Assembly: GCA_002685255.1 (NCBI GenBank)
Contig: NYWU01000010.1
Location: 62,001-126,000, forward strand
Reading direction: 5' to 3'
DNA from: Idiomarinaceae bacterium
GTDB lineage: Bacteria > Pseudomonadota > Gammaproteobacteria > Enterobacterales > Alteromonadaceae
Length of the DNA: 64,000 nucleotides
In this document: positions 1 through 64,000 of the stretch, in pieces
Layout: each line of letters starts with the position of its first letter
How positions within the stretch are numbered: the first letter of the stretch is position 1
Position numbers and translations under genes: made by a program
Notes under the pieces: model-generated
The model's input: only the letters and a program-made list of their open reading frames with translations
Told to the model about the DNA's origin: nothing
Database searches by the model: none

Positions 1-652
1 GTTGAATCGCATGTTGCAGCGCTTGCGTCTCTCGTTGTGCGAGGGCAATAGCATTGTGTTCGAGCCAGTGAAAGAAATCGGAGTCGTAAATGATGCCGTA
101 CTTTACGATTTCTGCTAGACCACTACGAAAGTCACGCGCGTCCAAGGTTGCTAGGCAGTTAAGATCAATAACAACGGCTTTGGGCTGATAAAAAGCACCG
201 ATAAGGTTTTTACCTTGGGGGTGGTTAATTGCCGTTTTACCGCCAACCGAGGAATCCACTTGCGATAACAACGTTGTCGGAATTTGATAAAAGTCGACGC
301 CACGGTGATAAGTCGCTGCCACAAAGCCTGCTAAATCGCCTACCACTCCGCCACCTAAAGCAACGATTGCGCAGTCGCGACTGAAACCCTCTGCTATAAG
401 CTTGTTGGTAATGGCTTCGAATGATGTGAGGCTCTTATATTGCTCGCCATCGTCCATCTCGAACAGGACAAGGCGATGATCAGTAAGAGCAGCGGATACA
501 TCAGCAAAATAATGTTTGGCGACCGTCGTATTACTAACGACAAAAACATCTTTACTTAAGTTAGGAAGCAATCGCTTCAGGTGTTGCAGATGATTTGCGG
601 CGATATGAATATGGTAGCTGCGTTCGCCCAACTCTACATGCACATTGGCCAT
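1..652 (-). CDS. aroB: 3-dehydroquinate synthase, 3' end cut by window edge
   Basis: Second step of the shikimate pathway: NAD- and metal-dependent cyclisation of DAHP to 3-dehydroquinate in the cytoplasm. The reading frame opens with ATG (MANVHVE) and runs off the left edge, giving about 217 N-terminal residues of a family usually near 360. The glycine-rich nucleotide-binding stretch GGGVVGDLAGF and the conserved DFRSGLAEI block are both readable. The gene lies 20 bases behind aroK on the same strand, the usual aroK-aroB pair. The family call is firm; the C-terminal half is not visible. Confidence 0.96.
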   Translation of the reverse strand, partial: MANVHVELGERSYHIHIAANHLQHLKRLLPNLSKDVFVVSNTTVAKHYFADVSAALTDHRLVLFEMDDGEQYKSLTSFEAITNKLIAEGFSRDCAIVALGGGVVGDLAGFVAATYHRGVDFYQIPTTLLSQVDSSVGGKTAINHPQGKNLIGAFYQPKAVVIDLNCLATLDARDFRSGLAEIVKYGIIYDSDFFHWLEHNAIALAQRETQALQHAIQ

Positions 653-672
653 AACACAGCTCCCCAAAGAGG

Positions 673-1203
673 TTAACCTAACCCGTTAACCCCTAGTTGA
701 TCGATGATTTCATTGACTACTACTTTAGCGCTTTGTTCGTCAGTGCGAACAACGATATCCGCAATTTCCTCGTATAGCGGGTTGCGAACTTCTGCTAATT
801 CTTCAAGTACTTTACGCGGGTCATCCGCCTCTGCGATCAGAGGACGACGTTTATCACGTTGCGTACGAGCCAATTGTTTGTCGATGGTCGTTTCAAGATA
901 TACGACAACACCACGAGCAGATAGACGGTTGCGGCTTTCTTTACTCATTACCGAACCGCCACCTGTCGCTAGGACAATACCCATATGCTCAGTCAATTCT
1001 TCAATGACTTTTTCTTCCCGCGCACGGAAGCCTTCTTCACCTTCCAGCTCAAAAACCCAGCTGATGTCAGCGCCGGTGCGTCGTTCAATTTCTGTATCTG
1101 AATCGTAGAAATCTAAATGAAGTTGTCTGGCAATTTGACGACCAATCGTACTTTTGCCGGCGCCCATTGGGCCGACAAGAAAAATATTACGTTTCTCAGC
1201 CAT
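673..1203 (-). CDS. aroK: Shikimate kinase
   Basis: Phosphorylates shikimate at the 3-hydroxyl with ATP in aromatic amino acid synthesis. The 176 residues match the family length. Visible motifs are the Walker A loop GPMGAGKS (residues 11-18), the DSD pair D34/D36 for Mg and shikimate, R60, the GGG shikimate-binding turn (81-83), the lid arginines RRPL (119-122) and RNPLY near 140. It sits between the secretin gene and aroB on the same strand, the classic gammaproteobacterial arrangement. Confidence 0.97.
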
Positions 1204-1322
1204 ATTCCTGCTTACATCACTGTTAAATTAGCTGTAAATCACGAATCCGGAGTGTCTGGAGACGTCCCCCAACTCAACGAAAAGAAGCGGGATTATCTCA
1301 ATTAGATTGCATTTTAGCAAAT

Positions 1323-2621
1323 TTATTCCGATTCACTTAACAGCGTGGGTGTAACGAAAATAACCAGTTCACGTTTTTCTGATTGTTCACGCTGATTTTT
1401 AAAAAGATTACCGACAAGCGGCAACGAGGACAATATGGGGACACTTGTATCATCCTTCAACTCATATTGCTGAAAAATTCCACCTAATACGATCGTTTCG
1501 CCACTCTTTACTAATACACGAGTAGCCATTTCTTGGGTATCGATAGCCACGGCCGGACCTGTGGGTGTTGATACGGTATCGCCACGCGTGTTTTGTGTAA
1601 TGGTAAGATCAAGCATTACATAGTCGTTAGAGGTAATCTGCGGTGTTACGCGTAGGCCCATCACTGCCTTTTTAAATTTGACCGCAGTAGCCCCCGAAGC
1701 CGCACTCTCAACATAAGGGATCTCGGTGCCTTGCTCGATGTAAGCGGGCTGCTGATTCGATGTAAAAATCTTCGGTTTTGCAATGATTTCAGCTTGGTTG
1801 TCTTGCTCCATTGCAGAAAGCTCAAGGTCGAGCAGGAGTCCATCAGACAGTTTTCCGACATTGACCTTAAACCGCCCCGCCGCGGGTACAGAAGGTAAGT
1901 CGACACGCATACCTTCGATGATTTGAGTAAGGCTCTCATCCTCGCGCAAGGTGGTGAGATCGCCCCACCGTACGCCAAACTGATCAATGGCATTGCTTTT
2001 CATGGTGACCATACGAGCCTCTATCATGACCTGCTTTACCGGCACATCCAATTGCGTAATAAGTTGTTTGATGCCGTCGAGATAAGCTTCTGATTCTTTG
2101 AGTATGAGTGTATTCGTTCGAGCATCGATAGTTACCGCACCTTGCTCTGATAACAGCCGTTGCTCGCTTTCTGAGAGAAGTTGAGCAATATCCTCAGCTT
2201 TTGCATGGTTGAGCGGAATAAGGTACGGAAGTATGACTCGCTCGGCCGATTGCTCAGAAGACCCAGAGGTTTGCGCACCTGTGACACGGATAAGGTTGTT
2301 GTTCATCCGTAGCGTGAGACCATAGCTATCGGCTAACTCATGCATTAATTCAAGCGCGTCGACATCACTGACGGCTAGGCTGACCGTCTCATCGATTGCT
2401 TTATCAGCAATAAGGTTTAGTTTCATTTTGTCAGCGATGATCTCGAAAGCAGTAACTAAGTCGACATCCTTCAAGCTCAAAGTGATTTTCGGTTGTTCGT
2501 TGGCGTACGCCGTTTTTAAAGACAGCAGGCAAAGTAACGCAAGTAGCAGTAAATAGCGTAAAGCTATAACGGCAGTTCGCTCGTGTGTTTTACTTTGCTC
2601 TGAAAGGTTGTGGTTGCACAC
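1323..2621 (-). CDS. hofQ: Short secretin of DNA-uptake/type IV pilus type (HofQ/ComE/PilQ-like)
   Basis: Outer-membrane secretin that would form the gated ring of a DNA-uptake or pilus machine. At 432 residues it is much shorter than true PilQ (about 700) and lacks AMIN domains, but matches HofQ of E. coli and ComE of Haemophilus in length. A hydrophobic signal segment lies at about residues 22-41, followed by a secretin N0/STN-like region (about 45-115), an N1 domain (about 130-195) and the C-terminal secretin domain ending with the typical VPILSSLPLVGNLF and LVIFVTPTLL blocks. The start is GTG and overlaps the upstream gene by 58 bases; I found no better start before the signal peptide. 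Position beside aroK and mrcA supports the hof/com assignment. Confidence 0.85.
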   Translation of the reverse strand: MCNHNLSEQSKTHERTAVIALRYLLLLALLCLLSLKTAYANEQPKITLSLKDVDLVTAFEIIADKMKLNLIADKAIDETVSLAVSDVDALELMHELADSYGLTLRMNNNLIRVTGAQTSGSSEQSAERVILPYLIPLNHAKAEDIAQLLSESEQRLLSEQGAVTIDARTNTLILKESEAYLDGIKQLITQLDVPVKQVMIEARMVTMKSNAIDQFGVRWGDLTTLREDESLTQIIEGMRVDLPSVPAAGRFKVNVGKLSDGLLLDLELSAMEQDNQAEIIAKPKIFTSNQQPAYIEQGTEIPYVESAASGATAVKFKKAVMGLRVTPQITSNDYVMLDLTITQNTRGDTVSTPTGPAVAIDTQEMATRVLVKSGETIVLGGIFQQYELKDDTSVPILSSLPLVGNLFKNQREQSEKRELVIFVTPTLLSESE

Positions 2622-3334
2622 GGAAAAGACTCCAGTTGTTTAAACGTGACGGACTCGTGGGTGATGTCTGTGATGACCGTAGCAGGTGCCTGAAAATAGT
2701 CGCCAACCGCTGCCATCTGCCAACGATCATCAGTTGATTGGAAATAAGCAGAAAAAGTGCCCTGGGTGGCTAAAGTGGCAACCAGTGTGTAGTTATGCCA
2801 ATCACCCATTAATTTACCGTCGGTCATAAGTGTGCATTGCGTGGGCGCCGACTCGATTAAGCGAACAGAGGCAACTGAGGGGCCCGCATCAACTAGGTGC
2901 AGTGTGAGCTCCGTTGCACTGCCATCCTCACTGTTCTGAATCAGCGCTACACTGGATAATACAAACGGCTGGACGGCGTTGTAAGGCCAGTAGTTGAATG
3001 TGTCCGACAACCAGCGTTCGAGTTGTTGGGGTTGGGCAGTCAACTTCAGCCTTATTTGGGCGTCTGAAACAAGCGGTAATTGCTGTTCAACGTCAAGACG
3101 TGTCGCTGTTTCTAAGGCGCGGCTGAGCCATTGCGAAGCAGACAGCTTTTCAGGGGCTAAAGTGGTTGATGTATCGGCTAGTTGCGAGGGGGGACTTTCT
3201 TGCCAGGTGGCTTGGATAGCCGCGCGTGAGGTTTGTTGGTGCGAGCCAGTCAACCATGAACCTAGCAGCAGACTCACCGGTGTAATGACCAGTGAAAAGC
3301 TGATGAAAAAGTAAAAAAGAGCGGTATTTCGCAT
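2564..3334 (-). CDS. Inner-membrane pilus/competence protein, apparent HofO-HofP (PilO-PilP) composite
   Basis: About 256 residues with one N-terminal membrane segment (about residues 5-28) and a periplasmic remainder. It occupies the place where separate PilO/HofO and PilP/HofP genes normally stand. The N-terminal anchor plus middle part resembles the PilO-like layout, while the C-terminal GDYFQAPATVITDI followed by an ESV-type strand recalls the small beta domain of PilP that docks onto the secretin. I infer a fused or merged protein; sequence identity to either family looks low. A TTG at 3346, overlapping the upstream stop as TTGA, is an alternative start; the ATG at 3334 was preferred. 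Two cysteines in the C-terminal half may form a disulfide. Confidence 0.6.
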   Translation of the reverse strand: MRNTALFYFFISFSLVITPVSLLLGSWLTGSHQQTSRAAIQATWQESPPSQLADTSTTLAPEKLSASQWLSRALETATRLDVEQQLPLVSDAQIRLKLTAQPQQLERWLSDTFNYWPYNAVQPFVLSSVALIQNSEDGSATELTLHLVDAGPSVASVRLIESAPTQCTLMTDGKLMGDWHNYTLVATLATQGTFSAYFQSTDDRWQMAAVGDYFQAPATVITDITHESVTFKQLESFPCATTTFQSKVKHTSELPL

Positions 3335-3342
3335 ACTCAGGG

Positions 3343-3825
3343 TCAAGGTTTGAATATATCAATTTGAGCATGTCGGTGTTTTTGCAGTTGAAGCTGAATG
3401 CTCTGCTCACCGCCATATCGCAAGGATTCGCTTAAATGGGTTAGCTGCGCTGTACTAACATAAGACCCACTCAATGAGAGTTGCGACGACGTCCAACGCG
3501 CTTGTTTAAGGTTGAACCCCGATAGTCCATCCCGCCCAAATTTGATTAACTGCTTGAGCAGAGCGATTTGCTGCTGAGCCTGGACGGCTTGGTCGAATTG
3601 ACGGAGCGCTGCTGCTTTCTGATCTTTTTCTGCGCGATGCCATTGAGCAACTTTAGTCTCAACCTCGCCAAGGTTTTGTGCAAAGAATTGCAAGTAGATC
3701 GGTAAGTTGACGAAAAGAGCACAGGCCCCATTGAACAGCATGAGCACTACAACGACACCAAGCCGCTGGCGCTGTTTTCTGCGCTGAATGGCAGATTGCC
3801 AGTCATTCAGGTTTAGCCACGCCAT
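3343..3825 (-). CDS. hofN: PilN/HofN-like inner-membrane assembly protein
   Basis: A 160-residue bitopic protein: short cytoplasmic N terminus starting MAWLNLNDW, one membrane helix at about residues 21-45, a helical or coiled-coil stretch (about 50-95), then a small alpha/beta domain. PilN-type proteins keep a short N-terminal INLLPW-like tail that binds PilM; LNLNDW occupies that place here. The gene overlaps the PilM-like gene upstream by 13 bases and touches the next gene, so translational coupling is likely. The call rests on topology, size and position more than on strong sequence match. Confidence 0.65.
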   Translation of the reverse strand: MAWLNLNDWQSAIQRRKQRQRLGVVVVLMLFNGACALFVNLPIYLQFFAQNLGEVETKVAQWHRAEKDQKAAALRQFDQAVQAQQQIALLKQLIKFGRDGLSGFNLKQARWTSSQLSLSGSYVSTAQLTHLSESLRYGGEQSIQLQLQKHRHAQIDIFKP

Positions 3826-4526
3826 GGAAAGAAACCTCGAAGTGCGGCACCGAATAACAGCGGAGTGATATGTTTAAATAACGCGCTTGTGGTGCCGATA
3901 TTAAACCACAGCGTATCTGAACCAAGTAATTGCTGTTTAACCTGACTATCTTCGTGATTATCTAGATAGCTGAGTATCATTGCACAAGCGTGATCAAAGC
4001 GCACAGCTTCTAGCCGTGCAAGTGAGTGTAAAGAGACTAGAATCCCGTGCTTAACTCGTAGCAGAATGTAACGTTGTTGTTCTTTGCATAAAATAATCCA
4101 CTCAGTTATGGGATGTTGGGAGACCGCGTAGCGAGATAAAGAAGGCAGCAAATAGTTGGTACAACGCACCCAAGCTTGAGGTGCTGGCTCTAGTACTTTC
4201 GGAGCGATGGGCAGTTGTTCCGTCAGCTTCTCAATGGCGCTCTCATGGCCGCTGACCTGTTGGGTACCCAGTGTGGGCAGAGTCTGGGTATCCTGAAAAG
4301 CTGCCGCGCGCTGTGGAGCCTCTTGTGGGGCATCAGTGAGCGTTTTTAGGTGAACAAACTGGCTCGGAATAATAAGACACAACTGTGTCTTATACTTGCG
4401 CCAACTAATTTGATGAATAGCTGCAATGCGATGGTGTTTGATACTGAATCGACTCTGCTTGAGACGCAGCGAAACGAGTGAAACAGTACCGTCATCTATT
4501 AGTGCGGCTGTGAGAAAAGGTGTCAT
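3813..4526 (-). CDS. hofM: HofM/PilM-like protein, divergent
   Basis: A 237-residue soluble protein at the head of the secretin operon, where PilM/HofM/ComA is normally found. No membrane segment or signal peptide is visible. True PilM is an actin-like ATPase of about 350 residues; this one is shorter and I cannot find clear nucleotide-binding motifs, as in the reduced HofM proteins. It would form the cytoplasmic base that contacts the PilN-like partner. Assignment is mainly by context: divergent from mrcA and followed by overlapping hofN, composite hofO-P and hofQ. Confidence 0.55.
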   Translation of the reverse strand: MTPFLTAALIDDGTVSLVSLRLKQSRFSIKHHRIAAIHQISWRKYKTQLCLIIPSQFVHLKTLTDAPQEAPQRAAAFQDTQTLPTLGTQQVSGHESAIEKLTEQLPIAPKVLEPAPQAWVRCTNYLLPSLSRYAVSQHPITEWIILCKEQQRYILLRVKHGILVSLHSLARLEAVRFDHACAMILSYLDNHEDSQVKQQLLGSDTLWFNIGTTSALFKHITPLLFGAALRGFFPWRG

Positions 4527-4666
4527 AAGTCTGTGCTACCAATGCAGTCGATTTTTGTATCGTGTTAAGCGTTGCAAGCGTAGTGTTTAGTTTAAAAATC
4601 AGCCATAATAGTTGGTCAAAGGTGTATGTCAGACATTCAACAACGTCACAGTAATGGGGTAAGTTT

Positions 4667-7126
4667 TTGAAGTTCTTAAAGCGATTCGCATGGATAGTCG
4701 CCATTTTGGGCGTGTTGGGGATATTGGCCGTAGGTGGACTCTACCTTTACGTAAAACCCGAATTGCCGAGCGTCGAGACATTAAGGGAAGTGAAACTGCA
4801 AACCCCAATGCAGGTATTCACAAAAGATGGCCAAATGATCTCTCAATTTGGCGAAAAGCGTCGTATTCCGGTTAAGCTCGAAGATGTCCCACAAACCATG
4901 GTTGATGCATTCCTAGCGACCGAAGATAGCCGCTTTTATCAACACTTTGGTGTTGACCCCATTGGTGTTGTTCGAGCATTTGGTGTGCTAGTCACTACCG
5001 GTGAAGTCAAAGAAGGCGCGAGTACTATCACCATGCAGTTGGCGCGAAACTTTTTCTTAAGTTTTGACCGAGCCTGGATGCGAAAAATCAAAGAGACCTT
5101 CATTGCGCTGCATATTGAACAGCTGCTTACTAAAGACGAAATTCTTGAGCTCTATCTGAACAAAATTGCATTCGGTCACCGAGCGTACGGCATTGGTGCT
5201 GCGGCACAAGTCTATTATGGCAAACCCTTGAGTGAATTAAGCTTAGCGCAAATGGCGACTATTGCAGGCTTGCCTAAGGCGCCCTCTAACCTGAACCCGA
5301 TTAGTAACCCAGAAGCTTCAAAGGCACGCCGCCGTGTGGTTTTGTTGCGTATGCTCGACGAGAAAAAAATTACTCGGGCGCAATTTGACGAGGCCGCAGA
5401 AGCGCCTGTTACTGCTCGCCGTCATGGCGCGGAGGTTACGGTAAATGCGCCTTATCTTGCGGAGATCGTGCGTCAAGATATGGTCGACCGTTTTGGTGAG
5501 GAAGAGGCCTATAACGGTGGCTATAACGTCTACACCAGTGTGAGAAGCGATGTACAACTGGCTGCTCAACAAGCTATTTGGGACAACCTGCATGGCTATG
5601 ATGAGCGCCATGGCTACCGCGGTCCTGTGAGTGTGTTGTGGAGTGAAAAAGAGGGGCAGCCCGCATTAAGCCAGAGTGAGGTGGAGCAATACTTAGATCG
5701 CGTCGACCGCATTGGCGCAGTGACCCCTGCGGTTGTGATGGCGCTTGAAGACCAGTCGGCAGACATTATCGTTAAAGGTGATGAACAGCTTACGACGCTC
5801 GATTGGGACGCCATGAAATGGGCGCGCCCCTACCTTAATGAGGAACGTCAGGGCGAACCCCCTGAGCGCGCAGCTGATATTATGCAGCCGGGGCATGTGA
5901 TCTATGTTCGCTCAGTGGGTGAAACTAACCGTCTACGCTTAGCACAAGTGCCGGAGCCGAGCTCGGCGATTGTCTCTTTGAAGCCCAACGATGGTGCAGT
6001 CGAAGCTGTCGTCGGTGGCTATAGTTTCAATTTGAGTCAATATAACCGTGCGTTACAAGCAGCACGGCAAGTGGGTTCTAATATCAAGCCATTGATTTAC
6101 TCGGCTGCGTTTGAGCAAGGTTTCACTTTGGCTACCTTAGTCAATGATGCACCGATTAATCAGTGGAATCCTGGAGCAGGTATCGCTTGGCGTCCTAAGA
6201 ACTCTCCTGATGTATATGAAGGCCCGATTCGTTTGCGCAAAGCGCTGGCGAAATCTAAAAACGTGGTTTCTGTTAGGCTGATAAGAGAAATCGGCGTCAA
6301 AACTGCCGCAGATCATATTGCTAAGTTTGGTATTCCACGCGATTCCATTCCGGAAAATGAATCAATTTCGTTAGGGTCATTATCCATGACACCAATGGAG
6401 GTAGCGCGCGCTTATGCAACGTTTGCTAATGGCGGGTTTCTTATCGAGCCTTATGTTATCGAGCGGATAGAAAATGGCGATGGTGAAGTGGTGTACGAAG
6501 CGAACCCACAGCGCGCGTGTGAAGACTGCGATAACCCAGCGCCACGTATTATCTCTGAGCAGAACGCGTTCTTGGTCGCTCAGGCGATGAACTCGGCGGT
6601 ATGGGGTGGCGGCAGTTGGGCACACAAAACTGGCTGGAACGGTACGTCTTGGCGTATTCAACGCTCAAAACCAATTGTTAACGTAACGGGTCGTGCGATT
6701 ACAGGTAAAACCGGTACTACCAACGATGTGAAAGATACTTGGTTCTCAGGCTTTACTACTGGTCTGGTGACCACTACTTGGGTGGGCTTTGATGATGTAT
6801 CACGCGAGTTGGGCCGGACTACGATGAACCCATTACTGAGTAGTAAAGAACAACCAATCTCAGGCGGTGAAGCGGGTGCGAAAACCGCATTGCCAGGGTG
6901 GATCTTATTCATGGAAAAAGCGGTCGACAAATTTCCAGCCGATGACTTTACCATTCCACCTAACGTGGTGAGCGTGAGAATTGATATGGAAACGGGTAAG
7001 TTATCGCATCGAAACGACTACACGAGCCGCTTCGAGTATTTTATCAGCGGTACTGAACCGACTGAATATGCTCAAGATGAGCGCGATAACAAAGATATAT
7101 TTAATAACGAAGACGGGTTGTTCTAA
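4667..7126 (+). CDS. mrcA: Penicillin-binding protein 1A, bifunctional peptidoglycan synthase
   Basis: Class A PBP that polymerises glycan strands and cross-links peptides in the periplasm. The 819 residues show an N-terminal membrane anchor (about 7-29), a glycosyltransferase domain with ATEDSRFYQHFGVD and GASTITMQLARNFFL, and a transpeptidase domain with the SxxK active site in GSNIKP, an SKN motif and KTGTT. The start is a TTG preceded by a GGGG-rich ribosome-binding site; the next in-frame ATG lies inside the conserved LQTPMQ block, and the resulting MKF start matches E. coli PBP1A. The gene is divergent from the hof cluster. Its stop overlaps that of metL by 4 bases. Confidence 0.97.
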   Translation: MKFLKRFAWIVAILGVLGILAVGGLYLYVKPELPSVETLREVKLQTPMQVFTKDGQMISQFGEKRRIPVKLEDVPQTMVDAFLATEDSRFYQHFGVDPIGVVRAFGVLVTTGEVKEGASTITMQLARNFFLSFDRAWMRKIKETFIALHIEQLLTKDEILELYLNKIAFGHRAYGIGAAAQVYYGKPLSELSLAQMATIAGLPKAPSNLNPISNPEASKARRRVVLLRMLDEKKITRAQFDEAAEAPVTARRHGAEVTVNAPYLAEIVRQDMVDRFGEEEAYNGGYNVYTSVRSDVQLAAQQAIWDNLHGYDERHGYRGPVSVLWSEKEGQPALSQSEVEQYLDRVDRIGAVTPAVVMALEDQSADIIVKGDEQLTTLDWDAMKWARPYLNEERQGEPPERAADIMQPGHVIYVRSVGETNRLRLAQVPEPSSAIVSLKPNDGAVEAVVGGYSFNLSQYNRALQAARQVGSNIKPLIYSAAFEQGFTLATLVNDAPINQWNPGAGIAWRPKNSPDVYEGPIRLRKALAKSKNVVSVRLIREIGVKTAADHIAKFGIPRDSIPENESISLGSLSMTPMEVARAYATFANGGFLIEPYVIERIENGDGEVVYEANPQRACEDCDNPAPRIISEQNAFLVAQAMNSAVWGGGSWAHKTGWNGTSWRIQRSKPIVNVTGRAITGKTGTTNDVKDTWFSGFTTGLVTTTWVGFDDVSRELGRTTMNPLLSSKEQPISGGEAGAKTALPGWILFMEKAVDKFPADDFTIPPNVVSVRIDMETGKLSHRNDYTSRFEYFISGTEPTEYAQDERDNKDIFNNEDGLF

Positions 7127-7132
7127 CCCGTC
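7112..7132. terminator. Hairpin spanning the overlapping stops of mrcA and metL
   Basis: GACGGGTT and AACCCGTC form a perfect 8-bp inverted repeat around a 5-base loop that contains both stop codons. On the + strand it is followed by a short T-containing stretch but no strong T run. A role as a bidirectional terminator is inferred. Confidence 0.5.
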
Positions 7133-9561
7133 ACCGTTAATTTCGCGAGTAATTGGTTGAGATCCGATTGGACCCCGCCGGCGGTGACGTGCTTACCTGC
7201 GCCTGGGCCGCTAATAACCAGTGGCATTTCTGAATACCAATCGGTGTATATCACAAAAATATTTTCACCAGGAATCAGGTTAGCCAGCATATCGCCTGCT
7301 GGAATATATTCGACACCAATTTTGGCGCTAACCCGCCCCTCTTCAGAGACAGAGAAGCTGGCAAGTAAGCGCGGCACATTACCGTCTTTAGCCGCTTCCT
7401 TAAGCATCGTATCCATTGGCTCGTCTAGCTCGTGAGCTCGTTGTAAAAACTCACTGGCAGAGATATCGCGAAGACTTTCAGGCACTAAACTGCTCACGCT
7501 GATATCTTCCCAATCAAGTTTAAGCCCAATTTCACGAGCTAAGATGAGTAGCTTACGTACCAGATCCTGACAGGATAAATCCTCACGTGGATCGGGCTCT
7601 GAATAGCCGCGCTTTTTAGCTTCCAATACTAAATCACTGAATTTAACACCGTCTGTGAAGTTCTCGAATAGCCAAGACATGGTGCCCGAAAAAATCCCTG
7701 AAATACTGCGAATCTCGTCACCGGAACCACGCAGATCGTTGATGGCATAATTAAGCGGCAGGCCAGCACCGACCGTAGTGTTATATAGCCACTCGCGTTT
7801 ATACTCATGTTGAATCGTGCGAATTTCGCGATACAGTGCCTCCTCGGCCGACCCTGCTCGTTTATTTGCGCTGATAATATGTAAACCATTAGCAAACAAG
7901 CTTGGGTACAGTTGAGCGACCGGCTTCGCGTCGGTTAAATCAATCATGACCAGTTCATCATAGGGGGCATTAGGTAATTCGCGCAGTAACTCGGTTAGCA
8001 CGTAAGGACGTGATAAACGGTCAAACCCTGCTTGCCACTCATTCAATTCGACGCCGCTATAGTCAAGCCAGAGCTTCTTAGAGTTCGCGATACCGATAAC
8101 ACGTACATCCATCACCTGATTAATGCGGTCGCGTTGCTGGCGGAATAAGTCCAACCAAGCAGTACCAATGTTACCGCGACCAATGACTAACACGCCTAAG
8201 CTACGGCGATAGTTAAATAACTGGCTATGAAGACGATTGAGTAAACGGCTATCGAGTTTTTGTTCTAATATTGCGACCGCAGAGCACCCATCTTCGCTGA
8301 CCGCAAAGCGACGCACCTTCTGTTCGCCTAACTGTAGTTTGAAGGTATTGTATTGATCCGTCTCTTGAATGCGATTACCCACCAGTGCCACCATTGAATA
8401 GCCGTGGATTTGCGTGACCGCATTACCCGCATTGATGCGGTCGAGCCAGTGGCTGATGTAGTTCAAGTGGTTTTGGTGGAAAACCAAGTATTGCTGGTGT
8501 TTTTCGGGTTCGGTCCAGCTTACCAATGGTGTTAAATCAAGCACCTCAAGTTGTTTGACGAGTTCGCGGTCGTTGAGTTCGACCTTAAACAATACAATTT
8601 CGGACAAAGATGTGAATACTTTGCCCTTGGGCTCTGTATGTTCAAAATTGCCAATACGGGTCTGTTGATTTTCGACTTTTAGACTTGAGCGTACAGAAAT
8701 AACCATGCGATCGCGGTCAACAGGTTGGAATGTACGCGGGTGTAGTACCGGGCTGCCTAATCGAGCCAGCTCTTCTGCTTCGCTCCAATCTAAGGTCGAC
8801 AAACTGACGACACGTTCTATCTTACGCGGATCGGCTGAATAAACACCGGCGACGTCTTTCCAAATAGTGACTTGTTTTGAATTAAGTAAGCTACCCACCA
8901 AAGTCGCAGAATAGTCACTGCCGTTTCGACCTAAGGTGAGGCTTTCACCGTTTAAGCTTCGTGCAATAAAGCCTGTGACAATAAATCGTGTGCCGGGAAA
9001 CGGTGCTACGCGGTTTAATAGATTATGGCGCGATTCCAGCTCCTGAATGACGGGTTCGGGAGCGTCTTCAGCCTTTAGGAAGTCACGCGCATCAATATGG
9101 TCTGCTTTAGTACCTTGCTTTCTCAATAAGGCGGCAAGAAGTCGAGCAGACCACAACTCACCGTAGGACAATAATTCGGCTTCGTGTTCGATGATTTCTT
9201 TACCCGCAACAAAGTCGCGGAAACGCTGAAAATCAACAGTCGACTGCTCAAGGATAGGTGCAGCAAACTCGCTGCCGAGTAGCTCGAGGATTAACCCTTG
9301 CTGGAAACGCTCCAACTGATCGAGCAAAATGTCAGCCGTATCACCCGACTCCTTTTGAGCTTTGATAATCGCAAGAATCCGGTTAGTGGTATCACCTGCC
9401 GCCGAAACAACAACAACATCGCTTGCGCCTGCATATTCAGTTACAATACGCGCCACTCGACGGTAACAAAAAGCGTCAGCCAAACTACTGCCGCCAAACT
9501 TATGCACTTGAACGTTGTCTGCAACCGTTCGAATCTGGTCTAAGCTCGGCTCTACGCTCAT
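7123..9561 (-). CDS. metL: Bifunctional aspartate kinase / homoserine dehydrogenase II
   Basis: Catalyses the first and third steps of the aspartate pathway leading to methionine and threonine. The 812 residues carry an aspartokinase domain from KFGGSSLAD (residue 21) through GRNGSDYSAT and DVAGVYSADPR, a linker region with degenerate ACT-like parts, then the homoserine dehydrogenase domain starting at the NAD-binding GRGNIGTAW (near 460) and including ISANKRAG, TVGAGLP and GIFSGT. Detailed wording (HKFGGSSLADAFCYRRVA, LLGRNGSDYSAT-like blocks) fits MetL rather than ThrA. It is divergent from metJ, with a candidate MetJ operator in the shared intergenic region, so repression by S-adenosylmethionine-bound MetJ is expected. 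Confidence 0.95.
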   Translation of the reverse strand: MSVEPSLDQIRTVADNVQVHKFGGSSLADAFCYRRVARIVTEYAGASDVVVVSAAGDTTNRILAIIKAQKESGDTADILLDQLERFQQGLILELLGSEFAAPILEQSTVDFQRFRDFVAGKEIIEHEAELLSYGELWSARLLAALLRKQGTKADHIDARDFLKAEDAPEPVIQELESRHNLLNRVAPFPGTRFIVTGFIARSLNGESLTLGRNGSDYSATLVGSLLNSKQVTIWKDVAGVYSADPRKIERVVSLSTLDWSEAEELARLGSPVLHPRTFQPVDRDRMVISVRSSLKVENQQTRIGNFEHTEPKGKVFTSLSEIVLFKVELNDRELVKQLEVLDLTPLVSWTEPEKHQQYLVFHQNHLNYISHWLDRINAGNAVTQIHGYSMVALVGNRIQETDQYNTFKLQLGEQKVRRFAVSEDGCSAVAILEQKLDSRLLNRLHSQLFNYRRSLGVLVIGRGNIGTAWLDLFRQQRDRINQVMDVRVIGIANSKKLWLDYSGVELNEWQAGFDRLSRPYVLTELLRELPNAPYDELVMIDLTDAKPVAQLYPSLFANGLHIISANKRAGSAEEALYREIRTIQHEYKREWLYNTTVGAGLPLNYAINDLRGSGDEIRSISGIFSGTMSWLFENFTDGVKFSDLVLEAKKRGYSEPDPREDLSCQDLVRKLLILAREIGLKLDWEDISVSSLVPESLRDISASEFLQRAHELDEPMDTMLKEAAKDGNVPRLLASFSVSEEGRVSAKIGVEYIPAGDMLANLIPGENIFVIYTDWYSEMPLVISGPGAGKHVTAGGVQSDLNQLLAKLTVTG

Positions 9562-9642
9562 TGGCGATACCCCTCAAATATATGAATTAACTGATGTAAA
9601 TACTAAGGCTAAAACATCAAACACCAAATGTCAGCAAATTTT

Positions 9643-9658
9643 AGCCATCTAGACGGAT
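9643..9658. promoter_or_regulatory. Candidate MetJ operator (two tandem met boxes)
   Basis: Two adjacent 8-mers, AGCCATCT and AGACGGAT, each match the met-box consensus AGACGTCT at 6 of 8 positions. Tandem met boxes bind MetJ dimers cooperatively. They lie between the divergent metL and metJ genes, where autoregulation and control of metL are expected. Confidence 0.6.
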
Positions 9659-9735
9659 AAAATTTGACCTTCATCTGGGATTGAGTAAAATTCAATATAA
9701 CTTATATGGTTTTTGACTAAGGCAGGACTCTCACG

Positions 9736-10062
9736 ATGAAGTGGAATGGTGACTATATCTACCCCTACGCTGAGCATGGGCGAAAGAGCGAACAGGTAAA
9801 AAAAGTAACAGTATCGATACCGACTCGCGTACTCAAAGTGCTCACTGATGAGCGCACCCGCCGTCAAGTTAAGAACTTGCGTCATGCTACGAATAGCGAG
9901 TTGCTCTGCGAAGCTTTTTTACATGCTTTTACGGGTCAGCCACTGCCAACAGACACTGATTTAGAAAAAACTAACCCAAATAAAATTCCTAAGGCGGTAC
10001 GAGAGGAATTAGAAGCCCGTGGACTTCCAATTCCTTCTGATGACGAGCTTGATACGCCTTAA
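9736..10062 (+). CDS. metJ: Methionine repressor MetJ
   Basis: Ribbon-helix-helix repressor that binds S-adenosylmethionine and shuts down methionine biosynthesis genes. The 108 residues align along nearly their whole length with E. coli Met[25 protein letters not shown] (the DNA-binding beta strand), DERTRRQV, and [21 protein letters not shown]. Only the C-terminal 25 residues differ freely. It is divergent from metL and its stop overlaps the end of the convergent malic enzyme gene by 4 bases. Confidence 0.98.
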
Positions 10063-11303
10063 TCTCTCATGTAGTTATCAGGCAGCGGGATCTTCGCGAC
10101 ACCGGATTCGACCGCTGCCTCCGCCACTGCTCTAGCGACTCGCTGACATAAGCGAGGGTCCATCGGTTTAGGAATAATGTAATCTGGACCGAAAGAGAGC
10201 TTATCAATGCCTGCAGCTTTTTTAACTGCGTCGGGTACTTCTTCTCGAGCGAGTTGGCGAATCGCCTCAACAGCAGCGATCTTCATCTCGTCATTAATGG
10301 CGGTTGCGCGCACATCTAAAGCGCCACGAAACATGAAAGGAAAACACAACACGTTGTTTACTTGGTTGGGATAATCCGAGCGTCCCGTGCCAATAATAAT
10401 GTCGTCGCGTGTTTGTTGGGCTAACTCGGGCTTTATTTCTGGATCGGGGTTAGAGCAAGCAAACACAATAGGCTTATCGGCCATCAACTTAAGTGCATCC
10501 GGCGATAGCAAGTCTGGCCCTGATACGCCCAAGAATAAGTCTGCTCCCTCGATGACTTCCTCAAGTGTGCGCTTATCTGTGTTGTTGGCGAACAATGCCT
10601 TATATTCGTTGAGATCTTCTCGACGCGTATGAATCACACCTTTCGAGTCGAGCATGTAGATATGTTCACGCTGTGCGCCACACTTAATCAGTAGTTCCAT
10701 ACAAGCAATGGCAGCAGCACCGGCACCCATACATACAATATGGGCATCTTTAAGTGATTTACCTTGGATTTCCAGCGCATTTAACATGCCCGCCGCGGTC
10801 ACAATAGCCGTACCGTGTTGGTCATCATGAAAAACCGGCACGTTACACTTTTCAATAAGCGCTTGCTCGATTTCGAAGCACTCAGGTGCCTTGATATCCT
10901 CGAGATTAATGCCACCAAAAGTATCAGCTATATTGGCAACTGTATTAATGAAGTCTTGAGTGGTGCGGTGGGATACTTCGATATCAATTGAATCAAGCCC
11001 AGCAAAACGTTTAAATAACAGCGCCTTACCTTCCATGACAGGCTTAGATGCCAACGGTCCTAAGTTACCTAAACCAAGAATCGCGGTGCCATTAGAAATA
11101 ACCGCGACCATGTTGCCTTTCGCCGTGTATTTATAGGCATTATCTGGATCTTCAGCAATGGCTCTAACAGGCTCAGCCACACCTGGGCTGTAGGCAAGTG
11201 CTAAGTCTTTAGCGGAGTCAGCTGGTTTAGTGAGTTCAACAGAGATCTTACCCGGTGTGGGGTATTGATGATAATCCAACGCTTTTTGGCGGAAATCTGA
11301 CAT
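10059..11303 (-). CDS. maeB: NADP-dependent malic enzyme, short form
   Basis: Oxidative decarboxylation of malate to pyruvate with NADP. The 414 residues cover the N-terminal malic domain ([23 protein letters not shown], the metal site around [12 protein letters not shown] and [10 protein letters not shown]) and the C-terminal NAD(P)-binding domain ([13 protein letters not shown]). The phosphotransacetylase-like tail found in the roughly 760-residue enterobacterial MaeB is absent, so this is the compact bacterial form. NADP rather than NAD preference is from family knowledge, not read from the sequence. Convergent with metJ. Confidence 0.88.
10080..10120. terminator. Inverted repeat inside the maeB 3' end, behind metJ
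   Basis: AGGCAGCGG and CCGCTGCCT form a perfect 9-bp inverted repeat separated by 23 bases, starting 18 bases after the metJ stop and inside maeB coding sequence. No T run follows. It may act as a weak or factor-dependent terminator for metJ; it could also be chance. Confidence 0.3.
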
Positions 11304-11473
11304 TTAGGCAACCTGACAAAATGAGTAAAGGATGATGCATAAGGATAAAGGCAATTGCGAAAATAACAAATCTTACCTGCTTAATTGGCTTCTTTGGGTT
11401 AGGCTAACTTTTCATGTGTTTAAAAACGCACCAGTTAACTTTTCGTTAACAATGCTTGGTCTGGGCAGGGTAG

Positions 11474-11502
11474 AAACGAAAAAAGGCGCCATTTGGCGCC
11501 TT
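11474..11502 (-). terminator. Rho-independent terminator of rpmE
   Basis: AAGGCGCC-ATTT-GGCGCCTT (11483-11502) is a perfect 8-bp hairpin, and on the minus strand it is followed by a T-rich tract (the A-rich run at 11474-11484 on the + strand). It lies just past the rpmE stop, reading leftward. Confidence 0.8.
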
Positions 11503-11555
11503 CTTCATAAAAACGTGCTGAAAAGCTCGTTTTAATACGTTTCGTGTTCGGGCTA

Positions 11556-11768
11556 TTATTTTTTGCCCAAAGAACCAAAACGTTTCTTGAATTTGTCGAC
11601 ACGACCACCGGTGTCCATCACACGTTGCTTACCAGTGTAGAATGGGTGGCACTCTGAACATACGTCGATGTGTAGATCTTCTACGCGAGTAGAGCGAGTT
11701 TCAAATTCATTACCGCACGAGCAAGTCACTTTGATTGCTTCGTACTTAGGGTGAATACCTTGTTTCAT
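11556..11768 (-). CDS. rpmE: 50S ribosomal protein L31, zinc-binding type
   Basis: Component of the large ribosomal subunit at the inter-subunit bridge. The 70 residues have the four zinc-ligand cysteines C16, C18, C37 and C40 of the C+ form, so this is the zinc-containing L31 rather than the zinc-free YkgM-type paralogue. The ATG start has a GAGG ribosome-binding site upstream. The gene has its own promoter and terminator and is divergent from priA, as in E. coli. Confidence 0.98.
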
Positions 11769-11861
11769 GGGAATACCTCAAGTTGGGCCACATCGCTATC
11801 CAGTCGCCTCTTTTGCGCAGGACACCATGTGTAAAAAAACAACAATGTTTAAGAGCGCGGC

Positions 11862-11890
11862 ATTTTATGCGATCTTCACCGATCATTCAA
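11862..11890 (-). promoter_or_regulatory. Sigma-70 type promoter of rpmE
   Basis: Read on the minus strand: TTGAAT, a 17-base spacer, then TAAAAT. These match the -35 (4 of 6) and -10 (5 of 6) consensus at ideal spacing. It would leave a leader of about 85 bases before the rpmE start, long enough for L31 feedback control known in E. coli. Confidence 0.6.
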
Positions 11891-11939
11891 GAGGCTTATT
11901 GCGCTTGTTTTATCTTTAATTGCGTTTCAGAATAGCGGC

Positions 11940-14135
11940 ATGATAGAGAGCCCGCATTACATAGAAGTCGCCTTACCGTTGCCATTGCGGCGCGTCTTCA
12001 CCTACCAATACACATTGTCCGAGCCTGCGGTAGTTGGTGCTCGCGTGCGAGTACCCTTCGGTCAGCGACAATTGGTCGGCATTGTAACCGAGCTAAATGC
12101 GAGCGCGCCGGAGAAGTTTGAGGCAAAACCTGTGCTGGCGCAACTTGATGCCCAAGCGGTGTGGAAAGCCGAATTGTGGGAACTGTTAAATTGGGCGTCC
12201 GACTACTATCAGCATAGTCTGGGTGATGTATTTGCCAATGCCTTACCAGTATTGTTAAGGCAAGGAAAGCCCCTCGGCTATGCGCCAGTGACCTATTACG
12301 AGTTAGCGCAAAGTGCCCCGAATCCGAGTGACACTGCGCTTAACCGCGCGCCAAAGCAGAAGCAATTACTCGAGCTATTAGCACAAGGTCGAGTAAGCGC
12401 TGCGCAACTTAAGCAGGCGCAGATCAGTACCACAGTTGTTAGCGCTGCTTGCGACAAAAGCTGGGTGAAACGCATCGAAGAAAAGCCGCAGCTGAAGGTA
12501 CAACAACATTGGCAGATGGCGCGTGGCGAAGAGCCACTCGCGGTCAACCAAGAGCAAGCCGTTGCATTAAGTGCGATAAAGCAAATCGAAGGTCATGCGT
12601 GCTGTTTGATCGAAGGCGTCACCGGTAGTGGTAAAACGGAAGTGTACTTGCAAGCGATTGAGCGAGTGTTGTCAGCAGGACGCCAAGTGCTGGTGCTGGT
12701 TCCTGAGATTGGACTGACGATGCAGACAATCAAACGTTTTAAGCAGCGCTTCGAGGTACCTGTTGAGGTCTTACATTCCAATCTTAATGACACCGAACGT
12801 CTTCATGCTTGGCTTAACAGTCAGTCGAACAGGGCTGCGATTGTTATTGGTACACGTTCGGCGATTTTTACTCCGTTCGCTGACTTAGGCATGATCGTCG
12901 TCGATGAAGAGCACGACCTGTCGTACAAACAGCAAGATGGATTTCGCTATCACGCTCGCGATATTGCTATAAAGCGTGCGCAATTACTTGATATTCCGGT
13001 CATTCTAGGCAGCGCGACTCCTGCGCTAGAGACTCTTAATAATGCCGTTAACCAGCGCTTTCATTGGTTGCAGCTAACTCAACGCGCCGGTGTTGCAGAA
13101 AGCGTTGAGCATGAACTCATAGACTTGAAGGGTCTACCGATGCAGGCGGGCTTGTCGGAACCGTTGCTACAGCAAATAGAACAAGAGCTAAGTAAGCACA
13201 ACCAAGTGTTATTGTTTTTAAATCGGCGTGGATTCGCACCGGCGCTGATGTGTCATGAGTGTGGGTGGATTGCTCAGTGTAAACGTTGCGATGCGTATTA
13301 TACGTTGCATCAAGCACAACGACGCCTTCATTGTCACCATTGTGATAGCCAGCGGCCTGTCCCAAAGCAGTGTGAGCAATGCGGTTCAACGCATATAATT
13401 TCTCATGGCGTGGGCACTGAACAACTCGAAGATTTTCTTAATGAGCGATTTCCCGAACACAGCGTGTTGCGAATAGATCGTGACTCGACGCGACGTAAAG
13501 GCGAGTTAGACGCGCACTTAAAATCGGCCTCTGAGCATAAACATCACATTTTGGTGGGCACCCAAATGTTAGCCAAGGGCCACCATTTTCCCAATGTGAC
13601 TCTAGTCGCGCTGCTGGATGTAGATGGTGCCTTGTACAGTGCCGATTTCCGTGCGCCAGAGCGACTAGCACAGCTCTTTACGCAAGTGTCAGGTCGCGCG
13701 GGTCGAGCCCATAAACGCGGGCGAGTGGTGCTACAAACGCATCACCCTGAGCATGACTTAGTGCAAGATTTATTAAATAACGGCTATCAACACTTCGCGC
13801 TGACGGCGTTGGCTGAACGGCAGGCAACAGCACTCCCTCCGTTTAAGCATTGGGCGCTGGTACGTGCTGAGAGTACTGACAAAACGCAGGTGGTCGAGGC
13901 ATTGAATCAGATGGCTGCCTGCTTACCCGAAGTGACAGGCGTTATGGGGGTCGGTCCCATTCCTGCGTTAATGGAAAAACGCGCGGGTCGTTATCGTTAT
14001 CAATGGATCCTGCAGACAACATCGCGTAAACAACGCTACCAAGTCGTTAAATACTTACTTAGCCAGTGGGAAAACCTCAGTATTCTCAATCGCATACGCT
14101 GGTCGTTGGACATTGATCCACAAGACTTCACATAA
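11940..14135 (+). CDS. priA: Primosomal replication-restart helicase PriA
   Basis: Superfamily 2 3'-5' DNA helicase that recognises stalled forks and reloads the replisome. The 731 residues show an N-terminal 3'-DNA-end-binding domain (about 1-105), a winged-helix part, Walker A GVTGSGKT (226-233), the DEEH Walker B box near residue 322, and the helicase C lobe interrupted by a zinc-binding insertion with eight cysteines between about 437 and 482 (CHECGW, CKRCDAYY, CHHCDS, CEQCGS). Length fits the family. ATG start; divergent from rpmE. Confidence 0.97.
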   Translation: MIESPHYIEVALPLPLRRVFTYQYTLSEPAVVGARVRVPFGQRQLVGIVTELNASAPEKFEAKPVLAQLDAQAVWKAELWELLNWASDYYQHSLGDVFANALPVLLRQGKPLGYAPVTYYELAQSAPNPSDTALNRAPKQKQLLELLAQGRVSAAQLKQAQISTTVVSAACDKSWVKRIEEKPQLKVQQHWQMARGEEPLAVNQEQAVALSAIKQIEGHACCLIEGVTGSGKTEVYLQAIERVLSAGRQVLVLVPEIGLTMQTIKRFKQRFEVPVEVLHSNLNDTERLHAWLNSQSNRAAIVIGTRSAIFTPFADLGMIVVDEEHDLSYKQQDGFRYHARDIAIKRAQLLDIPVILGSATPALETLNNAVNQRFHWLQLTQRAGVAESVEHELIDLKGLPMQAGLSEPLLQQIEQELSKHNQVLLFLNRRGFAPALMCHECGWIAQCKRCDAYYTLHQAQRRLHCHHCDSQRPVPKQCEQCGSTHIISHGVGTEQLEDFLNERFPEHSVLRIDRDSTRRKGELDAHLKSASEHKHHILVGTQMLAKGHHFPNVTLVALLDVDGALYSADFRAPERLAQLFTQVSGRAGRAHKRGRVVLQTHHPEHDLVQDLLNNGYQHFALTALAERQATALPPFKHWALVRAESTDKTQVVEALNQMAACLPEVTGVMGVGPIPALMEKRAGRYRYQWILQTTSRKQRYQVVKYLLSQWENLSILNRIRWSLDIDPQDFT

Positions 14136-14212
14136 ACGCGCAAAAACAGGTAAACTAACCCCCTTATTGTGAATCACTTTTTCTTTCCTTTTTAACGTTA
14201 ATACAGGTAGTC

Positions 14213-15961
14213 GTGTCGATGAAAGAGCAACTCGAACAGTTAATTACTGATGCTGTGGGCCAATTAAAAGCTGACGGTATTCTTCCTACGGATCAGACCG
14301 TGAAGATTCAGTTGGACCGACCACGAGATAAGTCACACGGCGACTTTGCGTCCAATCTGGCGTTGATGCTGGCAAAGCCTGCAAAAATGAATCCGCGTCA
14401 ATTAGCGGAAAAGGTCATTGAAGCGATTCCCGCGAATACGTTGATTGCCAAAACCGATATCGCTGGACCTGGCTTTATTAACTTTACGATTGCACAGGAC
14501 CAGTTAAAAGGTCAGTTAACTACTATGCTGAGTAGCGCTGATCTCGGTATTCAGCCTGCTGAAAAGCCAATGACCATTGTCATTGATTATTCATCACCTA
14601 ACTTAGCGAAAGAAATGCACGTAGGTCATTTGCGCTCAGCGATTATTGGCGATGCGGTATCGCGTACAGCCGAAATGCTGGGCCATAAGGTGATTCGCCA
14701 AAATCACGTAGGTGATTGGGGTACTCAATTTGGGATGTTGCTGGCGCACATGGAAGAGCTGGATAGTGAAGCGGCTAACTATGAGCTCAGCAACTTAGAA
14801 ACGTTTTATAAAGCCGCTAAAAAGCGCTTCGACGAGAGCGAAGATTTTGCTGAGCGGGCACGTGAATTAGTCGTCAAGCTCCAGTCAGGCGATGACTACT
14901 GTTTGAAGCTGTGGAATCAGTTTATTGATGTATCGCTGGCTCACTGTCAGGAAGTATATGACCGTTTGGGTGTGAAGTTAACCCGTGACGATGTGATGGC
15001 TGAAAGTGCGTACAACGATCGCTTGCCGGGCGTTATCGAACACCTTAAAGAGCAAGGGCTTTTAGTCGAAGACCAAGGCGCGCAGTGCGTATTTTTAGAC
15101 GAGTTTAAAGGTAAAGAAGGTGAACCCCTTCCGATTATCGTGCAGAAAAAGGGCGGCGGTTATTTGTATGCGACTACTGACCTGGCTGCAATCCAATATC
15201 GTCAAAAAGAGCTCGGTGGCGACTATCTGATGTATTTTGTCGATGCGCGTCAATCTCTGCACTTCGAACAGATCTTTACTTTAGCGCGTAAAGCCAAATT
15301 CATTGAGGGTGATATCAAAACCCAACATTATGGATTTGGAACTGTCATGGGTAAGGACGGGCGTCCTTATAAGAGTCGCGACGGAGGTGTGACTAAGCTT
15401 GCTGACTTATTAGATGAAGCGGAGCGTAGAGCCCTTGAGCTGTTACAGCAGAAGAACTCTGATCTGACCGCAGAACAGCAAGAAGCTGTCGCGAAAGTGG
15501 TGGGCATCAGCTCAGTTAAGTATGCTGACTTATCAAAAAACAGAACATCGGATTATATTTTCGATTGGGATTTAATGCTTACGTTTGAGGGCAATACAGC
15601 GCCTTATCTACTCTATGCGTTTACTCGCGTGAATAGTATTTTCGATAAGTTAGGTGAGGGTTCATTTGATATGGACGCTGACTGGCTGCTAGAAGATGAG
15701 CGTGAACTCGCCCTAGCAAATCAACTGGTTCGGTTTGAGGAAGTGGTTAACCGTGTATTCGACAAAGCCATGCCGCATTTCTTATGTGGTTACTTGTTTG
15801 AACTCGCGGGTTACTTCTCGAGCTTCTATGAAGCTTGCCCAATCCTCAATCAAGAGGACGAGGTAGTGCGTAATAGCCGACTGAAGCTAGCGCGTTTAAC
15901 AGCGAACACGCTCGAAAAAGGTTTATCATTGCTCGGTATTCCAACGTTAGAAAAGATGTAA
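14213..15961 (+). CDS. argS: Arginyl-tRNA synthetase
   Basis: Class I aminoacyl-tRNA synthetase charging tRNA-Arg. The 582 residues include the N-terminal Arg-tRNA synthetase recognition domain (about 5-90), the HIGH-like motif in [14 protein letters not shown] (about 133-146) and the C-terminal DALR anticodon-binding domain (about 465-582). As usual in ArgS the KMSKS motif is degenerate ([10 protein letters not shown]). The GTG at 14213 sits at good distance from AGGTAG; an ATG two codons later at 14219 is an alternative start. ftsN follows after only 3 bases. Confidence 0.97.
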
Positions 15962-15964
15962 GTT

Positions 15965-16528
15965 ATGGATTACGCGAACCGTAAACCAAAGCCGAAAAAG
16001 AAGCCCGGGAAGTCGGGCGCTCAACGCGGAAAGTCCAACCGTGGAGCGGCGCCAAAGCAAACCAGGCAGGTCCCGTGGTTAGCTGTTGTCATTGTTATAG
16101 CCCTCATTGCATTTTTTGTGTACGGCTTGATAACGATTAAGGGCGATGGCGATAACCCCGAGCAGACGCAACCAGCTGACACGCAAGCCGTCGATGACCT
16201 GCCAGCTAAACCGCAAGAGAAATGGCAGTACATTGAGGAGCTGGAAAGTAAGCAAGTCGAAGTCGACGTGCCAGAGCGAGAGCTCGGTCCACCTAAATTA
16301 ATGCAATGCGGTTCGTTTCGGAAGCAGTCGGATGCGGAGCGGCTAAGAGCCGAAATCGCGATGGCTGGACTAGAGAGCCAAGTGCGAGGCACCGAGGGTT
16401 CCAATGGTCTTTGGTATCGTGTGATTTTGGGCCCATATGAAACCAAGCGAGCCGCTGAAAGAGACCGTCACAAACTGCAACGCGCTAAGATATACGGTTG
16501 TGCAATTTGGAATTGGAATCTCGACTAA
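15965..16528 (+). CDS. ftsN: Cell division protein FtsN-like, SPOR domain
   Basis: Bitopic septal protein that triggers constriction and binds denuded septal glycan. The 187 residues show a basic cytoplasmic tail (KPKPKKKPGK), one membrane helix (about 37-58), an acidic/proline linker and a C-terminal SPOR domain (about 110-187) containing [19 protein letters not shown] and WYRVILGPYETKRAAE. It is shorter than E. coli FtsN (319) because the periplasmic linker is reduced. Its place between argS and hslV is a common gammaproteobacterial arrangement. Confidence 0.9.
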   Translation: MDYANRKPKPKKKPGKSGAQRGKSNRGAAPKQTRQVPWLAVVIVIALIAFFVYGLITIKGDGDNPEQTQPADTQAVDDLPAKPQEKWQYIEELESKQVEVDVPERELGPPKLMQCGSFRKQSDAERLRAEIAMAGLESQVRGTEGSNGLWYRVILGPYETKRAAERDRHKLQRAKIYGCAIWNWNLD

Positions 16529-16545
16529 AACCGCATAAAACTGCA

Positions 16546-16565
16546 AAGGCATCTTAGGATGCCTT
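16546..16565 (+). terminator. Hairpin behind ftsN
   Basis: AAGGCATC-TTAG-GATGCCTT is a perfect 8-bp stem with a 4-base loop, 17 bases after the ftsN stop. The following bases are not T-rich, so it is at best a weak terminator; it abuts the candidate heat-shock -35 element of hslV. Confidence 0.45.
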
Positions 16566-16591
16566 GAAATCTCACCTGTAAACCCTCAAAT
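16563..16591 (+). promoter_or_regulatory. Candidate sigma-32 (heat-shock) promoter of hslVU
   Basis: A perfect CTTGAAA -35 element is followed after exactly 13 bases by CCCTCAAAT, a partial match to the sigma-32 -10 consensus CCCCATNT. hslVU is a heat-shock operon in E. coli. The -10 match is weak. Confidence 0.45.
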
Positions 16592-16653
16592 AGTCAGTAA
16601 TCGCGTTGCAGCGTTGCCTGCAACTCACCGCATTAGCTAGAGAGGGTTTCGTT

Positions 16654-17199
16654 TTGACCACGATAGTATCCGTAAGACGCGGCGATAAAGTCGCAATTGG
16701 TGGCGATGGCCAAGTATCACTCGGTAACACCGTCATGAAAGGCAACGCCAAAAAAGTCCGCCGTTTATACCACGACCAAGTATTGGCTGGCTTTGCAGGC
16801 GGTACTGCCGACGCATTTACACTGTTTGAACGCTTCGAATCAAAGCTCGAACAACATCAAGGTAACTTGATGCGCGCAGCTGTTGAACTCGCAAAAGATT
16901 GGCGTACTGACCGCGCACTGCGTCGATTGGAAGCGCTGCTGGCTGTCGCCGATAAAGAGACCTCATTGATTATCACGGGTAATGGCGATGTCGTGCAGCC
17001 TGAGAATGATTTGATTGCTATCGGCTCAGGCGGGCCATACGCGCAAGCTGCAGCAACCGCCATGTTAGAGAATACCGAATTATCGGCGCGCGACATTGTA
17101 GAAAAGTCGCTCACTATTGCAGGCAACATTTGTGTTTATACAAATGGCCACCAAACCATCGAAGAGCAGCAATCCATCGCTGCGTCAAAAAGTAAGTAG
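16654..17199 (+). CDS. hslV: ATP-dependent protease HslV, peptidase subunit
   Basis: Threonine peptidase that forms a double hexamer and works with HslU to degrade proteins. The start is the TTG at 16654, giving [13 protein letters not shown]: HslV needs threonine at position 2 as the N-terminal nucleophile after methionine removal, and the TTG has AGAGAGGG at good spacing. Longer in-frame starts at 16606 would bury the catalytic threonine. The resulting 181 residues fit the family and include the GGDGQVSLG and [12 protein letters not shown] blocks. hslU follows after 10 bases. Confidence 0.96.
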
Positions 17200-17209
17200 G
17201 GGATAAACG

Positions 17210-18553
17210 ATGTCAGATATGACCCCAAGAGAAATAGTTGATGAACTTAACCGTCACATCATTGGTCAAGATAAAGCTAAACGCGCAGTTGCTGTAGCAC
17301 TTCGTAACCGCTGGCGTCGGATGCAGCTTGATGATGATTTGCGTAATGAAGTTACGCCCAAGAATATTCTAATGATCGGTCCAACCGGTGTAGGTAAGAC
17401 AGAGATCGCGCGTCGCTTGGCTAAACTCGCTCGCGCGCCGTTTATAAAAGTAGAGGCGACGAAATTCACTGAAGTGGGTTACGTGGGTAAAGAGATTGAG
17501 TCCATTGTTAAAGACTTAACGGATGTTGCGGTTAAGCAAAAGCGCGAAGAAATGATGCAGAAAGTGCGTTATCGCGCTGAGGAAGCCGCAGAAGACCGTA
17601 TTTTAGATGTTTTACTACCGCCTGCGCGTACCTCAGGCGGCTGGGGTGCAGAAGAAGATAAAGGCAACGATGACCAGCGTCATTCGCGCCAAGTGTTTCG
17701 TAAGAAGTTACGCGAAGGTAGTTTAGACGACAAAGAGATCGAAATTGATTTGGCGATGCCGCAAATGGGCGTAGAGATCATGGCGCCACCAGGCATGGAA
17801 GAAATGACTTCACAGCTACAAAACATGTTCCAGAACATGGGCAACGATAAGACCAAGAAGCGCAAAATGAAGATCAAAGATGCGTTTAAGCAATTGATCG
17901 ACGAAGAAGCGGCTAAGTTGCTCAATCCCGATGAGGTTAAAGAAGCTGCCATCGAGTCTGTTGAACAAAACGGTATCGTGTTCCTTGATGAGATCGACAA
18001 GATTTGTAAGCGTGGTGACAGCAGTGGTCCTGATGTATCGCGAGAAGGTGTGCAACGCGACTTACTGCCATTAGTTGAGGGTACTACGGTAAATACGAAA
18101 CATGGCATGATCCGCACCGACCATATCTTGTTTATAGCGTCAGGCGCGTTCCAGATGAGCAAGCCGTCGGATTTGATTCCAGAATTGCAAGGTCGTTTGC
18201 CGATTCGTGTTGAGTTGGACGCACTGACAAGTGGCGATTTTGTAAGAATTTTGACAGAGCCAAATGCATCGCTAACGACTCAGTACAAAGCATTGCTGAA
18301 TACCGAGGGTGTTGAAATCGCCTTTACTGACGATGGTATTCAACGCATTGCCGAAATTGCCTTTCATGTCAATGAGACCACCGAAAACATTGGTGCACGT
18401 CGGTTACATACAGTGCTGGAACGCTTGATGGAAGAAATTTCCTTTAATGCGACTGATCATAGCGGTGAAAGCATTAGCGTTGACGCTCAGTATGTCGACA
18501 AATATATCGGTGAGCTATCGCAAGATGAAGATCTAAGCCGTTTTATTTTATAA
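17210..18553 (+). CDS. hslU: ATP-dependent protease HslU, ATPase subunit
   Basis: AAA+ unfoldase of the HslUV complex. The 447 residues begin [20 protein letters not shown], carry Walker A GPTGVGKT near residue 58, the GYVGKEIE pore-loop block, the inserted I domain (about 110-240, acidic and lower in conservation), Walker B with FLDEIDKI, and the sensor region NIGARRLHT. The C terminus ends in DLSRFIL, matching the tail that docks into HslV. Confidence 0.98.
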
Positions 18554-18564
18554 CGGGCGACTAT

Positions 18565-20631
18565 CTAAGCCGTTGCCAGCGAGGATGGCAACGGCTCTCT
18601 TCCTAACTTCAATTCGTTTTCAATCAGTTGTTCTGCTAATTCAAGCTTAATGGGCGGCGAGTAGAAGTAGCCTTGCATCATGTCACATCCGAGTTGTTGC
18701 AGAATATCCTGTTGGTCCTGAGTCTCGATACCTTCAGCAATAACACGTTTACCCAAACCATGGGCTAAGCGAATCATCGCTTTTAAAATAGTCGCATCGG
18801 TTCGGTTGACTTGCAGTTCACTGACAAAACTACGGTCTATTTTAATTTTACTAATCGGTAATGAGCGTAGGTAAGCAAGTGAACTATGCCCAGTACCGAA
18901 ATCGTCGATAGCGACCATAAAACCAATATCGCGCAACCTTCTGATGACATCCATGCCATTGCTGAGGTCAGACATTGCAACCGTTTCAGTAATTTCTAAT
19001 TCTAAAACACTTGCGTCTAATTGATGCTGATCCATCAGTTCAGTCAGATGTTCTACGAGTTTTGATTGCTGGAACTGTTGTGCCGATAGGTTAACCGCGA
19101 TAGGCCAAACGTGGTTAAACCGCGTTTGCCAATCCTTTAGAATCTCAGCAGCGCGTTCGAGCACCCAATTATCCAGTAACTCGGTTAAACCAAGTTGCTC
19201 TATATGTGGGATAAATTCGGCGGGAGACAGTAATCCGCGTTCCGGATGTTGCCAACGAATTAATGCTTCAAAACCACAGAGCTGCTGATAATCAAAATCA
19301 AACTGAGGCTGTAAATAGAGCACAAACTCGTTTTGTTTAAATGCCTTACGTAAAATAGGCTCCATATCAATCAGCTGTGAAAATGCGTCGTCCATACCAC
19401 GTTCGTAAAAAGTAACGTTAGACGCATTTTGATACTTGGCTTCGGTTAAAGCCAGCGTCGCTTTATTAAGCAGTATTTCAGCGTTTACACCGTGCTGTGG
19501 GTAGCGCGAAATACCGACCCCAACCGATAACGAAATCTGTCGTTGATTGACTTCAATAGGACGAGAAATCTCTTTTTGTAACTCTTTAGCTAAATCGAGA
19601 ATGTGGCGACGACTTTTCAGATGATCAAACATGACAGCAAAGACATCACCACTGATGCGGGCTACGGCAATAGGTTTGCGATTAAACTGTTGTAGACGTC
19701 GGGCGATCTCTTTTAGCACCTGGTCACCGCCCCGAATGCCCAGTCGTTCATTGACCGATTTAAAGCGTGATACACCGAGTAGCATGACGGAGAGGTGGCG
19801 ATTGTTGGAGCGACAATAATCAACTAAAACGGGGATTTTACTCACTAATTGATGGCGGTTGGCGACTCCCGTAAGTGCGTCATGGGTATGGAGGTATTCG
19901 GCACGTTGAACGGCATAAAATGAAGTAGAGCGTTCGGAATCAAGCAACCAGATAACAATCCCGACCATGATGATAGTTAAAAAGACAATGGTGAATAAGC
20001 CTTGAGCGCTGATAATCCAGTCTAAGTAGATGGTTGTGGTAAATAATAAAATAGCCGATAGAATCACGTTTTTAATGGCTAAAAATAAAAATGCGAAGGC
20101 AACGATTTTTGGCCCAAAGCCCGGTGGTATGCGCAAAAACATGAATAAACTGATGCCCAAAAAGAGCAAGGCAGGTACCACAAATCTGGGTAACTCAGAT
20201 TCGAAGACAGTGAGTTCGCCGGCTTGATTGGAATACATCCAAACTACCGTAAGCATCGCCGCCGTCGCGGTGACCACAAGTAGAACCCGACGCGTGAAAA
20301 GGCTGGGATCACGTTCTTTAATGGCGTTGAATGCGCCGAGTGCGATATAAGTTAACGCAACGTAATGTAAAAAGATCGAGCCGCTATAAAGGCTCTGACT
20401 TGCCCATTCCGGGTACGTTGTGCCGATCAGTGCACTCGCCGTCAGTATTGCCCTGATGAACTCGCTCGCACCATAACTTAGGCAGGCTATAGACCAATCA
20501 CTCAGGTAAGTCTGTTGGTACGATTTAAAATAAAAGCGCAACAAACCCGCAAACCCTAATAACATGAGGGTTTGGATGACGTGAGTTAATGTTTCGATCG
20601 CCAAAGAGGTGACCAAATCGAGATCAGGCAT
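18565..20631 (-). CDS. Membrane GGDEF-EAL protein, probable c-di-GMP phosphodiesterase
   Basis: A 688-residue cyclic-di-GMP signalling protein. Residues 1-235 hold about seven membrane helices, a 7TM-like sensor. The GGDEF domain (about 255-410) has a spoiled active site: ISGDVFAVMF stands where GGDEF should be, so cyclase activity is unlikely. The EAL domain (about 430-670) keeps GFEALIRW, the DDFGTGHSSLAYL loop and KIDRSFV, and looks catalytically competent. I infer a phosphodiesterase whose GGDEF domain is regulatory. It stands alone between hslU (convergent) and rraA (divergent). Confidence 0.88.
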   Translation of the reverse strand: MPDLDLVTSLAIETLTHVIQTLMLLGFAGLLRFYFKSYQQTYLSDWSIACLSYGASEFIRAILTASALIGTTYPEWASQSLYSGSIFLHYVALTYIALGAFNAIKERDPSLFTRRVLLVVTATAAMLTVVWMYSNQAGELTVFESELPRFVVPALLFLGISLFMFLRIPPGFGPKIVAFAFLFLAIKNVILSAILLFTTTIYLDWIISAQGLFTIVFLTIIMVGIVIWLLDSERSTSFYAVQRAEYLHTHDALTGVANRHQLVSKIPVLVDYCRSNNRHLSVMLLGVSRFKSVNERLGIRGGDQVLKEIARRLQQFNRKPIAVARISGDVFAVMFDHLKSRRHILDLAKELQKEISRPIEVNQRQISLSVGVGISRYPQHGVNAEILLNKATLALTEAKYQNASNVTFYERGMDDAFSQLIDMEPILRKAFKQNEFVLYLQPQFDFDYQQLCGFEALIRWQHPERGLLSPAEFIPHIEQLGLTELLDNWVLERAAEILKDWQTRFNHVWPIAVNLSAQQFQQSKLVEHLTELMDQHQLDASVLELEITETVAMSDLSNGMDVIRRLRDIGFMVAIDDFGTGHSSLAYLRSLPISKIKIDRSFVSELQVNRTDATILKAMIRLAHGLGKRVIAEGIETQDQQDILQQLGCDMMQGYFYSPPIKLELAEQLIENELKLGREPLPSSLATA
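18568..18596. terminator. Hairpin terminator shared by hslU and the GGDEF-EAL gene
   Basis: AGCCGTTGCCA and TGGCAACGGCT form a perfect 11-bp stem with a 7-base loop. It begins 15 bases after the hslU stop and lies within the last codons of the opposite gene. The + strand continues into a pyrimidine-rich stretch. Confidence 0.55.
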
Positions 20632-20801
20632 CAGAAATAGTAATAATTATTGTTATAGTGGCATTAGATTACGCGCCATTGGTATGTTAATTCAAGTATA
20701 ACTGTTCAAAGATTTTAACAAAGCCAGTATTGAGCATTTTTAAAACCACTAATTACCGTTATACTTACGTGAATTCGCACTGTCTAACGCAGGATACAGT
20801 C

Positions 20802-21287
20802 ATGGAATACAATACCTCAGAACTTTGTGATTTATACCCAGACATGGTCGATGTTGTTGAACCTATGTTTGAGTCGTACGGGGGACGTTCATCGTTCGGT
20901 GGTCAATTGGTCATCGTGAAATGTCATGAAGACAAAGGATTGATTGAGGAAATACTGAATCAAGACGGTGGCGGTAAAGTGTTATTGATCGATGGGGGCG
21001 GTTCAGTTCGCCGAGCATTGATCGATTTAGCGATAGCTGAGCAGGCACTTGATAACGATTGGGAAGGTATCATTTGTTACGGCTCAGTGCGTGATGTCGA
21101 TGCCCTTGAAGAGCTCGATATTGGCATTTTAGGTGTCGCTTCAATTCCAGTGGGTGCTTCGAGCGAGGGTATTGGTGAGATGGATATTCCAGTTAACTTT
21201 GGTGGAGTGACCTTCTTACCCGAGGACCATATCTACGTGGACAGCACTGGTGTTGTTCTATCTCCTGAGCCACTTGATATCGAATAA
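20802..21287 (+). CDS. rraA: Ribonuclease E activity regulator RraA
   Basis: Trimeric protein that binds RNase E and restrains mRNA decay. The ATG at 20802, with AGGA upstream, gives [14 protein letters not shown], in line with E. coli RraA (MKYDTSELCDIY); the 24 extra upstream codons are not conserved. The 161 residues include [39 protein letters not shown] and the closing SPEPLDIE. The stop overlaps the hutG start as TAATG, so the two are probably translationally coupled, an unusual partner for rraA. Confidence 0.96.
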
Positions 21288-22342
21288 TGCAAAAGCCTGA
21301 GTTTTTAACTGCCGACGATTTAAGCCGTTACGTTAAGCTTCGGCCACATGAAACCAAAATCGGGCAAGCCATGAATGGCCTGCCCTCTGGTGCTTATTCT
21401 GATGCATTGGATAAAGCGTGGGACATGGGCCAACGCGTTGCACTTGTCGGCGTGCCCGAAAGCATCGGCGTTAAAGGCAACCTCGGTCGTCCGGGTGCCG
21501 AGGGTGGCTGGCAGGCTTTCCTAGGTAGCTTCGCGAACTTACAGCATACGGGTTTACTCTCCACGCATGAATTGCTTCTTGTAGGTTCTGTCGACTGCAG
21601 TGATCTTATGAGTCAGGCAGAACCGCTAGACACCCGTAACGAACACGACTTACAAACGATTCGACAGCTTGTTGAACGGATTGATGTGCGCGTTCAGGAG
21701 GTGGTGGCACCGTTATTCCAACGCGGATTCGAGGTTATTTTAGTCGGTGGCGGACACAATAACGCGTATCCCCTATTAAAGAGTCTTTCGAGTGCTAAAC
21801 AGCAGCCATGTGGGGCTATTAATCTCGATCCCCATGCTGACTTTAGAGCTCGTGAGGGTCGACACAGCGGCAATGGCTTTAGTTATGCCTATGTTGATGG
21901 GGCTTTATCACACTATCACGTTGTTGGTTTACACCAAGCCAAAAATTCAGCCTCAAGCCTGCGACAAATGGCTGATGCCGGAATGCGTTACCATGCGATT
22001 CACAGCATTATCGGACGCCCGTTTGCAGAAGTCATGGATGAAGTCGCCGCTAAGTCAGTCAGCTGGCAACGTCCACTGGGTATCGAGGTGGATGTCGATT
22101 GCTTAACGGGCGTTCCCGCTAGTGCAGTCAATTACAGTGGCTTGAGCCTGGCGCAAGGATTTAGTTTTGTGAAACGTTTAGCCGAGCTCGAAGATGCTGC
22201 CTACTTGCACCTTGCTGAAGCAGCACCTTCATTATGCCCCACAGGTTTTGACGAGGGTCAAAAGCAAACGGGGCAAGTGTTAACTGAGCTCGTTATTGCT
22301 TATATGCTGGGACGTGAACGACGCCGTCGTACCAACGCTTAA
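21287..22342 (+). CDS. hutG: Formimidoylglutamase HutG (arginase family)
   Basis: Last step of the short histidine route: N-formimino-glutamate plus water to glutamate plus formamide. The 351 residues carry arginase-family metal-binding blocks: VGGGHNNAYPL, NLDPHADFRAREGRHSGNG and GIEVDVDCL, which supply the histidine and aspartate ligands of the Mn pair. It starts on the rraA stop and converges with hutI, overlapping it by 50 bases. Context with hutI, hutU and hutH makes HutG more likely than arginase or agmatinase. Confidence 0.9.
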   Translation: MQKPEFLTADDLSRYVKLRPHETKIGQAMNGLPSGAYSDALDKAWDMGQRVALVGVPESIGVKGNLGRPGAEGGWQAFLGSFANLQHTGLLSTHELLLVGSVDCSDLMSQAEPLDTRNEHDLQTIRQLVERIDVRVQEVVAPLFQRGFEVILVGGGHNNAYPLLKSLSSAKQQPCGAINLDPHADFRAREGRHSGNGFSYAYVDGALSHYHVVGLHQAKNSASSLRQMADAGMRYHAIHSIIGRPFAEVMDEVAAKSVSWQRPLGIEVDVDCLTGVPASAVNYSGLSLAQGFSFVKRLAELEDAAYLHLAEAAPSLCPTGFDEGQKQTGQVLTELVIAYMLGRERRRRTNA

Positions 22343-23513
22343 TCAGTGGATTCACGCCGAACTGATAAGTCAGTTCGGCGGCATCCTGAATGTCCCATAA
22401 AGCTAAATCAGCTTTCATACCTGCTTTGACTTCACCGACCTGTCCATGCATACCAAGCGCTTTAGCTGCGTTAACTGTGACGCCGCGCAAACACTCTTCC
22501 GGTGTTAACTTAAAGAAGGTCGCCGCCATCTGTAGCATCAACTGTAAGTTGTGAATTGGCGACGATCCAGGATTAGCATCGGTAGCAATCGCCATCGGCA
22601 CTCGGTGCTGACGTAGCAGTTCAATCGGCGGCACTTGGTCATCTCGCAGAAAGTAAAACGCACCCGGCAGCAGCACAGCGACGGTGCCGGACGCCGCCAT
22701 GGCTTTAACACCCTCTTCGTCGAGTTGTTCTAAATGATCGGCCGAAAGCGCTTTAAATTGTGCTGCGAGCTGAGCACCCTTTTGATTCGTGATTTGCTCG
22801 GCGTGTAATTTGACGGGTAATCCTAACGATTGAGCCGCTTCAAATACGCGTTGTGTTTGCGCCGGTGAGAAACCGATTGATTCACAGAACGCATCGACGG
22901 CATCCACCAGTCCCTCATCAGCAAGCGTTGGGAGAATGCGCTCTACGATTTCATCGATATAGCCGTCAGCGTTATTTTTGAACTCCGGTGGAATCGCATG
23001 AGCCGCCAGTAATGTGGTTTTTACCCGTACAGGTAACTGGTCGCCGACAGCACGTGCCACTTGCAATTGTTTGCGCTCGGTCGCAAGGTCGAGGCCATAG
23101 CCCGATTTAATCTCAAGTGTTGTTACACCCTGCGCGATAAGTGCTTTAGCTCGCTTTAGTGCCAGTTGTAGTAGCTCATCATAGCTTGCTTCTCGGGTCG
23201 CTCGCACGGTTGCGGCTATGCCGCCTCCGGCTTGCGCAATCTCAGCATAAGTAGCGCCATGCAACCGTTGAGCAAATTCGTTAGCACGCGAGCCTGCCCA
23301 GACTAAGTGAGTATGGCAATCAACTAACCCAGGTGTCATTAAACCACCTTGACCATCAATGACCTCGGCTGTCGGTGTGGACGGCGCATCAAAAGCGGGC
23401 CCCGCCCATTCGATGTGCTTACCGTTAATAATCACGATGGCATCTTCAATTAATCCATAGTCGGATAGCTCAGCATCTAAAGTAACTAGTTGAATATTCT
23501 CGATTCGTTGCAT
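22293..23513 (-). CDS. hutI: Imidazolonepropionase HutI
   Basis: Third step of histidine breakdown: hydrolysis of 4-imidazolone-5-propionate to formimino-glutamate. The 406 residues belong to the amidohydrolase superfamily, with the metal-binding DCHTHLVWAG (H67, H69), KSGYGLD, LHAEQ and the ATDANPGSSP block typical of HutI. ATG start at 23513. It is divergent from hutC-hutU-hutH with a HutC-type operator between them, and convergent with hutG with a large overlap. Confidence 0.96.
   Translation of the reverse strand: MQRIENIQLVTLDAELSDYGLIEDAIVIINGKHIEWAGPAFDAPSTPTAEVIDGQGGLMTPGLVDCHTHLVWAGSRANEFAQRLHGATYAEIAQAGGGIAATVRATREASYDELLQLALKRAKALIAQGVTTLEIKSGYGLDLATERKQLQVARAVGDQLPVRVKTTLLAAHAIPPEFKNNADGYIDEIVERILPTLADEGLVDAVDAFCESIGFSPAQTQRVFEAAQSLGLPVKLHAEQITNQKGAQLAAQFKALSADHLEQLDEEGVKAMAASGTVAVLLPGAFYFLRDDQVPPIELLRQHRVPMAIATDANPGSSPIHNLQLMLQMAATFFKLTPEECLRGVTVNAAKALGMHGQVGEVKAGMKADLALWDIQDAAELTYQFGVNPLIKRWYDGVVHVPAYKQ
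22355..22380. terminator. Hairpin behind hutG, inside the hutI 3' end
   Basis: CGCCGAACTGA-TAAG-TCAGTTCGGCG is a perfect 11-bp stem with a 4-base loop, 12 bases after the hutG stop and within hutI coding sequence. No T run follows. Its strength suggests a real transcription stop or mRNA 3'-end stabiliser for rraA-hutG. Confidence 0.5.
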
Positions 23514-23573
23514 GATGTATGGCTCTTACGATTCTACTTGGCAAGATGATACCTGTTAGATTAGCAAATACAG

Positions 23574-23587
23574 GTTGTATAGACAAA
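23574..23587. promoter_or_regulatory. Candidate HutC operator
   Basis: GTTGTATAGACAAA contains the inverted repeat TTGT-ATAG-ACAA, close to the known HutC site CTTGTATATACAAG. It lies in the divergent region between hutI and hutC, where it can repress both directions until urocanate releases HutC. A second inverted repeat, ACCTGT (23551-23556) and ACAGGT (23570-23575), overlaps it at the left. Confidence 0.65.
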
Positions 23588-23640
23588 TGATCTGATCTAA
23601 ACTTTTTGTCATGTTCAACGCTTATGCCGCTGGGTGTCCT

Positions 23641-24354
23641 ATGGCCAAGTTTTCCAATATCAAACAATTCATTTACGACAAAATCGAGACAGGCGAATGG
23701 CCGGAAAATCATCCTGTCAGTTCTGAAAATGCGCTCGCTGAACAGTTCTCTGTTAGCCGCATGACCGCCCGTCGCGCCTTACAAGAGTTGGCAGACGAAG
23801 GTTTGGTGATTCGAACACAGGGCGCTGGTACGTTTGTGGCACCGATTAAGTCACAAACATCATTTATGGCGATTAAAAACATTGCTGATGAAGTACGCGA
23901 CCGTGGTCATGAATACCGCGCCAAGGTTCATCATTTACGAATTCAGGATGCGTCAAGCCAAGTCGCCGAGGCATTACAAATTGAACCGGGTAGCGAAGTC
24001 TTGCACTCCACCATTACGCACTTGGAAAACGATTTACCGGTGCAGCTAGAGGAGCGTTACGTAAATCCTAAGTTGGTGCCGGATTATTTAAAGCAAGATT
24101 ACACCAAAGTGACGCCCCACGAATATTTATGCGTGGTTACGCCGCTGACTGAAGCAAGTCACCAAATTGAAGCCATTCATCCAATTTCTTCAGTGTGTCA
24201 ATTACTACAAATTAGTCGCGATGAGCCATGTTTGAGAATCATACGCCGGACATGGAGTTCAGGCGGAGTCGTGAGTTACGCGATACTGACGCATCCGGGC
24301 TCACGATTCAAATTAGGCGGACATATGAACTTTGATGCGCCAAAATCAGATTAA
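23641..24354 (+). CDS. hutC: Histidine utilisation repressor HutC (GntR family)
   Basis: GntR/HutC-type repressor of hut genes that responds to urocanate. From the ATG at 23641 it has 237 residues: a winged helix-turn-helix (about 5-70) with [33 protein letters not shown] split over helices 2 and 3, GAGTFVA as the wing, and a UTRA effector domain (about 90-235) with the typical LEERYVNP and RRTWSS blocks. An in-frame ATG at 23611 is an alternative start with weaker upstream signals. hutU follows after 14 bases. Confidence 0.92.
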
Positions 24355-24368
24355 TACAGGAGTCAATC

Positions 24369-26042
24369 ATGTCATTTACCCGTTTAGATAAGTCGCGCGT
24401 TATCCGTGCTGATCGTGGCGCGGAGTTAACCTGCGCGAACTGGCAAATTGAAGCTGCCAAGCGCATGTTAATGAATAACCTCGATGAAGAAGTGGCAGAA
24501 CATCCACAAGCGCTCGTCGTATACGGCGGTATTGGTCGTGCGGCTCGCAGTTGGGAGTGTTTTGACAAAATCGTTGAGACGCTTGAACGGTTAAAACCGA
24601 ACGAGTCACTCTTAGTCCAGTCAGGTAAACCAGTCGGTGTATTTCCGACTCACGAGAACGCGCCGCGAGTGCTTATTGCGAACTCTAACTTGGTGCCCGA
24701 ATGGGCGAATTGGGAGCACTTTAACGAACTCGATAAAAAGGGTCTGATGATGTACGGTCAGATGACCGCTGGCTCTTGGATCTATATCGGTTCACAAGGC
24801 ATTGTTCAAGGCACCTATGAAACGTTTGGTGCGGTAGCGCGCAAGCACTTTGAGGGTGATGCTGCCGGGAAATGGATTCTAACGGGTGGTCTAGGCGGCA
24901 TGGGTGGTGCTCAACCACTGGCTGCAACGATGGCGGGCTTTTGTATGCTTGCGGTTGAGTGTGACGAGAGCCGCATCGACTTTAGACTCCGCACACGTTA
25001 TGTGGACCACAAAGCGACCAGTTTGGATGAGGCGTTGGAATTAATGAACAACGCCATGGCGGAAGGTAAAGCCATTTCGGTTGGATTACTCGGGAACGCC
25101 GCTGACGTTTACGAAGAACTAAAACAACGGAACGTAACGCCCGATGTGGTGACTGACCAAACCTCAGCGCACGATCCCTTGCATGGTTATCTACCTCAGG
25201 GTTGGACACTCGAAAAATATCAGGCTGAGCAAGATAACGATCCACAGGCGACTGTGCTTGCAGCCAAACGCTCAATGGCAGTACAAGTGAAAGCAATGTT
25301 GCACTTCCAGCAACAAGGCGCTGCCGTACTGGATTACGGCAACAATATTCGCCAGATGGCACAAGATGAGGGTGTCGCTAACGCCTTTGATTTCCCAGGC
25401 TTCGTACCGGCCTATATCCGTCCGCTATTCTGTGAGGGTATTGGTCCGTTCCGTTGGGTCGCGCTGTCAGGCGATCCAGAAGATATTTACAAGACCGACG
25501 CCAAAGTCAAAGAGCTTATCCCTGATAATCCACATTTGCATAACTGGCTGGATATGGCGAAAGAACGCATTAGTTTCCAAGGCTTGCCTTCACGTATTTG
25601 CTGGATTGGTCTGAAGGACCGTGCCCGTATTGCAAAAGCGTTTAATGAAATGGTGCGTAACGGTGAATTGAAAGCGCCTATCGTGATTGGTCGTGACCAC
25701 CTCGACAGCGGCTCAGTTGCTAGCCCCAACCGCGAAACCGAGAGTATGGCGGACGGGTCCGACGCCGTATCTGATTGGCCGCTACTGAATGCACTCTTGA
25801 ACACCGCAGGCGGCGCGACTTGGGTCAGCTTACACCATGGCGGCGGCGTGGGGATGGGTTACTCCCAGCACGCGGGTGTGGTTATCGTTGCCGATGGTAC
25901 CGACGAAGCTGAGCAACGTTTGGGCCGTGTTTTGTGGAACGACCCGGGTACCGGGGTTATGCGCCATGCAGATGCTGGCTACGATATCGCGAAGAACTGT
26001 GCGCAAGAACAAGGGCTTGATCTGCCCATGCTCGAGAAATAA
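24369..26042 (+). CDS. hutU: Urocanate hydratase HutU
   Basis: Second step of histidine degradation, converting urocanate to 4-imidazolone-5-propionate with tightly bound NAD. The 557 residues match the family length and show [47 protein letters not shown], the Rossmann-like [13 protein letters not shown] and the histidine/cysteine region [10 protein letters not shown]. An AGGAG ribosome-binding site precedes the ATG. It is in one operon with hutC upstream and hutH 9 bases downstream. Confidence 0.98.
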
Positions 26043-26051
26043 GGAGTAATA

Positions 26052-27578
26052 ATGAGCCAATTTCCATTAAACCCAGGTCAGCTTACACTCGCAGACCTCC
26101 GTGCGTGGTACTTCGAACCGCAACAGCTTGAGCTCGCTGAATCCGCTATCGAAGATATTGAGCGCTCGGCAGCAACTGTGCAAAAAGTATTGGATAAAGG
26201 GCGCGTTGTTTATGGTATCAATACCGGCTTTGGCTTACTCGCCAATACACGCATCCCACCCGAGAAGTTAACCGACTTACAGCGCCGTATTGTGTTGTCA
26301 CATTCGGTCGGTACGGGTGAGCTTATGGACGATGAAGTCGTCCGCCTAATGCTGTTGCTAAAAATAAACTCGCTAGCGCGCGGCTTCTCGGGTATCCGTT
26401 TAAAAGTTATCAATGCCCTTACTGCGCTACTGAACCATCAGGTCTATCCGTGTATTCCGAGCAAAGGTTCGGTTGGCGCATCCGGTGATCTGGCGCCTTT
26501 GGCACACATGGTGCTGCCGTTGTTAGGAGAGGGCGAGGTGCGTGTTAATGGTGAGATTATGTCAGCCAAAGAAGGCTTGGCTAAAGCGGGTTTAGAGCCA
26601 TTCGAACTTGCACCGAAAGAAGGTCTCGCATTGTTGAACGGCACGCAGGCATCCACCGCATTGGCATTGGCTGGATTGTTTAAAGTGGAGCGTGTATTCC
26701 ATAGCTCGATTCTGGTAGGCGCCTTGTCAGTGGAGGCAGCGATGGGGTCACGCGCACCGTTTGACGCGCGTATTCACCAAGTTCGCGGACAAATCGGACA
26801 GCAACAAGTGGCGGCTGCATTCCGTGATATCCTGACTGATAGCTCTGAGATTGCTAAAGATCACGAAAATTGTGAGAAGGTTCAAGACCCTTACTCTTTG
26901 CGTTGCCAACCTCAGGTGATGGGTGCGGTTTATGATCAATTGAAGCACGCAGCGACGATTTTAGAACGTGAAGCGAACGGCGTGACCGATAACCCACTCG
27001 TGTTTAGTGAGCAGGAAGATATTATTTCAGGTGGTAACTTCCATGCTGAGCCCGTGGCTATGGCGGCAGATATTATTTCTATCGCGGCGAGTGAGATCGG
27101 TGCAATGTCAGAACGTCGTGGCGCGTTATTGATTGACAAGCATCTGAGCAACTTGCCTGCGTTTCTAGTCGAGGAAGGCGGTGTGAATTCGGGCTTTATG
27201 ATGGTGCAAGTGACTGCGGCGGCACTCGCCTCAGAGAACAAAACATTAGCTCATCCTGCGTCGATTGATAGCCTGCCAACCTCAGCGAACCAAGAAGATC
27301 ATGTTTCCATGGCAACCTTTGCAGCGCGTAAAATCAGTGATATTGCTGACAATATCGCCGATATTGTTGCTATTGAGTGGTTGGAGGCTGCGCAAGGCTT
27401 AAATTTTAGAAGGCCATTAAAAGCCAGTGCAAAACTAGAAGAAGTGTTCGCTATCTTACGCGAACAGGTCGCCTATTACGCGGAAGATCGCTATTTTGCA
27501 CCGGATATTAAGGCGGCGAGTGATTTGATTAAGTCGGGTCGCTTAGGCGTTACGCTAGCGGACATAACGCCCGCTTAA
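26052..27578 (+). CDS. hutH: Histidine ammonia-lyase HutH
   Basis: First step of histidine degradation, non-oxidative removal of ammonia to give urocanate. The 508 residues contain the [15 protein letters not shown] block whose A143-S144-G145 cyclises to the MIO electrophile, plus [14 protein letters not shown] and the EGVNSGFM-like VNSGFMMVQ region. Length fits the family. Its stop overlaps the end of the convergent yiiD gene by 4 bases. Confidence 0.98.
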
Positions 27579-28477
27579 TCACGTTTAGCCAACACTACAA
27601 AACGGCCTGTAAATTCAGCCACAGGCCGTTCATCATCCATGATCTGGGCTTTCATCATCATACGCGCGTTCTTGCCTTCTTTTAGCGCTGAGAAATCACC
27701 CGTTACATCACTTAAATAAGCGACCGCGCGCGGCTCTCTTGAAACCGGCTTGTGGTAGTGGATGTTAGCGTCGCCGAGTACCACCGACCCCTCAAGTTCA
27801 CGCTCAAGCAATTGCAGATGCAACAGACCCCAGCACGTGAGCGTACCCAAGGAATAGATGCTACCTGCGAACATGGTGCCATGCACGTTGATATTACGTG
27901 ACAGTTGAGCGCGTGTTTCAAACATGCGACCCGTATATTGGTGAATTTTAATACCCATAGCATCAGAGATAGGAATATCTTTTGCCCACGTGTTCTGTAA
28001 TTCTTCACACCATTCTGGGCGATAGATAATACGGTTCTGCTCACTGAATGACTTTTTAAGCTGGTGTTCTGCCATTGGGTTTTTGACTGTATCAGCCTCT
28101 TCAACGACTTGGTATCCACACTTCTTATAAAAACCGATTGTGGTATCGCGAGAGTTAATAATAACGTGAGTGGCTCCCTCGGCGCGGGCTGCGCTTTCGA
28201 GCGCAAAAATAATCGCAACGCCATGGCCCTCGCCACGATACTCCGGCGCTGTGGCCATAAAGCGTATTTGTGCCTCTTCAGGGCTGTTAAAATGTAATCG
28301 GCCGACGGCGACAGGGTCATTTGCCTCATTGACGACCATACGATGCAAACCGACCTGATCATACTCATCTTGTTCCGAACCTAACGGGCGTTGAAAAGGC
28401 TCACGTAGTACACGCCATCGTAAGTGAAAGTACTTTTCAAACTCGGTGTCGGTGGTAGGGGTAATGACTTTATACAT
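27575..28477 (-). CDS. yiiD: GNAT acetyltransferase-hotdog thioesterase fusion (YiiD type)
   Basis: A 300-residue two-domain protein. Residues about 1-145 are a GNAT fold with the acetyl-CoA loop [12 protein letters not shown] and the FYKKCGY end block; residues about 155-300 are a hotdog thioesterase-like domain with [17 protein letters not shown]. coli YiiD has the same fusion and the same neighbours (yihY-dtd-yiiD), and YiiD-type proteins have been linked to fatty acid synthesis initiation through malonyl-ACP decarboxylation. The exact activity here is inferred from homology. dtd lies one base upstream. Confidence 0.85.
27601..27630. terminator. Inverted repeat behind hutH, inside the yiiD 3' end
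   Basis: AACGGCCTGT and ACAGGCCGTT form a perfect 10-bp inverted repeat with a 10-base loop, 22 bases after the hutH stop. It lies in yiiD coding sequence and has no T run. It is a candidate factor-assisted stop for hutCUH transcription. Confidence 0.4.
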
Positions 28478-28478
28478 A

Positions 28479-28919
28479 TTAATCTACTCGTAACTCAAAA
28501 GTGACAGGTCCGTCATTCACCAAACTAACTTGCATATCGGCACCAAATTCGCCGGTTTCTACATGCACACCCTGTGCTTGGATATGTTCGCAAAATACGT
28601 GGTACAGCTTTTGCGCATCAGACGGATGAGCCGCGCTCGAAAAACTAGGACGGCGTCCTTTGCGCGTATCGGCAGCGAGCGTGAATTGCGAAACAACCAA
28701 CGTTGCATAACCTTTGTCGACAAGGCTTTGGTTCATTTTTCCTTCCGCATCGGTAAATACGCGATAATGAATAATACGCTCGGCAAGACGCTTGGCCTTT
28801 TGCTCATTATCACCCTGTTCGACACCCAGTAATATCAGCAACCCGGCGTCAATTCCGCCAACTTTGTTATTATCTACATCTACCTGAGCACGGCTTACGC
28901 GCTGAATTAAACCTATCAT
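28479..28919 (-). CDS. dtd: D-aminoacyl-tRNA deacylase
   Basis: Hydrolyses D-amino acids (and glycine wrongly loaded on tRNA-Ala) from tRNA. The 146 residues begin [16 protein letters not shown] and hold both signature motifs: [17 protein letters not shown] with the catalytic SQxxL threonine, and the cross-subunit Gly-cisPro element in NDGPVT. Operon with yiiD downstream and yihY upstream, the same order as E. coli. Confidence 0.98.
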
Positions 28920-28973
28920 GCTACCTACTCTTGCCCGTAAAACAGTATATGGTTGTCGATTCTGCTAAGCAGA

Positions 28974-29822
28974 TCAATCTGACTTTGTACGCTTTTTGTG
29001 GATTAATCGGTATTCCTCTAGACTCACTGTCATCTCCGCACCGGCCAATACAATCAACCATGATAAATAGATCCAAACGATGAGTATGGGCACCGTGGCA
29101 AGCGCACCATAAATCGCCTGATAGGTTGGAAAGTGGGTGATGTAGAGTGAGAATAGTTGTTTACTAACCTCAAATAGTATGGCTGAAAAGGCGGCACCAA
29201 AAGCCGCATAGCGGAACTTCACAGGCCTATTCGGCACGAGTTGGTAAAGCAGTACAAAGGCGATGAAACTCGTCACTACCGGTACCGCCGACAGCAAAAA
29301 ACTACGAATCCCCGAAACATACGTTTCTGCAAATTGAGACAGCGAGACTAAGTAAGACGTTGCCGCCAAACCCGTACCAATAAGAACAGGTCCGAGTGTC
29401 AAAATCATCCAATAAATGGCAAAAGATACTGTCCAACGTCGGCTACTGGTATCGCGCCAGATATTATTTAACGCAGAGTCTATCGCCGAAATCAGAGCTA
29501 CGGCGACAAAAAATAAAAATGCGATACCGACGGCGGTCATCTGAGAAGCGTTGCCAACAAACTGATCGATATATTCTTTCAGCTGCTCGCCTGAAGTGGG
29601 CAACAAGTTAGCGAACAGCGCACTCTCTATGTTGTTTTTGAGGTCATCGAATACTGGAAAGGCGGAAAATACCGTGAAAGTGACCACTAACAGGGGCACT
29701 AAGGATAGTAAACTGACATAGGTTAGGTGCCCGGCGGTCACGTTAATTGAGTCGGACTGACTGCGCAGTGCGACATGCCGAGAAAATTTAAAACCGTGTT
29801 TTAGCCAAAGTTTCCAGTTCAT
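28974..29822 (-). CDS. yihY: YihY-family inner-membrane protein
   Basis: A 282-residue polytopic membrane protein with about six helices, of the YihY/virulence factor BrkB family. The start at 29822 (MNWKLWLKHGFKFS) was chosen because the longer frame to 29933 would run into the divergent gene at 29888 and has no family-like sequence. Conserved blocks include HLTYVSLLSLVPLLV and the PNRPVKFRYAAFGAAFSA loop. The family was once called RNase BN in error; the true function is unknown. It heads the yihY-dtd-yiiD operon. Confidence 0.9.
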   Translation of the reverse strand: MNWKLWLKHGFKFSRHVALRSQSDSINVTAGHLTYVSLLSLVPLLVVTFTVFSAFPVFDDLKNNIESALFANLLPTSGEQLKEYIDQFVGNASQMTAVGIAFLFFVAVALISAIDSALNNIWRDTSSRRWTVSFAIYWMILTLGPVLIGTGLAATSYLVSLSQFAETYVSGIRSFLLSAVPVVTSFIAFVLLYQLVPNRPVKFRYAAFGAAFSAILFEVSKQLFSLYITHFPTYQAIYGALATVPILIVWIYLSWLIVLAGAEMTVSLEEYRLIHKKRTKSD

Positions 29823-29887
29823 ATTGGTCAAAATTACATATCTCTGCGTACGATGAATGAGTCTTATATTGATGGAGAACGCACAAG

Positions 29888-30604
29888 ATGGCAATTGTAG
29901 TCTTTGGTGCCGCAGGTGGTCTCGGGCTTTCACTAACGAAAGAGCTCAAGCAAAAGTTCAACGACAGCACTATTATCGCAGTATCGCGTCAGCCAATTAA
30001 CCAACGCGTTGCCGGTGTACACTACACGACGATAGAGAATTACACCGCTGAGCCCCTAGAACAGTGGGTGACTGAATTTAACCAGCGCGGTGAAGTGCTC
30101 GAGGGCGTTGTTTCGACGGTCGGCATGCTGCATGACGATGATACGTTCCCAGAAAAGCAACTCGACGATTTAAATGAAGCAAACTTGAGCAAGCTCTTTA
30201 GCGTTAACGCAGTGATGCCGTTAATGATTCTAAAGGCGTGTAAACCACTGCTGGATAAAAAGAAGAGTCGCTTTTTTGTTCAACTTTCAGCGAAAGTAGG
30301 CAGCATTGAGGATAATTATTTAGGCGGTTGGTACAGCTACCGTGCCAGTAAAGCGGCGTTAAACATGTTGCTCAAAACGGCATCAATTGAACTTAAACGC
30401 TCACACAAATCCTTTGTGGTTGCTGCAATTCATCCAGGCACGACAGATACCGGCCTGTCGAAACCATTTCAAAAGCGCGTGCCCGAAGACAAACTTTATT
30501 CGCCTGAGCGTTCAGCCGAACGCATCGTTAAGGTGATACAAGGGCTGAAGGCTGAAGACTCAGGTGGTTTATTTCACTGGGATGGCAAACGACTGCCCTA
30601 TTAA
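29888..30604 (+). CDS. Short-chain dehydrogenase/reductase (C-factor-like)
   Basis: A 238-residue SDR protein with the N-terminal NAD(P)-binding GAAGGLGLSLTKEL motif, serine in VQLSAKVGS, the active-site YRASKAALN (YxxxK) and the HPGTTDTGLSKPF block after beta strand 6. The last block and overall length fit the CsgA/C-factor-like group often annotated simply as SDR. Substrate unknown. Divergent from yihY; the small membrane-protein operon begins 78 bases downstream. Confidence 0.85.
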   Translation: MAIVVFGAAGGLGLSLTKELKQKFNDSTIIAVSRQPINQRVAGVHYTTIENYTAEPLEQWVTEFNQRGEVLEGVVSTVGMLHDDDTFPEKQLDDLNEANLSKLFSVNAVMPLMILKACKPLLDKKKSRFFVQLSAKVGSIEDNYLGGWYSYRASKAALNMLLKTASIELKRSHKSFVVAAIHPGTTDTGLSKPFQKRVPEDKLYSPERSAERIVKVIQGLKAEDSGGLFHWDGKRLPY

Positions 30605-30682
30605 GACTTGTATTCATTGTGCAACCAATGCATTAATATGAGGTGGTACGGGGGGATTTCATTTATCTCGACAGGGGGTTTT

Positions 30683-30919
30683 ATGCGTTACATTTTAGCT
30701 GTTTTGATTCCACCGCTCGCGGTGTTGACGACAGGACGGATCTTTCAATTCTTATTTAACGTGATACTCACAGCTTTAGGCATTGTGCTATTTGTTTTTT
30801 CATTTGGCGCTTTAGGCTTAGTTTATATCCTTGCGATCATTCACGCGATTTTGGTCGTACGTAGTTACAACCAAGATAAACGAGATGAACGATTGGTTCG
30901 CGCCGTAAGGGGAGACTAA
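30683..30919 (+). CDS. Small YqaE/Pmp3-type membrane protein
   Basis: A 78-residue hydrophobic protein with two membrane helices, starting MRYILAVLIPPLAVLTTGR, typical of the YqaE/Pmp3 (UPF0057) family, followed by a charged C-terminal tail. The ATG at 30683 has an AGGGGG ribosome-binding site; an upstream in-frame ATG at 30608 lacks one. Family members stabilise membrane potential or respond to stress in plants and yeast; the bacterial role is unclear. Its stop overlaps the next start as TAATG, so it is coupled to the DUF2959 lipoprotein gene. Confidence 0.8.
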   Translation: MRYILAVLIPPLAVLTTGRIFQFLFNVILTALGIVLFVFSFGALGLVYILAIIHAILVVRSYNQDKRDERLVRAVRGD

Positions 30920-31563
30920 TGAAAAAGCTGGGGTTAAGTATTTTCACGTTGTTGTTCTTAGTGGGCTGCCAAAGTGCCTATTATGGAGCGATGGAGAAAT
31001 TGGGCATCGAGAAGCGCGATATTTTGGTCGATCGTGTTGACGACGCTAAAGATGCGCAAAGCGATGCTCAAGAAGAGTTTAAATCGGCTCTCGAACGCCT
31101 AGATGCGCTGCTGCAGTTTGACGGTGGTGAACTTGAAGAACGCTACAACGCACTGCGTGACGATTATGAGGCGAGTAAATCCGCCGCTGAGCGTGTTAAC
31201 GAACGTATCGAAGAAGTCGACGATGTGGCTCAAGATTTGTTTGATGAATGGAGCGAAGAGCTAGAGCTATACAGTAACGATGCCATGCGCCGCGAGAGTG
31301 AGCGACGTCTGCGAGAGACAGAGCGTCATTATGGTGAGCTCATTCGTGTGATGGAACGGGCCGCCGGAAAGATGGACCCTGTTTTACAAAAGATGCAAGA
31401 CAATGTGTTGTATCTCAAACACAACCTGAACGCGCGCGCTATCGACGCAATTCGCGGTGAATTTAGTCGTTTACAGACCGATATCTCGGACCTAATTGAT
31501 GAGATGGAGTCTGCCATTGATGAGTCTAATCGCTTTATTGAAAGCATGAACAGCGGTGCTTAA
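30919..31563 (+). CDS. DUF2959 lipoprotein, coiled coil
   Basis: A 214-residue predicted lipoprotein: signal peptide ending in the lipobox LVGC (cysteine 17), then an almost wholly helical, charged body with heptad-like runs of E, D, R and L. Sequence pattern fits DUF2959, common in Alteromonadales and Vibrio and of unknown function. It is translationally coupled to the YqaE-like membrane protein. A periplasmic or outer-membrane spacer role is a guess. Confidence 0.75.
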   Translation: MKKLGLSIFTLLFLVGCQSAYYGAMEKLGIEKRDILVDRVDDAKDAQSDAQEEFKSALERLDALLQFDGGELEERYNALRDDYEASKSAAERVNERIEEVDDVAQDLFDEWSEELELYSNDAMRRESERRLRETERHYGELIRVMERAAGKMDPVLQKMQDNVLYLKHNLNARAIDAIRGEFSRLQTDISDLIDEMESAIDESNRFIESMNSGA

Positions 31564-31584
31564 CCCACTATTACAGGAGTTTTC

Positions 31585-32097
31585 ATGAGTATTTTGTTTA
31601 TCGGCGGCAGTCGTCGTAAAGAGTCAATTAATGCAAAATTAAAGCATCGCTTGGTACAGGTTGCCGAAAAGCATACGTTTGATTTTGAGTTACTCGATGC
31701 CGATGCGTTAGATGCGCCTATCTACCACGGTGATCACGAGCAGGCAGAAGGTGTTCCTAAGGCAATGCAACAGCTGGCAAAGGCCGTTGCCGCGGCTGAT
31801 AAAGTGGTGCTTGTCAGCCCTGAATATAACGCCTCTGTTTCGCCACTGATTAAAAATGCGATTGATTGGACTTCGCGTGTTGACGGTCAGGTGTGGAAAG
31901 GCAAGAAAGTATTACTTGCAGCTGCTTCGCCGGGTGGCCTAGGCGGTATCCGTGGACTCAGCCATTTACGCGACATCTTGGGTAATGTTCAGGCGTGGAC
32001 GGCTCCTCTTTTTGCCTGCTGTCCTAATGCCAATGATGAGACCATCGCGGCAATGGATGACGATTTTTTATCGACTTTCCTTAGTCAGGGTGACTGA
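31585..32097 (+). CDS. NADPH-dependent FMN reductase family protein
   Basis: A 170-residue flavodoxin-fold protein of the NAD(P)H-dependent FMN reductase/quinone reductase group (ChrR/azoreductase-like). The FMN phosphate loop GGSRRKESINAKL is at residues 7-19, and LVSPEYNASVSPLIKNAIDW carries the PEYN flavin-contact motif; SPGGLGGIRGLSHLR follows. It probably reduces quinones, chromate or similar electron acceptors. Its TGA stop overlaps the start of the MgtC-like gene. Confidence 0.85.
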   Translation: MSILFIGGSRRKESINAKLKHRLVQVAEKHTFDFELLDADALDAPIYHGDHEQAEGVPKAMQQLAKAVAAADKVVLVSPEYNASVSPLIKNAIDWTSRVDGQVWKGKKVLLAAASPGGLGGIRGLSHLRDILGNVQAWTAPLFACCPNANDETIAAMDDDFLSTFLSQGD

Positions 32098-32603
32098 TGA
32101 GTCTCTCGGACATCCTGGTGTTTGAACACATGGCGCCCTTCACTTGGAAGGGCATTGCCACTGCGATTGCCAGTGGTGCCATCGTAGGGCTTGAGCGGCA
32201 AATTCGTGGTAAACCTGTCGGTATTCGAACTTCAGCACTAATCACACTGGGTACCTACGTATTCTTAGTAAGTGCCAAACTGGTGATGAATGATCATACC
32301 GATGCGTCGCGCATTATTGGGCAAGTGATCACGGGCATTGGCTTTCTTGGTGCTGGCGTGATGCTCGCTAAAGATGGCGTGGTGGTCGGCGTCACATCAG
32401 CGGCTACCATCTGGATGCTAGCAGCAATCGGCGTTGTTGCTGGGCTAGGATTATACCCGACAGCTTTCGCTTTGGCTCTGATCGTGGTGGTGGTGTTAGT
32501 GGGCGTGGACTTGCTAGAGGAGAGTTTTCAGTCGCTTACGCGCGGCGTTCATCAGAAGTACGATGGCTGGCGTAAGCGCCGCGCAGATAGTAACGAACCT
32601 TAA
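32097..32603 (+). CDS. MgtC/SapB-family membrane protein
   Basis: A 168-residue protein with about four membrane helices. GAIVGLERQIRGKPVGIRTSALITLGTY and the RIIGQVITGIGFLGAGVML stretch are hallmark MgtC/SapB blocks. It lacks the C-terminal ACT-like domain of Salmonella MgtC, so it is the short SapB-type form. Family members are tied to low-Mg survival and ATP synthase control; a general membrane function is all that can be claimed here. It ends 4 bases into the convergent TetR gene. Confidence 0.85.
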   Translation: MSLSDILVFEHMAPFTWKGIATAIASGAIVGLERQIRGKPVGIRTSALITLGTYVFLVSAKLVMNDHTDASRIIGQVITGIGFLGAGVMLAKDGVVVGVTSAATIWMLAAIGVVAGLGLYPTAFALALIVVVVLVGVDLLEESFQSLTRGVHQKYDGWRKRRADSNEP

Positions 32604-33214
32604 GCTTTTAAGCCGTTCATATACGTATTTATGGCTGCTTCACCATACTCGACAAGTGGGAAGTAGCCATCATCCATTAACCAGTTGTAAATCAACCCAT
32701 CGACTAAGCCGAATAACCCGATAACCGCAATACGTGGGCTCACTTTGGGGGGTAATTGCCCCTCGTTAATTGCTTTCTCGAATAACGCTTCGACATCACA
32801 GATACAGTCATTGCGGCCACTTAAATGGCGTAATTTGATTGGATTGACTTCGTCAATGTATTCGCACTTATGCATGAGAATGTTTGCCAATGCCTGCACC
32901 CGTGGATCGGTGGCAACACGGTTTAAAAACTCATTAGTACGCTCTTGGATTTCGACAAGGGCATCGAACTCAGGTTGTTGTGCAATTTGCTCGCGCATTT
33001 CATCAATGGGCAAACGAACACGCTCCATTAATGACTCAATCAACGCCATTTTATTACTAAAATGGTGATAAATAGCGCCTCGAGTGACACCCGCAGCCTC
33101 GGCGACCTGTGCCATTGACGTATGGGTGACACCTCGCTCACTAAATACACGCTCTGCCGCATCGAGCAGCTGTGAGCGAGTCGCGAGCGCATCTTCTTTT
33201 GTACGCCTAACCAA
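32600..33214 (-). CDS. TetR/AcrR-family repressor
   Basis: A 204-residue TetR regulator with an N-terminal helix-turn-helix (about 10-55: QLLDAAERVFSERGV, TSMAQVAEAAGVTRGAIYHHFSNK split over helices 1-4) and an AcrR/TtgR-like C-terminal ligand domain. The TTG at 33214 gives MVRRTKEDA, the typical AcrR-type start, and has GAGG 8 bases upstream; an ATG at 33226 is the alternative. No efflux pump is adjacent. A perfect palindrome at 33281-33299 in the divergent region is a likely operator. Confidence 0.85.
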   Translation of the reverse strand: MVRRTKEDALATRSQLLDAAERVFSERGVTHTSMAQVAEAAGVTRGAIYHHFSNKMALIESLMERVRLPIDEMREQIAQQPEFDALVEIQERTNEFLNRVATDPRVQALANILMHKCEYIDEVNPIKLRHLSGRNDCICDVEALFEKAINEGQLPPKVSPRIAVIGLFGLVDGLIYNWLMDDGYFPLVEYGEAAINTYMNGLKA

Positions 33215-33280
33215 ATTACACCTCATCAAATTAGAATACCGTCTAATTATAGCGATTTTCTGCTTATCATGCATTATTGT

Positions 33281-33299
33281 ATGTATATTTTATATACAT
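33281..33299. promoter_or_regulatory. Candidate TetR operator
   Basis: ATGTATAT-TTT-ATATACAT is a perfect 8-bp inverted repeat with a 3-base centre, located 66 bases upstream of the TetR start and before the divergent DUF3081-like gene. AcrR-type repressors bind such TACAT/ATGTA palindromes. Confidence 0.5.
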
Positions 33300-33427
33300 G
33301 TTCGTATTTGACAACTGAGTCATTTCGATAGACTCTGAAAGGGCATTTGGAGCAGAACAAGTCTAGTCACGGCGATGTTGCGTATAACTCATATGTATAC
33401 ATTAATGGACAAGCAAGGAGACAGTGC

Positions 33428-33709
33428 ATGAAAAACGAGATCGATTTTCGTCTTATTTTAGATGCTTATGAAAAGATCCATGAGCATGGCGAGGCAAAGC
33501 AAGGCAAGCACGTCCTTGATGGTATTACTGCGTATACTGACCATGATGGTTACACCGTATTTTTGGAAGGCCACGGCGTAAAGCTGACGTTAGAGTTTCA
33601 TAACAAATACCGTCTAGATTACGACAATGGCAAGCAGTTCGACCAATTCATTCGTGCGCTTAAAAATATCAGTGAAGGCTACGAAACCCCAGGTTTGGAG
33701 CGTGGATGA
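33428..33709 (+). CDS. Small conserved protein, DUF3081-like
   Basis: A 93-residue soluble protein from the ATG at 33428, which follows an AAGGAG site; an upstream extension to 33347 is unsupported. Features are LILDAYEKIHEHGE, LDGITAYTDHDGYTVFLEG and LEFHNKYRLDY, which resemble DUF3081, a small gammaproteobacterial family without known role. It overlaps the hemolysin III gene by 4 bases. Divergent from the TetR gene and possibly under its control. Confidence 0.7.
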   Translation: MKNEIDFRLILDAYEKIHEHGEAKQGKHVLDGITAYTDHDGYTVFLEGHGVKLTLEFHNKYRLDYDNGKQFDQFIRALKNISEGYETPGLERG

Positions 33710-34368
33710 GTAATAAGTCGTATACCGTTTTAGAAGAAGTCGCTCATGCGCTAACGCATGGCATAGGCGCGGTACTGAGCATCGTTGGGTTGGTGGTGAT
33801 GCTGGTTTGGTCTGTCGCCTACGGCGATACTTGGCATGTGGTGGCAGCGAGTATTTATGGGGCTAGCCTCATTCTGCTGTACACGGCCTCAACGTTGTAT
33901 CACGCTTTTCCATGGCCGCGTATCAAAGCTGTATTCCAACAGTTAGACCACGCCGCTATATTTGTACTTATCGCGGGCACCTACACACCCTTTGCGCTGA
34001 TTAATTTGCGAGGACCTTGGGGTTGGTCATTGCTTGGTGTGGTCTGGGGAATCGCATTATTCGGCGTGATTCTAGAGCTCGTTGTGAAGAATCCACCGAA
34101 GTGGTTGTCTTTGACGTTGTATCTTGGCCTCGGCTGGATGGCGTTGGTGGCAATTAAGCCGATGCTCGACAACGTTGACACAGGCGGGTTACTACTGTTG
34201 CTTGCAGGTGGTCTTGCATACACCTTGGGTGTGATATTTTACGTGCGCAAGCAGATGCCTTATCACCATGCGATTTGGCACTTATTTGTGCTAGCGGGGA
34301 GCATTCTACACTTTTTCTCGATTTTCTATTATGTGTTGCCGCAGCCTGACCTTTTGGCAGCGCAATGA
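33706..34368 (+). CDS. Hemolysin III/TrhA-family membrane protein (PAQR type)
   Basis: A 220-residue protein with seven predicted membrane helices. It begins with the EEVAHALTHGIGA motif of the hemolysin III family and carries the conserved metal-ligand-type residues of PAQR proteins: STLYHAF, QQLDHAAIFVLIAGTYTP and the C-terminal HAIWHLFVLAGSILHFF. E. coli relatives are now called TrhA and linked to membrane energetics. Coupled to the DUF3081-like gene and followed by a strong terminator. Confidence 0.88.
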   Translation: MSNKSYTVLEEVAHALTHGIGAVLSIVGLVVMLVWSVAYGDTWHVVAASIYGASLILLYTASTLYHAFPWPRIKAVFQQLDHAAIFVLIAGTYTPFALINLRGPWGWSLLGVVWGIALFGVILELVVKNPPKWLSLTLYLGLGWMALVAIKPMLDNVDTGGLLLLLAGGLAYTLGVIFYVRKQMPYHHAIWHLFVLAGSILHFFSIFYYVLPQPDLLAAQ

Positions 34369-34383
34369 TTAATTATCGCGCAT

Positions 34384-34412
34384 AAAAAAACCCGCCGGTT
34401 GGCGGGTTTTTT
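34384..34412. terminator. Bidirectional terminator between the hemolysin III gene and typA
   Basis: AAAAAACCCGCC-GGTT-GGCGGGTTTTTT is a 12-bp perfect stem with A and T runs on its two sides, so it can stop transcription from both converging genes. Confidence 0.9.
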
Positions 34413-34432
34413 GTATCTCATCACGCAGCGAC

Positions 34433-36271
34433 TTAGCTTTTCGGTTCGCGACTCGCGCGCTTACGCTCGTTTTCAGTCAGCATACGCTTACGAATACGGA
34501 TTGACACCGGCGTCACCTCAACCAATTCGTCATCGTTAATGAACTCAAGCGCTTGCTCAAGTGTATAACGGATCGGTGGGCTCAAGGTTTGTGCGTCGTC
34601 AGTACCTGAAGCACGTACGTTAGTCAGCTGCTTACCTTTCAAACAGTTAACCGTCAGGTCATTTGAACGGTTATGAATACCGATGATTTGACCTTCGTAT
34701 ACTTCGTCACCGTGTGATGCGAACAACTTACCACGCTCTTGCAAGTTGAACAGCGCATAAGTCAGTGCTTTACCCTGTGCGTTTGAAATCAATACGCCGT
34801 TCACACGTTGACCGATAGTACCGCCTTTATGTGGGCCGTAGTGATCAAAAGTGTGGTACATCAAACCGGTACCTGAAGTCAGGGTCATGAATTCGGTTTG
34901 GAAACCAATCAAGCCACGGCTAGGTACTTCAAAGTCGATACGTACACGGCCTTTACCATCTGGGTTCATGTCAGTCATCTCGGCTTTACGTAAGCCAAGT
35001 TTTTCCATGACAGCACCTTGGTGTTGGTCTTCGATATCAACCGTCAGTGTTTCGTACGGTTCCATTTTCTGGCCGTCTTCATGCTTGATGATAACTTCTG
35101 GACGCGATACTGCGAGTTCGAAGCCTTCACGACGCATGTTTTCGATTAAAACACCCAAGTGTAATTCACCACGACCTGATACACGGAACTTATCCGGGTT
35201 ATCGGTTTCTTCAACGCGTAGTGCAACGTTGTGAACCAGTTCTTGTTGTAAACGCTCAAGGATCTGGCGAGAGGTTACGAACTTACCTTCTTTACCCGCG
35301 AACGGTGACGTGTTGACTTGGAAAGTCATGGTCACTGTTGGTTCGTCAACCGTCAATGGCTTAAGCGGGTTGGGTTTACCCACCGCGCATACTGTGTCAG
35401 AGATTTTTAATTCACCTAAACCCGTAATCGCACAGATATCACCTGCGTGCGCAGCTTGCGCATCGATACGGTCTAAACCAAGGTAGTTAAATACCTGGCC
35501 AACTTTACCATTGCGTGTTTCGCCGTCGGCGCCCACGATAGTCACTTGTTGGTTAACCTTAACGCTACCTTGAGTAACACGGCCGATACCGATAACACCT
35601 AAGTAGCTTGAGTAGTCCAACTGAGAAATCTGCATTTGCAGATCGCCTTCAGGATCCGCATCTGGATGACTGACTTGGTCAACGATAGTTTCGAACAATG
35701 GCGTCATATCGCCGCCCGATTGTTCTGCGTCCAAACTTGCCCAACCGTTCAATGCTGATGCATAAATAACAGGGAAGTCCAACTGCTCATCGGTCGCGCC
35801 AAGGTTGTCGAACAAATCAAACACTTGATCCATAACCCAGTCAGGACGTGCGCCTGGACGGTCAATTTTATTAATAACGACGATTGGATTAAGTCCGTGA
35901 GCAAACGCTTTTTGCGTTACAAAGCGTGTTTGCGGCATTGGACCATCAACAGCGTCAACGAGAAGCAAAACTGAGTCAGCCATTGACATGACACGCTCAA
36001 CCTCACCACCGAAATCGGCGTGGCCAGGGGTATCTAGAATGTTGATGCGGTAGTCTTGCCAGTTGATCGCTGTGTTTTTAGCGAGGATGGTAATACCGCG
36101 CTCTTTTTCTAGATCGTTTGAGTCCATGATGCGCTCTTCAAGCTCACCACGGCTTTCTAACGTGCCAGATTGTTGAAGCAGCTTGTCGACCAATGTGGTT
36201 TTACCATGGTCAACGTGCGCAATAATCGCAATGTTGCGAAGTTTATTAATATCAAATGCCTGAGTTGTCAT
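34433..36271 (-). CDS. typA: Ribosome-associated GTPase TypA/BipA
   Basis: Translational GTPase that binds the ribosome and helps 50S assembly and stress growth, especially in the cold. The 612 residues start with [15 protein letters not shown] (G1 near 18-26), then [14 protein letters not shown] (G3) and [12 protein letters not shown] (G4), followed by EF-Tu domain 2, EF-G-like domains III and V and the BipA-specific C-terminal domain with [14 protein letters not shown]. Divergent from glnA, the same arrangement as in E. coli. Confidence 0.98.
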
Positions 36272-36431
36272 TAAGAACAGCCTATTGATGTCGGAAAGTG
36301 AACAACGTTGTCTAAACCGACAAGGGGTTGATGAAAATAGCGGCGTATTCTACCTGTTTGCTAACGATATAAAAAGGGGCTGTTGAATTTTTCATCAGAA
36401 TGACATGAATCAATAGGAATTAATGCTTATT

Positions 36432-36468
36432 TGCACCAAAATAGTCTACAATGATCCAAATTGGTGCA
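36432..36468 (+). promoter_or_regulatory. NtrC enhancer sites upstream of glnA
   Basis: TGATCCAAATTGGTGCA at 36452-36468 matches the NtrC dyad TGCACCATATTGGTGCA closely. A second, half-conserved site begins with TGCACCA at 36432. Both lie about 80-110 bases before the -24/-12 promoter, a normal enhancer distance. Confidence 0.8.
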
Positions 36469-36542
36469 ATTTTGAGTTGCTTTCAACGTTCAAACGAGAC
36501 TCCAATTTATTAAAAAACTTTAAAAACAATGGGTTATATATT

Positions 36543-36558
36543 TGGCACGTGGATTGCA
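36543..36558 (+). promoter_or_regulatory. Sigma-54 promoter of glnA
   Basis: TGGCAC-GTGGA-TTGCA is a perfect match to the sigma-54 -24/-12 consensus TGGCAC-N5-TTGCW. Transcription would begin near 36570, about 100 bases before the glnA start. Confidence 0.92.
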
Positions 36559-36673
36559 ATCCAATATGCATCCTAAGAGGTACACAACAATAGCTGTATA
36601 AAACTGGATTTAATCAGTTATTGATATATGTTTATTTTGACTTTTGATATTCAAGATTCCGCTGGAGGAAAAC

Positions 36674-38083
36674 ATGTCAGCAAGTAAGATTTTCGACGCC
36701 ATTAAAGAGCATGACGTCAAATTCGTCGACTTACGCTTTACCGATACAAAGGGTAAAGAACAGCACGTCACAATCCCGGTGTCGCAAATCGACGACGACT
36801 TCTTTGAAGAAGGTAAGATGTTTGACGGTTCATCAATCGCTGGCTGGAAAGGTATTAACGAGTCAGACATGGTGTTGATGCCAGACGCAGAGTCGTTGGT
36901 ACTCGATCCGTTCACCGACGAAATGACACTGAACGTACGGTGTGACATTTTAGAACCCGATACCATGCAAGGCTATAGCCGCGATCCTCGTTCTATCGCG
37001 AAACGCGCAGAAGAGTTCTTGCAAGCATCAGGCGTAGCTGACAGCGCATTCTTTGGCCCTGAGCCAGAGTTTTTCTTATTCAACGATGTTCGTTTCCACA
37101 CCGACATGAGCGGCTCGTTCTACAAGATCGATGCCGAGGAAGCAAAGTGGAACTCGGGTCGTGAATATTCAGAAGGTAATTTGGCGCACCGCCCGGGCGT
37201 AAAAGGCGGTTACTTCCCAGTGCCTCCGGTTGACTCTGCGCACGATATTCGTGGCACTATGAGTTTGGTGATGGAAGACATGGGCTTGGTGGTTGAAGCG
37301 CATCACCACGAAGTAGCAACAGCGGGTCAGAACGAAGTGGCAACTCAGTTCAATAGCCTGACTAAGAAAGCCGACGAGATTCAAATCTACAAATATGTGG
37401 TGCACAACGTAGCGCATTCCTATGGCATGACCGCTACCTTTATGCCTAAGCCATTAGTGGGTGATAACGGCTCTGGTATGCATGTTCACATGTCACTTGC
37501 GAAAGATGGTCAAAACTTGTTTGCTGGCGACCAATACGCAGGCTTGAGCGAAACCGCGTTATATTACATCGGCGGTATCATTAAGCACGCACGTGCTATC
37601 AATGCGTTTACTAACCCATCGACTAACTCGTACAAACGTTTGGTACCAGGGTTTGAAGCACCGGTCATGCTGGCTTACTCAGCACGTAACCGTTCTGCAT
37701 CGATTCGTATTCCATTGGTATCGAGTGCCAAAGCGCGTCGTATCGAAGTACGCTTCCCTGATCCAAGCGCTAACCCATACCTGTGCTTTACCGCATTATT
37801 AATGGCAGGCTTGGACGGCATCCGTAACAAGATCCACCCAGGCGATGCGATGGATAAAGACTTGTACAACCTGCCACCGGAAGAAGCGAAAGATATCCCA
37901 ACCGTATGTCATTCACTTGAAATGGCATTGGACGCATTGGATAAAGACCGTGACTTCCTCAAGCAAGGTGGTGTGGTGGATGACGACATGATCGACGCAT
38001 ACATCGACCTTAAGTACAACGAAGTAGAAACATTGAAGAAAACAACTCATCCTGTTGAATTCGATATGTACTACAGCGTTTAA
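36674..38083 (+). CDS. glnA: Glutamine synthetase type I
   Basis: ATP-dependent condensation of ammonia and glutamate, the central nitrogen assimilation step. From the ATG at 36674 (GGAGG site upstream; the longer frame to 36644 lies in the leader) there are 469 residues, the standard GSI-beta length. Visible blocks are [22 protein letters not shown], the glutamate-rich metal site GPEPEFFLF and [28 protein letters not shown], and the adenylylation tyrosine in DLYNLPPEE. The regulatory DNA shows NtrC/sigma-54 control. A terminator separates it from glnL. Confidence 0.98.
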
Positions 38084-38100
38084 ACCAAGACGGTTGCACG

Positions 38101-38124
38101 AAGGGAGGCCCAGCCTCCCTTTTT
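38101..38124 (+). terminator. Terminator of glnA
   Basis: AAGGGAGGC-CCA-GCCTCCCTT is a 9-bp perfect stem followed by a T run. As in E. coli it would attenuate read-through from glnA into glnLG. Confidence 0.88.
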
Positions 38125-38136
38125 AAGCCGTGTATA

Positions 38137-38153
38137 TGCACCAAATTAGTGCA
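38137..38153 (+). promoter_or_regulatory. NtrC site before glnL
   Basis: TGCACCAAATTAGTGCA differs from the NtrC consensus dyad at only two or three positions. It lies between the glnA terminator and the glnL start, matching the known autoregulatory NtrC site of the enterobacterial glnL promoter. Confidence 0.8.
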
Positions 38154-38175
38154 GACTATTGTGGAGTGTATTTGA

Positions 38176-39240
38176 GTGAACCCTGCGTCTATATTGAATC
38201 AGCTATTGACCGGTGTGGTCATTGTCGACGCTCAATGGAACGTGCGTTACGTCAACGCTGCAGCTGAATCGATTTTTGACCATAGCGCTAAGCGTCTTAT
38301 TGGTGAGCCCTTTGCTGAGGCCTACTACGAGAGCGACTTACCATTAAATACACTGCAGAATTGTTTGTCCGAAGATCAAACCGTGGTGAACTCCGAAGCC
38401 AGTTTCTTTCTTCACTCTGGGCAAAAGGTGACGACTGAAGTCAGTATTCAGTCACTGCATGAAAATGGAATTAAGCACTGGCTTATCGAACTCAAACAGG
38501 TTGACTTACAACGCCAGATTTCGCGTGAAACACAGCAACAACAGCAGTTATTTGCGACACAGTCATTGTTACGTGGAATGGCGCACGAGATTAAAAATCC
38601 ATTAGGTGGTCTGCGCGGCGCTGCACAATTGCTGGCACTCGAACTGCCAGATGAAGAGCTGAAAGAGTACACCGATCTCATCGTCACGCAAGCCGATAGG
38701 TTACGTACTTTGATTGATCGCATGATGGGCCCGGTGCAAGCCGAGCAAAAACGAGAAACCAACCTGCATGAGCTACTCGAGCGCGTCGCCAAAACCGTGC
38801 GTTACGAATACGGCGAACGTCTTAGCATAAAACGTGATTATGATCCTTCGTTGCCAGAGCTGTGGGCAATGACTGAGTCCTGCGAACAAGTTTTTTTAAA
38901 TATCGCCCAAAATGCGGCCCAAGCATTGAATGGTGAAGGACAAATTACCTTTAAAACGCGCATTGAACATCAACTCACGTTACTGGGCCGTCGTTATCGT
39001 CAATGTGCAGTGATCAGCATTACCGATAATGGCCCGGGTATTGATGATGCTATTAAGGCGAGCTTGTTTTTCCCGATGGTGAGCGGTCGAGCCGAAGGCA
39101 CCGGCCTGGGATTATCCATGGCGCATAGTTTAGTCCATCAACACCAAGGCAAAATCGAGGTCTACTCTGAGCCGGGAAACACGGTGTTCAGGATATACCT
39201 CCCGTATCAACAACAAATCACTGAGGAGGCGAATCTATGA
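38176..39240 (+). CDS. glnL: Nitrogen regulation sensor kinase NtrB
   Basis: Soluble PII-controlled histidine kinase/phosphatase acting on NtrC. The 354 residues have an N-terminal PAS domain (about 1-110), the dimerisation H-box GMAHEIKNPLGG with H137, and the ATP-binding domain with NIAQNAAQAL (N box), DNGPGI (G1) and GTGLGLSMAHSL (G2). No membrane segment, as expected for NtrB. GTG start with GGAG upstream. Its end overlaps glnG by 4 bases. Confidence 0.96.
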   Translation: MNPASILNQLLTGVVIVDAQWNVRYVNAAAESIFDHSAKRLIGEPFAEAYYESDLPLNTLQNCLSEDQTVVNSEASFFLHSGQKVTTEVSIQSLHENGIKHWLIELKQVDLQRQISRETQQQQQLFATQSLLRGMAHEIKNPLGGLRGAAQLLALELPDEELKEYTDLIVTQADRLRTLIDRMMGPVQAEQKRETNLHELLERVAKTVRYEYGERLSIKRDYDPSLPELWAMTESCEQVFLNIAQNAAQALNGEGQITFKTRIEHQLTLLGRRYRQCAVISITDNGPGIDDAIKASLFFPMVSGRAEGTGLGLSMAHSLVHQHQGKIEVYSEPGNTVFRIYLPYQQQITEEANL

Positions 39241-40631
39241 GCCAAGCACAACATCTATGGATTCTAGACGATGATCCCTCTATTCGGTGGGTACTTCATA
39301 AAGCATTTGAACGCTCGGGTTATCAAGTACACGTATTTGAACGGGCCGATGAATTAACGCGAGCGCTAGATTCGGAAGTGCCCGATACCATCATCAGTGA
39401 TATTCGTATGCCGGGGACCGATGGCTTGGCTTTGTTAAAGCAAATAAAGCAGCGCGATCCTGATTTACCCATTGTGATTATGACCGCTCATTCGGATCTC
39501 GATACCGCGGTGAGCGCTTTCAAAGGCGGTGCCTTTGAGTATTTGGCTAAACCCTTTGATATCGAGGAAGCTCGCAATGTTGTCGCTAAAGCGATGGCGC
39601 ATCGCAATAAGCCCGAAGTGAGTGTCAGTGCGCAGCAAGCAAATAATGACATTATTGGCGAGTCGGCCCCCATGCAAGATGTGTTTCGTGCCATTGGCCG
39701 TTTGTCGGCTTCGAGTGTGAGCGTATTGATTACGGGTGAGACGGGCACAGGTAAAGAGCGCGTTGCGCGTGCCTTGCACAAACACAGTCCACGATCAGAT
39801 AAGCCGTTTATTGCATTGAACATGGCCGCTATTCCAGCCGACTTGGTTGAATCCGAGCTGTTCGGTCACGAGCGAGGCGCATTTACCGGGGCTGATAAAA
39901 AGCGCGATGGACGGTTTTTACAAGCCGATGGTGGGACGCTATTTTTAGATGAAATTGGCGATATGCCACTTTCGGTGCAAACACGGTTATTGCGCGTGTT
40001 AGCCGAAGGCCAATTTTATCCAGTCGGAGCACATCAACCTGTGCAGGTTAATGTGCGGGTCATCGCCGCCACCCACCGAGATTTAAAAGAGGCGGTTGCA
40101 CACAACGAATTCCGCGAGGACTTATACCATCGGCTTAATGTCATCCAACTGCGGTTACCCGCATTGCGTGAACGCAAGCAGGATATACCTTTGCTGGCAA
40201 GGTACTTTTTAAAGCAGTCGGCCGTTGAGCTCGAAGTCAGTGAGAAGCAATTATCAGACGCAGCGTTGGCACAGCTTGAGGCATACGGTTGGCCGGGTAA
40301 TGTGCGACAGTTAGAAAATGTGTGTCGGTGGCTCACCGTGATGGCGCCGGCGCAACAGGTGGGTCCTGATGAATTGCCCCATGAATTGCTGGAACAGGAT
40401 AAATCGCTTCAAAACGGTCAATCGACCGGAAACTGGCGTGAGTTGTTGGCGCACGAGTTGCGTACACAAGCCCATAACCATGATAATATGACACCTATTA
40501 TACAGGATGTTGAGCGCATCGCCTTGCGCATTGCACTGGAGAAGTGCGACGGACACAAGCAAAAAGCCGCACACTGGCTTGGCTGGGGGCGCAATACGCT
40601 AACGCGCAAGCTCAAGTTATTGAGCAAGTAA
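39237..40631 (+). CDS. glnG: Nitrogen regulation response regulator NtrC
   Basis: Sigma-54 activator for nitrogen-limitation genes. The 464 residues comprise a receiver domain (acidic D11-D13, phospho-acceptor D55), an AAA+ domain with Walker A GETGTGKE, the sigma-54-contacting GAFTGA loop, and Walker [10 protein letters not shown], and a C-terminal Fis-type helix-turn-helix ([20 protein letters not shown]). It is translationally coupled to glnL. The sites upstream of glnA and glnL are its probable targets. Confidence 0.97.
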
Positions 40632-40709
40632 ATCTTTGTAAAGAGAGTCGCGTTACGCTGTGCTATTTTAGAAGATGGTCTTTACACTTTAAACGGGACT
40701 CAATTGACC

Positions 40710-41387
40710 ATGACACATTCTGTTCTACTCATTGATGACGACCATGAAATGTCAGCGATGCTAACCGAGCTCTTCAAACGAGAGGCGGTCGAGCTGACTG
40801 TAGTTGATGATGGCGTTAAAGGACTGGATGCCGCTTTAAACGGGGACTTCGAGCTGATCTTGTTAGACGTCATGCTGCCTGGTATTGATGGTATGCAGTT
40901 ATTACAACGTCTACGTCAGCAACACCGTGATACCGCAGTGCTGATGTTAACAGCGCGCGGAGACGATGATGACCGTGTAATGGGGCTCGAGCTCGGCGCA
41001 GACGACTATCTGCCTAAGCCATTTAATCCGCGCGAATTAGTCGCACGAGTACGCGCTTTGTTGCGGCGTACAGCAAACACGATGATGCAAAATGAAGTGT
41101 TAACCGTCAGCGGCTTTACACTTGATCCGAGCAAAGCCGAAGTTACTTGCGATAAAGAGCCGTTGGTCATGACACCGACAGAGTTTGATATTCTGCGTTG
41201 TTTGATGCAGCAAGCGGGTCAAATGGTAAGTAAGGACCAACTTTCGGTGGCTGCGCTAGGCCGTAAAATGGGACCTTTTGACCGTAGTCTCGACGTACAT
41301 ATCAGCAACATTCGCAAAAAATTACCGGCTAATCCTGAGCGTATTCAAACCGTTCGTGGTCGGGGATATCGTCTCGTCAACGAATAA
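40710..41387 (+). CDS. cpxR: CpxR-like response regulator
   Basis: OmpR-family regulator with receiver domain (D10, D11, phospho-acceptor D53 in LLDVMLPG, lysine in YLPKPF) and winged-helix DNA-binding domain (about 130-225) containing RSLDVHISNIRKKL and RGRGYRLV. LTARGDDDDRVMGLELGADDYLPKPF and FDRSLDVHISN follow CpxR closely. An in-frame TTG at 40704 is an alternative start. The gene overlaps its kinase by one base (TAATG) and fieF lies nearby, as beside E. coli cpxR. No CpxR box or cpxP gene is visible upstream. Confidence 0.85.
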   Translation: MTHSVLLIDDDHEMSAMLTELFKREAVELTVVDDGVKGLDAALNGDFELILLDVMLPGIDGMQLLQRLRQQHRDTAVLMLTARGDDDDRVMGLELGADDYLPKPFNPRELVARVRALLRRTANTMMQNEVLTVSGFTLDPSKAEVTCDKEPLVMTPTEFDILRCLMQQAGQMVSKDQLSVAALGRKMGPFDRSLDVHISNIRKKLPANPERIQTVRGRGYRLVNE

Positions 41388-42742
41388 TGAAACCGCACCG
41401 TAAACGCCCGATTCGTTGGTACCAATCGCTTACACTGCGGTTGCTCCTGTTGTTTTGGGCGTTATTGTTTTTAACCGCCAGTAGCGGTTACTTGCTTGCG
41501 GTGTGGAATAAAGTCACACCCGAAGTTAAACCTATCGCGGAGCCTATTCGGCGTACCTTAGCGCCGTTACTCGAAAATGAGTTGACCTATCTTTCCTTAC
41601 AGCCTGGACGGTTATTGACGGGTGACTATCGCGTCGCAGCCCGAGTACTCGCGCAAGGTCAGCAAAAGTTGATGATGGATGAGTTCCTATCGCAACGTTA
41701 TCGGCAAACCATGTTGCGCTTCTTAAACTACGATGAGCCGATGCAAATGCCGCTCGAGGATCGTTTATTGATTGGTCCTTTCGAGTTTAAAGGCAATAAG
41801 CTTCTAATCACCCGTCCACTGAAAGCGTCGGAGTGGACTGATCGTGAAGAGGCCGAGCAAGAATTGATGCGGGCGCGCAGTTGGACGTTGGTTGGCGGCA
41901 GTTTGGCGATAGCGATTTTGCTGGGTATCTGGTTGATTCGACCGATAAAACGCATGATTAGAGCTACTCGGGAAGTTGCTCAGGGTAGCGCTGAACCTGA
42001 TTTAGGCCAGTTGCCTCGACGTAAAGATGAAGTCGGCGAGCTGGCGCGTGCCCTAGCGCAGACAGCGCGCGATCTGGCAATTTCTCGTGATGCGCAACGG
42101 CGCTTGTTAAGTGATGTGTCACACGAACTACGTTCGCCGATGGCACGTATGCAAGTCGCGCTCGATCTCAGCGAAGATGAGCATCAAGAGGATGCGCATT
42201 GGCAACAGCTACGTCGCGATAGTGAACGCTTAAATCAAATTATTGAACGTATTTTGTCGCTTTCGAAACTTGAGAACGGTTTAATTAGCTTAAATACGCA
42301 TACCGTTGATTTACGAAAGTTGGTGCAACGCCTAGTAGACGACACTTTGTACAGTCATCCTGAGTATACCGATCGTTTAGTTGTTCGCGAGGGCGATTGG
42401 CGCGAGCTGGAGAGCGATGATGAACTCGTCCGGTTAGTGTTAGAAAATATTATGCGGAATGCCCTGCACTATACCGACAAAGCGGTCGAGTTCGGCTGCG
42501 AAAAGCATGGCAAGTGGTTGCAGCTTTATGTGCGTGACCATGGCCCTGGGGTTGATGAAGAAACGATTGAGAAGCTGTTTGAGCCATTTTATCGCGGTGA
42601 TCCTTCGCGTAAGCATCAGGCAGGTGTCGGTTTAGGTTTAGCGTTAAGTCAGCGCTCAGCGTTGGTGCTAGGCGGTCAGCTGCGCGCACGCAATCATCCG
42701 CAAGGAGGACTAGAAGTTATCTTGGATTTACCGTTAGACTAG
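41387..42742 (+). CDS. cpxA: CpxA-like sensor histidine kinase
   Basis: A 451-residue inner-membrane kinase: membrane helices at about 17-40 and 168-185 enclosing a periplasmic sensor of roughly 125 residues, a HAMP linker (about 187-238), H-box SDVSHELRSPMARMQ with H246, and ATPase domain with N box NIMRNALHY, DHGPGV and GVGLGLALSQR. Layout fits CpxA, which senses envelope misfolding. The periplasmic part looks divergent from the enterobacterial sensor, so the signal may differ. Confidence 0.85.
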   Translation: MKPHRKRPIRWYQSLTLRLLLLFWALLFLTASSGYLLAVWNKVTPEVKPIAEPIRRTLAPLLENELTYLSLQPGRLLTGDYRVAARVLAQGQQKLMMDEFLSQRYRQTMLRFLNYDEPMQMPLEDRLLIGPFEFKGNKLLITRPLKASEWTDREEAEQELMRARSWTLVGGSLAIAILLGIWLIRPIKRMIRATREVAQGSAEPDLGQLPRRKDEVGELARALAQTARDLAISRDAQRRLLSDVSHELRSPMARMQVALDLSEDEHQEDAHWQQLRRDSERLNQIIERILSLSKLENGLISLNTHTVDLRKLVQRLVDDTLYSHPEYTDRLVVREGDWRELESDDELVRLVLENIMRNALHYTDKAVEFGCEKHGKWLQLYVRDHGPGVDEETIEKLFEPFYRGDPSRKHQAGVGLGLALSQRSALVLGGQLRARNHPQGGLEVILDLPLD

Positions 42743-42773
42743 GGCTTAACCACAGCGACGGGAATCAAAGCGG

Positions 42774-43760
42774 ATGATCCGACCGGCGGATAATGAGCCC
42801 GAGTGGCTCGAATTTTATCACCAACATATCGCCCCTTTCTGGGATGAATCAGTTGAACACATTTACTTAGACGCGGCAGACGGTTTGCGTCTTTTTTATG
42901 CCTACCATAAAGTCAGCGAATCAGCGCCACTAATGGTCATTTCAACGGGTCGGATTGAGGCGGCGATAAAATACCAAGAAGTGATTTGGGAACTGGCGCA
43001 GCAAGGTATTTCTTGTGCTGTCATCGATCATCGTGGGCAAGGTTTGTCGGGACGTATGACGGAAAATAGCCATCAAGGTCACGTCGCAAATTTCCGTGAC
43101 TTTATTGATGACTTTAGCGTATTCATGAATGATATTGATACGCGATTTCCTCAGGCACCGCGCTATGCATTGGGCCACTCGATGGGCGGCGCGATTTTAT
43201 CGTGGGCGTGTTGTGAGCAGGATTTTCAATTCAAGCATTTATTTCTCACCGCCCCCATGATGGGTATTCGTACGGCAGGGATACCGGCTACGATCGCGCG
43301 TGCAATTGCTGGCGCGGGGCGCTGGTTAAATGAGACGATTTCACCTGAAAAGCCCTGGTACTTTTTAGGTATGAAGGATTACATTGCGATTCCTTTTGCT
43401 GAGAATGTGCTAACCCACAGTGAGCAACGTTACCAAGTGTTTCGCGAGGCGTATGAAAGCGAGCCAAGAGTTAAACTCGGCGGGCCGACGTTTGCTTGGT
43501 TACATGAGGCATTGACGACTTGTAAACAGTTGCAAGTTATGGGGAGTCAACTCAAAGTAACAGCGACATTGTTCAATGCGGGCGCCGATGCGGTGGTGAG
43601 TAAAAAAGCGCAACAGCGTTTTGCTAACAGCGCAGGCGGCAACGTTGAGTTTCGTTCTATTAAAGGCGCGAAACATGAATTGATGATGGAGAGTGACCAT
43701 TATCGGCAGCCCATCATGGATTCGATCTATGCCAGGCTCAAGTCGAGCGACGCTCAGTAA
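42774..43760 (+). CDS. pldB: Alpha/beta hydrolase, lysophospholipase PldB-like
   Basis: A 328-residue alpha/beta hydrolase without signal peptide. GRIEAAIKYQE, IDHRGQGLSGRM, the nucleophile elbow GHSMGG, LTAPMMGI, PFAENVLTHSEQRY and the late GAKHELMME histidine all parallel E. coli PldB, an inner-membrane-associated lysophospholipase L2. Substrate is inferred from that similarity. It follows cpxA by 31 bases and may be part of the same transcript, and it overlaps convergent fieF by 23 bases. Confidence 0.82.
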   Translation: MIRPADNEPEWLEFYHQHIAPFWDESVEHIYLDAADGLRLFYAYHKVSESAPLMVISTGRIEAAIKYQEVIWELAQQGISCAVIDHRGQGLSGRMTENSHQGHVANFRDFIDDFSVFMNDIDTRFPQAPRYALGHSMGGAILSWACCEQDFQFKHLFLTAPMMGIRTAGIPATIARAIAGAGRWLNETISPEKPWYFLGMKDYIAIPFAENVLTHSEQRYQVFREAYESEPRVKLGGPTFAWLHEALTTCKQLQVMGSQLKVTATLFNAGADAVVSKKAQQRFANSAGGNVEFRSIKGAKHELMMESDHYRQPIMDSIYARLKSSDAQ

Positions 43761-44676
43761 TTGAACCCTCAACATAGGCAATAATTTCAGGATCCATGTG
43801 AACAATAATGTCGGCACTCGGGAACGCCTTCATCAGTGCACTTTCGACCTCATCAGAAATTGCATGGGCTTTGAGAAGAGATAAATGATTATCGAGTTCA
43901 ATGTGGAGTTGAATAAAGCGTGTTGAACCCGCCTCACGAGTACGCAGGCCGTGGATCCCTAAAACACCGTCAATGGCTAGCGCTGTATCCACCACTTTCT
44001 TTTGCAAGTCCTCGGGTAGTTCGCGATCCATCAACGAGTTAAATGCCTCAGTGCCGATGCGAATCGCGCCCCAGATGAGATACAACGCAATTAGAATGGC
44101 GAATACGCCATCCGCCCAGTGCATGCCAAACTGGCTCAGTACCAGCGCAACCAACACTGCGGCATTGAGTAAGATATCAGACTGATAATGAAGATGATCG
44201 GCTTTAACCGCTTGCGAGTCGGTGGCGCGAATAGCCATCCGCTGAATCACAAGTAATACCATGGTGATCACAATGGCCGCGATACTGACCCAAATACCAC
44301 TTTGCACATCGGGTAAGTTGGTATCTTGCATCCACTGCTGCACACTGTGGAAAATCAGTAGCATTCCAGAACCAGCGACAAAAGCGCTTTGCGCTAACGC
44401 AGCAAGGGATTCCGCTTTACCATGGCCGAACCGGTGCTCATCATCGGCTGGCTGAAGTGAGTAACGAATGGCGAAAAAGCTAAAAATCGAGGCGCCACTA
44501 TCGAGCAACGAGTCGGTTAACGAGGCAAGCATACTGGCAGACTCGGTATCAAACCAAGCGTAGAGCTTCATAGCTATCAGCAGTGCGGCCGCCGTGACCG
44601 ATGAGGCACTGGCAAGCTTTACCCAAAAGGCGTATTGATGCTTGTAACTCGTTGGAGAATTCAATTCGATGCACAC
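43738..44676 (-). CDS. fieF: Cation-efflux transporter FieF/YiiP (CDF family)
   Basis: Proton-coupled zinc/iron exporter of the inner membrane. The 312 residues have six membrane helices with SLTDSLLDS (site A aspartates on helix 2), HRFGHGKAESLAALAQS, the HLHYQSDILLN site A ligands on helix 5, and a C-terminal cytoplasmic ferredoxin-like domain (about 225-312) with the histidine ligands GIHGLRTR, QLHIELD and IIVHMDPE. Start region MCIELNSP is short and plausible. Lies beside cpxRA as in E. coli. Confidence 0.92.
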   Translation of the reverse strand: MCIELNSPTSYKHQYAFWVKLASASSVTAAALLIAMKLYAWFDTESASMLASLTDSLLDSGASIFSFFAIRYSLQPADDEHRFGHGKAESLAALAQSAFVAGSGMLLIFHSVQQWMQDTNLPDVQSGIWVSIAAIVITMVLLVIQRMAIRATDSQAVKADHLHYQSDILLNAAVLVALVLSQFGMHWADGVFAILIALYLIWGAIRIGTEAFNSLMDRELPEDLQKKVVDTALAIDGVLGIHGLRTREAGSTRFIQLHIELDNHLSLLKAHAISDEVESALMKAFPSADIIVHMDPEIIAYVEGSITERRST

Positions 44677-44730
44677 CTCGTCTTAAGATAGTGGTATTCT
44701 AGCGTTTTTTAAGTAGCTGATAAAATCACT

Positions 44731-45195
44731 ATGTTGCATTTGGTCTTATTTGAACCGGAAATACCACCGAACACAGGTAATGTTATTCGCTTAGCGGCGA
44801 ATACAGGCATGCAATTACATCTTATTGAGCCACTAGGTTTCGACTTAGATGAGAAGAAAGTACGCCGTGCTGGCTTGGACTACCACGCCCTCACTCAAGT
44901 GAAAATCCATAAAAATTGGTCGGACTTTCTAGAAAACGTGGATTATAACCGCATTTTTGCATGCACCACGAAAGGCTCAACACGATATACCGACGTAGCG
45001 TACGAGGAAAATGACGTATTGCTGTTTGGCCCAGAAACGCGCGGCTTGCCGATGGAAGTCTTGCAGACCTTTCCGCAGGAAAATTGGTTGCGGTTACCAA
45101 TGGTGCCGGATAGCCGAAGCCTAAACTTATCAAATTCGGTTGCGATTTTTACTTATGAAGCGTGGCGTCAGTTGGATTTTAAGGGCGCGGTGTAG
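44731..45195 (+). CDS. trmL: tRNA (cytidine(34)-2'-O)-methyltransferase TrmL
   Basis: SPOUT-class methyltransferase modifying wobble position 34 of two leucine tRNAs. The 154 residues begin [26 protein letters not shown] and show the knotted SAM-binding end [37 protein letters not shown] split across the trefoil knot. Length and motifs match closely. Divergent from fieF, overlapping the end of the next, convergent gene by 17 bases. Confidence 0.97.
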
Positions 45196-46561
45196 CGTTT
45201 TTAATTTCATTATCTAATAAGCTTCGCAACAGCTGACCTTGCGCGTTGTCTTTGAACGCTAAGTAGAGCGGTACCTCATCACTCAAGGCATATCGCTCGT
45301 ACGGCGCCTCTGTCCAGTCGGGTAAGTTAGCGGCGTAATCAACAACGCCCTCAACGCGGCCCATGTCCAATAGCGCGAAGCAATCTAGCGATGTATTCGC
45401 GTTATAGATACTGGCGTTGGCAGGTAATAAGGTTTGCTGATAATGACCTCCGGCAACGCACAAGCTGACTTGTTGCTGTTGCTTGAAGATCTTGTCTATA
45501 GCCGTTTGTGTTTTAGTGAATAAATACACGGGCTCGCTACGAGCGAGTGCATGTTCAGTTTTTATGAAGCGCTGATCGAGTTGCTCTTCACGAATACCCA
45601 CTAAAACCTGAGCTTTGCCCGAGTCGACTAATTGCTTAGCGCGCGGCCAGTTTGATGCATCCGTTTCTACTTGTTGTGGCCATTCAACCGTTAACTGTTT
45701 GAACCGCTGCCATATCGCTCCCTCACCATCTACTTCGGTTTGCCCCGGCACTAATGAGCTGGCACCGATGAGTGGATCGGGAATACGGATGGGTAAAATC
45801 GGACGGCTGATCTTTGACTGATAAGTTTCTCTTAATGCGGTAATGCGTCCCGTCGTTTGCATAAGTTCAAGAGCTTGCACTAAATCGGGGATAAGATCTG
45901 CATACTTTTTATGTAGATAGTGGTAACCCTGATAGCGTTGAATTTCATAGACGATTAAGTCATCACGATCATGTAAAGCCGAACCCCGGTACTGAAAGTC
46001 AGCCATTAACGTGGCTTCTACGCGGCCGGCGTCCATTAATTTAATCACTTGCTCGAGCTTTACCGGCTTAACAATGGGAATATCTAATTGATAGGACTCA
46101 ACCACTTGGTCGGCCGATCGTAGACCACTGAGATAAGCGAGATTACTCAGTGTGTCGGGCGTGCAGGTACCACATTGTTTAGGATCGCCCACAAGCAGCA
46201 AGGAAAACTCATAGATGGGGAACTCTACCCGAACGAGGTTGGTGAGTTGTTCCGATAAGCCGGGAATGCGACCTAACTCGCCTGCGATGATACCCTCTGA
46301 TGCCAACTGTTCACCGCGCAAACGCGGTAATGGCTCATAGCGCAACTCGACATTAAGCTCGGCATAGGCTTCTTCTAATATCGATTGAACGAGCTCTGGC
46401 AATGGACCGTCTTGCGGTGCTCGAAAGATTAACGTTTGGGGTGTTTGCTCATCATCTAACTTTAAGTCAGTCGACAAGTTGCTTGATGATTGCTGCGCAT
46501 AAGGCTGCCCACTTACAAAACAAAGCGTAGAAAAAACGATAGCGCGAAATAAGTTAATCAC
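45179..46561 (-). CDS. Exported protein with two solute-binding-like lobes
   Basis: A 460-residue secreted protein with an N-terminal signal peptide (about 1-22, cleavage after PYAQ or nearby). Residues about 40-250 resemble the periplasmic SBP_bac_3-like fold common in Alteromonadales ([23 protein letters not shown], then a [10 protein letters not shown] block). Residues about 270-455 appear to repeat the same layout, with [12 protein letters not shown] matching the earlier [13 protein letters not shown] infer a tandem duplication of a binding domain. No transporter genes are next to it; ligand unknown. The start is GTG. Confidence 0.65.
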
Positions 46562-46790
46562 CAGAACATGTAACCTTGGTCAATTTGACCTCAGAAGTAT
46601 ATCAATTGCAGGGTATTATGCACAGCATTTACAAAAATCCAACACCCGCAGGGTGATTGAATTTATTCTTCTTATTGAGGTCAGAGCAGAGAGGGTCGAT
46701 GTTGATAAAACTGAGAGCGATTTTTATCCATTGACCCGTTATACTAGGATTCATTAACCCGCAACTTTGCAGTAATCATAAGGGTGTCTC

Positions 46791-48488
46791 ATGAACAAAG
46801 GATGGCTCGCATCGAGTCTTAGCATCGTGCTTGCAGGACTGATGACCAGTGCGGTATCCGCACAAGAACAACCAACCATTAAAGATGATGGTTACCGCCA
46901 CTTAATGCTTGCCGGCGGCGGTTTAACGCTTTGCACAAGCATGGCGTCCGATACCTGTAACGAAACCGATTGGATTGATAGCAAAACAATGCGCACTAAT
47001 CGGTATATCGACCTATCGGAGAAGTCAATCAAGACGGCTGTTTCAGATGAATACTGGACCGGCTTTCGCGAAGAGGCTCGAAAGAAGGTCGACGAGGCGT
47101 TGAAGCTCATTTATGACCGTATGAACGAGGAAATCATCACAGAACGCGTGTTCATGCGTGAATTTACTCGTCGTGCCACATTAAAAACGTACAACTCATT
47201 ATCTGAAGCTGAGTGGAACAAGTTGGTCGACTTACTTGAAATGCCCGTTCCTGCTGAGCTTGATGAAAAGATTAATTTAAATGAATCGCAGAACAAGCCT
47301 GTGGTCGACATCTATCGCCAGTTCGTTGACATGGCGAAGACCACACGCTTTGATGACAGCAAGAAGCCCGTGGTCTTCTTCACTACCTCTTCATCGCGCG
47401 ATCCTTACAACGAGGTCGATTACTACATGGACTTGTTCAGTCAGCTAGGTGCCGAGCCTCATTGGTTCCCGGTTGATGCGGCTTTAATTAAAGCGCAACA
47501 AGAGGGCCGTTGTGACGAATTGGCTGACGTGCAAGAGGAAGTGCTCGGTGCATATGCGCGAGACCGCGTGTATCGCGATCGTTATCAGCAACAGGTTGAG
47601 TTTTGTAAAGCGCCCAAAGAAGCCTTAAAGATGGTGCGCCAAGCCAATGCGATCTTTATCAATGATGGTGATGCCAACCTTACCCGCTCAACCTTCATTA
47701 ATGAAGATAACCAGCCGTCTGATTTGCTACGCGACATCGTGAGCTTCGTGCAATCCAAGCGTTTAGTGGTAGGTGGTAACGGCGCGGGTGCTGTTGCGCT
47801 GACATCTAAACCGATGATTTCTAACGGTACCACCGAATCAGCGATAAAAGATGGCGCCTTTGCTTCTGAGCCACCGCCGTTCGGTTGTGATTTGGATGCA
47901 ACCTGTCCAACCAATACCAACCCAGACACGCTGACGTTCCACCCATTGGGCGGTTTAGGGCTGTTTCACTTTGGTATTTTGGATAGCGACTTCTCTGATA
48001 AAGGTCGTTATGGTCGTTTGATCCGTCTCGCGGGCGATAGTGGTACACCGCTTTCGCTAGGGATTGATGAGAATACCGCCATGAAAGTGAACCTTGAAAA
48101 AGGCCTATTTGATATTGTCGGCGAGCGAGGCGTGTTCTTTGTAGAAAACGCACAATCGGTGCCTACGGCGGTCGCGAGTACTTTCCATTATTTAGTCGCT
48201 GGCGCGTCCGGTATGATGAATCCGTATGGCTTACAAACCGCGGAATTCTCGGACCAGTCAGGTATTGTAAAAGAGAATCCAACCACCAATTTCCTAACCG
48301 ACCGCGGTTTAGTTGATTCGATTCGCGTGTTGTGTGGTGAAGAACGCAACGAAGTCACGCTTCTGAATAAAGACTATCGCTTGATCGCGCGTATCAACGA
48401 CGCAAGCCGTACCGCTGAAGCCGGTGGTGAATGCCAAGTGATTAACGGTAAAATTGGTATTGCTTATCAGCCCGAAGAAAAACTGTAA
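46791..48488 (+). CDS. Exported cyanophycinase-like (peptidase S51) protein lacking catalytic residues
   Basis: A 565-residue exported protein with a signal peptide ending near AVSA-QEQP (residue 24). The overall scheme fits the cyanophycinase/S51 class I glutamine amidotransferase-like fold: HLMLAGGGL start, ANAIFINDGD, VVGGNGAGAVAL, ILDSDFSDKGRYGRL and LSLGIDENTA. In active cyanophycinase the nucleophile serine sits in a GTSAGA-type elbow and the histidine in DQHF. Here these are Gly331 (GGNGAGA) and Asp400 (DSDF), while the acidic DENTA region remains. A helical insertion at about 75-180 is extra. It may be a pseudoenzyme or binding protein. Confidence 0.7.
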   Translation: MNKGWLASSLSIVLAGLMTSAVSAQEQPTIKDDGYRHLMLAGGGLTLCTSMASDTCNETDWIDSKTMRTNRYIDLSEKSIKTAVSDEYWTGFREEARKKVDEALKLIYDRMNEEIITERVFMREFTRRATLKTYNSLSEAEWNKLVDLLEMPVPAELDEKINLNESQNKPVVDIYRQFVDMAKTTRFDDSKKPVVFFTTSSSRDPYNEVDYYMDLFSQLGAEPHWFPVDAALIKAQQEGRCDELADVQEEVLGAYARDRVYRDRYQQQVEFCKAPKEALKMVRQANAIFINDGDANLTRSTFINEDNQPSDLLRDIVSFVQSKRLVVGGNGAGAVALTSKPMISNGTTESAIKDGAFASEPPPFGCDLDATCPTNTNPDTLTFHPLGGLGLFHFGILDSDFSDKGRYGRLIRLAGDSGTPLSLGIDENTAMKVNLEKGLFDIVGERGVFFVENAQSVPTAVASTFHYLVAGASGMMNPYGLQTAEFSDQSGIVKENPTTNFLTDRGLVDSIRVLCGEERNEVTLLNKDYRLIARINDASRTAEAGGECQVINGKIGIAYQPEEKL

Positions 48489-48504
48489 GCAGCACCTAGT
48501 TACT

Positions 48505-48542
48505 AAAAAGCTCGCCCCGTTTATACGGAGGCGAGCTTTTTT
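48505..48542. terminator. Bidirectional terminator between the cyanophycinase-like gene and pyrE
   Basis: AAAAAGCTCGCC and GGCGAGCTTTTT form a perfect 12-bp stem with a 13-base loop; A and T runs flank it on both sides. Confidence 0.9.
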
Positions 48543-48570
48543 ATGCGCTGCTTTTTAGTGGCGCAGTGCG

Positions 48571-49215
48571 TTATGCTACACCGTATTGAGCGCGATACGC
48601 TTCAACCGCAGGCAAGTGCGCTTTAAACTGCTCGTCGTCCTTAAGATATTCAATCACATCGTTCAGTGAGACAATCGCAATCACTTGCGCATTAAAGTCA
48701 CGTTCAACTTCCTGAATCGCGGATAGCTCGCCTTTGCCTTTTTCTTGACGATCTAAGGCAATCAACACACCCGCCAGCTGAGCACCGTTTTGCTCAACAA
48801 TATCCATGGATTCACGAATCGCCGTGCCCGCGGTGATCACATCATCGACCAACATCACGCGCCCCTCAAGAGCTGAACCGACTAAGTTGCCTCCTTCGCC
48901 GTGGTCCTTTTTCTCTTTGCGATTAAAGCAGTAAGGCGTATCGGTCTGAAAGTGATCAAACAGCGCAACCGCAGTCGCGCTGGCGATAGGAATGCCCTTG
49001 TAGGCAGGACCGAACAACACATCAAAGTCAATGCCTGAGTCTTTTAACGCCGCTGCGTAAAAGCGCCCTAACTTAGCTAAGTCAGAACCCTTGTTAAACA
49101 AGCCGGCATTAAAAAAGTAAGGACTGGTGCGACCGGATTTCAGCGTAAACTCACCAAATTTTAGTACACCGCGCTCAATCGCAAACTCGATAAACTCTTT
49201 TTGATAGGTTTTCAT
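48571..49215 (-). CDS. pyrE: Orotate phosphoribosyltransferase
   Basis: Fifth step of pyrimidine synthesis, joining orotate and PRPP to give OMP. The 214 residues contain the conserved [16 protein letters not shown] start, [25 protein letters not shown] flexible loop with the catalytic lysine, and the PRPP motif [16 protein letters not shown]. It follows rph by 9 bases, the standard rph-pyrE operon. Confidence 0.98.
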
Positions 49216-49224
49216 GCTGATCCC

Positions 49225-49938
49225 TTATGCCAATGCTGCTTTTTGGATATCGATCAATTCTTTAATGCTTACGCGGGCAATGTCGACCAGGCTTTGCATC
49301 TCATCATAACTAAACGCCTCACCCTCAGCGGTGCCCTGGATCTCGATGAATTTGCCCGCTTCCGTCATCACGACGTTCATGTCAGTCTCGGCTTGAGAAT
49401 CTTCAATGTACTCTAAGTCGCTCACTGCATCGCCATCAACAATACCGACAGAAATCGCCGCAACCATCTCTTTTAACGGATTGACCTTAACCATTTTATT
49501 AGCGCGCATGTAGTTCAACGCATCAACCAACGCCACGCAAGCACCGGTAATTGAGGCGGTACGTGTACCACCGTCAGCCTGCAATACGTCGCAGTCGAGG
49601 GTGATGGTGTTCTCGCCGAGCGCCTTAAGGTCGATGCAAGCACGCAAAGAACGCGCGATTAACCGCTGGATCTCCATCGTGCGGCCACCTTGCTTGCCAC
49701 GCGCCGCTTCGCGCTGCGAGCGAGTGTGGGTAGAGCGTGGGAGCATGCTGTATTCAGCGGTCACCCAACCTTGTCCCTGACCTTTTAAAAAGCGTGGCAC
49801 ACCGGTTTCAACCGTGGCATTACACAACACCTTAGTATCGCCGAATTCAATCAGAACTGAACCCTCGGCATGTTTGGTGAAGTTACGCGTGATGGTGACC
49901 GGGCGAATTTGTTGGGCAGTACGACCACTTGGACGCAT
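49225..49938 (-). CDS. rph: Ribonuclease PH
   Basis: Phosphate-dependent 3'-5' exoribonuclease trimming tRNA 3' ends. The 237 residues begin [14 protein letters not shown] and include [40 protein letters not shown] and [14 protein letters not shown], the active-site and phosphate-binding blocks. Full length, so unlike the frameshifted gene of E. coli K-12. pyrE is downstream. Confidence 0.98.
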
Positions 49939-50092
49939 GGCATCTCCTTTATTTGATAGTAAACGCGGATAAGTAAAACGAATTAGCCGTTAGTGTAGCA
50001 AATTTGACCGTTGAATGGATCGCGAATCGTTCTGTAACGTATTAAACTAACGCAAGCTGAAAATACGCGGTAATCACTGAACGGGAGGCCGT

Positions 50093-50680
50093 ATGTCGCG
50101 TTCAAAAGACGAAGAATTTGAATTGTTCCGCCAAGAAATGAACGACGTAACACCCTTGGTGGGTGAGGAAGTTGCAGACATTCGCACTGCTTTTGAGCCG
50201 ACATTGGCACAAAAGGAGCGGCGCCGTGCGGCTGAAGCCGAAGAGCAAGAAAACGTCAACTTTTTATCGACCGAATATGTTGAGTTGGTGGAGCCTGAGG
50301 AGTGCATCGAATTTCGGCGTGATGGTGTGCAAGAAGGCGTGTACAAACGGCTTAAACAAGGCCGTTACACCATGGAAGCGAGTCTCAATTTGCACCAGCA
50401 TACGCTGCGCGAGGCGCGCACCGCAGTATTTAACTTTATTCAGGATTGCCATAACGCCGGTATACGTACGGCACTGATTATTCACGGACAAGGTAAACAT
50501 AGCAAGCCGCATCCCGCGCTAATAAAAAGCTATGTGAATAAGTGGCTGCGTGAAATGCCGCCAGTACTCGCGTTTCATAGCGCACAGCGCCACCATGGTG
50601 GACGCGGCGCGGTGTATATCATGATGAAGAAGAACGCGGAACAAAAGCAAAAGAATCGCGAAAAACACGCAAAAAAATAA
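50093..50680 (+). CDS. smrA: Smr-domain DNA endonuclease, SmrA-like
   Basis: A 195-residue protein with a charged N-terminal helical part and a C-terminal Smr (MutS2-related) nuclease domain at about 97-180: the LNLHQHTLREAR start, the HGQGKHSKPHPALIK catalytic block and the GGRGAVYIMMKK end. Smr proteins nick DNA or RNA; physiological role uncertain. GGGAGG ribosome-binding site upstream. Divergent from rph and convergent with the ECF sigma gene. Confidence 0.88.
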   Translation: MSRSKDEEFELFRQEMNDVTPLVGEEVADIRTAFEPTLAQKERRRAAEAEEQENVNFLSTEYVELVEPEECIEFRRDGVQEGVYKRLKQGRYTMEASLNLHQHTLREARTAVFNFIQDCHNAGIRTALIIHGQGKHSKPHPALIKSYVNKWLREMPPVLAFHSAQRHHGGRGAVYIMMKKNAEQKQKNREKHAKK

Positions 50681-50689
50681 CCGTAAAAC

Positions 50690-50714
50690 GAGTGGTCGTT
50701 AGAGACGACCACTC
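50690..50714. terminator. Hairpin between smrA and the ECF sigma gene
   Basis: GAGTGGTCGT-TAGAG-ACGACCACTC is a perfect 10-bp stem with a 5-base loop spanning the stop codon of the minus-strand gene. On the minus strand a T-rich tract follows, so it best serves the sigma gene. Confidence 0.65.
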
Positions 50715-51778
50715 AGTACTAATCCCGCAAAAAAGCCAGTTAGGCCGCCACCAAGCCCAAGCGCTAACCCCAAATAGCAGCTGAGTGACCGACCACCGGA
50801 GCACACCAAACGCTGCACTCGGCGTTGATAGGTTAGAATACCCAGCAATAGCACTAGATAACTGAGCGTCGGCAGTAACCAACCGGGATCAACCTCGTAA
50901 CTTAGAATAAACAAGCTACCGACAACGATCATGAATACTGCAGCCTGATTACGCATTCGCACCAACTGTTGGCGGATAGCATCGGTGGCTGCCATCTTCT
51001 GCGCGCGGTGAGAGCCGATAAACAAGCCCGCCAAACCACCGAGAATAGTGACCGCCATGGCACCTAATAACGCTAACCACTTCACGCTTGTGGCAACACC
51101 AGAGGTCAGCGAAAAGCCCGCTGCAGCGGCAGGTGCACTACCCACCATCGCGCCTGTTGTCAGTAACGTCGAAATACTGATGGATGGTGCCGAAAGCAAC
51201 GCCGCTTTACCCACACGGCTTAGTAATTGTTGAGCTAATTGCTTGCGAGCGCGAGACAAACGCTGGCGCACCGCCTCGGGTGTGATACCCAGCAAGTCCG
51301 CAACATGCTCAGCCGACTGCTGTTCGCGATAATACAGCAGTACGACATCGCGGCTTTGCTCTGGCAATTTATCCAACGCATGATAAATAATCGCCTGCTG
51401 CTGTTGCTCACTGAGCGACGCCTCGGGTGATTCATCGCTCAGCACCGCACCCAGCTCCTCATCGAGATTATCCTTATAGTCGGTACGACGCACATGCTCT
51501 TTGCTTAACCACTGATAAGCACAATGCCGCGTGATTTGTCGTAGCCAGGGCAAAAAGCTACGCGTCTTGCGCAGCGTATTCATTTTTTGCCAGACGATGA
51601 GATAAGCCTCTTGCGCCACCTCTTCTGAGGCTCGGATATCTTTAACAATGGTCAAGGCAATACTCGCCACCAAGTTTTGTGTATGTGTGACCACCTCGGC
51701 GAACGCCTGCGAACTCCCTTGGCGCGCTTGCTCAATCGAAGCGTTAAGCGCCGCATACTGTGCAGTTTGATTAGTCAT
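50699..51778 (-). CDS. ECF-type sigma factor with C-terminal membrane domain
   Basis: A 359-residue protein. Residues about 15-95 form sigma region 2 (VTIVKDIRASEEVAQEAYLIVW-like block split over helices) and about 125-185 form region 4 with the helix-turn-helix SAEHVADLLGITPEAVRQRLSRA. After residue 200 come roughly four hydrophobic helices, an unusual membrane tail in place of a separate anti-sigma factor. The ATG at 51778 overlaps the upstream hydrolase gene by 8 bases; a longer frame to 51862 lies inside that gene and is unlikely. Membrane anchoring may hold the sigma factor inactive until a signal arrives. Confidence 0.8.
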   Translation of the reverse strand: MTNQTAQYAALNASIEQARQGSSQAFAEVVTHTQNLVASIALTIVKDIRASEEVAQEAYLIVWQKMNTLRKTRSFLPWLRQITRHCAYQWLSKEHVRRTDYKDNLDEELGAVLSDESPEASLSEQQQQAIIYHALDKLPEQSRDVVLLYYREQQSAEHVADLLGITPEAVRQRLSRARKQLAQQLLSRVGKAALLSAPSISISTLLTTGAMVGSAPAAAAGFSLTSGVATSVKWLALLGAMAVTILGGLAGLFIGSHRAQKMAATDAIRQQLVRMRNQAAVFMIVVGSLFILSYEVDPGWLLPTLSYLVLLLGILTYQRRVQRLVCSGGRSLSCYLGLALGLGGGLTGFFAGLVLSGRL

Positions 51779-52670
51779 GGCAGCGCTCCTCGATGAAGTG
51801 ATTAACGGCCGACAAAAAGGCCTCGGGTTGATCCCACATAATAAAATGGCGTGACTCAGCAAACTCTAGCAAGTTGATGGCATTATCACCAGCGATCTGC
51901 TGTTGATAGGCATTAAGCGCTGTCTGCTTTTGCTCGGCCGTTGAGAAGCCGCCAGTCGCCGCCATTTGTAATGTCGGCACGTTGAGGTCGGCGACCTCAG
52001 CGCGTAAATCCGTGGTCATCAGTTCATACATCGCACGGCCCACCGTGGTAGGATCCGACGTTTTTGCCATCGCGACCACGCGCGCTTGATTCTCCTCAGA
52101 TGAGGTTTGCCGTGATGCCCCCATTTGCACCTGCATCGCCATTTGTTTGGGGGTGAGCTGTTGATATACCGTCAGCATTTGCTGTGCTTGCGGTTTAACC
52201 GCTTGAGCAGTCAACGCCGAGTTACCACTGACCAGCGCCGAGAAAAACGGCACACCGTCAACCGCGATAAGACATTGCAACGCCTGAGGTTGCTGGCTTG
52301 CCAGTTGATAGCCTAAGAACGCGCCCAAACTATGCCCAATAACCACCGCATCGCCAGCACTGTTTTCCTGCAAATAACGTTCTAGCGCAGCACCTGCGTT
52401 TTCAGTAAATGCCTCACGTAATTGAGGGTTGCTTGGATGTGCCCCAAAGCCAGCAAATGCCAGCGTGTGCACCTCATAATGCTGCGCCAACGCCGCTTCC
52501 GTTTGCTGCCAAACACGCTCATCGGACATTAAACCCGGGATAAGCACTACCGGCTGACCCTGACCCGAAACCTGCGCATGTAGCACGGTGTTTTGTGAAT
52601 GCGAGGGTAGGCTGAAAAGGCCCAACAACACGCCTAATAACAAGATAAAAAATTGGTTTTTCAAAGACAT
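51771..52670 (-). CDS. Exported alpha/beta hydrolase
   Basis: A 299-residue hydrolase with an N-terminal signal peptide (about 1-25, SLPSHS-Q). The fold is alpha/beta: VVLIPGLMSDERVW oxyanion region, nucleophile elbow GHSLGA (serine near 114), a cap domain (about 150-215) and the late histidine in ESRHFIMWD. Substrate unknown; the HTLAFAGFG and cap layout recall small esterases and haloperoxidase-like enzymes. It is first in an operon with the ECF sigma factor, whose start lies inside its last codons. Confidence 0.8.
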   Translation of the reverse strand: MSLKNQFFILLLGVLLGLFSLPSHSQNTVLHAQVSGQGQPVVLIPGLMSDERVWQQTEAALAQHYEVHTLAFAGFGAHPSNPQLREAFTENAGAALERYLQENSAGDAVVIGHSLGAFLGYQLASQQPQALQCLIAVDGVPFFSALVSGNSALTAQAVKPQAQQMLTVYQQLTPKQMAMQVQMGASRQTSSEENQARVVAMAKTSDPTTVGRAMYELMTTDLRAEVADLNVPTLQMAATGGFSTAEQKQTALNAYQQQIAGDNAINLLEFAESRHFIMWDQPEAFLSAVNHFIEERCHD

Positions 52671-52867
52671 AATACGTTCCTATTGAGTCACTTTTAATAA
52701 AGGTTGCTCAATAAGGTCAGACTCGCACAGAAAAGTGTGACATCTTTTTTGTACTATTACTTCATATTGCCTCTTTGCACAGGTAATATTTGGCTTATAC
52801 GCTTAACGCACACATTGTTTTCGGCAGGTTGAAGGAAAGACCTCCCGACAAAAAAGTAGGATACGCC

Positions 52868-53731
52868 ATGATTCAAAGTATGACCGGTTACGCTCGTTAC
52901 GAGCACAAAGCAGAATGGGGCAGCGCCGTGTGGGAAATCCGCTCGGTTAACCAACGCTATTTAGAAACCTACTTTCGACTGCCCGAGAGCGTGCGCGCCC
53001 TCGAGAGCAACCTACGAGAACTTTTGCGCAAGCAACTCCAGCGCGGCAAAGTCGAATGTCGCTTGCACCTGCACATGGATGAGAGCAAGCAAAGCGAGTT
53101 AGTGATTAACGAAGCACTCGCCGAGAGCGTGATCAACCAAGCCAAATGGGTCAACCGCCAAGTTCACAACGCACAAATTAACGCACTCGACGTGTTGAAA
53201 TGGCCTGGCGTCGTCAGCAGTGACGACCAAGATATCGACGAGCTCCAAAAAGAACTGTTCGACGCCGTAAAACCCGCGCTCAACGAATTTATCGAAAACC
53301 GAGCCAGTGAAGGCGAAGCCATTAACACCATGCTTCAGCAACGCTTAGACGGCATCATCGAACACGTCGCCTTTGTACGCGAACGCCTGCCAGAAGTCGT
53401 TAAATGGCAACGTGAGCGCTTACTAACCCGCTTTGAAGAAGCCAAAGTCGAACTCGAACCACAACGCCTCGAAGCCGAAATGGTCATGCTGGCGCAAAAA
53501 GTCGACGTCGCCGAAGAACTCGACCGCCTCGACGCCCATGTCGCCGAAGCCCGCAAGATCCTGAAAAAGGGCGGCGCCTGCGGCCGACGCCTTGACTTTA
53601 TGATGCAAGAGTTCAACCGCGAAGCGAACACCCTCGCCTCGAAATCCATCAACGCCGAAATCACCGCCGCCGCAGTCGAGCTAAAAGTGTTGATCGAGCA
53701 GATGCGTGAGCAAATTCAGAACATCGAGTAG
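52868..53731 (+). CDS. yicC: YicC-family endoribonuclease
   Basis: From the ATG at 52868 (AGGA upstream) the protein has 287 residues and begins MIQSMTGYARYE, the invariant YicC start. The C-terminal domain (DUF1732) shows RLDFMMQEFNREANTLASKS and ends VLIEQMREQIQNIE. YicC proteins have recently been described as RNases that help decay of small RNAs. Its last codons form the left copy of the direct repeat that bounds the downstream island, leaving the gene intact. Confidence 0.96.
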   Translation: MIQSMTGYARYEHKAEWGSAVWEIRSVNQRYLETYFRLPESVRALESNLRELLRKQLQRGKVECRLHLHMDESKQSELVINEALAESVINQAKWVNRQVHNAQINALDVLKWPGVVSSDDQDIDELQKELFDAVKPALNEFIENRASEGEAINTMLQQRLDGIIEHVAFVRERLPEVVKWQRERLLTRFEEAKVELEPQRLEAEMVMLAQKVDVAEELDRLDAHVAEARKILKKGGACGRRLDFMMQEFNREANTLASKSINAEITAAAVELKVLIEQMREQIQNIE

Positions 53732-53751
53732 GTCGCGCCTTTGGCGCGACT
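53717..53751. repeat. Left copy of the 35-bp island-bounding direct repeat (attL-like)
   Basis: The 35 bases cover the last yicC codons (QNIE-stop) and the hairpin GTCGCGCC-TTT-GGCGCGAC. They recur at 60722-60756 with three mismatches. A repeat made from the 3' end of a core gene is typical of site-specific island insertion. Confidence 0.75.
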
Positions 53752-53756
53752 GTTTT
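53732..53756 (+). terminator. Terminator of yicC
   Basis: GTCGCGCC-TTT-GGCGCGAC is an 8-bp perfect stem followed by TGTTTT, starting at the yicC stop. It forms the second half of the left direct repeat. Confidence 0.75.
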
Positions 53757-53786
53757 GAGGTAACAAGCCAACTGTTCTCATTAATT

Positions 53787-53808
53787 AAGGCTCCAGAGGG
53801 GCCTTTTT
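53787..53808 (+). terminator. Terminator just inside the island
   Basis: AAGGCTCC-AGA-GGGGCCTT gives an 8-bp stem with one G-T wobble, followed by a T run. It lies between the yicC hairpin and the first island gene. The rest of 53809-54013 shows no further structure. Confidence 0.7.
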
Positions 53809-54013
53809 CATCTCTGTGCTTATAGTTTTCAAGCCTGATTTATGATCGAAGACTTAGTAAGAGCTACTTGTTAGTCGCTTTTTAATGAGTACATTAGGTG
53901 AAAATTGAGATGTTTAATCTATAAAGAATCGTCAGTGTTAATCATTTAATGTATTTTTTGATTAGAACATCTAAGTATCATTACTTAACAAAATCGGATC
54001 GAGGTACCACAGA

Positions 54014-55081
54014 ATGCCAATTTTTCGCCTCCAAAATGATCAATTAATTGCGCTAGATACAACCCGGTTTGATCAGCACGCCATATATGAGCGAAATCAT
54101 CTACAGCAAGTACTGAAAAAGCATATAGATGTGTTGCATCCCGACATCTTGATAGTTGCAGAGGAGTTTGGTGATTGGGATGAAAGCCGCCGACGCATAG
54201 ATTTATTGGCAATAGACAAAGAAGCTCGTTTAGTGGTCATTGAGTTGAAACGTACTGAAGATGGTGGGCATATGGAGCTTCAGGCGATTCGGTATGCAGC
54301 CATGGTTTCAACCCTTACGTTCGAGCGTTTGGTAGGCATATTTAGTGATTACATTGAAGCGAACGGTTTGGAGATCGAAGCGAGAGAAAAGTTGCTTGAT
54401 TTCTTGCAATGGAGTGAGCCAGACGAGGATAGTTTTGCTCAAGATGTCAGGGTCATACTCGCATCTGCTGACTTTTCAAAAGAACTCACAACATCTGTAC
54501 TGTGGCTGAATGATAATGGCTTGGATATTACCTGCATTCGCATGAAGCCTTATGTTTACGGCAATGAGCTGCTGATTGACATCCAAAGTGTTATTCCTGT
54601 GCCTGAAGCCAGTGATTATCAAATTAAAATAAAAGAGAAGCGCCAACGCGAACGAACGGCGCGCACAACCACTAATGACAGAACTCGTTTTGATTTGAGC
54701 GTTGATGGAATGGTATTTCCGGAATTGAGTAAGCGTTGGTTGGTCTATCGCGTTGTAAAGGCTTGTATCGATCAAGGTGTGAAGCCTAGCCAGATAAATG
54801 AGGTGATCAGTAATTTGCCCAATCACGCAAGGAACGCGTTCCAAGTTTTTAGTGGTGTATTGAATGACGACGACGTGAAGGCTAAGTTCAATGAATTGGA
54901 CACAGGTGGGCAAATACATCGTAGTCGTCGATTTTTCTCGCAGCCGGGTGAATTTTTTCATGAAAACGAGAAAACATATGTACTTACGAACCAATGGGGC
55001 ACAGGCGCACTCGAAACCGTTGATACGTTAATCAGTGCCTTTTGTGATGCGCGTATTAGTTACAGCAAAAGTTTGAGCTAG
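54014..55081 (+). CDS. NucS/DUF91-like PD-(D/E)XK nuclease protein
   Basis: A 355-residue soluble protein. Residues about 20-110 carry a PD-(D/E)XK nuclease core: D63 in RRRIDLL, E77 and K79 in VVIELKR, and Q90 in MELQAIRYA, the pattern of NucS/DUF91-type endonucleases (RxDLL...ElK...Q...Y). The middle (about 200-225) is basic and likely a linker; the C-terminal 130 residues, with LSKRWLVYRVVKACIDQG and FFSQPGEFFHENEKTYVLTNQWG, I do not recognise, though a DNA-binding or sensing domain is plausible. The DUF429 gene follows after 5 bases, so they are one operon. Role in defence is inferred from location. Confidence 0.7.
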   Translation: MPIFRLQNDQLIALDTTRFDQHAIYERNHLQQVLKKHIDVLHPDILIVAEEFGDWDESRRRIDLLAIDKEARLVVIELKRTEDGGHMELQAIRYAAMVSTLTFERLVGIFSDYIEANGLEIEAREKLLDFLQWSEPDEDSFAQDVRVILASADFSKELTTSVLWLNDNGLDITCIRMKPYVYGNELLIDIQSVIPVPEASDYQIKIKEKRQRERTARTTTNDRTRFDLSVDGMVFPELSKRWLVYRVVKACIDQGVKPSQINEVISNLPNHARNAFQVFSGVLNDDDVKAKFNELDTGGQIHRSRRFFSQPGEFFHENEKTYVLTNQWGTGALETVDTLISAFCDARISYSKSLS

Positions 55082-55086
55082 TAGCT

Positions 55087-56301
55087 ATGATTTTAGCTGG
55101 CATCGATCTCGCTTGGACGGCTAAGCATCCGACAGGTATCGCATACGGTGAATTGAAGGGTGACGTCTTAACGGTCACGGATATGAGTCATGGAGTACTG
55201 TTTCCTGACTCAATTTGTGAAGAAATCGAACGCAGACGTGTCGAGGGGGTGGCGATCGATGCGCCGACGATAATCAATAATCAAACAGGAATGCGAGAAT
55301 GTGAAAAAGCTATCGGTCGAGCTTTTGGTCAGAAGAAAGCATCCTGCATGCCCAGTAATCTGGAAAAGTACCCAAACCACCCTGCTGTAGAGCTCTCTCA
55401 GAAGTTAGAAACCCAAAGATTTCAGCACCTTACTACAGATAAAAAATTTCAGGTGGAATGTTATCCTCATCCGGCAATCATCAACTTGTTTGGGTTACCT
55501 GAAAGGCTGAAGTACAAGAAGAAAAAAGGGATGAAGGTTGCTGATCAAGTCCACGGGCAACGTCGACTCGGGTGGCTGCTTCGAAGTCTGGAGAACTCAC
55601 CTGTGCTCTGTTTGAAAATAGCTAATTATGTACAGGTAGAGCATTTTAAATTCGACCGGGAGCACAATCTCGTTGGCTCGGAAGTAAAGGCTCACGAAGA
55701 TAAGCTCGATGCGATTGTTTGCTTGTACGTCGCAGCGTTGCATAAGATCGGCCACACGACTACTTTCGGTTCACCAGGTGATGGTTACATTGTCGTGCCC
55801 AAGCAGCAGGAGTACATATCCACTAGAAATTTAGCAGAAAGCGATGAATGGGAAATGGCACCATGGGCGGTCGAAACGGCGCATAAATATTATTTAGCTG
55901 CGATACAAACTTATCCTATTTGCGGGAATGTGAGTATGACGAATGCAGCGTTAGCCGCCGAGATTATCCTTAAAAGCTACCTACTCAGGCCTTCAAAGAA
56001 CCTAGGCGCCCTGAATCAACGATACAGTCGACCCAAAGTGTCGGGTGATTCGCACAATCTTTCCAATCTCTTGGATATGCTACCCGCAGAAATACAAGGT
56101 AAATTGGTGTCATCTTTCGAGCGTGAAATGCTCTACAAATACCGTAATTACTTTAAAGATGGTCGATACGTTTATGAGACAAACGCACCGTCTGGTTATA
56201 GTCAGACACTTCATTTAATTGCACAGAATATGATTCGTAGAACAGTAAAAATATATCTTGAGCTCGGGAGTGAAGATCCTTGGATCGTCAATTTTAACTA
56301 G
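55087..56301 (+). CDS. DUF429 protein with HEPN-like C-terminal half
   Basis: A 404-residue soluble protein. Residues 1-220 fit DUF429, an RNase H-like fold with acidic residues at D7 (AGIDLAW), D58 (AIDAP), E124 (VECYPHPA) and D205/D208 (HEDKLDAIVCLYVA); a row of conserved acids suggests a metal-dependent nuclease. Residues about 255-395 look like a HEPN helical domain: HKYYLAAIQTYP, ALAAEIILKSYLL, HNLSNLLDMLP, then RNYFKDGRYVYE. The usual RxxxxH RNase motif of toxic HEPN domains is not evident, so it may bind rather than cut RNA. Fusion of the two is unusual to me. It shares an operon with the NucS-like gene. Confidence 0.65.
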   Translation: MILAGIDLAWTAKHPTGIAYGELKGDVLTVTDMSHGVLFPDSICEEIERRRVEGVAIDAPTIINNQTGMRECEKAIGRAFGQKKASCMPSNLEKYPNHPAVELSQKLETQRFQHLTTDKKFQVECYPHPAIINLFGLPERLKYKKKKGMKVADQVHGQRRLGWLLRSLENSPVLCLKIANYVQVEHFKFDREHNLVGSEVKAHEDKLDAIVCLYVAALHKIGHTTTFGSPGDGYIVVPKQQEYISTRNLAESDEWEMAPWAVETAHKYYLAAIQTYPICGNVSMTNAALAAEIILKSYLLRPSKNLGALNQRYSRPKVSGDSHNLSNLLDMLPAEIQGKLVSSFEREMLYKYRNYFKDGRYVYETNAPSGYSQTLHLIAQNMIRRTVKIYLELGSEDPWIVNFN

Positions 56302-56422
56302 TTCTTGCATGGATTGATGTTAGGTTGGCTCATTGTTGTCTGAGCACTCTGCACCATGCTAATTGCATTTGGAATCGTGAATTGCCCCTCATGGTGCGGC
56401 TTGCACGACCGCCTGTCTTGGA

Positions 56423-56722
56423 TTGGGAGCACAATGGAACGAGGCGCATGGAGATGAAGCCTTTCTGATTGTGGCCAACTTTATGGACTTGGTGGCTATT
56501 CTGGACGCCCAACTACACATTGACGGTAAAATTGTAGGTCTTGAGCCAGCGGACCTGCTTACTGGTCAAGAAACTAACTCAGGCGTTCGAACTTCGACAA
56601 AAGGGTTTCGTACAACACTTGAAAACATTGAAGCAATCACCAACGCCAAGCGCGTATGGTTACGCATCGAAACGCCAACAGGAACGCGAGAAGACCGCAT
56701 TATTGATGCTATCCGGCGATAG
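56423..56722 (+). CDS. Unrecognised short ORF, possibly a gene remnant
   Basis: Up to 99 residues from a TTG start; the frame is open from 56381 without ATG or GTG near its beginning, and no good ribosome-binding site is visible. The protein looks natural rather than random: FMDLVAILDAQLHIDGKIVG, then GVRTSTKGFRTTLENIEAI and WLRIETPTGTREDRIIDA. I cannot assign a family. The lack of a proper start suggests a 5'-truncated remnant of an older gene between the two modules, or a small gene starting at an internal GTG (56474) or ATG (56483). Confidence 0.35.
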   Translation: MGAQWNEAHGDEAFLIVANFMDLVAILDAQLHIDGKIVGLEPADLLTGQETNSGVRTSTKGFRTTLENIEAITNAKRVWLRIETPTGTREDRIIDAIRR

Positions 56723-56830
56723 TAAGGCCTATCATGCTATGAAGCGTTTTATAAGCGCTGTGAAAAGTGTTGATTGAGGAGCCCCACCTCTACCACAAAC
56801 ACTGGTTCTGATAAGAAAGCACTCTTCCGT

Positions 56831-56877
56831 TGGGGAGGGGGCATTTTTAGTAACTAGATACCCTCCCCATCTTTTTG
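56831..56877 (+). terminator. Terminator-like inverted repeat before the restriction-modification operon
   Basis: TGGGGAGGG and CCCTCCCCA form a perfect 9-bp inverted repeat with a 21-base loop, followed by a T run. It would insulate the methyltransferase operon from upstream transcription. Confidence 0.55.
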
Positions 56878-57081
56878 GGTAGTAAAAACTAAGGTTCGAA
56901 GAGGTTGGGTTAGGTGGGAGAGCAGTACTATCAAGCTAGTTTTCATATTTCTGTAGGATAAGCATACTCTCATTTTAGGCTAAATTGACATACATGCTTA
57001 AGCCAAACTCAAGGGAGGTACGGCTTGTAATTTAGTGTCGATACATGTATTTTTGTACAGTGCTTTTAGGGATTGAATTTA

Positions 57082-58143
57082 ATGTATAAAAAATTAAAAG
57101 TTTTAGACCTGTTTTGCGGAGCTGGCGGACTATCGCTTGGGTTTTCGATGGCTGGCTTTGATGTGGTGGCGGGAATTGATAACGATAAAGAAGCCCTTGA
57201 AACTTATGGTAAAAATTTCCCAAAAGCTAAGGCGATTTATGAAGATCTGTCTTGTTTGTCTGATTCGACGATAGCATCTATTGATAAAGTTGACGTAATG
57301 CTTGGAGGCCCGCCCTGTCAAGGTTTCTCTATTGCAGGAAAAAGGGACGAAAAGGATCCGAGGAATCAGTTAACACAGTCATATTTAAAACTGGTTGCTT
57401 TAGTTAACCCAAAAGCTGTCGTAATCGAGAACGTACCGAACATATTGAGTATGGGAAATGGCGCATTCGCGAGCAGAATTGTAGATGGGCTCTCGCGTCT
57501 AGGGTATTTAGTCTCTGTAGAAAAATTGAATGCGGCTGATTTTGGCGTGCCTCAGAATAGACGGCGAGTTTTTTTTATTGCGTTTAAAAATCATGATATT
57601 AAACTTTTGGACTTTGAGCTATCCAAAGTCAGCCGACCAGTTACGACAAAGGAAGCCATTGACGATTTACCTCTACTAGATGATGAACTGGGCTCTCCAA
57701 TTATGACTTACTCGGTAGAGGCTACATCTGAGTTTCAGAAGAAAATGAGGAGTGGTAGCCAAGTACTTACAAATCATGAAGCTGTAGCTCATAAACAGAG
57801 AACGAAAGAGATTATTGCCTTAGTTCCTGATGGAGGTAACTATAAAGACTTGCCAATTGAGTTACAGGGAACACGCAAGGTAAATATTGCTTGGACAAGA
57901 ATGAATAGCGAAAGGCCATGTTTTACAATTGATGCAGGACACAATCATCATTTCCATTATAAAGCCAACAGAGTGCCTACAGTTCGAGAATGCGCAAGAA
58001 TTCAAAGTTTTCCTGATACGTTTAGTTTTGAAGGAAAAAGAACTAGCCAATATCGCCAGGTGGGAAATGCGGTTCCTCCTATGCTAGCAAAAGTAATTGC
58101 ATGTAAAATTAAGGGAATTATAGAGGTTAAAAATGGCGTATGA
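57082..58143 (+). CDS. DNA (cytosine-5) methyltransferase, first of the M-R-M operon
   Basis: A 353-residue m5C methyltransferase. In order: motif I LDLFCGAGGLSLGF (8-21), motif IV GGPPCQGFS with catalytic C79, motif VI ENVPN (116-120), motif VIII QNRRRVFFIA, a target-recognition region (about 210-290) and motif X RQVGNAVPP. The ATG at 57082 has an AGGG site about ten bases before it; the in-frame TTG at 57073 is too close to that site. Length is typical of type II modification enzymes. Its end overlaps the next gene by 11 bases. Low G+C compared with core genes suggests transfer. Confidence 0.95.
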   Translation: MYKKLKVLDLFCGAGGLSLGFSMAGFDVVAGIDNDKEALETYGKNFPKAKAIYEDLSCLSDSTIASIDKVDVMLGGPPCQGFSIAGKRDEKDPRNQLTQSYLKLVALVNPKAVVIENVPNILSMGNGAFASRIVDGLSRLGYLVSVEKLNAADFGVPQNRRRVFFIAFKNHDIKLLDFELSKVSRPVTTKEAIDDLPLLDDELGSPIMTYSVEATSEFQKKMRSGSQVLTNHEAVAHKQRTKEIIALVPDGGNYKDLPIELQGTRKVNIAWTRMNSERPCFTIDAGHNHHFHYKANRVPTVRECARIQSFPDTFSFEGKRTSQYRQVGNAVPPMLAKVIACKIKGIIEVKNGV

Positions 58144-59521
58144 TCATACTAAACAATATCGTGCCGTTATTGTAAGGGGTAAGGGAATATCTGATTTAGA
58201 TAATTTTTTACCTACTTACGCAAATATACTTAACGAAATTTGCCCTATACCTCAGGCTGAATTTAAAGAAGCTTTCAACGAGAGAATTTTTAGACTGTTA
58301 GATACCGGTGTTGAAAAAACATTAGATAACCACCGTACAGAGATAGCAGGAAAGCTTTTTGGAATGTATTACACGGATGAAAGCGATAATGTTTGTATAT
58401 CTCATAGAGCTTCTAAGTTACTTGAAGATTCGGATCAGCCCGCATTTTTCAAGGATTTATGTGCAAAATATCAATTCCCAAGTGGAATGAATAAAATCGA
58501 ACAGACAGTAAAGCCTCAACTTGCTCTAGGAGTCTCATGCAGGCAATTTGCATATGTCATTGCTGTGCTGCAGTGCCTTGAAGAAAAAGATATTTTTATC
58601 ACGAAAAAGCAAGTTGGCTACTACATATTGAACTCACTTGATGTTTTTACCAGAACAGCATCCCCCAGAGAAGTTTCTGAACAGATTATTGACGATATTA
58701 ATCAAAGCATTGAGAGAGAAATTTACGTGCCTGATAAAGCAACTTCTTATACTTATCAGCATGTTAACGAGCAGCTAAATCTACTCGTTTTGGCAAATGC
58801 TATCCGATTCGTCGGTAATTCGGTACGCTTAAACAAGCGAGAGAAGCCTTATCTAGATGCTCTGGCGGCGGCCTGGAGTAAAGAGCCTTTGTTTGACTTT
58901 AAGCAGTACGATCTCGATTCGATTGAAGGACGAAAAGCCGCCGAATTCGCGTGGAATAAATATTTTTCCTCGATGTCAGATATCGATGACTCATTACTCT
59001 TCACCGATGTTCAAGCCTTAGAGGACGATGAGCATGAACAGGGCGTTTTTTATGCTAAGTTTACTAAGGGGCGGCAGGGTGAGAATATGGTTGCCTTAGG
59101 TGATGAAGGAGAACACTATGTTTACGAATATGAAAGAAGTAAGGTAAACGACATCAACCCTAGGCTGGCTAATCGAGTAAAAAAACTTGGCCGAATAAAA
59201 GGAATAGGATACGACATTCAGTCAGTTTTAGGCGAGCGAGAGCGTCAAGACTGGGCAAAATATATCGAGGTAAAGGCTACTAAAAGAGTTACGGCACCTG
59301 CCGGAAATTTCAATGACTCAATAAACCTCACGAGAAATGAGTGGATAGCGGCACAGCAATTTTCAGATTGTTATTTTATTTATCGTGTTTATTTCACCGA
59401 GCATGGAGTGAAGTTATTCATAATCCCAAACCCTTACCAGCAAAATGAGAACGACACCTTAACTTGTATCGCGACAAATTACAGACTGGATTTTACCGAA
59501 AATAGTGGGAGCTTTATATGA
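58133..59521 (+). CDS. Putative restriction endonuclease with DUF3883-like nuclease domain
   Basis: A 462-residue protein lying between two cytosine methyltransferases, overlapping both (11 and 4 bases), so it is very probably the restriction enzyme. Residues about 320-435 match the DUF3883 (NO VEIN C-terminal) pattern: GEHYVYEYE (E327), GIGYDIQSV (D361), YIEVKAT (E379, K381) and LTRNEWIAA (E403), a PD-(D/E)XK nuclease core. The N-terminal 300 residues are helical with winged-helix-like parts (KKQVGYYILNSLDVFTR) and could recognise DNA. I do not recognise a named enzyme. An alternative is a modification-dependent nuclease, but protective methylases on both sides argue for classical restriction. 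Confidence 0.7.
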   Translation: MAYDHTKQYRAVIVRGKGISDLDNFLPTYANILNEICPIPQAEFKEAFNERIFRLLDTGVEKTLDNHRTEIAGKLFGMYYTDESDNVCISHRASKLLEDSDQPAFFKDLCAKYQFPSGMNKIEQTVKPQLALGVSCRQFAYVIAVLQCLEEKDIFITKKQVGYYILNSLDVFTRTASPREVSEQIIDDINQSIEREIYVPDKATSYTYQHVNEQLNLLVLANAIRFVGNSVRLNKREKPYLDALAAAWSKEPLFDFKQYDLDSIEGRKAAEFAWNKYFSSMSDIDDSLLFTDVQALEDDEHEQGVFYAKFTKGRQGENMVALGDEGEHYVYEYERSKVNDINPRLANRVKKLGRIKGIGYDIQSVLGERERQDWAKYIEVKATKRVTAPAGNFNDSINLTRNEWIAAQQFSDCYFIYRVYFTEHGVKLFIIPNPYQQNENDTLTCIATNYRLDFTENSGSFI

Positions 59522-60600
59522 CCATGAATTATAGTCCAACCATAGTTTCATTATTTTGCGGATGTGGTGGTGCTGACTTAGGGGCGCTGGGGGGATTTGA
59601 ATATCTTGGAAGTGCATACCCAGCAACCGGTGCAAAGGTAATTCATGCGTCAGATATAGATGCTAAAGCAATTCATACATATAACAAAAATTTTGAACAT
59701 AAAGCTATTGTCGAGGATGTCCGCAATTTGTCATTAAGAGGACTATCTGCGGATGTTGTTATTGGCGGATTTCCTTGTCAGCCATTCTCTACGGTTAATC
59801 CTACTAAGCAGCCAGAAAAGAAAGAGTCGCAGTTATTTTGGGAGATGGCGCGAATAATCGATGAGGTTAAACCAAAGGCGTTTATAGCCGAAAATGTCAA
59901 AGGGTTTTATCGGCTAAGGCAAGGGTATTACTTTAACTTAGCCTGCGAAAAGTTTCGGTCGCAAGGATACAAGATTTCGCACAAATTAATTAATTCCTCA
60001 GATTTTGGAGTTCCACAGAAGCGCGAACGAATATTCATAATAGGTGTAAGAGAAGACTTAAATCATACATTTGAATTTCCTGATGAAACTCATGGGTCAG
60101 GAGATGGACTCATACCAAAGTCAATTCTGAGCGATGTAATTGATTCGTTATGGCCACAGGATCCGAAGTATTTTTTTTCGAAACGAGCTGTCGATGGTGT
60201 AAAGCGAGCCAAGCCGAATATGAAAAGGGCTCTAGCACAGGACTTGAATTCTCAATGCTTAACGATAACAAGTCATTTAGCTAAAGTTAGCCTCAACTCA
60301 CGAGATCCCGTTCTTCTAGTTGACCAAGAGAAGGAATTGTATCGACGTTTTTCTCCAAGAGAAGCGGCAAGAATTCAGTCTTTCCCAGATGAGTTTCAGC
60401 TCACAGGAAGTCAGGGTGACGCATACAGACAAATTGGAAATGCTATACCGCCCATAGTTATGTGGCATTTGGCCACGGCGTTATTTAACCAGCTTAACAA
60501 TCCTAGCGATAGGACCTTAAATTACCCCAAAGAGTTTCAGTTTGAACAACAAACGTTATTCGAAAAGTCAGTTAAAGACGATAGATTGGTTAGTCTTTAG
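59518..60600 (+). CDS. DNA (cytosine-5) methyltransferase, second of the M-R-M operon
   Basis: A 360-residue m5C methyltransferase distinct from the first. Motif I IVSLFCGCGGADLG (9-22), motif IV GGFPCQPFS with catalytic C87, motif VI ENVKG (125-129), motif VIII QKRERIFIIG, recognition region about 190-285, motif X RQIGNAIPP. Two different m5C enzymes flanking one nuclease are the usual arrangement when the recognition site is asymmetric and each strand needs its own methylase. A second in-frame ATG lies two codons on. A long hairpin follows the stop. Confidence 0.95.
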   Translation: MTMNYSPTIVSLFCGCGGADLGALGGFEYLGSAYPATGAKVIHASDIDAKAIHTYNKNFEHKAIVEDVRNLSLRGLSADVVIGGFPCQPFSTVNPTKQPEKKESQLFWEMARIIDEVKPKAFIAENVKGFYRLRQGYYFNLACEKFRSQGYKISHKLINSSDFGVPQKRERIFIIGVREDLNHTFEFPDETHGSGDGLIPKSILSDVIDSLWPQDPKYFFSKRAVDGVKRAKPNMKRALAQDLNSQCLTITSHLAKVSLNSRDPVLLVDQEKELYRRFSPREAARIQSFPDEFQLTGSQGDAYRQIGNAIPPIVMWHLATALFNQLNNPSDRTLNYPKEFQFEQQTLFEKSVKDDRLVSL

Positions 60601-60615
60601 AATATAGAGTTTGTA

Positions 60616-60649
60616 TGCATTAAGGATCCAAAAATGGATCCTTAATGCA
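60616..60649. terminator. Long perfect hairpin after the restriction-modification operon
   Basis: TGCATTAAGGATCC-AAAAAT-GGATCCTTAATGCA is a perfect 14-bp stem with a 6-base loop, 16 bases past the methyltransferase stop. No T run follows. It may stop transcription, stabilise the mRNA end or be a protein-binding dyad. Confidence 0.5.
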
Positions 60650-60721
60650 AAGAACGCCATCCGTAAAATCAGCAAACATTTGTTTTATAAGTAAATAATA
60701 TCTACATCATCCATTCAGATC

Positions 60722-60756
60722 CAAAACATCGGGTAGGTAGCGCCTTTGGCGCGACT
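60722..60756. repeat. Right copy of the 35-bp island-bounding direct repeat (attR-like)
   Basis: Identical to 53717-53751 at 32 of 35 positions, including the CGCC-TTT-GGCG hairpin core. With the bases just before it, the frame reads IQIQNIG-stop, resembling the yicC tail QIQNIE-stop, so it looks like a remnant of another yicC 3' end. Confidence 0.75.
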
Positions 60757-61061
60757 TAGCTACTTCCAACCACGACAAACCAGTCGACGCCGGCGATACG
60801 GCTGGATTGTAGGCAAGGCTCTCCTTTCATCCAATAGTGTCCGATGAATAATGGTTTTTGGTTGTCGTAACCAGACATTGATGAATCCAACTAAGTCCGT
60901 ATAGTTAAACGTAACTCAAATGTGCTTATCGATCAGCAACTCATGACTAACTACAACAAAAAAATCATTATCACGGCCGCGAAATCTTCTTTTAGCAAAC
61001 TATGTGAGTTGAACGACATTGCGGCACGCTTTTTCATAAACCATCTCAAGGCCTTTAAACC

Positions 61062-61358
61062 ATGCCCCCAAAACACAAACAAACCGAACGTGACATTATT
61101 CGTGCGCTGACCGAGGTCTGCGAGGATGCCAAAGTTGAGCATGAGGGTTTCGTATGGCTCACACACGAGGTGAACTATCAGCGCTTTCCACAGAGCTTAG
61201 TGGTGACCTTGGTGTTTGATGAGTATGTCAGTGAGCCGGCGATGTTGTCGGCTTTGGCCGCGTTAGTGCCCGAGGTGCAGCGTGCGTTGAAGCCGATCGT
61301 GGGTGGTGAGTTGCCTGCACGTCAGATAGAGGCGCGCTACGAACACACAATGCATTAA
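61062..61358 (+). CDS. Small conserved hypothetical protein
   Basis: A 98-residue soluble protein beginning MPPKHKQTERDIIRALTEVCEDAK, with the block EGFVWLTHEVNYQRFPQSLVV and a following FDEYV strand. I recall similar small proteins as conserved hypotheticals in Alteromonadales but cannot name a function. Codon choice resembles the neighbouring core genes, unlike the island. It is followed after about 100 bases by the DUF885 gene, which has its own promoter. Confidence 0.6.
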   Translation: MPPKHKQTERDIIRALTEVCEDAKVEHEGFVWLTHEVNYQRFPQSLVVTLVFDEYVSEPAMLSALAALVPEVQRALKPIVGGELPARQIEARYEHTMH

Positions 61359-61405
61359 AAGCGACTATACTCATCCCGGTTGGTGCCGCCTCCAGCGCAG
61401 TTGCG

Positions 61406-61434
61406 TTGACACCCTTCACTGTAAAGGTTATTAA
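61406..61434 (+). promoter_or_regulatory. Sigma-70 type promoter of the DUF885 lipoprotein gene
   Basis: TTGACA (perfect -35), a 17-base spacer, then TATTAA (-10, 4 of 6). It lies 28 bases before the start codon, and an AAGGAG ribosome-binding site stands between. Confidence 0.6.
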
Positions 61435-61461
61435 GTTGTACAAACTTAAAGGAGAAAAACG

Positions 61462-63330
61462 ATGTTCGAATATAAAAAAATCGCCTTAGCGGTGTCGGTG
61501 GTATTGATGACCACTGCGTGTTCTGACAACGCAAATACCAGCGCTCAGTCGGCTTCGGCTGAGCAGAAAACAGCGTCGGCTGAATCGACTCAACAAGAAA
61601 CACAACAAACCGAGTCTGAAAAGGCGAATCAGCTGTTTGAAGATATCTTTATGGCGAATGTCATGCGCAGCCCAATGTATCAGTCTTACTTGGGTATTAA
61701 AGATGACCAAGATAAGTGGGACGACATCTCAGAGGAGCAGGCGCAAGAGGACTTGGCGCTCAACAAAAAGCATTTAGAACAAGTCAAAGCGATTGATGAG
61801 TCGAAGCTCGATGAACAGACTAAAATCAGCTGGATGCTCATGAAGCAGCAGCTTGAAAATGATATTGCTGATTTTAAATGGCGCCATCATAACTATCCGG
61901 TTAACCAGATGTTTGGTTTGCACTCGAGCGTAGCTTCGTTGCTGATCAACCAGCATGGTATTAGCTCAGTGGACGACGCTGAGGATTACATCGCGCGGCT
62001 AAATGGTCTGCCGGCGCTGTTTGAACAGTTGGCTGAGAACCTCCAATTACGTGCAGACAAAGGCATCATTGCGCCTAAGTTTGTGTACCCTTATGTGATC
62101 AGCGACAGCAAAAATATCATTACAGGTGCGCCGTTTGATGACGGTGAGGCGAGTGCGCTTTGGGCTGACTTTAATAAGAAGGTTGAAGGCTTAGAGATTT
62201 CGGATGAAGAACGCGACCAGTTAATTGCTTCGGCGAAAACAGCGTTTTTAGAATCGGTAAAACCGGCTTACGAAAACCTCATTGTTAAGCTCAAGGATAT
62301 TGAAGCGCAAGCGACCACGAAGGCGGGCGCATGGAAGTTTCCTGATGGTGAGGCGTTCTTTAATAACGCGCTACAGCGTACTACCACGACCGATCTCACT
62401 GCTGACGAAATTCATGAGATTGGTTTGAGCGAAGTTGAGCGTATTCATGACGAGATGCGCGGTATTATGGAAGAGGTCGGCTTTGACGGTACCTTGCAAG
62501 AGTTTTTCGTTTACATGCGGAACAATGACGACTTCATCTACCCCGATACGGAAGAAGGTCGTCAACGTTACTTAAGCGAAGCGAAAGCCATTATCGATGA
62601 TATGCGCGGTCGCTTAGATGAGCTCTTTATTACTAAGCCAAAAGCCGATCTCATTGTTAAAGCGGTTGAACCTTTCCGCGAGAAATCGGCGGGTAAAGCG
62701 TTTTATCAGCAGCCTTCGATGGACGGCTCGCGTCCGGGTACTTACTACGCGAACTTGTACGACATGGGCTCAATGCCAACGTACCAAATGGAGGCTTTGG
62801 CGTATCACGAGGGCATCCCAGGACACCACATGCAAATCGCGATTCAGCAAGAGCTTCAGGGGATTCCTAAGTTCCGTCGTTTTGGTCGCTATACCTCGTA
62901 CAGCGAGGGCTGGGGCTTATACACTGAGAAACTACCGAAGGAAATCGGCCTGTATAAAGACCCATACTCTGACTTTGGTCGTTTAGCGATGGAGTTATGG
63001 CGTGCAGTGCGTTTGGTCGTAGATACAGGTATTCATGCGAAGCAATGGACGCGTGAAGAGGGTATCGATTTTTACGTAAATAACACGCCAAACGCGAAAG
63101 CGGATGCGGTGAAGATGGTCGAGCGTCATATTGTGATGCCAGGTCAGGCGACAGCGTACAAAATTGGTATGAACAAAATCTTAGAGCTGCGTGAAAAAGC
63201 GAAGGCTGAACTGGGTGACAAGTTCGATATTCGCGAGTTTCACGATCGCGTACTTGGCAATGGTCCGGTGCCATTGAACGTGCTTGAGCAGTTCATCAAT
63301 GATTATATTGAAGAGAAGAAAAACGCTTAA
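61462..63330 (+). CDS. DUF885 lipoprotein, putative zinc metallopeptidase
   Basis: A 622-residue lipoprotein: signal peptide with lipobox MTTAC (cysteine 20), a low-complexity S/A/E/Q/T linker (about 22-55), then the helical DUF885 domain. The zinc motif HEGIPGHH begins at H449, with a third ligand glutamate probably in the YSEGWGLYTE block about 35 residues later, the M32/M3-like arrangement seen in the family. Family members are exported peptidases of uncertain substrate in marine Gammaproteobacteria. Strong ribosome-binding site and promoter of its own. Confidence 0.88.
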   Translation: MFEYKKIALAVSVVLMTTACSDNANTSAQSASAEQKTASAESTQQETQQTESEKANQLFEDIFMANVMRSPMYQSYLGIKDDQDKWDDISEEQAQEDLALNKKHLEQVKAIDESKLDEQTKISWMLMKQQLENDIADFKWRHHNYPVNQMFGLHSSVASLLINQHGISSVDDAEDYIARLNGLPALFEQLAENLQLRADKGIIAPKFVYPYVISDSKNIITGAPFDDGEASALWADFNKKVEGLEISDEERDQLIASAKTAFLESVKPAYENLIVKLKDIEAQATTKAGAWKFPDGEAFFNNALQRTTTTDLTADEIHEIGLSEVERIHDEMRGIMEEVGFDGTLQEFFVYMRNNDDFIYPDTEEGRQRYLSEAKAIIDDMRGRLDELFITKPKADLIVKAVEPFREKSAGKAFYQQPSMDGSRPGTYYANLYDMGSMPTYQMEALAYHEGIPGHHMQIAIQQELQGIPKFRRFGRYTSYSEGWGLYTEKLPKEIGLYKDPYSDFGRLAMELWRAVRLVVDTGIHAKQWTREEGIDFYVNNTPNAKADAVKMVERHIVMPGQATAYKIGMNKILELREKAKAELGDKFDIREFHDRVLGNGPVPLNVLEQFINDYIEEKKNA

Positions 63331-63356
63331 TTAAGCTCAATCAGCAGCGTTGCTGG

Positions 63357-64000
63357 CTATACAGCAACGCTGTTTCCTCCCCGCCGTTTGGCGTTATACA
63401 TGGCTTGATCGGCGTGATGTAGCAGTTGCTCAATGCTGTGACCGTGCTCGGGCCACATGGCAACACCAATGCTGGCAGTAATGGCTAACGACCCATGTTT
63501 CATGATGTGGGGTGGCTTTAACGCAGCCTGGATCTTATTCACCACCTTATCAATCGCACTATCGAGTCGCCGGGTATGTGAAGCATCCACCAACACCACA
63601 AACTCGTCTCCACCCAAGCGTGCTGCGGTATCGGTATTACGGATCGCGGATTGAATCCGAGTGGCGACTGCTTTTAATAATTCATCGCCCGTGGCGTGAC
63701 CGTAATGGTCGTTAACCTCTTTGAACTTATCGAGATCGAGATAGAGTATCGCGAGCCCACCGGCATCGCGCTCTGCCCGCGCTTGTGCGGTACGCACGCG
63801 ATCATAAAACAACGCCCGGTTAGGGAGTTGAGTCAGGGAGTCGGTGAGTGCCATGTGCTCTAACCGTTCGATCAGTGCTTCGCGTTCTTGTTCCAACGCT
63901 CGCTGTGCAGTGATATCGCGTGCCACACCAATACGCATTTGGTCTTTTTCGGACCAGCGTGCTGTCCAGTGCAAATAAATTACAGAGCCATCTTTGTGTA
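63357..64000 (-). CDS. PAS-GGDEF diguanylate cyclase, 5' end outside the window
   Basis: The C-terminal 214 residues or so of a cyclic-di-GMP synthase. The fragment opens inside a PAS/PAC domain (KDGSVIYLHWTARW, then VARDITAQRALEQ), followed by a short coiled linker and a GGDEF domain (DSLTQLPNRALFYDR to RRGGNSVAV) with an intact active site ARLGGDEFVVL. An RxxD inhibitory site is not evident. The frame continues past 64000, so N-terminal sensor domains are unseen. Convergent with the DUF885 gene. Confidence 0.9.
   Translation of the reverse strand, partial: HKDGSVIYLHWTARWSEKDQMRIGVARDITAQRALEQEREALIERLEHMALTDSLTQLPNRALFYDRVRTAQARAERDAGGLAILYLDLDKFKEVNDHYGHATGDELLKAVATRIQSAIRNTDTAARLGGDEFVVLVDASHTRRLDSAIDKVVNKIQAALKPPHIMKHGSLAITASIGVAMWPEHGHSIEQLLHHADQAMYNAKRRGGNSVAV

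Follow-up and report, generated by a model that had tools for sequence, protein, structure and literature searches.

Two adjacent candidate defence genes in an island at yicC: a PDC-S11-family nuclease candidate and a DUF429 protein with a HEPN-like domain

Introduction

Shedu SduA is a PD-(D/E)XK defence nuclease. PDC-S11 is a single-gene PADLOC candidate that is called unvalidated in the literature found; in one survey, 90% of 10 P. aeruginosa strains carrying PDC-S11 are phage-resistant, a correlation only (PMC10855318). DUF429 is grouped with RuvC and YqgF inside the RNase H-like superfamily in a 2014 survey, which describes its genomic context as conserved and its mobility as low and, in the passage concerned, names only NUDIX and RelA/SpoT as its partners (PMC3985635). 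The HEPN domains, as described by Anantharaman et al. (PMC3710099), feature an Ex3K motif; in the HEPNs of AbiV and AF0298 the classical Rx4-6H motif is replaced, with the arginine kept and a conserved histidine located upstream. The same source pairs HEPN with an RNase H-fold nuclease in RNase LS and NamA. A combination of DUF429 with a HEPN-like domain is not described in the literature searched.

Here we consider two neighboring genes, P1 and P2, in a 64,000-nucleotide stretch of DNA from an Idiomarinaceae bacterium (the window). A first-pass annotation saw in these a possible undescribed, coupled defence module made up of a “NucS-like” nuclease and a DUF429-HEPN-like protein. Our analysis leads us to a different view, namely that P1 and P2 are candidate defence genes that were probably acquired independently and now stand stacked in a single yicC island beside a Type II restriction-modification (R-M) operon.

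The island at yicC

The 3' end of yicC is the site of a small mobile genomic island that varies between strains (Table 1). The island is bounded by two att-like direct repeats, 88% identical over 41 bp, and in three near relatives (G282, G283 and G291) the alignment to the window stops at 53732-53751, with other DNA occupying the site. The first-pass annotation was right in placing the pair in an island, that is, within a variable region, and right as well in its coordinates, strand, gene lengths and 5-base gap (55082-55086). The neighboring R-M operon that it reported is also present (57073-60600); in it, a BpuJI-like endonuclease gene lies between those of two C5 methyltransferases. None of the eight ORFs scanned between 54014 and 61355, seven of which lie within the repeats, matches an integrase. 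By eye, an integrase-like ORF of 415 aa can be made out next to yicC in G291. The GC content differs between the parts, a point in favor of the stacked reading: it is 43.6% for P1, 44.9% for P2, 40.1% for the R-M operon and 48.3% for the first 53 kb of the window; a promoter scan that returned 8 sites, versus 15.6 in shuffled sequence, gives no information on promoters.

Table 1. Features of the yicC island in the window
Feature	Position (strand)	Size or extent	Basis
attL-like copy	53711..53751 (+)	41-nt direct repeat	last bases of yicC and GC-rich stem
P1, PDC-S11 family PD-(D/E)XK nuclease candidate	54014..55081 (+)	355 aa	PADLOC PDLC04909, E 4.3e-132
P2, whole gene	55087-56301 (+)	404 aa	starts 5 bp after P1 end
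P2 N-terminal domain, DUF429, RuvC/RNase H-like, PDC-S44	55087..55812 (+)	aa 1-242	PF04250, 63.3 bits
P2 C-terminal domain, HEPN-like helical, without Rx4-6H	55849..56301 (+)	~aa 255-404	conserved residues, HMM ranking, Foldseek
C5 cytosine methyltransferase, R-M operon	57073..58143 (+)		PF00145, E 1.5e-75
BpuJI-type restriction endonuclease with NOV_C domain	58133..59521 (+)		PF11564, E 2.3e-54; PF13020, E 2.9e-14
Second C5 cytosine methyltransferase, R-M operon	59518..60600 (+)		PF00145, E 8.3e-71
attR-like copy of yicC 3' end	60716..60756 (+)	41-nt direct repeat	also seen by blastn

P1, a nuclease candidate

Residues 1-351 of the 355 in P1 align to positions 1-343 of 347 in PADLOC model PDLC04909, and a second PDC-S11 model matches the whole length of the protein (E 5e-113). 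The PD-(D/E)XK core read in the first pass stands up well, as D63, E77, K79 and Q90 are invariant in 13/13 aligned sequences; 12 viral-contig loci entered this alignment, four of which also entered the neighbor count below. The nuclease core spans residues ~28-136, within a segment (~1-220) common to distant relatives, and is followed by a C-terminal domain without assignment, for which a separate search (residues 207-355) found no Pfam match. Among the 30 plasmid matches listed, many align only at ~1-211, four of these being annotated as DUF4268. The structure model is weak (pLDDT 71, pTM 0.51), and its Foldseek matches, which include SduA, NucS/EndoMS and Exo5, all lie above E 0.001. The sequence evidence supports placing P1, as a candidate PD-(D/E)XK nuclease, in a family associated with defence, and the label “undescribed” does not hold for a protein that belongs to PDC-S11, of which it is a further, island-borne example.

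The term “NucS-like,” if taken as membership, is not borne out. NucS identity was rejected on the Pfam and NCBIfam cut-offs: P1 scores 20.7 bits with Pfam NucS_C (cut-off 24), and 21 and 19.4 with NCBIfam models having cut-offs of 216 and 252, respectively. In the alignments of the NCBIfam models to P1, the first matched profile position is 106 or 132, and hence the N-terminal part of NucS is missing. A P1 profile run against solved structures finds 2vld, the NucS/EndoMS comparison, at E 0.011. By score, P1 is not a member of Pfam SduA_C either (13.1 bits, cut-off 27).

Neighbors were counted at 17 of the 58 fetched loci with P1 relatives (9 genome, 4 plasmid and 4 viral-contig loci; at most three genes per side; 89 neighbors). 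In raw totals with no random-gene baseline, the best 25 of 274 models include MTase_I four times, BrxL twice and Class I pAgo twice. A Type I specificity subunit also appears, and annotated BREX genes stand beside some relatives. A setting among defence genes is seen, then, for PDC-S11 at some loci (BREX, Type I R-M, Argonaute), and in the window P1 sits beside the R-M operon.

The two domains of P2

The N-terminal domain of P2 scores far above the 23-bit cut-off for DUF429 (Table 1), and the residues D7, D58, E73, E124, D205 and D208 are identical in 13/13 aligned sequences, just as the first-pass annotation had it in calling the acidic residues intact. Residues 1-242 also align to positions 7-252 of the 259-residue PDC-S44 model (E 3.5e-67), with 243-404 falling outside of it, so that this domain, too, is an already catalogued PADLOC candidate rather than undescribed. 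Foldseek matches for the domain are to terminase nuclease domains, RuvC and RuvX, none at E <= 0.001. Six loci with stand-alone DUF429 genes were inspected by eye, and at most of them the surroundings are apparent housekeeping genes; one is beside a HigBA-like pair and another beside a SNF2-type helicase.

The assignment of the C-terminal domain is more delicate. Its relatives are found without a DUF429 match at 36/38 genome loci, and five of these 38, whose genes are short, broken or partial (L048, L056 and L062-L064), entered neither the alignment nor the neighbor count. E292, K296, H323 and R360 are invariant in all 34 aligned sequences, the first two forming the Ex3[KR] motif of HEPN. In sequence, the pairing of a retained R360 with a conserved upstream H323 is the pattern of AbiV and AF0298. 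The classical Rx4-6H motif is absent from the window copy and occurs somewhere in 18/34 sequences, never in a conserved column.

Profile comparison gives a divided answer. An HMM built from 11 PF05168 members (of 20 loci fetched; one of the 11 carries a long stretch of extra N-terminal sequence that is probably spurious) ranks the C-domain family over decoys with an AUC of 0.90 and 17 of the top 25 places, in a set of 796 proteins whose 45 family members are not independent. In the reverse direction, an HMM of the C-domain family places 1/11 PF05168 members above all decoys, the others falling below 7 to 340 of 707, and places AbiV below 75 decoys. The Pfam HEPN families have no match at E <= 5 to four C-domain members, and a profile search of solved structures returns designed helical proteins and an ATP synthase chain. 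With hhalign, all cross-family pairs score low and one AbiV sequence gives no significant match, a comparison that is uninformative because the positive control, HEPN versus AbiV, also failed. Foldseek against the PDB returns 1wol (E 0.24), 1ylm (E 0.22) and Csm6 (E 0.09-0.28), none significant and with the aligned range not given, while no HEPN is named among the 50 BFVD matches listed.

Because only the PF05168-HMM direction favored HEPN, and the Pfam, structure-profile and family-HMM searches did not, the HEPN call is moderate and not proven. Those same searches speak for the rejected view that the C-terminal half is not HEPN, with the PF05168 ranking against it. The fold search suggested in the first pass did not point to a non-HEPN fold, its HEPN matches being weak and none significant. 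The by-eye HEPN call thus survives as moderately supported at the superfamily level, through the HMM ranking, Foldseek and the Ex3K motif, and gives way on Rx4-6H. That P2 joins DUF429 to a further domain is supported, the HEPN-like nature of that domain moderately so.

Could the HEPN-like domain be an active RNase that uses an alternative site like that of AbiV, so that P2 would act through both RuvC and HEPN to halt infected cells? The invariance of R360, of upstream H323 and of Ex3K (E292, K296) speaks for such a site, the same replacement is known in AbiV and AF0298, and RNase LS and NamA set the precedent for HEPN with an RNase H fold (PMC3710099). Rx4-6H is missing, however, the HEPN homology is itself only moderately supported, and a shared H323-R360 site is putative; we consider this reading unlikely.

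Occurrence of the fusion

The fused form is sporadic, being found in four genomes, the window's and three others. It lies close to WYL regulators in two Pseudidiomarina: at locus L029 the P2 orthologue begins 3 bases past a WYL regulator, and at L028 two ORFs separate it from an upstream WYL gene. Co-localisation with known defence systems is given for 48% of WYL regulators of the BrxR type (PMC9122601), a figure for the BrxR type, the L029 and L028 proteins being classed as WYL only. In a further carrier, G295, the fused gene stands amid apparently housekeeping genes, as read by eye. The 61 direct neighbors of 31 stand-alone HEPN-like genes match 16 PADLOC models with one member each; this count took one gene per side, likewise with no random-gene baseline, and is not strictly comparable with that for P1 since the numbers of genes per side differ.

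These settings bear on whether P2 is a defence protein at all. It might be an accessory protein of nucleic-acid metabolism carried by chance, as is suggested by the few defence neighbors of the stand-alone HEPN-like genes, the apparently ordinary surroundings of most of the six DUF429 loci and of the G295 gene, and the conserved context and low mobility given for DUF429 (PMC3985635). Its sporadic distribution, island location, WYL neighbors and PDC-S44 domain argue the other way, and we regard an accessory role as possible, if on the unlikely side. A bolder proposal, that P2 is the first of a small family of single-protein RuvC-HEPN effectors spread by horizontal transfer, partly WYL-controlled and newly coupled to a PDC-S11 nuclease, strikes us as quite unlikely; were it true, one polypeptide would attack both phage DNA and RNA, using an AbiV-like R/H/Ex3K site.

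P1 and P2 as a pair

A phage origin of the two genes was considered and rejected, as 50,697 phage records hold no match to P2 and one to P1; no P2 was confirmed in viral contigs.

Each of the two proteins matches a single-gene PADLOC candidate of its own. Besides the window's own, no second P1-P2 locus occurs among 58 P1 and 67 P2-domain loci fetched (58 P1, 23 DUF429 and 48 HEPN-like loci, with no overlap of P1 with either; flanks are mostly 1.5-6 kb, and some loci are the same place fetched again). P1 is absent from the whole genomes of all three other fusion carriers, and 18 other genomes of the same genus contain neither gene. In family samples of 246 genomes, P1 occurs in 19, P2-type sequences in 13 and both in two, the window's genome and G448. 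Relatives of P1 occur in 4/42 genomes or records with P2-domain relatives, three of the four being weak and all on other contigs. Genome co-occurrence shows no clear excess.

With neither a second adjacent pair nor a clear excess of co-occurrence, the two-gene module was set aside as the main reading, and the coupling proposed in the first pass finds no counterpart elsewhere in the genomes searched, an outcome that the first pass had itself named as a refutation. A recently assembled, lineage-restricted module, in which a DNA nuclease works with an RNA/DNA nuclease partner, would accord with two same-strand genes 5 bp apart in one island, and with G119 and G448, each of which harbors a relative of P1 and one of P2, albeit on separate contigs; given the counts above, we judge it very unlikely. 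Co-expression is suggested by the 5-bp spacing, behind which there could be a recent functional pairing. Adjacency inside a defence island is in itself no evidence of a module.

Proposed roles

On our preferred reading of independent acquisition, the cargo consists of three separate pieces: P1, P2 and the Type II R-M operon. P1 would be a stand-alone PDC-S11 nuclease candidate, most likely a restriction-type effector, whose N-terminal module may carry out metal-bound DNA cutting while its variable C-terminal domain would serve in target choice or sensing. P2 would be a stand-alone RuvC-like (DUF429) nuclease with a HEPN-like domain; catalysis most likely resides in the DUF429 part, with the HEPN-like part perhaps binding nucleic acid or a partner, or alternatively cleaving RNA via a non-classical R360/H323/E292 site. 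The two genes, being co-oriented, are probably co-transcribed, yet would be functionally independent. Co-transcription, nuclease activity, phage targets and anti-phage function are what we infer; the domains (HEPN moderately), the conserved residues, the island and the want of a second pair are what the data show. Counting against this reading are the 5-bp spacing, the weak P1 structure model, and the stand-alone DUF429 and HEPN-like loci, at which the parts of P2 are not clearly defence genes.

The fusion offers a concrete construct for probing DUF429 nuclease roles, and a test of RNA cutting by HEPNs that lack Rx4-6H but have the arginine and upstream histidine.

Comparison with known systems

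P1 looks like an ordinary member of PDC-S11, with no difference found. Its PD-(D/E)XK core aligns with that of the NucS/EndoMS mismatch endonuclease, catalytic residues included, but P1 falls below the curated cut-offs, lacks the NucS N-terminal part and has a C-terminal domain of its own. As to Shedu, Foldseek ranks the SduA-DNA complex sixth among its matches to the modeled P1 structure (probability 0.80, E 0.048).

For P2, residues 1-242 cover nearly the whole PDC-S44 model, whereas the PDC-S44 and DUF429 models stop before its C-terminal domain. That domain differs from the HEPN superfamily in having no Pfam HEPN match at E <= 5 among four members and no significant profile match to one AbiV sequence (in a comparison whose positive control failed too). 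P2 shares with RNase LS and NamA-HEPN the general pairing of RNase H fold and HEPN, but its nuclease is of the RuvC-like DUF429 type, and “DUF429” is absent from the main text of PMC3710099. Closest in pattern are the AbiV/AF0298-like HEPNs, which the C-terminal domain of P2 resembles in being helical and in having Ex3K, a conserved arginine and a conserved upstream histidine.

Genomic setting

The first-pass annotation had proposed as a coupled defence module two genes, encoding a PD-(D/E)XK nuclease candidate (P1) and a fusion of a DUF429 domain with a HEPN-like domain (P2). Both lie exactly where that annotation placed them, 5 bases apart, in an island that starts at the end of yicC. P1 has a GC content of 43.6% and P2 one of 44.9%; the downstream restriction-modification (R-M) operon has 40.1%, and the window's first 53 kb average 48.3%.

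Features of the island (window positions)
Feature	Position	Strand	Description
Direct repeat, left copy	53711-53751		41 nt, 88% identity to right copy; last codons of yicC and a GC-rich stem
P1	54014-55081	+	355 aa
P2	55087-56301	+	404 aa
ORF between P2 and R-M operon	56423-56722		99 aa
R-M operon	57073-60600		BpuJI-like endonuclease with NOV_C domain, a C5 methyltransferase on either side
Direct repeat, right copy	60716-60756		41 nt, 88% identity to left copy

In three same-genus genomes whose yicC proteins are 98-99% identical (G282, G283 and G291), the DNA following yicC differs from that of the window. G282 aligns with the window as far as 53751 and then resumes at 61058, and between these points carries one large gene (6339-9515 of fetched locus L130) for a single 1058-aa protein with PLD, DEAD/ResIII helicase and DUF3427 parts, possibly further defence cargo at yicC; by eye, G283 has small ORFs like a toxin-antitoxin pair at this site and G291 an integrase-like ORF. 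Passages of PMC8978831 describe yicC as the integration target of Shewanella GI21-type islands. No integrase was found among eight ORFs scanned between 54014 and 61355, seven of them within the repeats; the island may therefore no longer be able to move on its own. Neither P1 nor P2 was found in the 18 other same-genus genomes searched. The 99-aa ORF matches phrog_7678 (function unknown; E 2.3e-19) over profile positions 57-153 of 174 only, and looks like an N-terminally truncated remnant of a phage gene.

P1, a PDC-S11 nuclease candidate

P1 is an ordinary member of an already catalogued PADLOC candidate family, PDC-S11, its best family match (full length, E 4.3e-132), so that it can no longer be called undescribed; the two papers found for it, PMC10855318 among them, treat PDC systems as unvalidated. 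The core residues first read from the sequence, D63, E77, K79 and Q90, are identical in 13 of 13 aligned sequences. As a statement of family membership the accompanying label “NucS-like” is not supported, as NucS models score 19-21 bits on P1, under all of their cut-offs (24, 216 and 252). With a weak structure model (pLDDT 70.9, pTM 0.51), Foldseek ranks AdnAB first and also returns Exo5, SduA and NucS/EndoMS, all PD-(D/E)XK enzymes, amid many unrelated structures and none at E <= 0.001. Residues 207-355 searched alone gave no Pfam match, and many relatives, among the matches listed, cover the first ~220 residues only.

With weak matches and the window's own genome counted, relatives of P1 occur in 16 genomes of the class sample (274) and 19 of the family sample (246); they are also present in 353 plasmid records. 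For 17 of the 58 P1-relative loci, 89 neighbouring proteins were compared with PADLOC; the models hit include Type I methyltransferase (4), BrxL (2), Class I Argonaute (2) and specificity subunits (2), among the best 25 of 274 models. BREX genes are annotated next to P1 relatives on a Vibrio tubiashii plasmid and a Klebsiella plasmid. At another locus (L116 5620-11934, genome G036), a P1 relative lies 3' of proteins that by eye look like TIR/SEFIR and BrxL, surroundings that look like a BREX island. P1 would most likely act as a restriction-like DNA nuclease, its target picked by the C-terminal domain.

Are P1 and P2 a pair?

That the two genes form a genuine two-gene module, as their spacing might suggest, is quite improbable. 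Outside the window's own locus, none of the fetched loci (58 with P1 relatives, 23 with the DUF429 domain and 48 with the HEPN-like domain, some places being counted more than once) holds P1 with either P2 domain, and P1 was not found in the three other genomes that carry the fusion (L028, L029 and G295). P1 relatives occur in 4 of the 42 genomes or records with P2-domain relatives (38 C-domain loci, three plasmids and G295), in all four on other contigs, and three of the four are weak (22-28% identity). The two types occur together in 2 of 274 genomes of the class sample (the window's genome and G119) and 2 of 246 of the family sample (the window's genome and G448), on different contigs in both G119 and G448. 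From 18 and 12 carriers among the 245 other family genomes, 0.9 co-occurrences would be expected by chance, and 1 was observed. We consider it likely instead that a restriction-like P1 and a RuvC-like P2 act separately, stacked with the R-M operon in one island.

The DUF429 domain of P2 and its surroundings

The DUF429 assignment is upheld (63.3 bits, cut-off 23), as are its intact acidic residues: D7, D58, E73, E124, D205 and D208 are the same in 13 of 13 aligned DUF429 sequences. A DxxDA helix close to the domain's end is reminiscent of RuvC. The P2 model (pLDDT 80) matches terminase nucleases, RuvC and RuvX in Foldseek (best E 0.005), and terminases again in a viral structure library. A PDC-S44 match spans residues 1-242 (E 3.5e-67). 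As treated in parts of a 2014 survey (PMC3985635), DUF429 belongs with RuvC to the RNase H-like superfamily, its members being likely active nucleases. P2 would most likely be a RuvC-like nuclease, its HEPN-like domain serving for binding, regulation or a second nuclease role.

Two fused P2 genes like that of the window, both in Pseudidiomarina, have a WYL-domain gene upstream: in L029 it ends 3 bases ahead, and in L028 (region 2625-5062) two ORFs intervene, encoding a 184-aa weakly GIY-YIG-like protein and a 149-aa product without a Pfam match. Of WYL regulators of the BrxR kind specifically, 48% co-localise with defence systems, according to the abstract of PMC9122601. P2 might also be unrelated to defence, a less favoured possibility that overlaps with the stacked-genes reading. 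Six stand-alone DUF429 loci viewed by eye have mostly apparent housekeeping surroundings, one adjoining a HigBA-like pair and one an SNF2-type helicase, and stand-alone HEPN-like genes have few defence matches among their neighbours (61 proteins, 16 PADLOC models with one member each). In G354 and G436, the DUF429 and HEPN-like matches lie on separate contigs, and the DUF429 part holds an in-frame stop.

“Undescribed” survives for P2 in part: its N-domain is catalogued as PDC-S44, while the fusion looks like a new variant. The fusion is not described in the passages of the RNase H survey that bear on it (PMC3985635), DUF429 does not occur in the main text of the HEPN survey PMC3710099, and among the papers found that name DUF429 or PDC-S44, no title or abstract is on it.

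The HEPN-like domain of P2

Relatives of P2 residues ~255-404 occur at 38 genome loci, 36 of which have a gene without visible DUF429 match (five of them short, broken or partial); at the other two, L028 and L029, the domain is fused to DUF429, and a third fused relative, in G295, is 61% identical. Aliidiomarina shirensis (L056 5980-6482) has a HEPN-like gene that lacks DUF429 and is apparently broken, lying across two ORFs. Eleven columns (A265, A288, E292, I293, L295, K296, S297, G307, H323, F356 and R360) show no variation among the 34 aligned C-domains; since these include E292 and K296, the domain has the HEPN superfamily's Ex3[KR] motif.

The HEPN-like call, made by eye, has moderate support overall. 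In its favour, Foldseek's top 50 for the P2 model include the archaeal HEPN homologue 1wol, YutE 1ylm and Csm6 (E 0.09-0.28, the aligned part of the model not being stated). Also in its favour is a search with an HMM of 11 PF05168 HEPN proteins: the C-domain family (45 of 796 proteins) takes 17 of the top 25 places, and the AUC is 0.90 when the decoys are other ORFs and 0.93 when they are shuffled copies, p-values being overstated because members are related and some loci present more than once. Against the call, the reverse search, run with an HMM of the C-domain family itself, ranks just one of the 11 PF05168 members ahead of every decoy (E 0.84), the remainder falling under 7 to 340 of 707 decoys, and Pfam HEPN families gave no match to four C-domain members at E <= 5. 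A PDB profile search with the C-domain returned designed helical proteins and an ATP synthase chain, and hhalign scores were low for all pairs, HEPN versus AbiV (the positive control) included.

The window's P2 has no Rx4-6H motif, which occurs in 18 of the 34 aligned sequences, outside conserved columns; it is doubtful that the domain is a working, non-classical HEPN RNase, a reading for which H323 and R360 would be the residues to consider. In AbiV and AF0298-type HEPNs, as portrayed in parts of PMC3710099, the H of Rx4-6H is lost and the R kept, together with a conserved upstream H as a possible alternative site, and the P2 C-domain family shares their pattern, with H323 upstream and R360.
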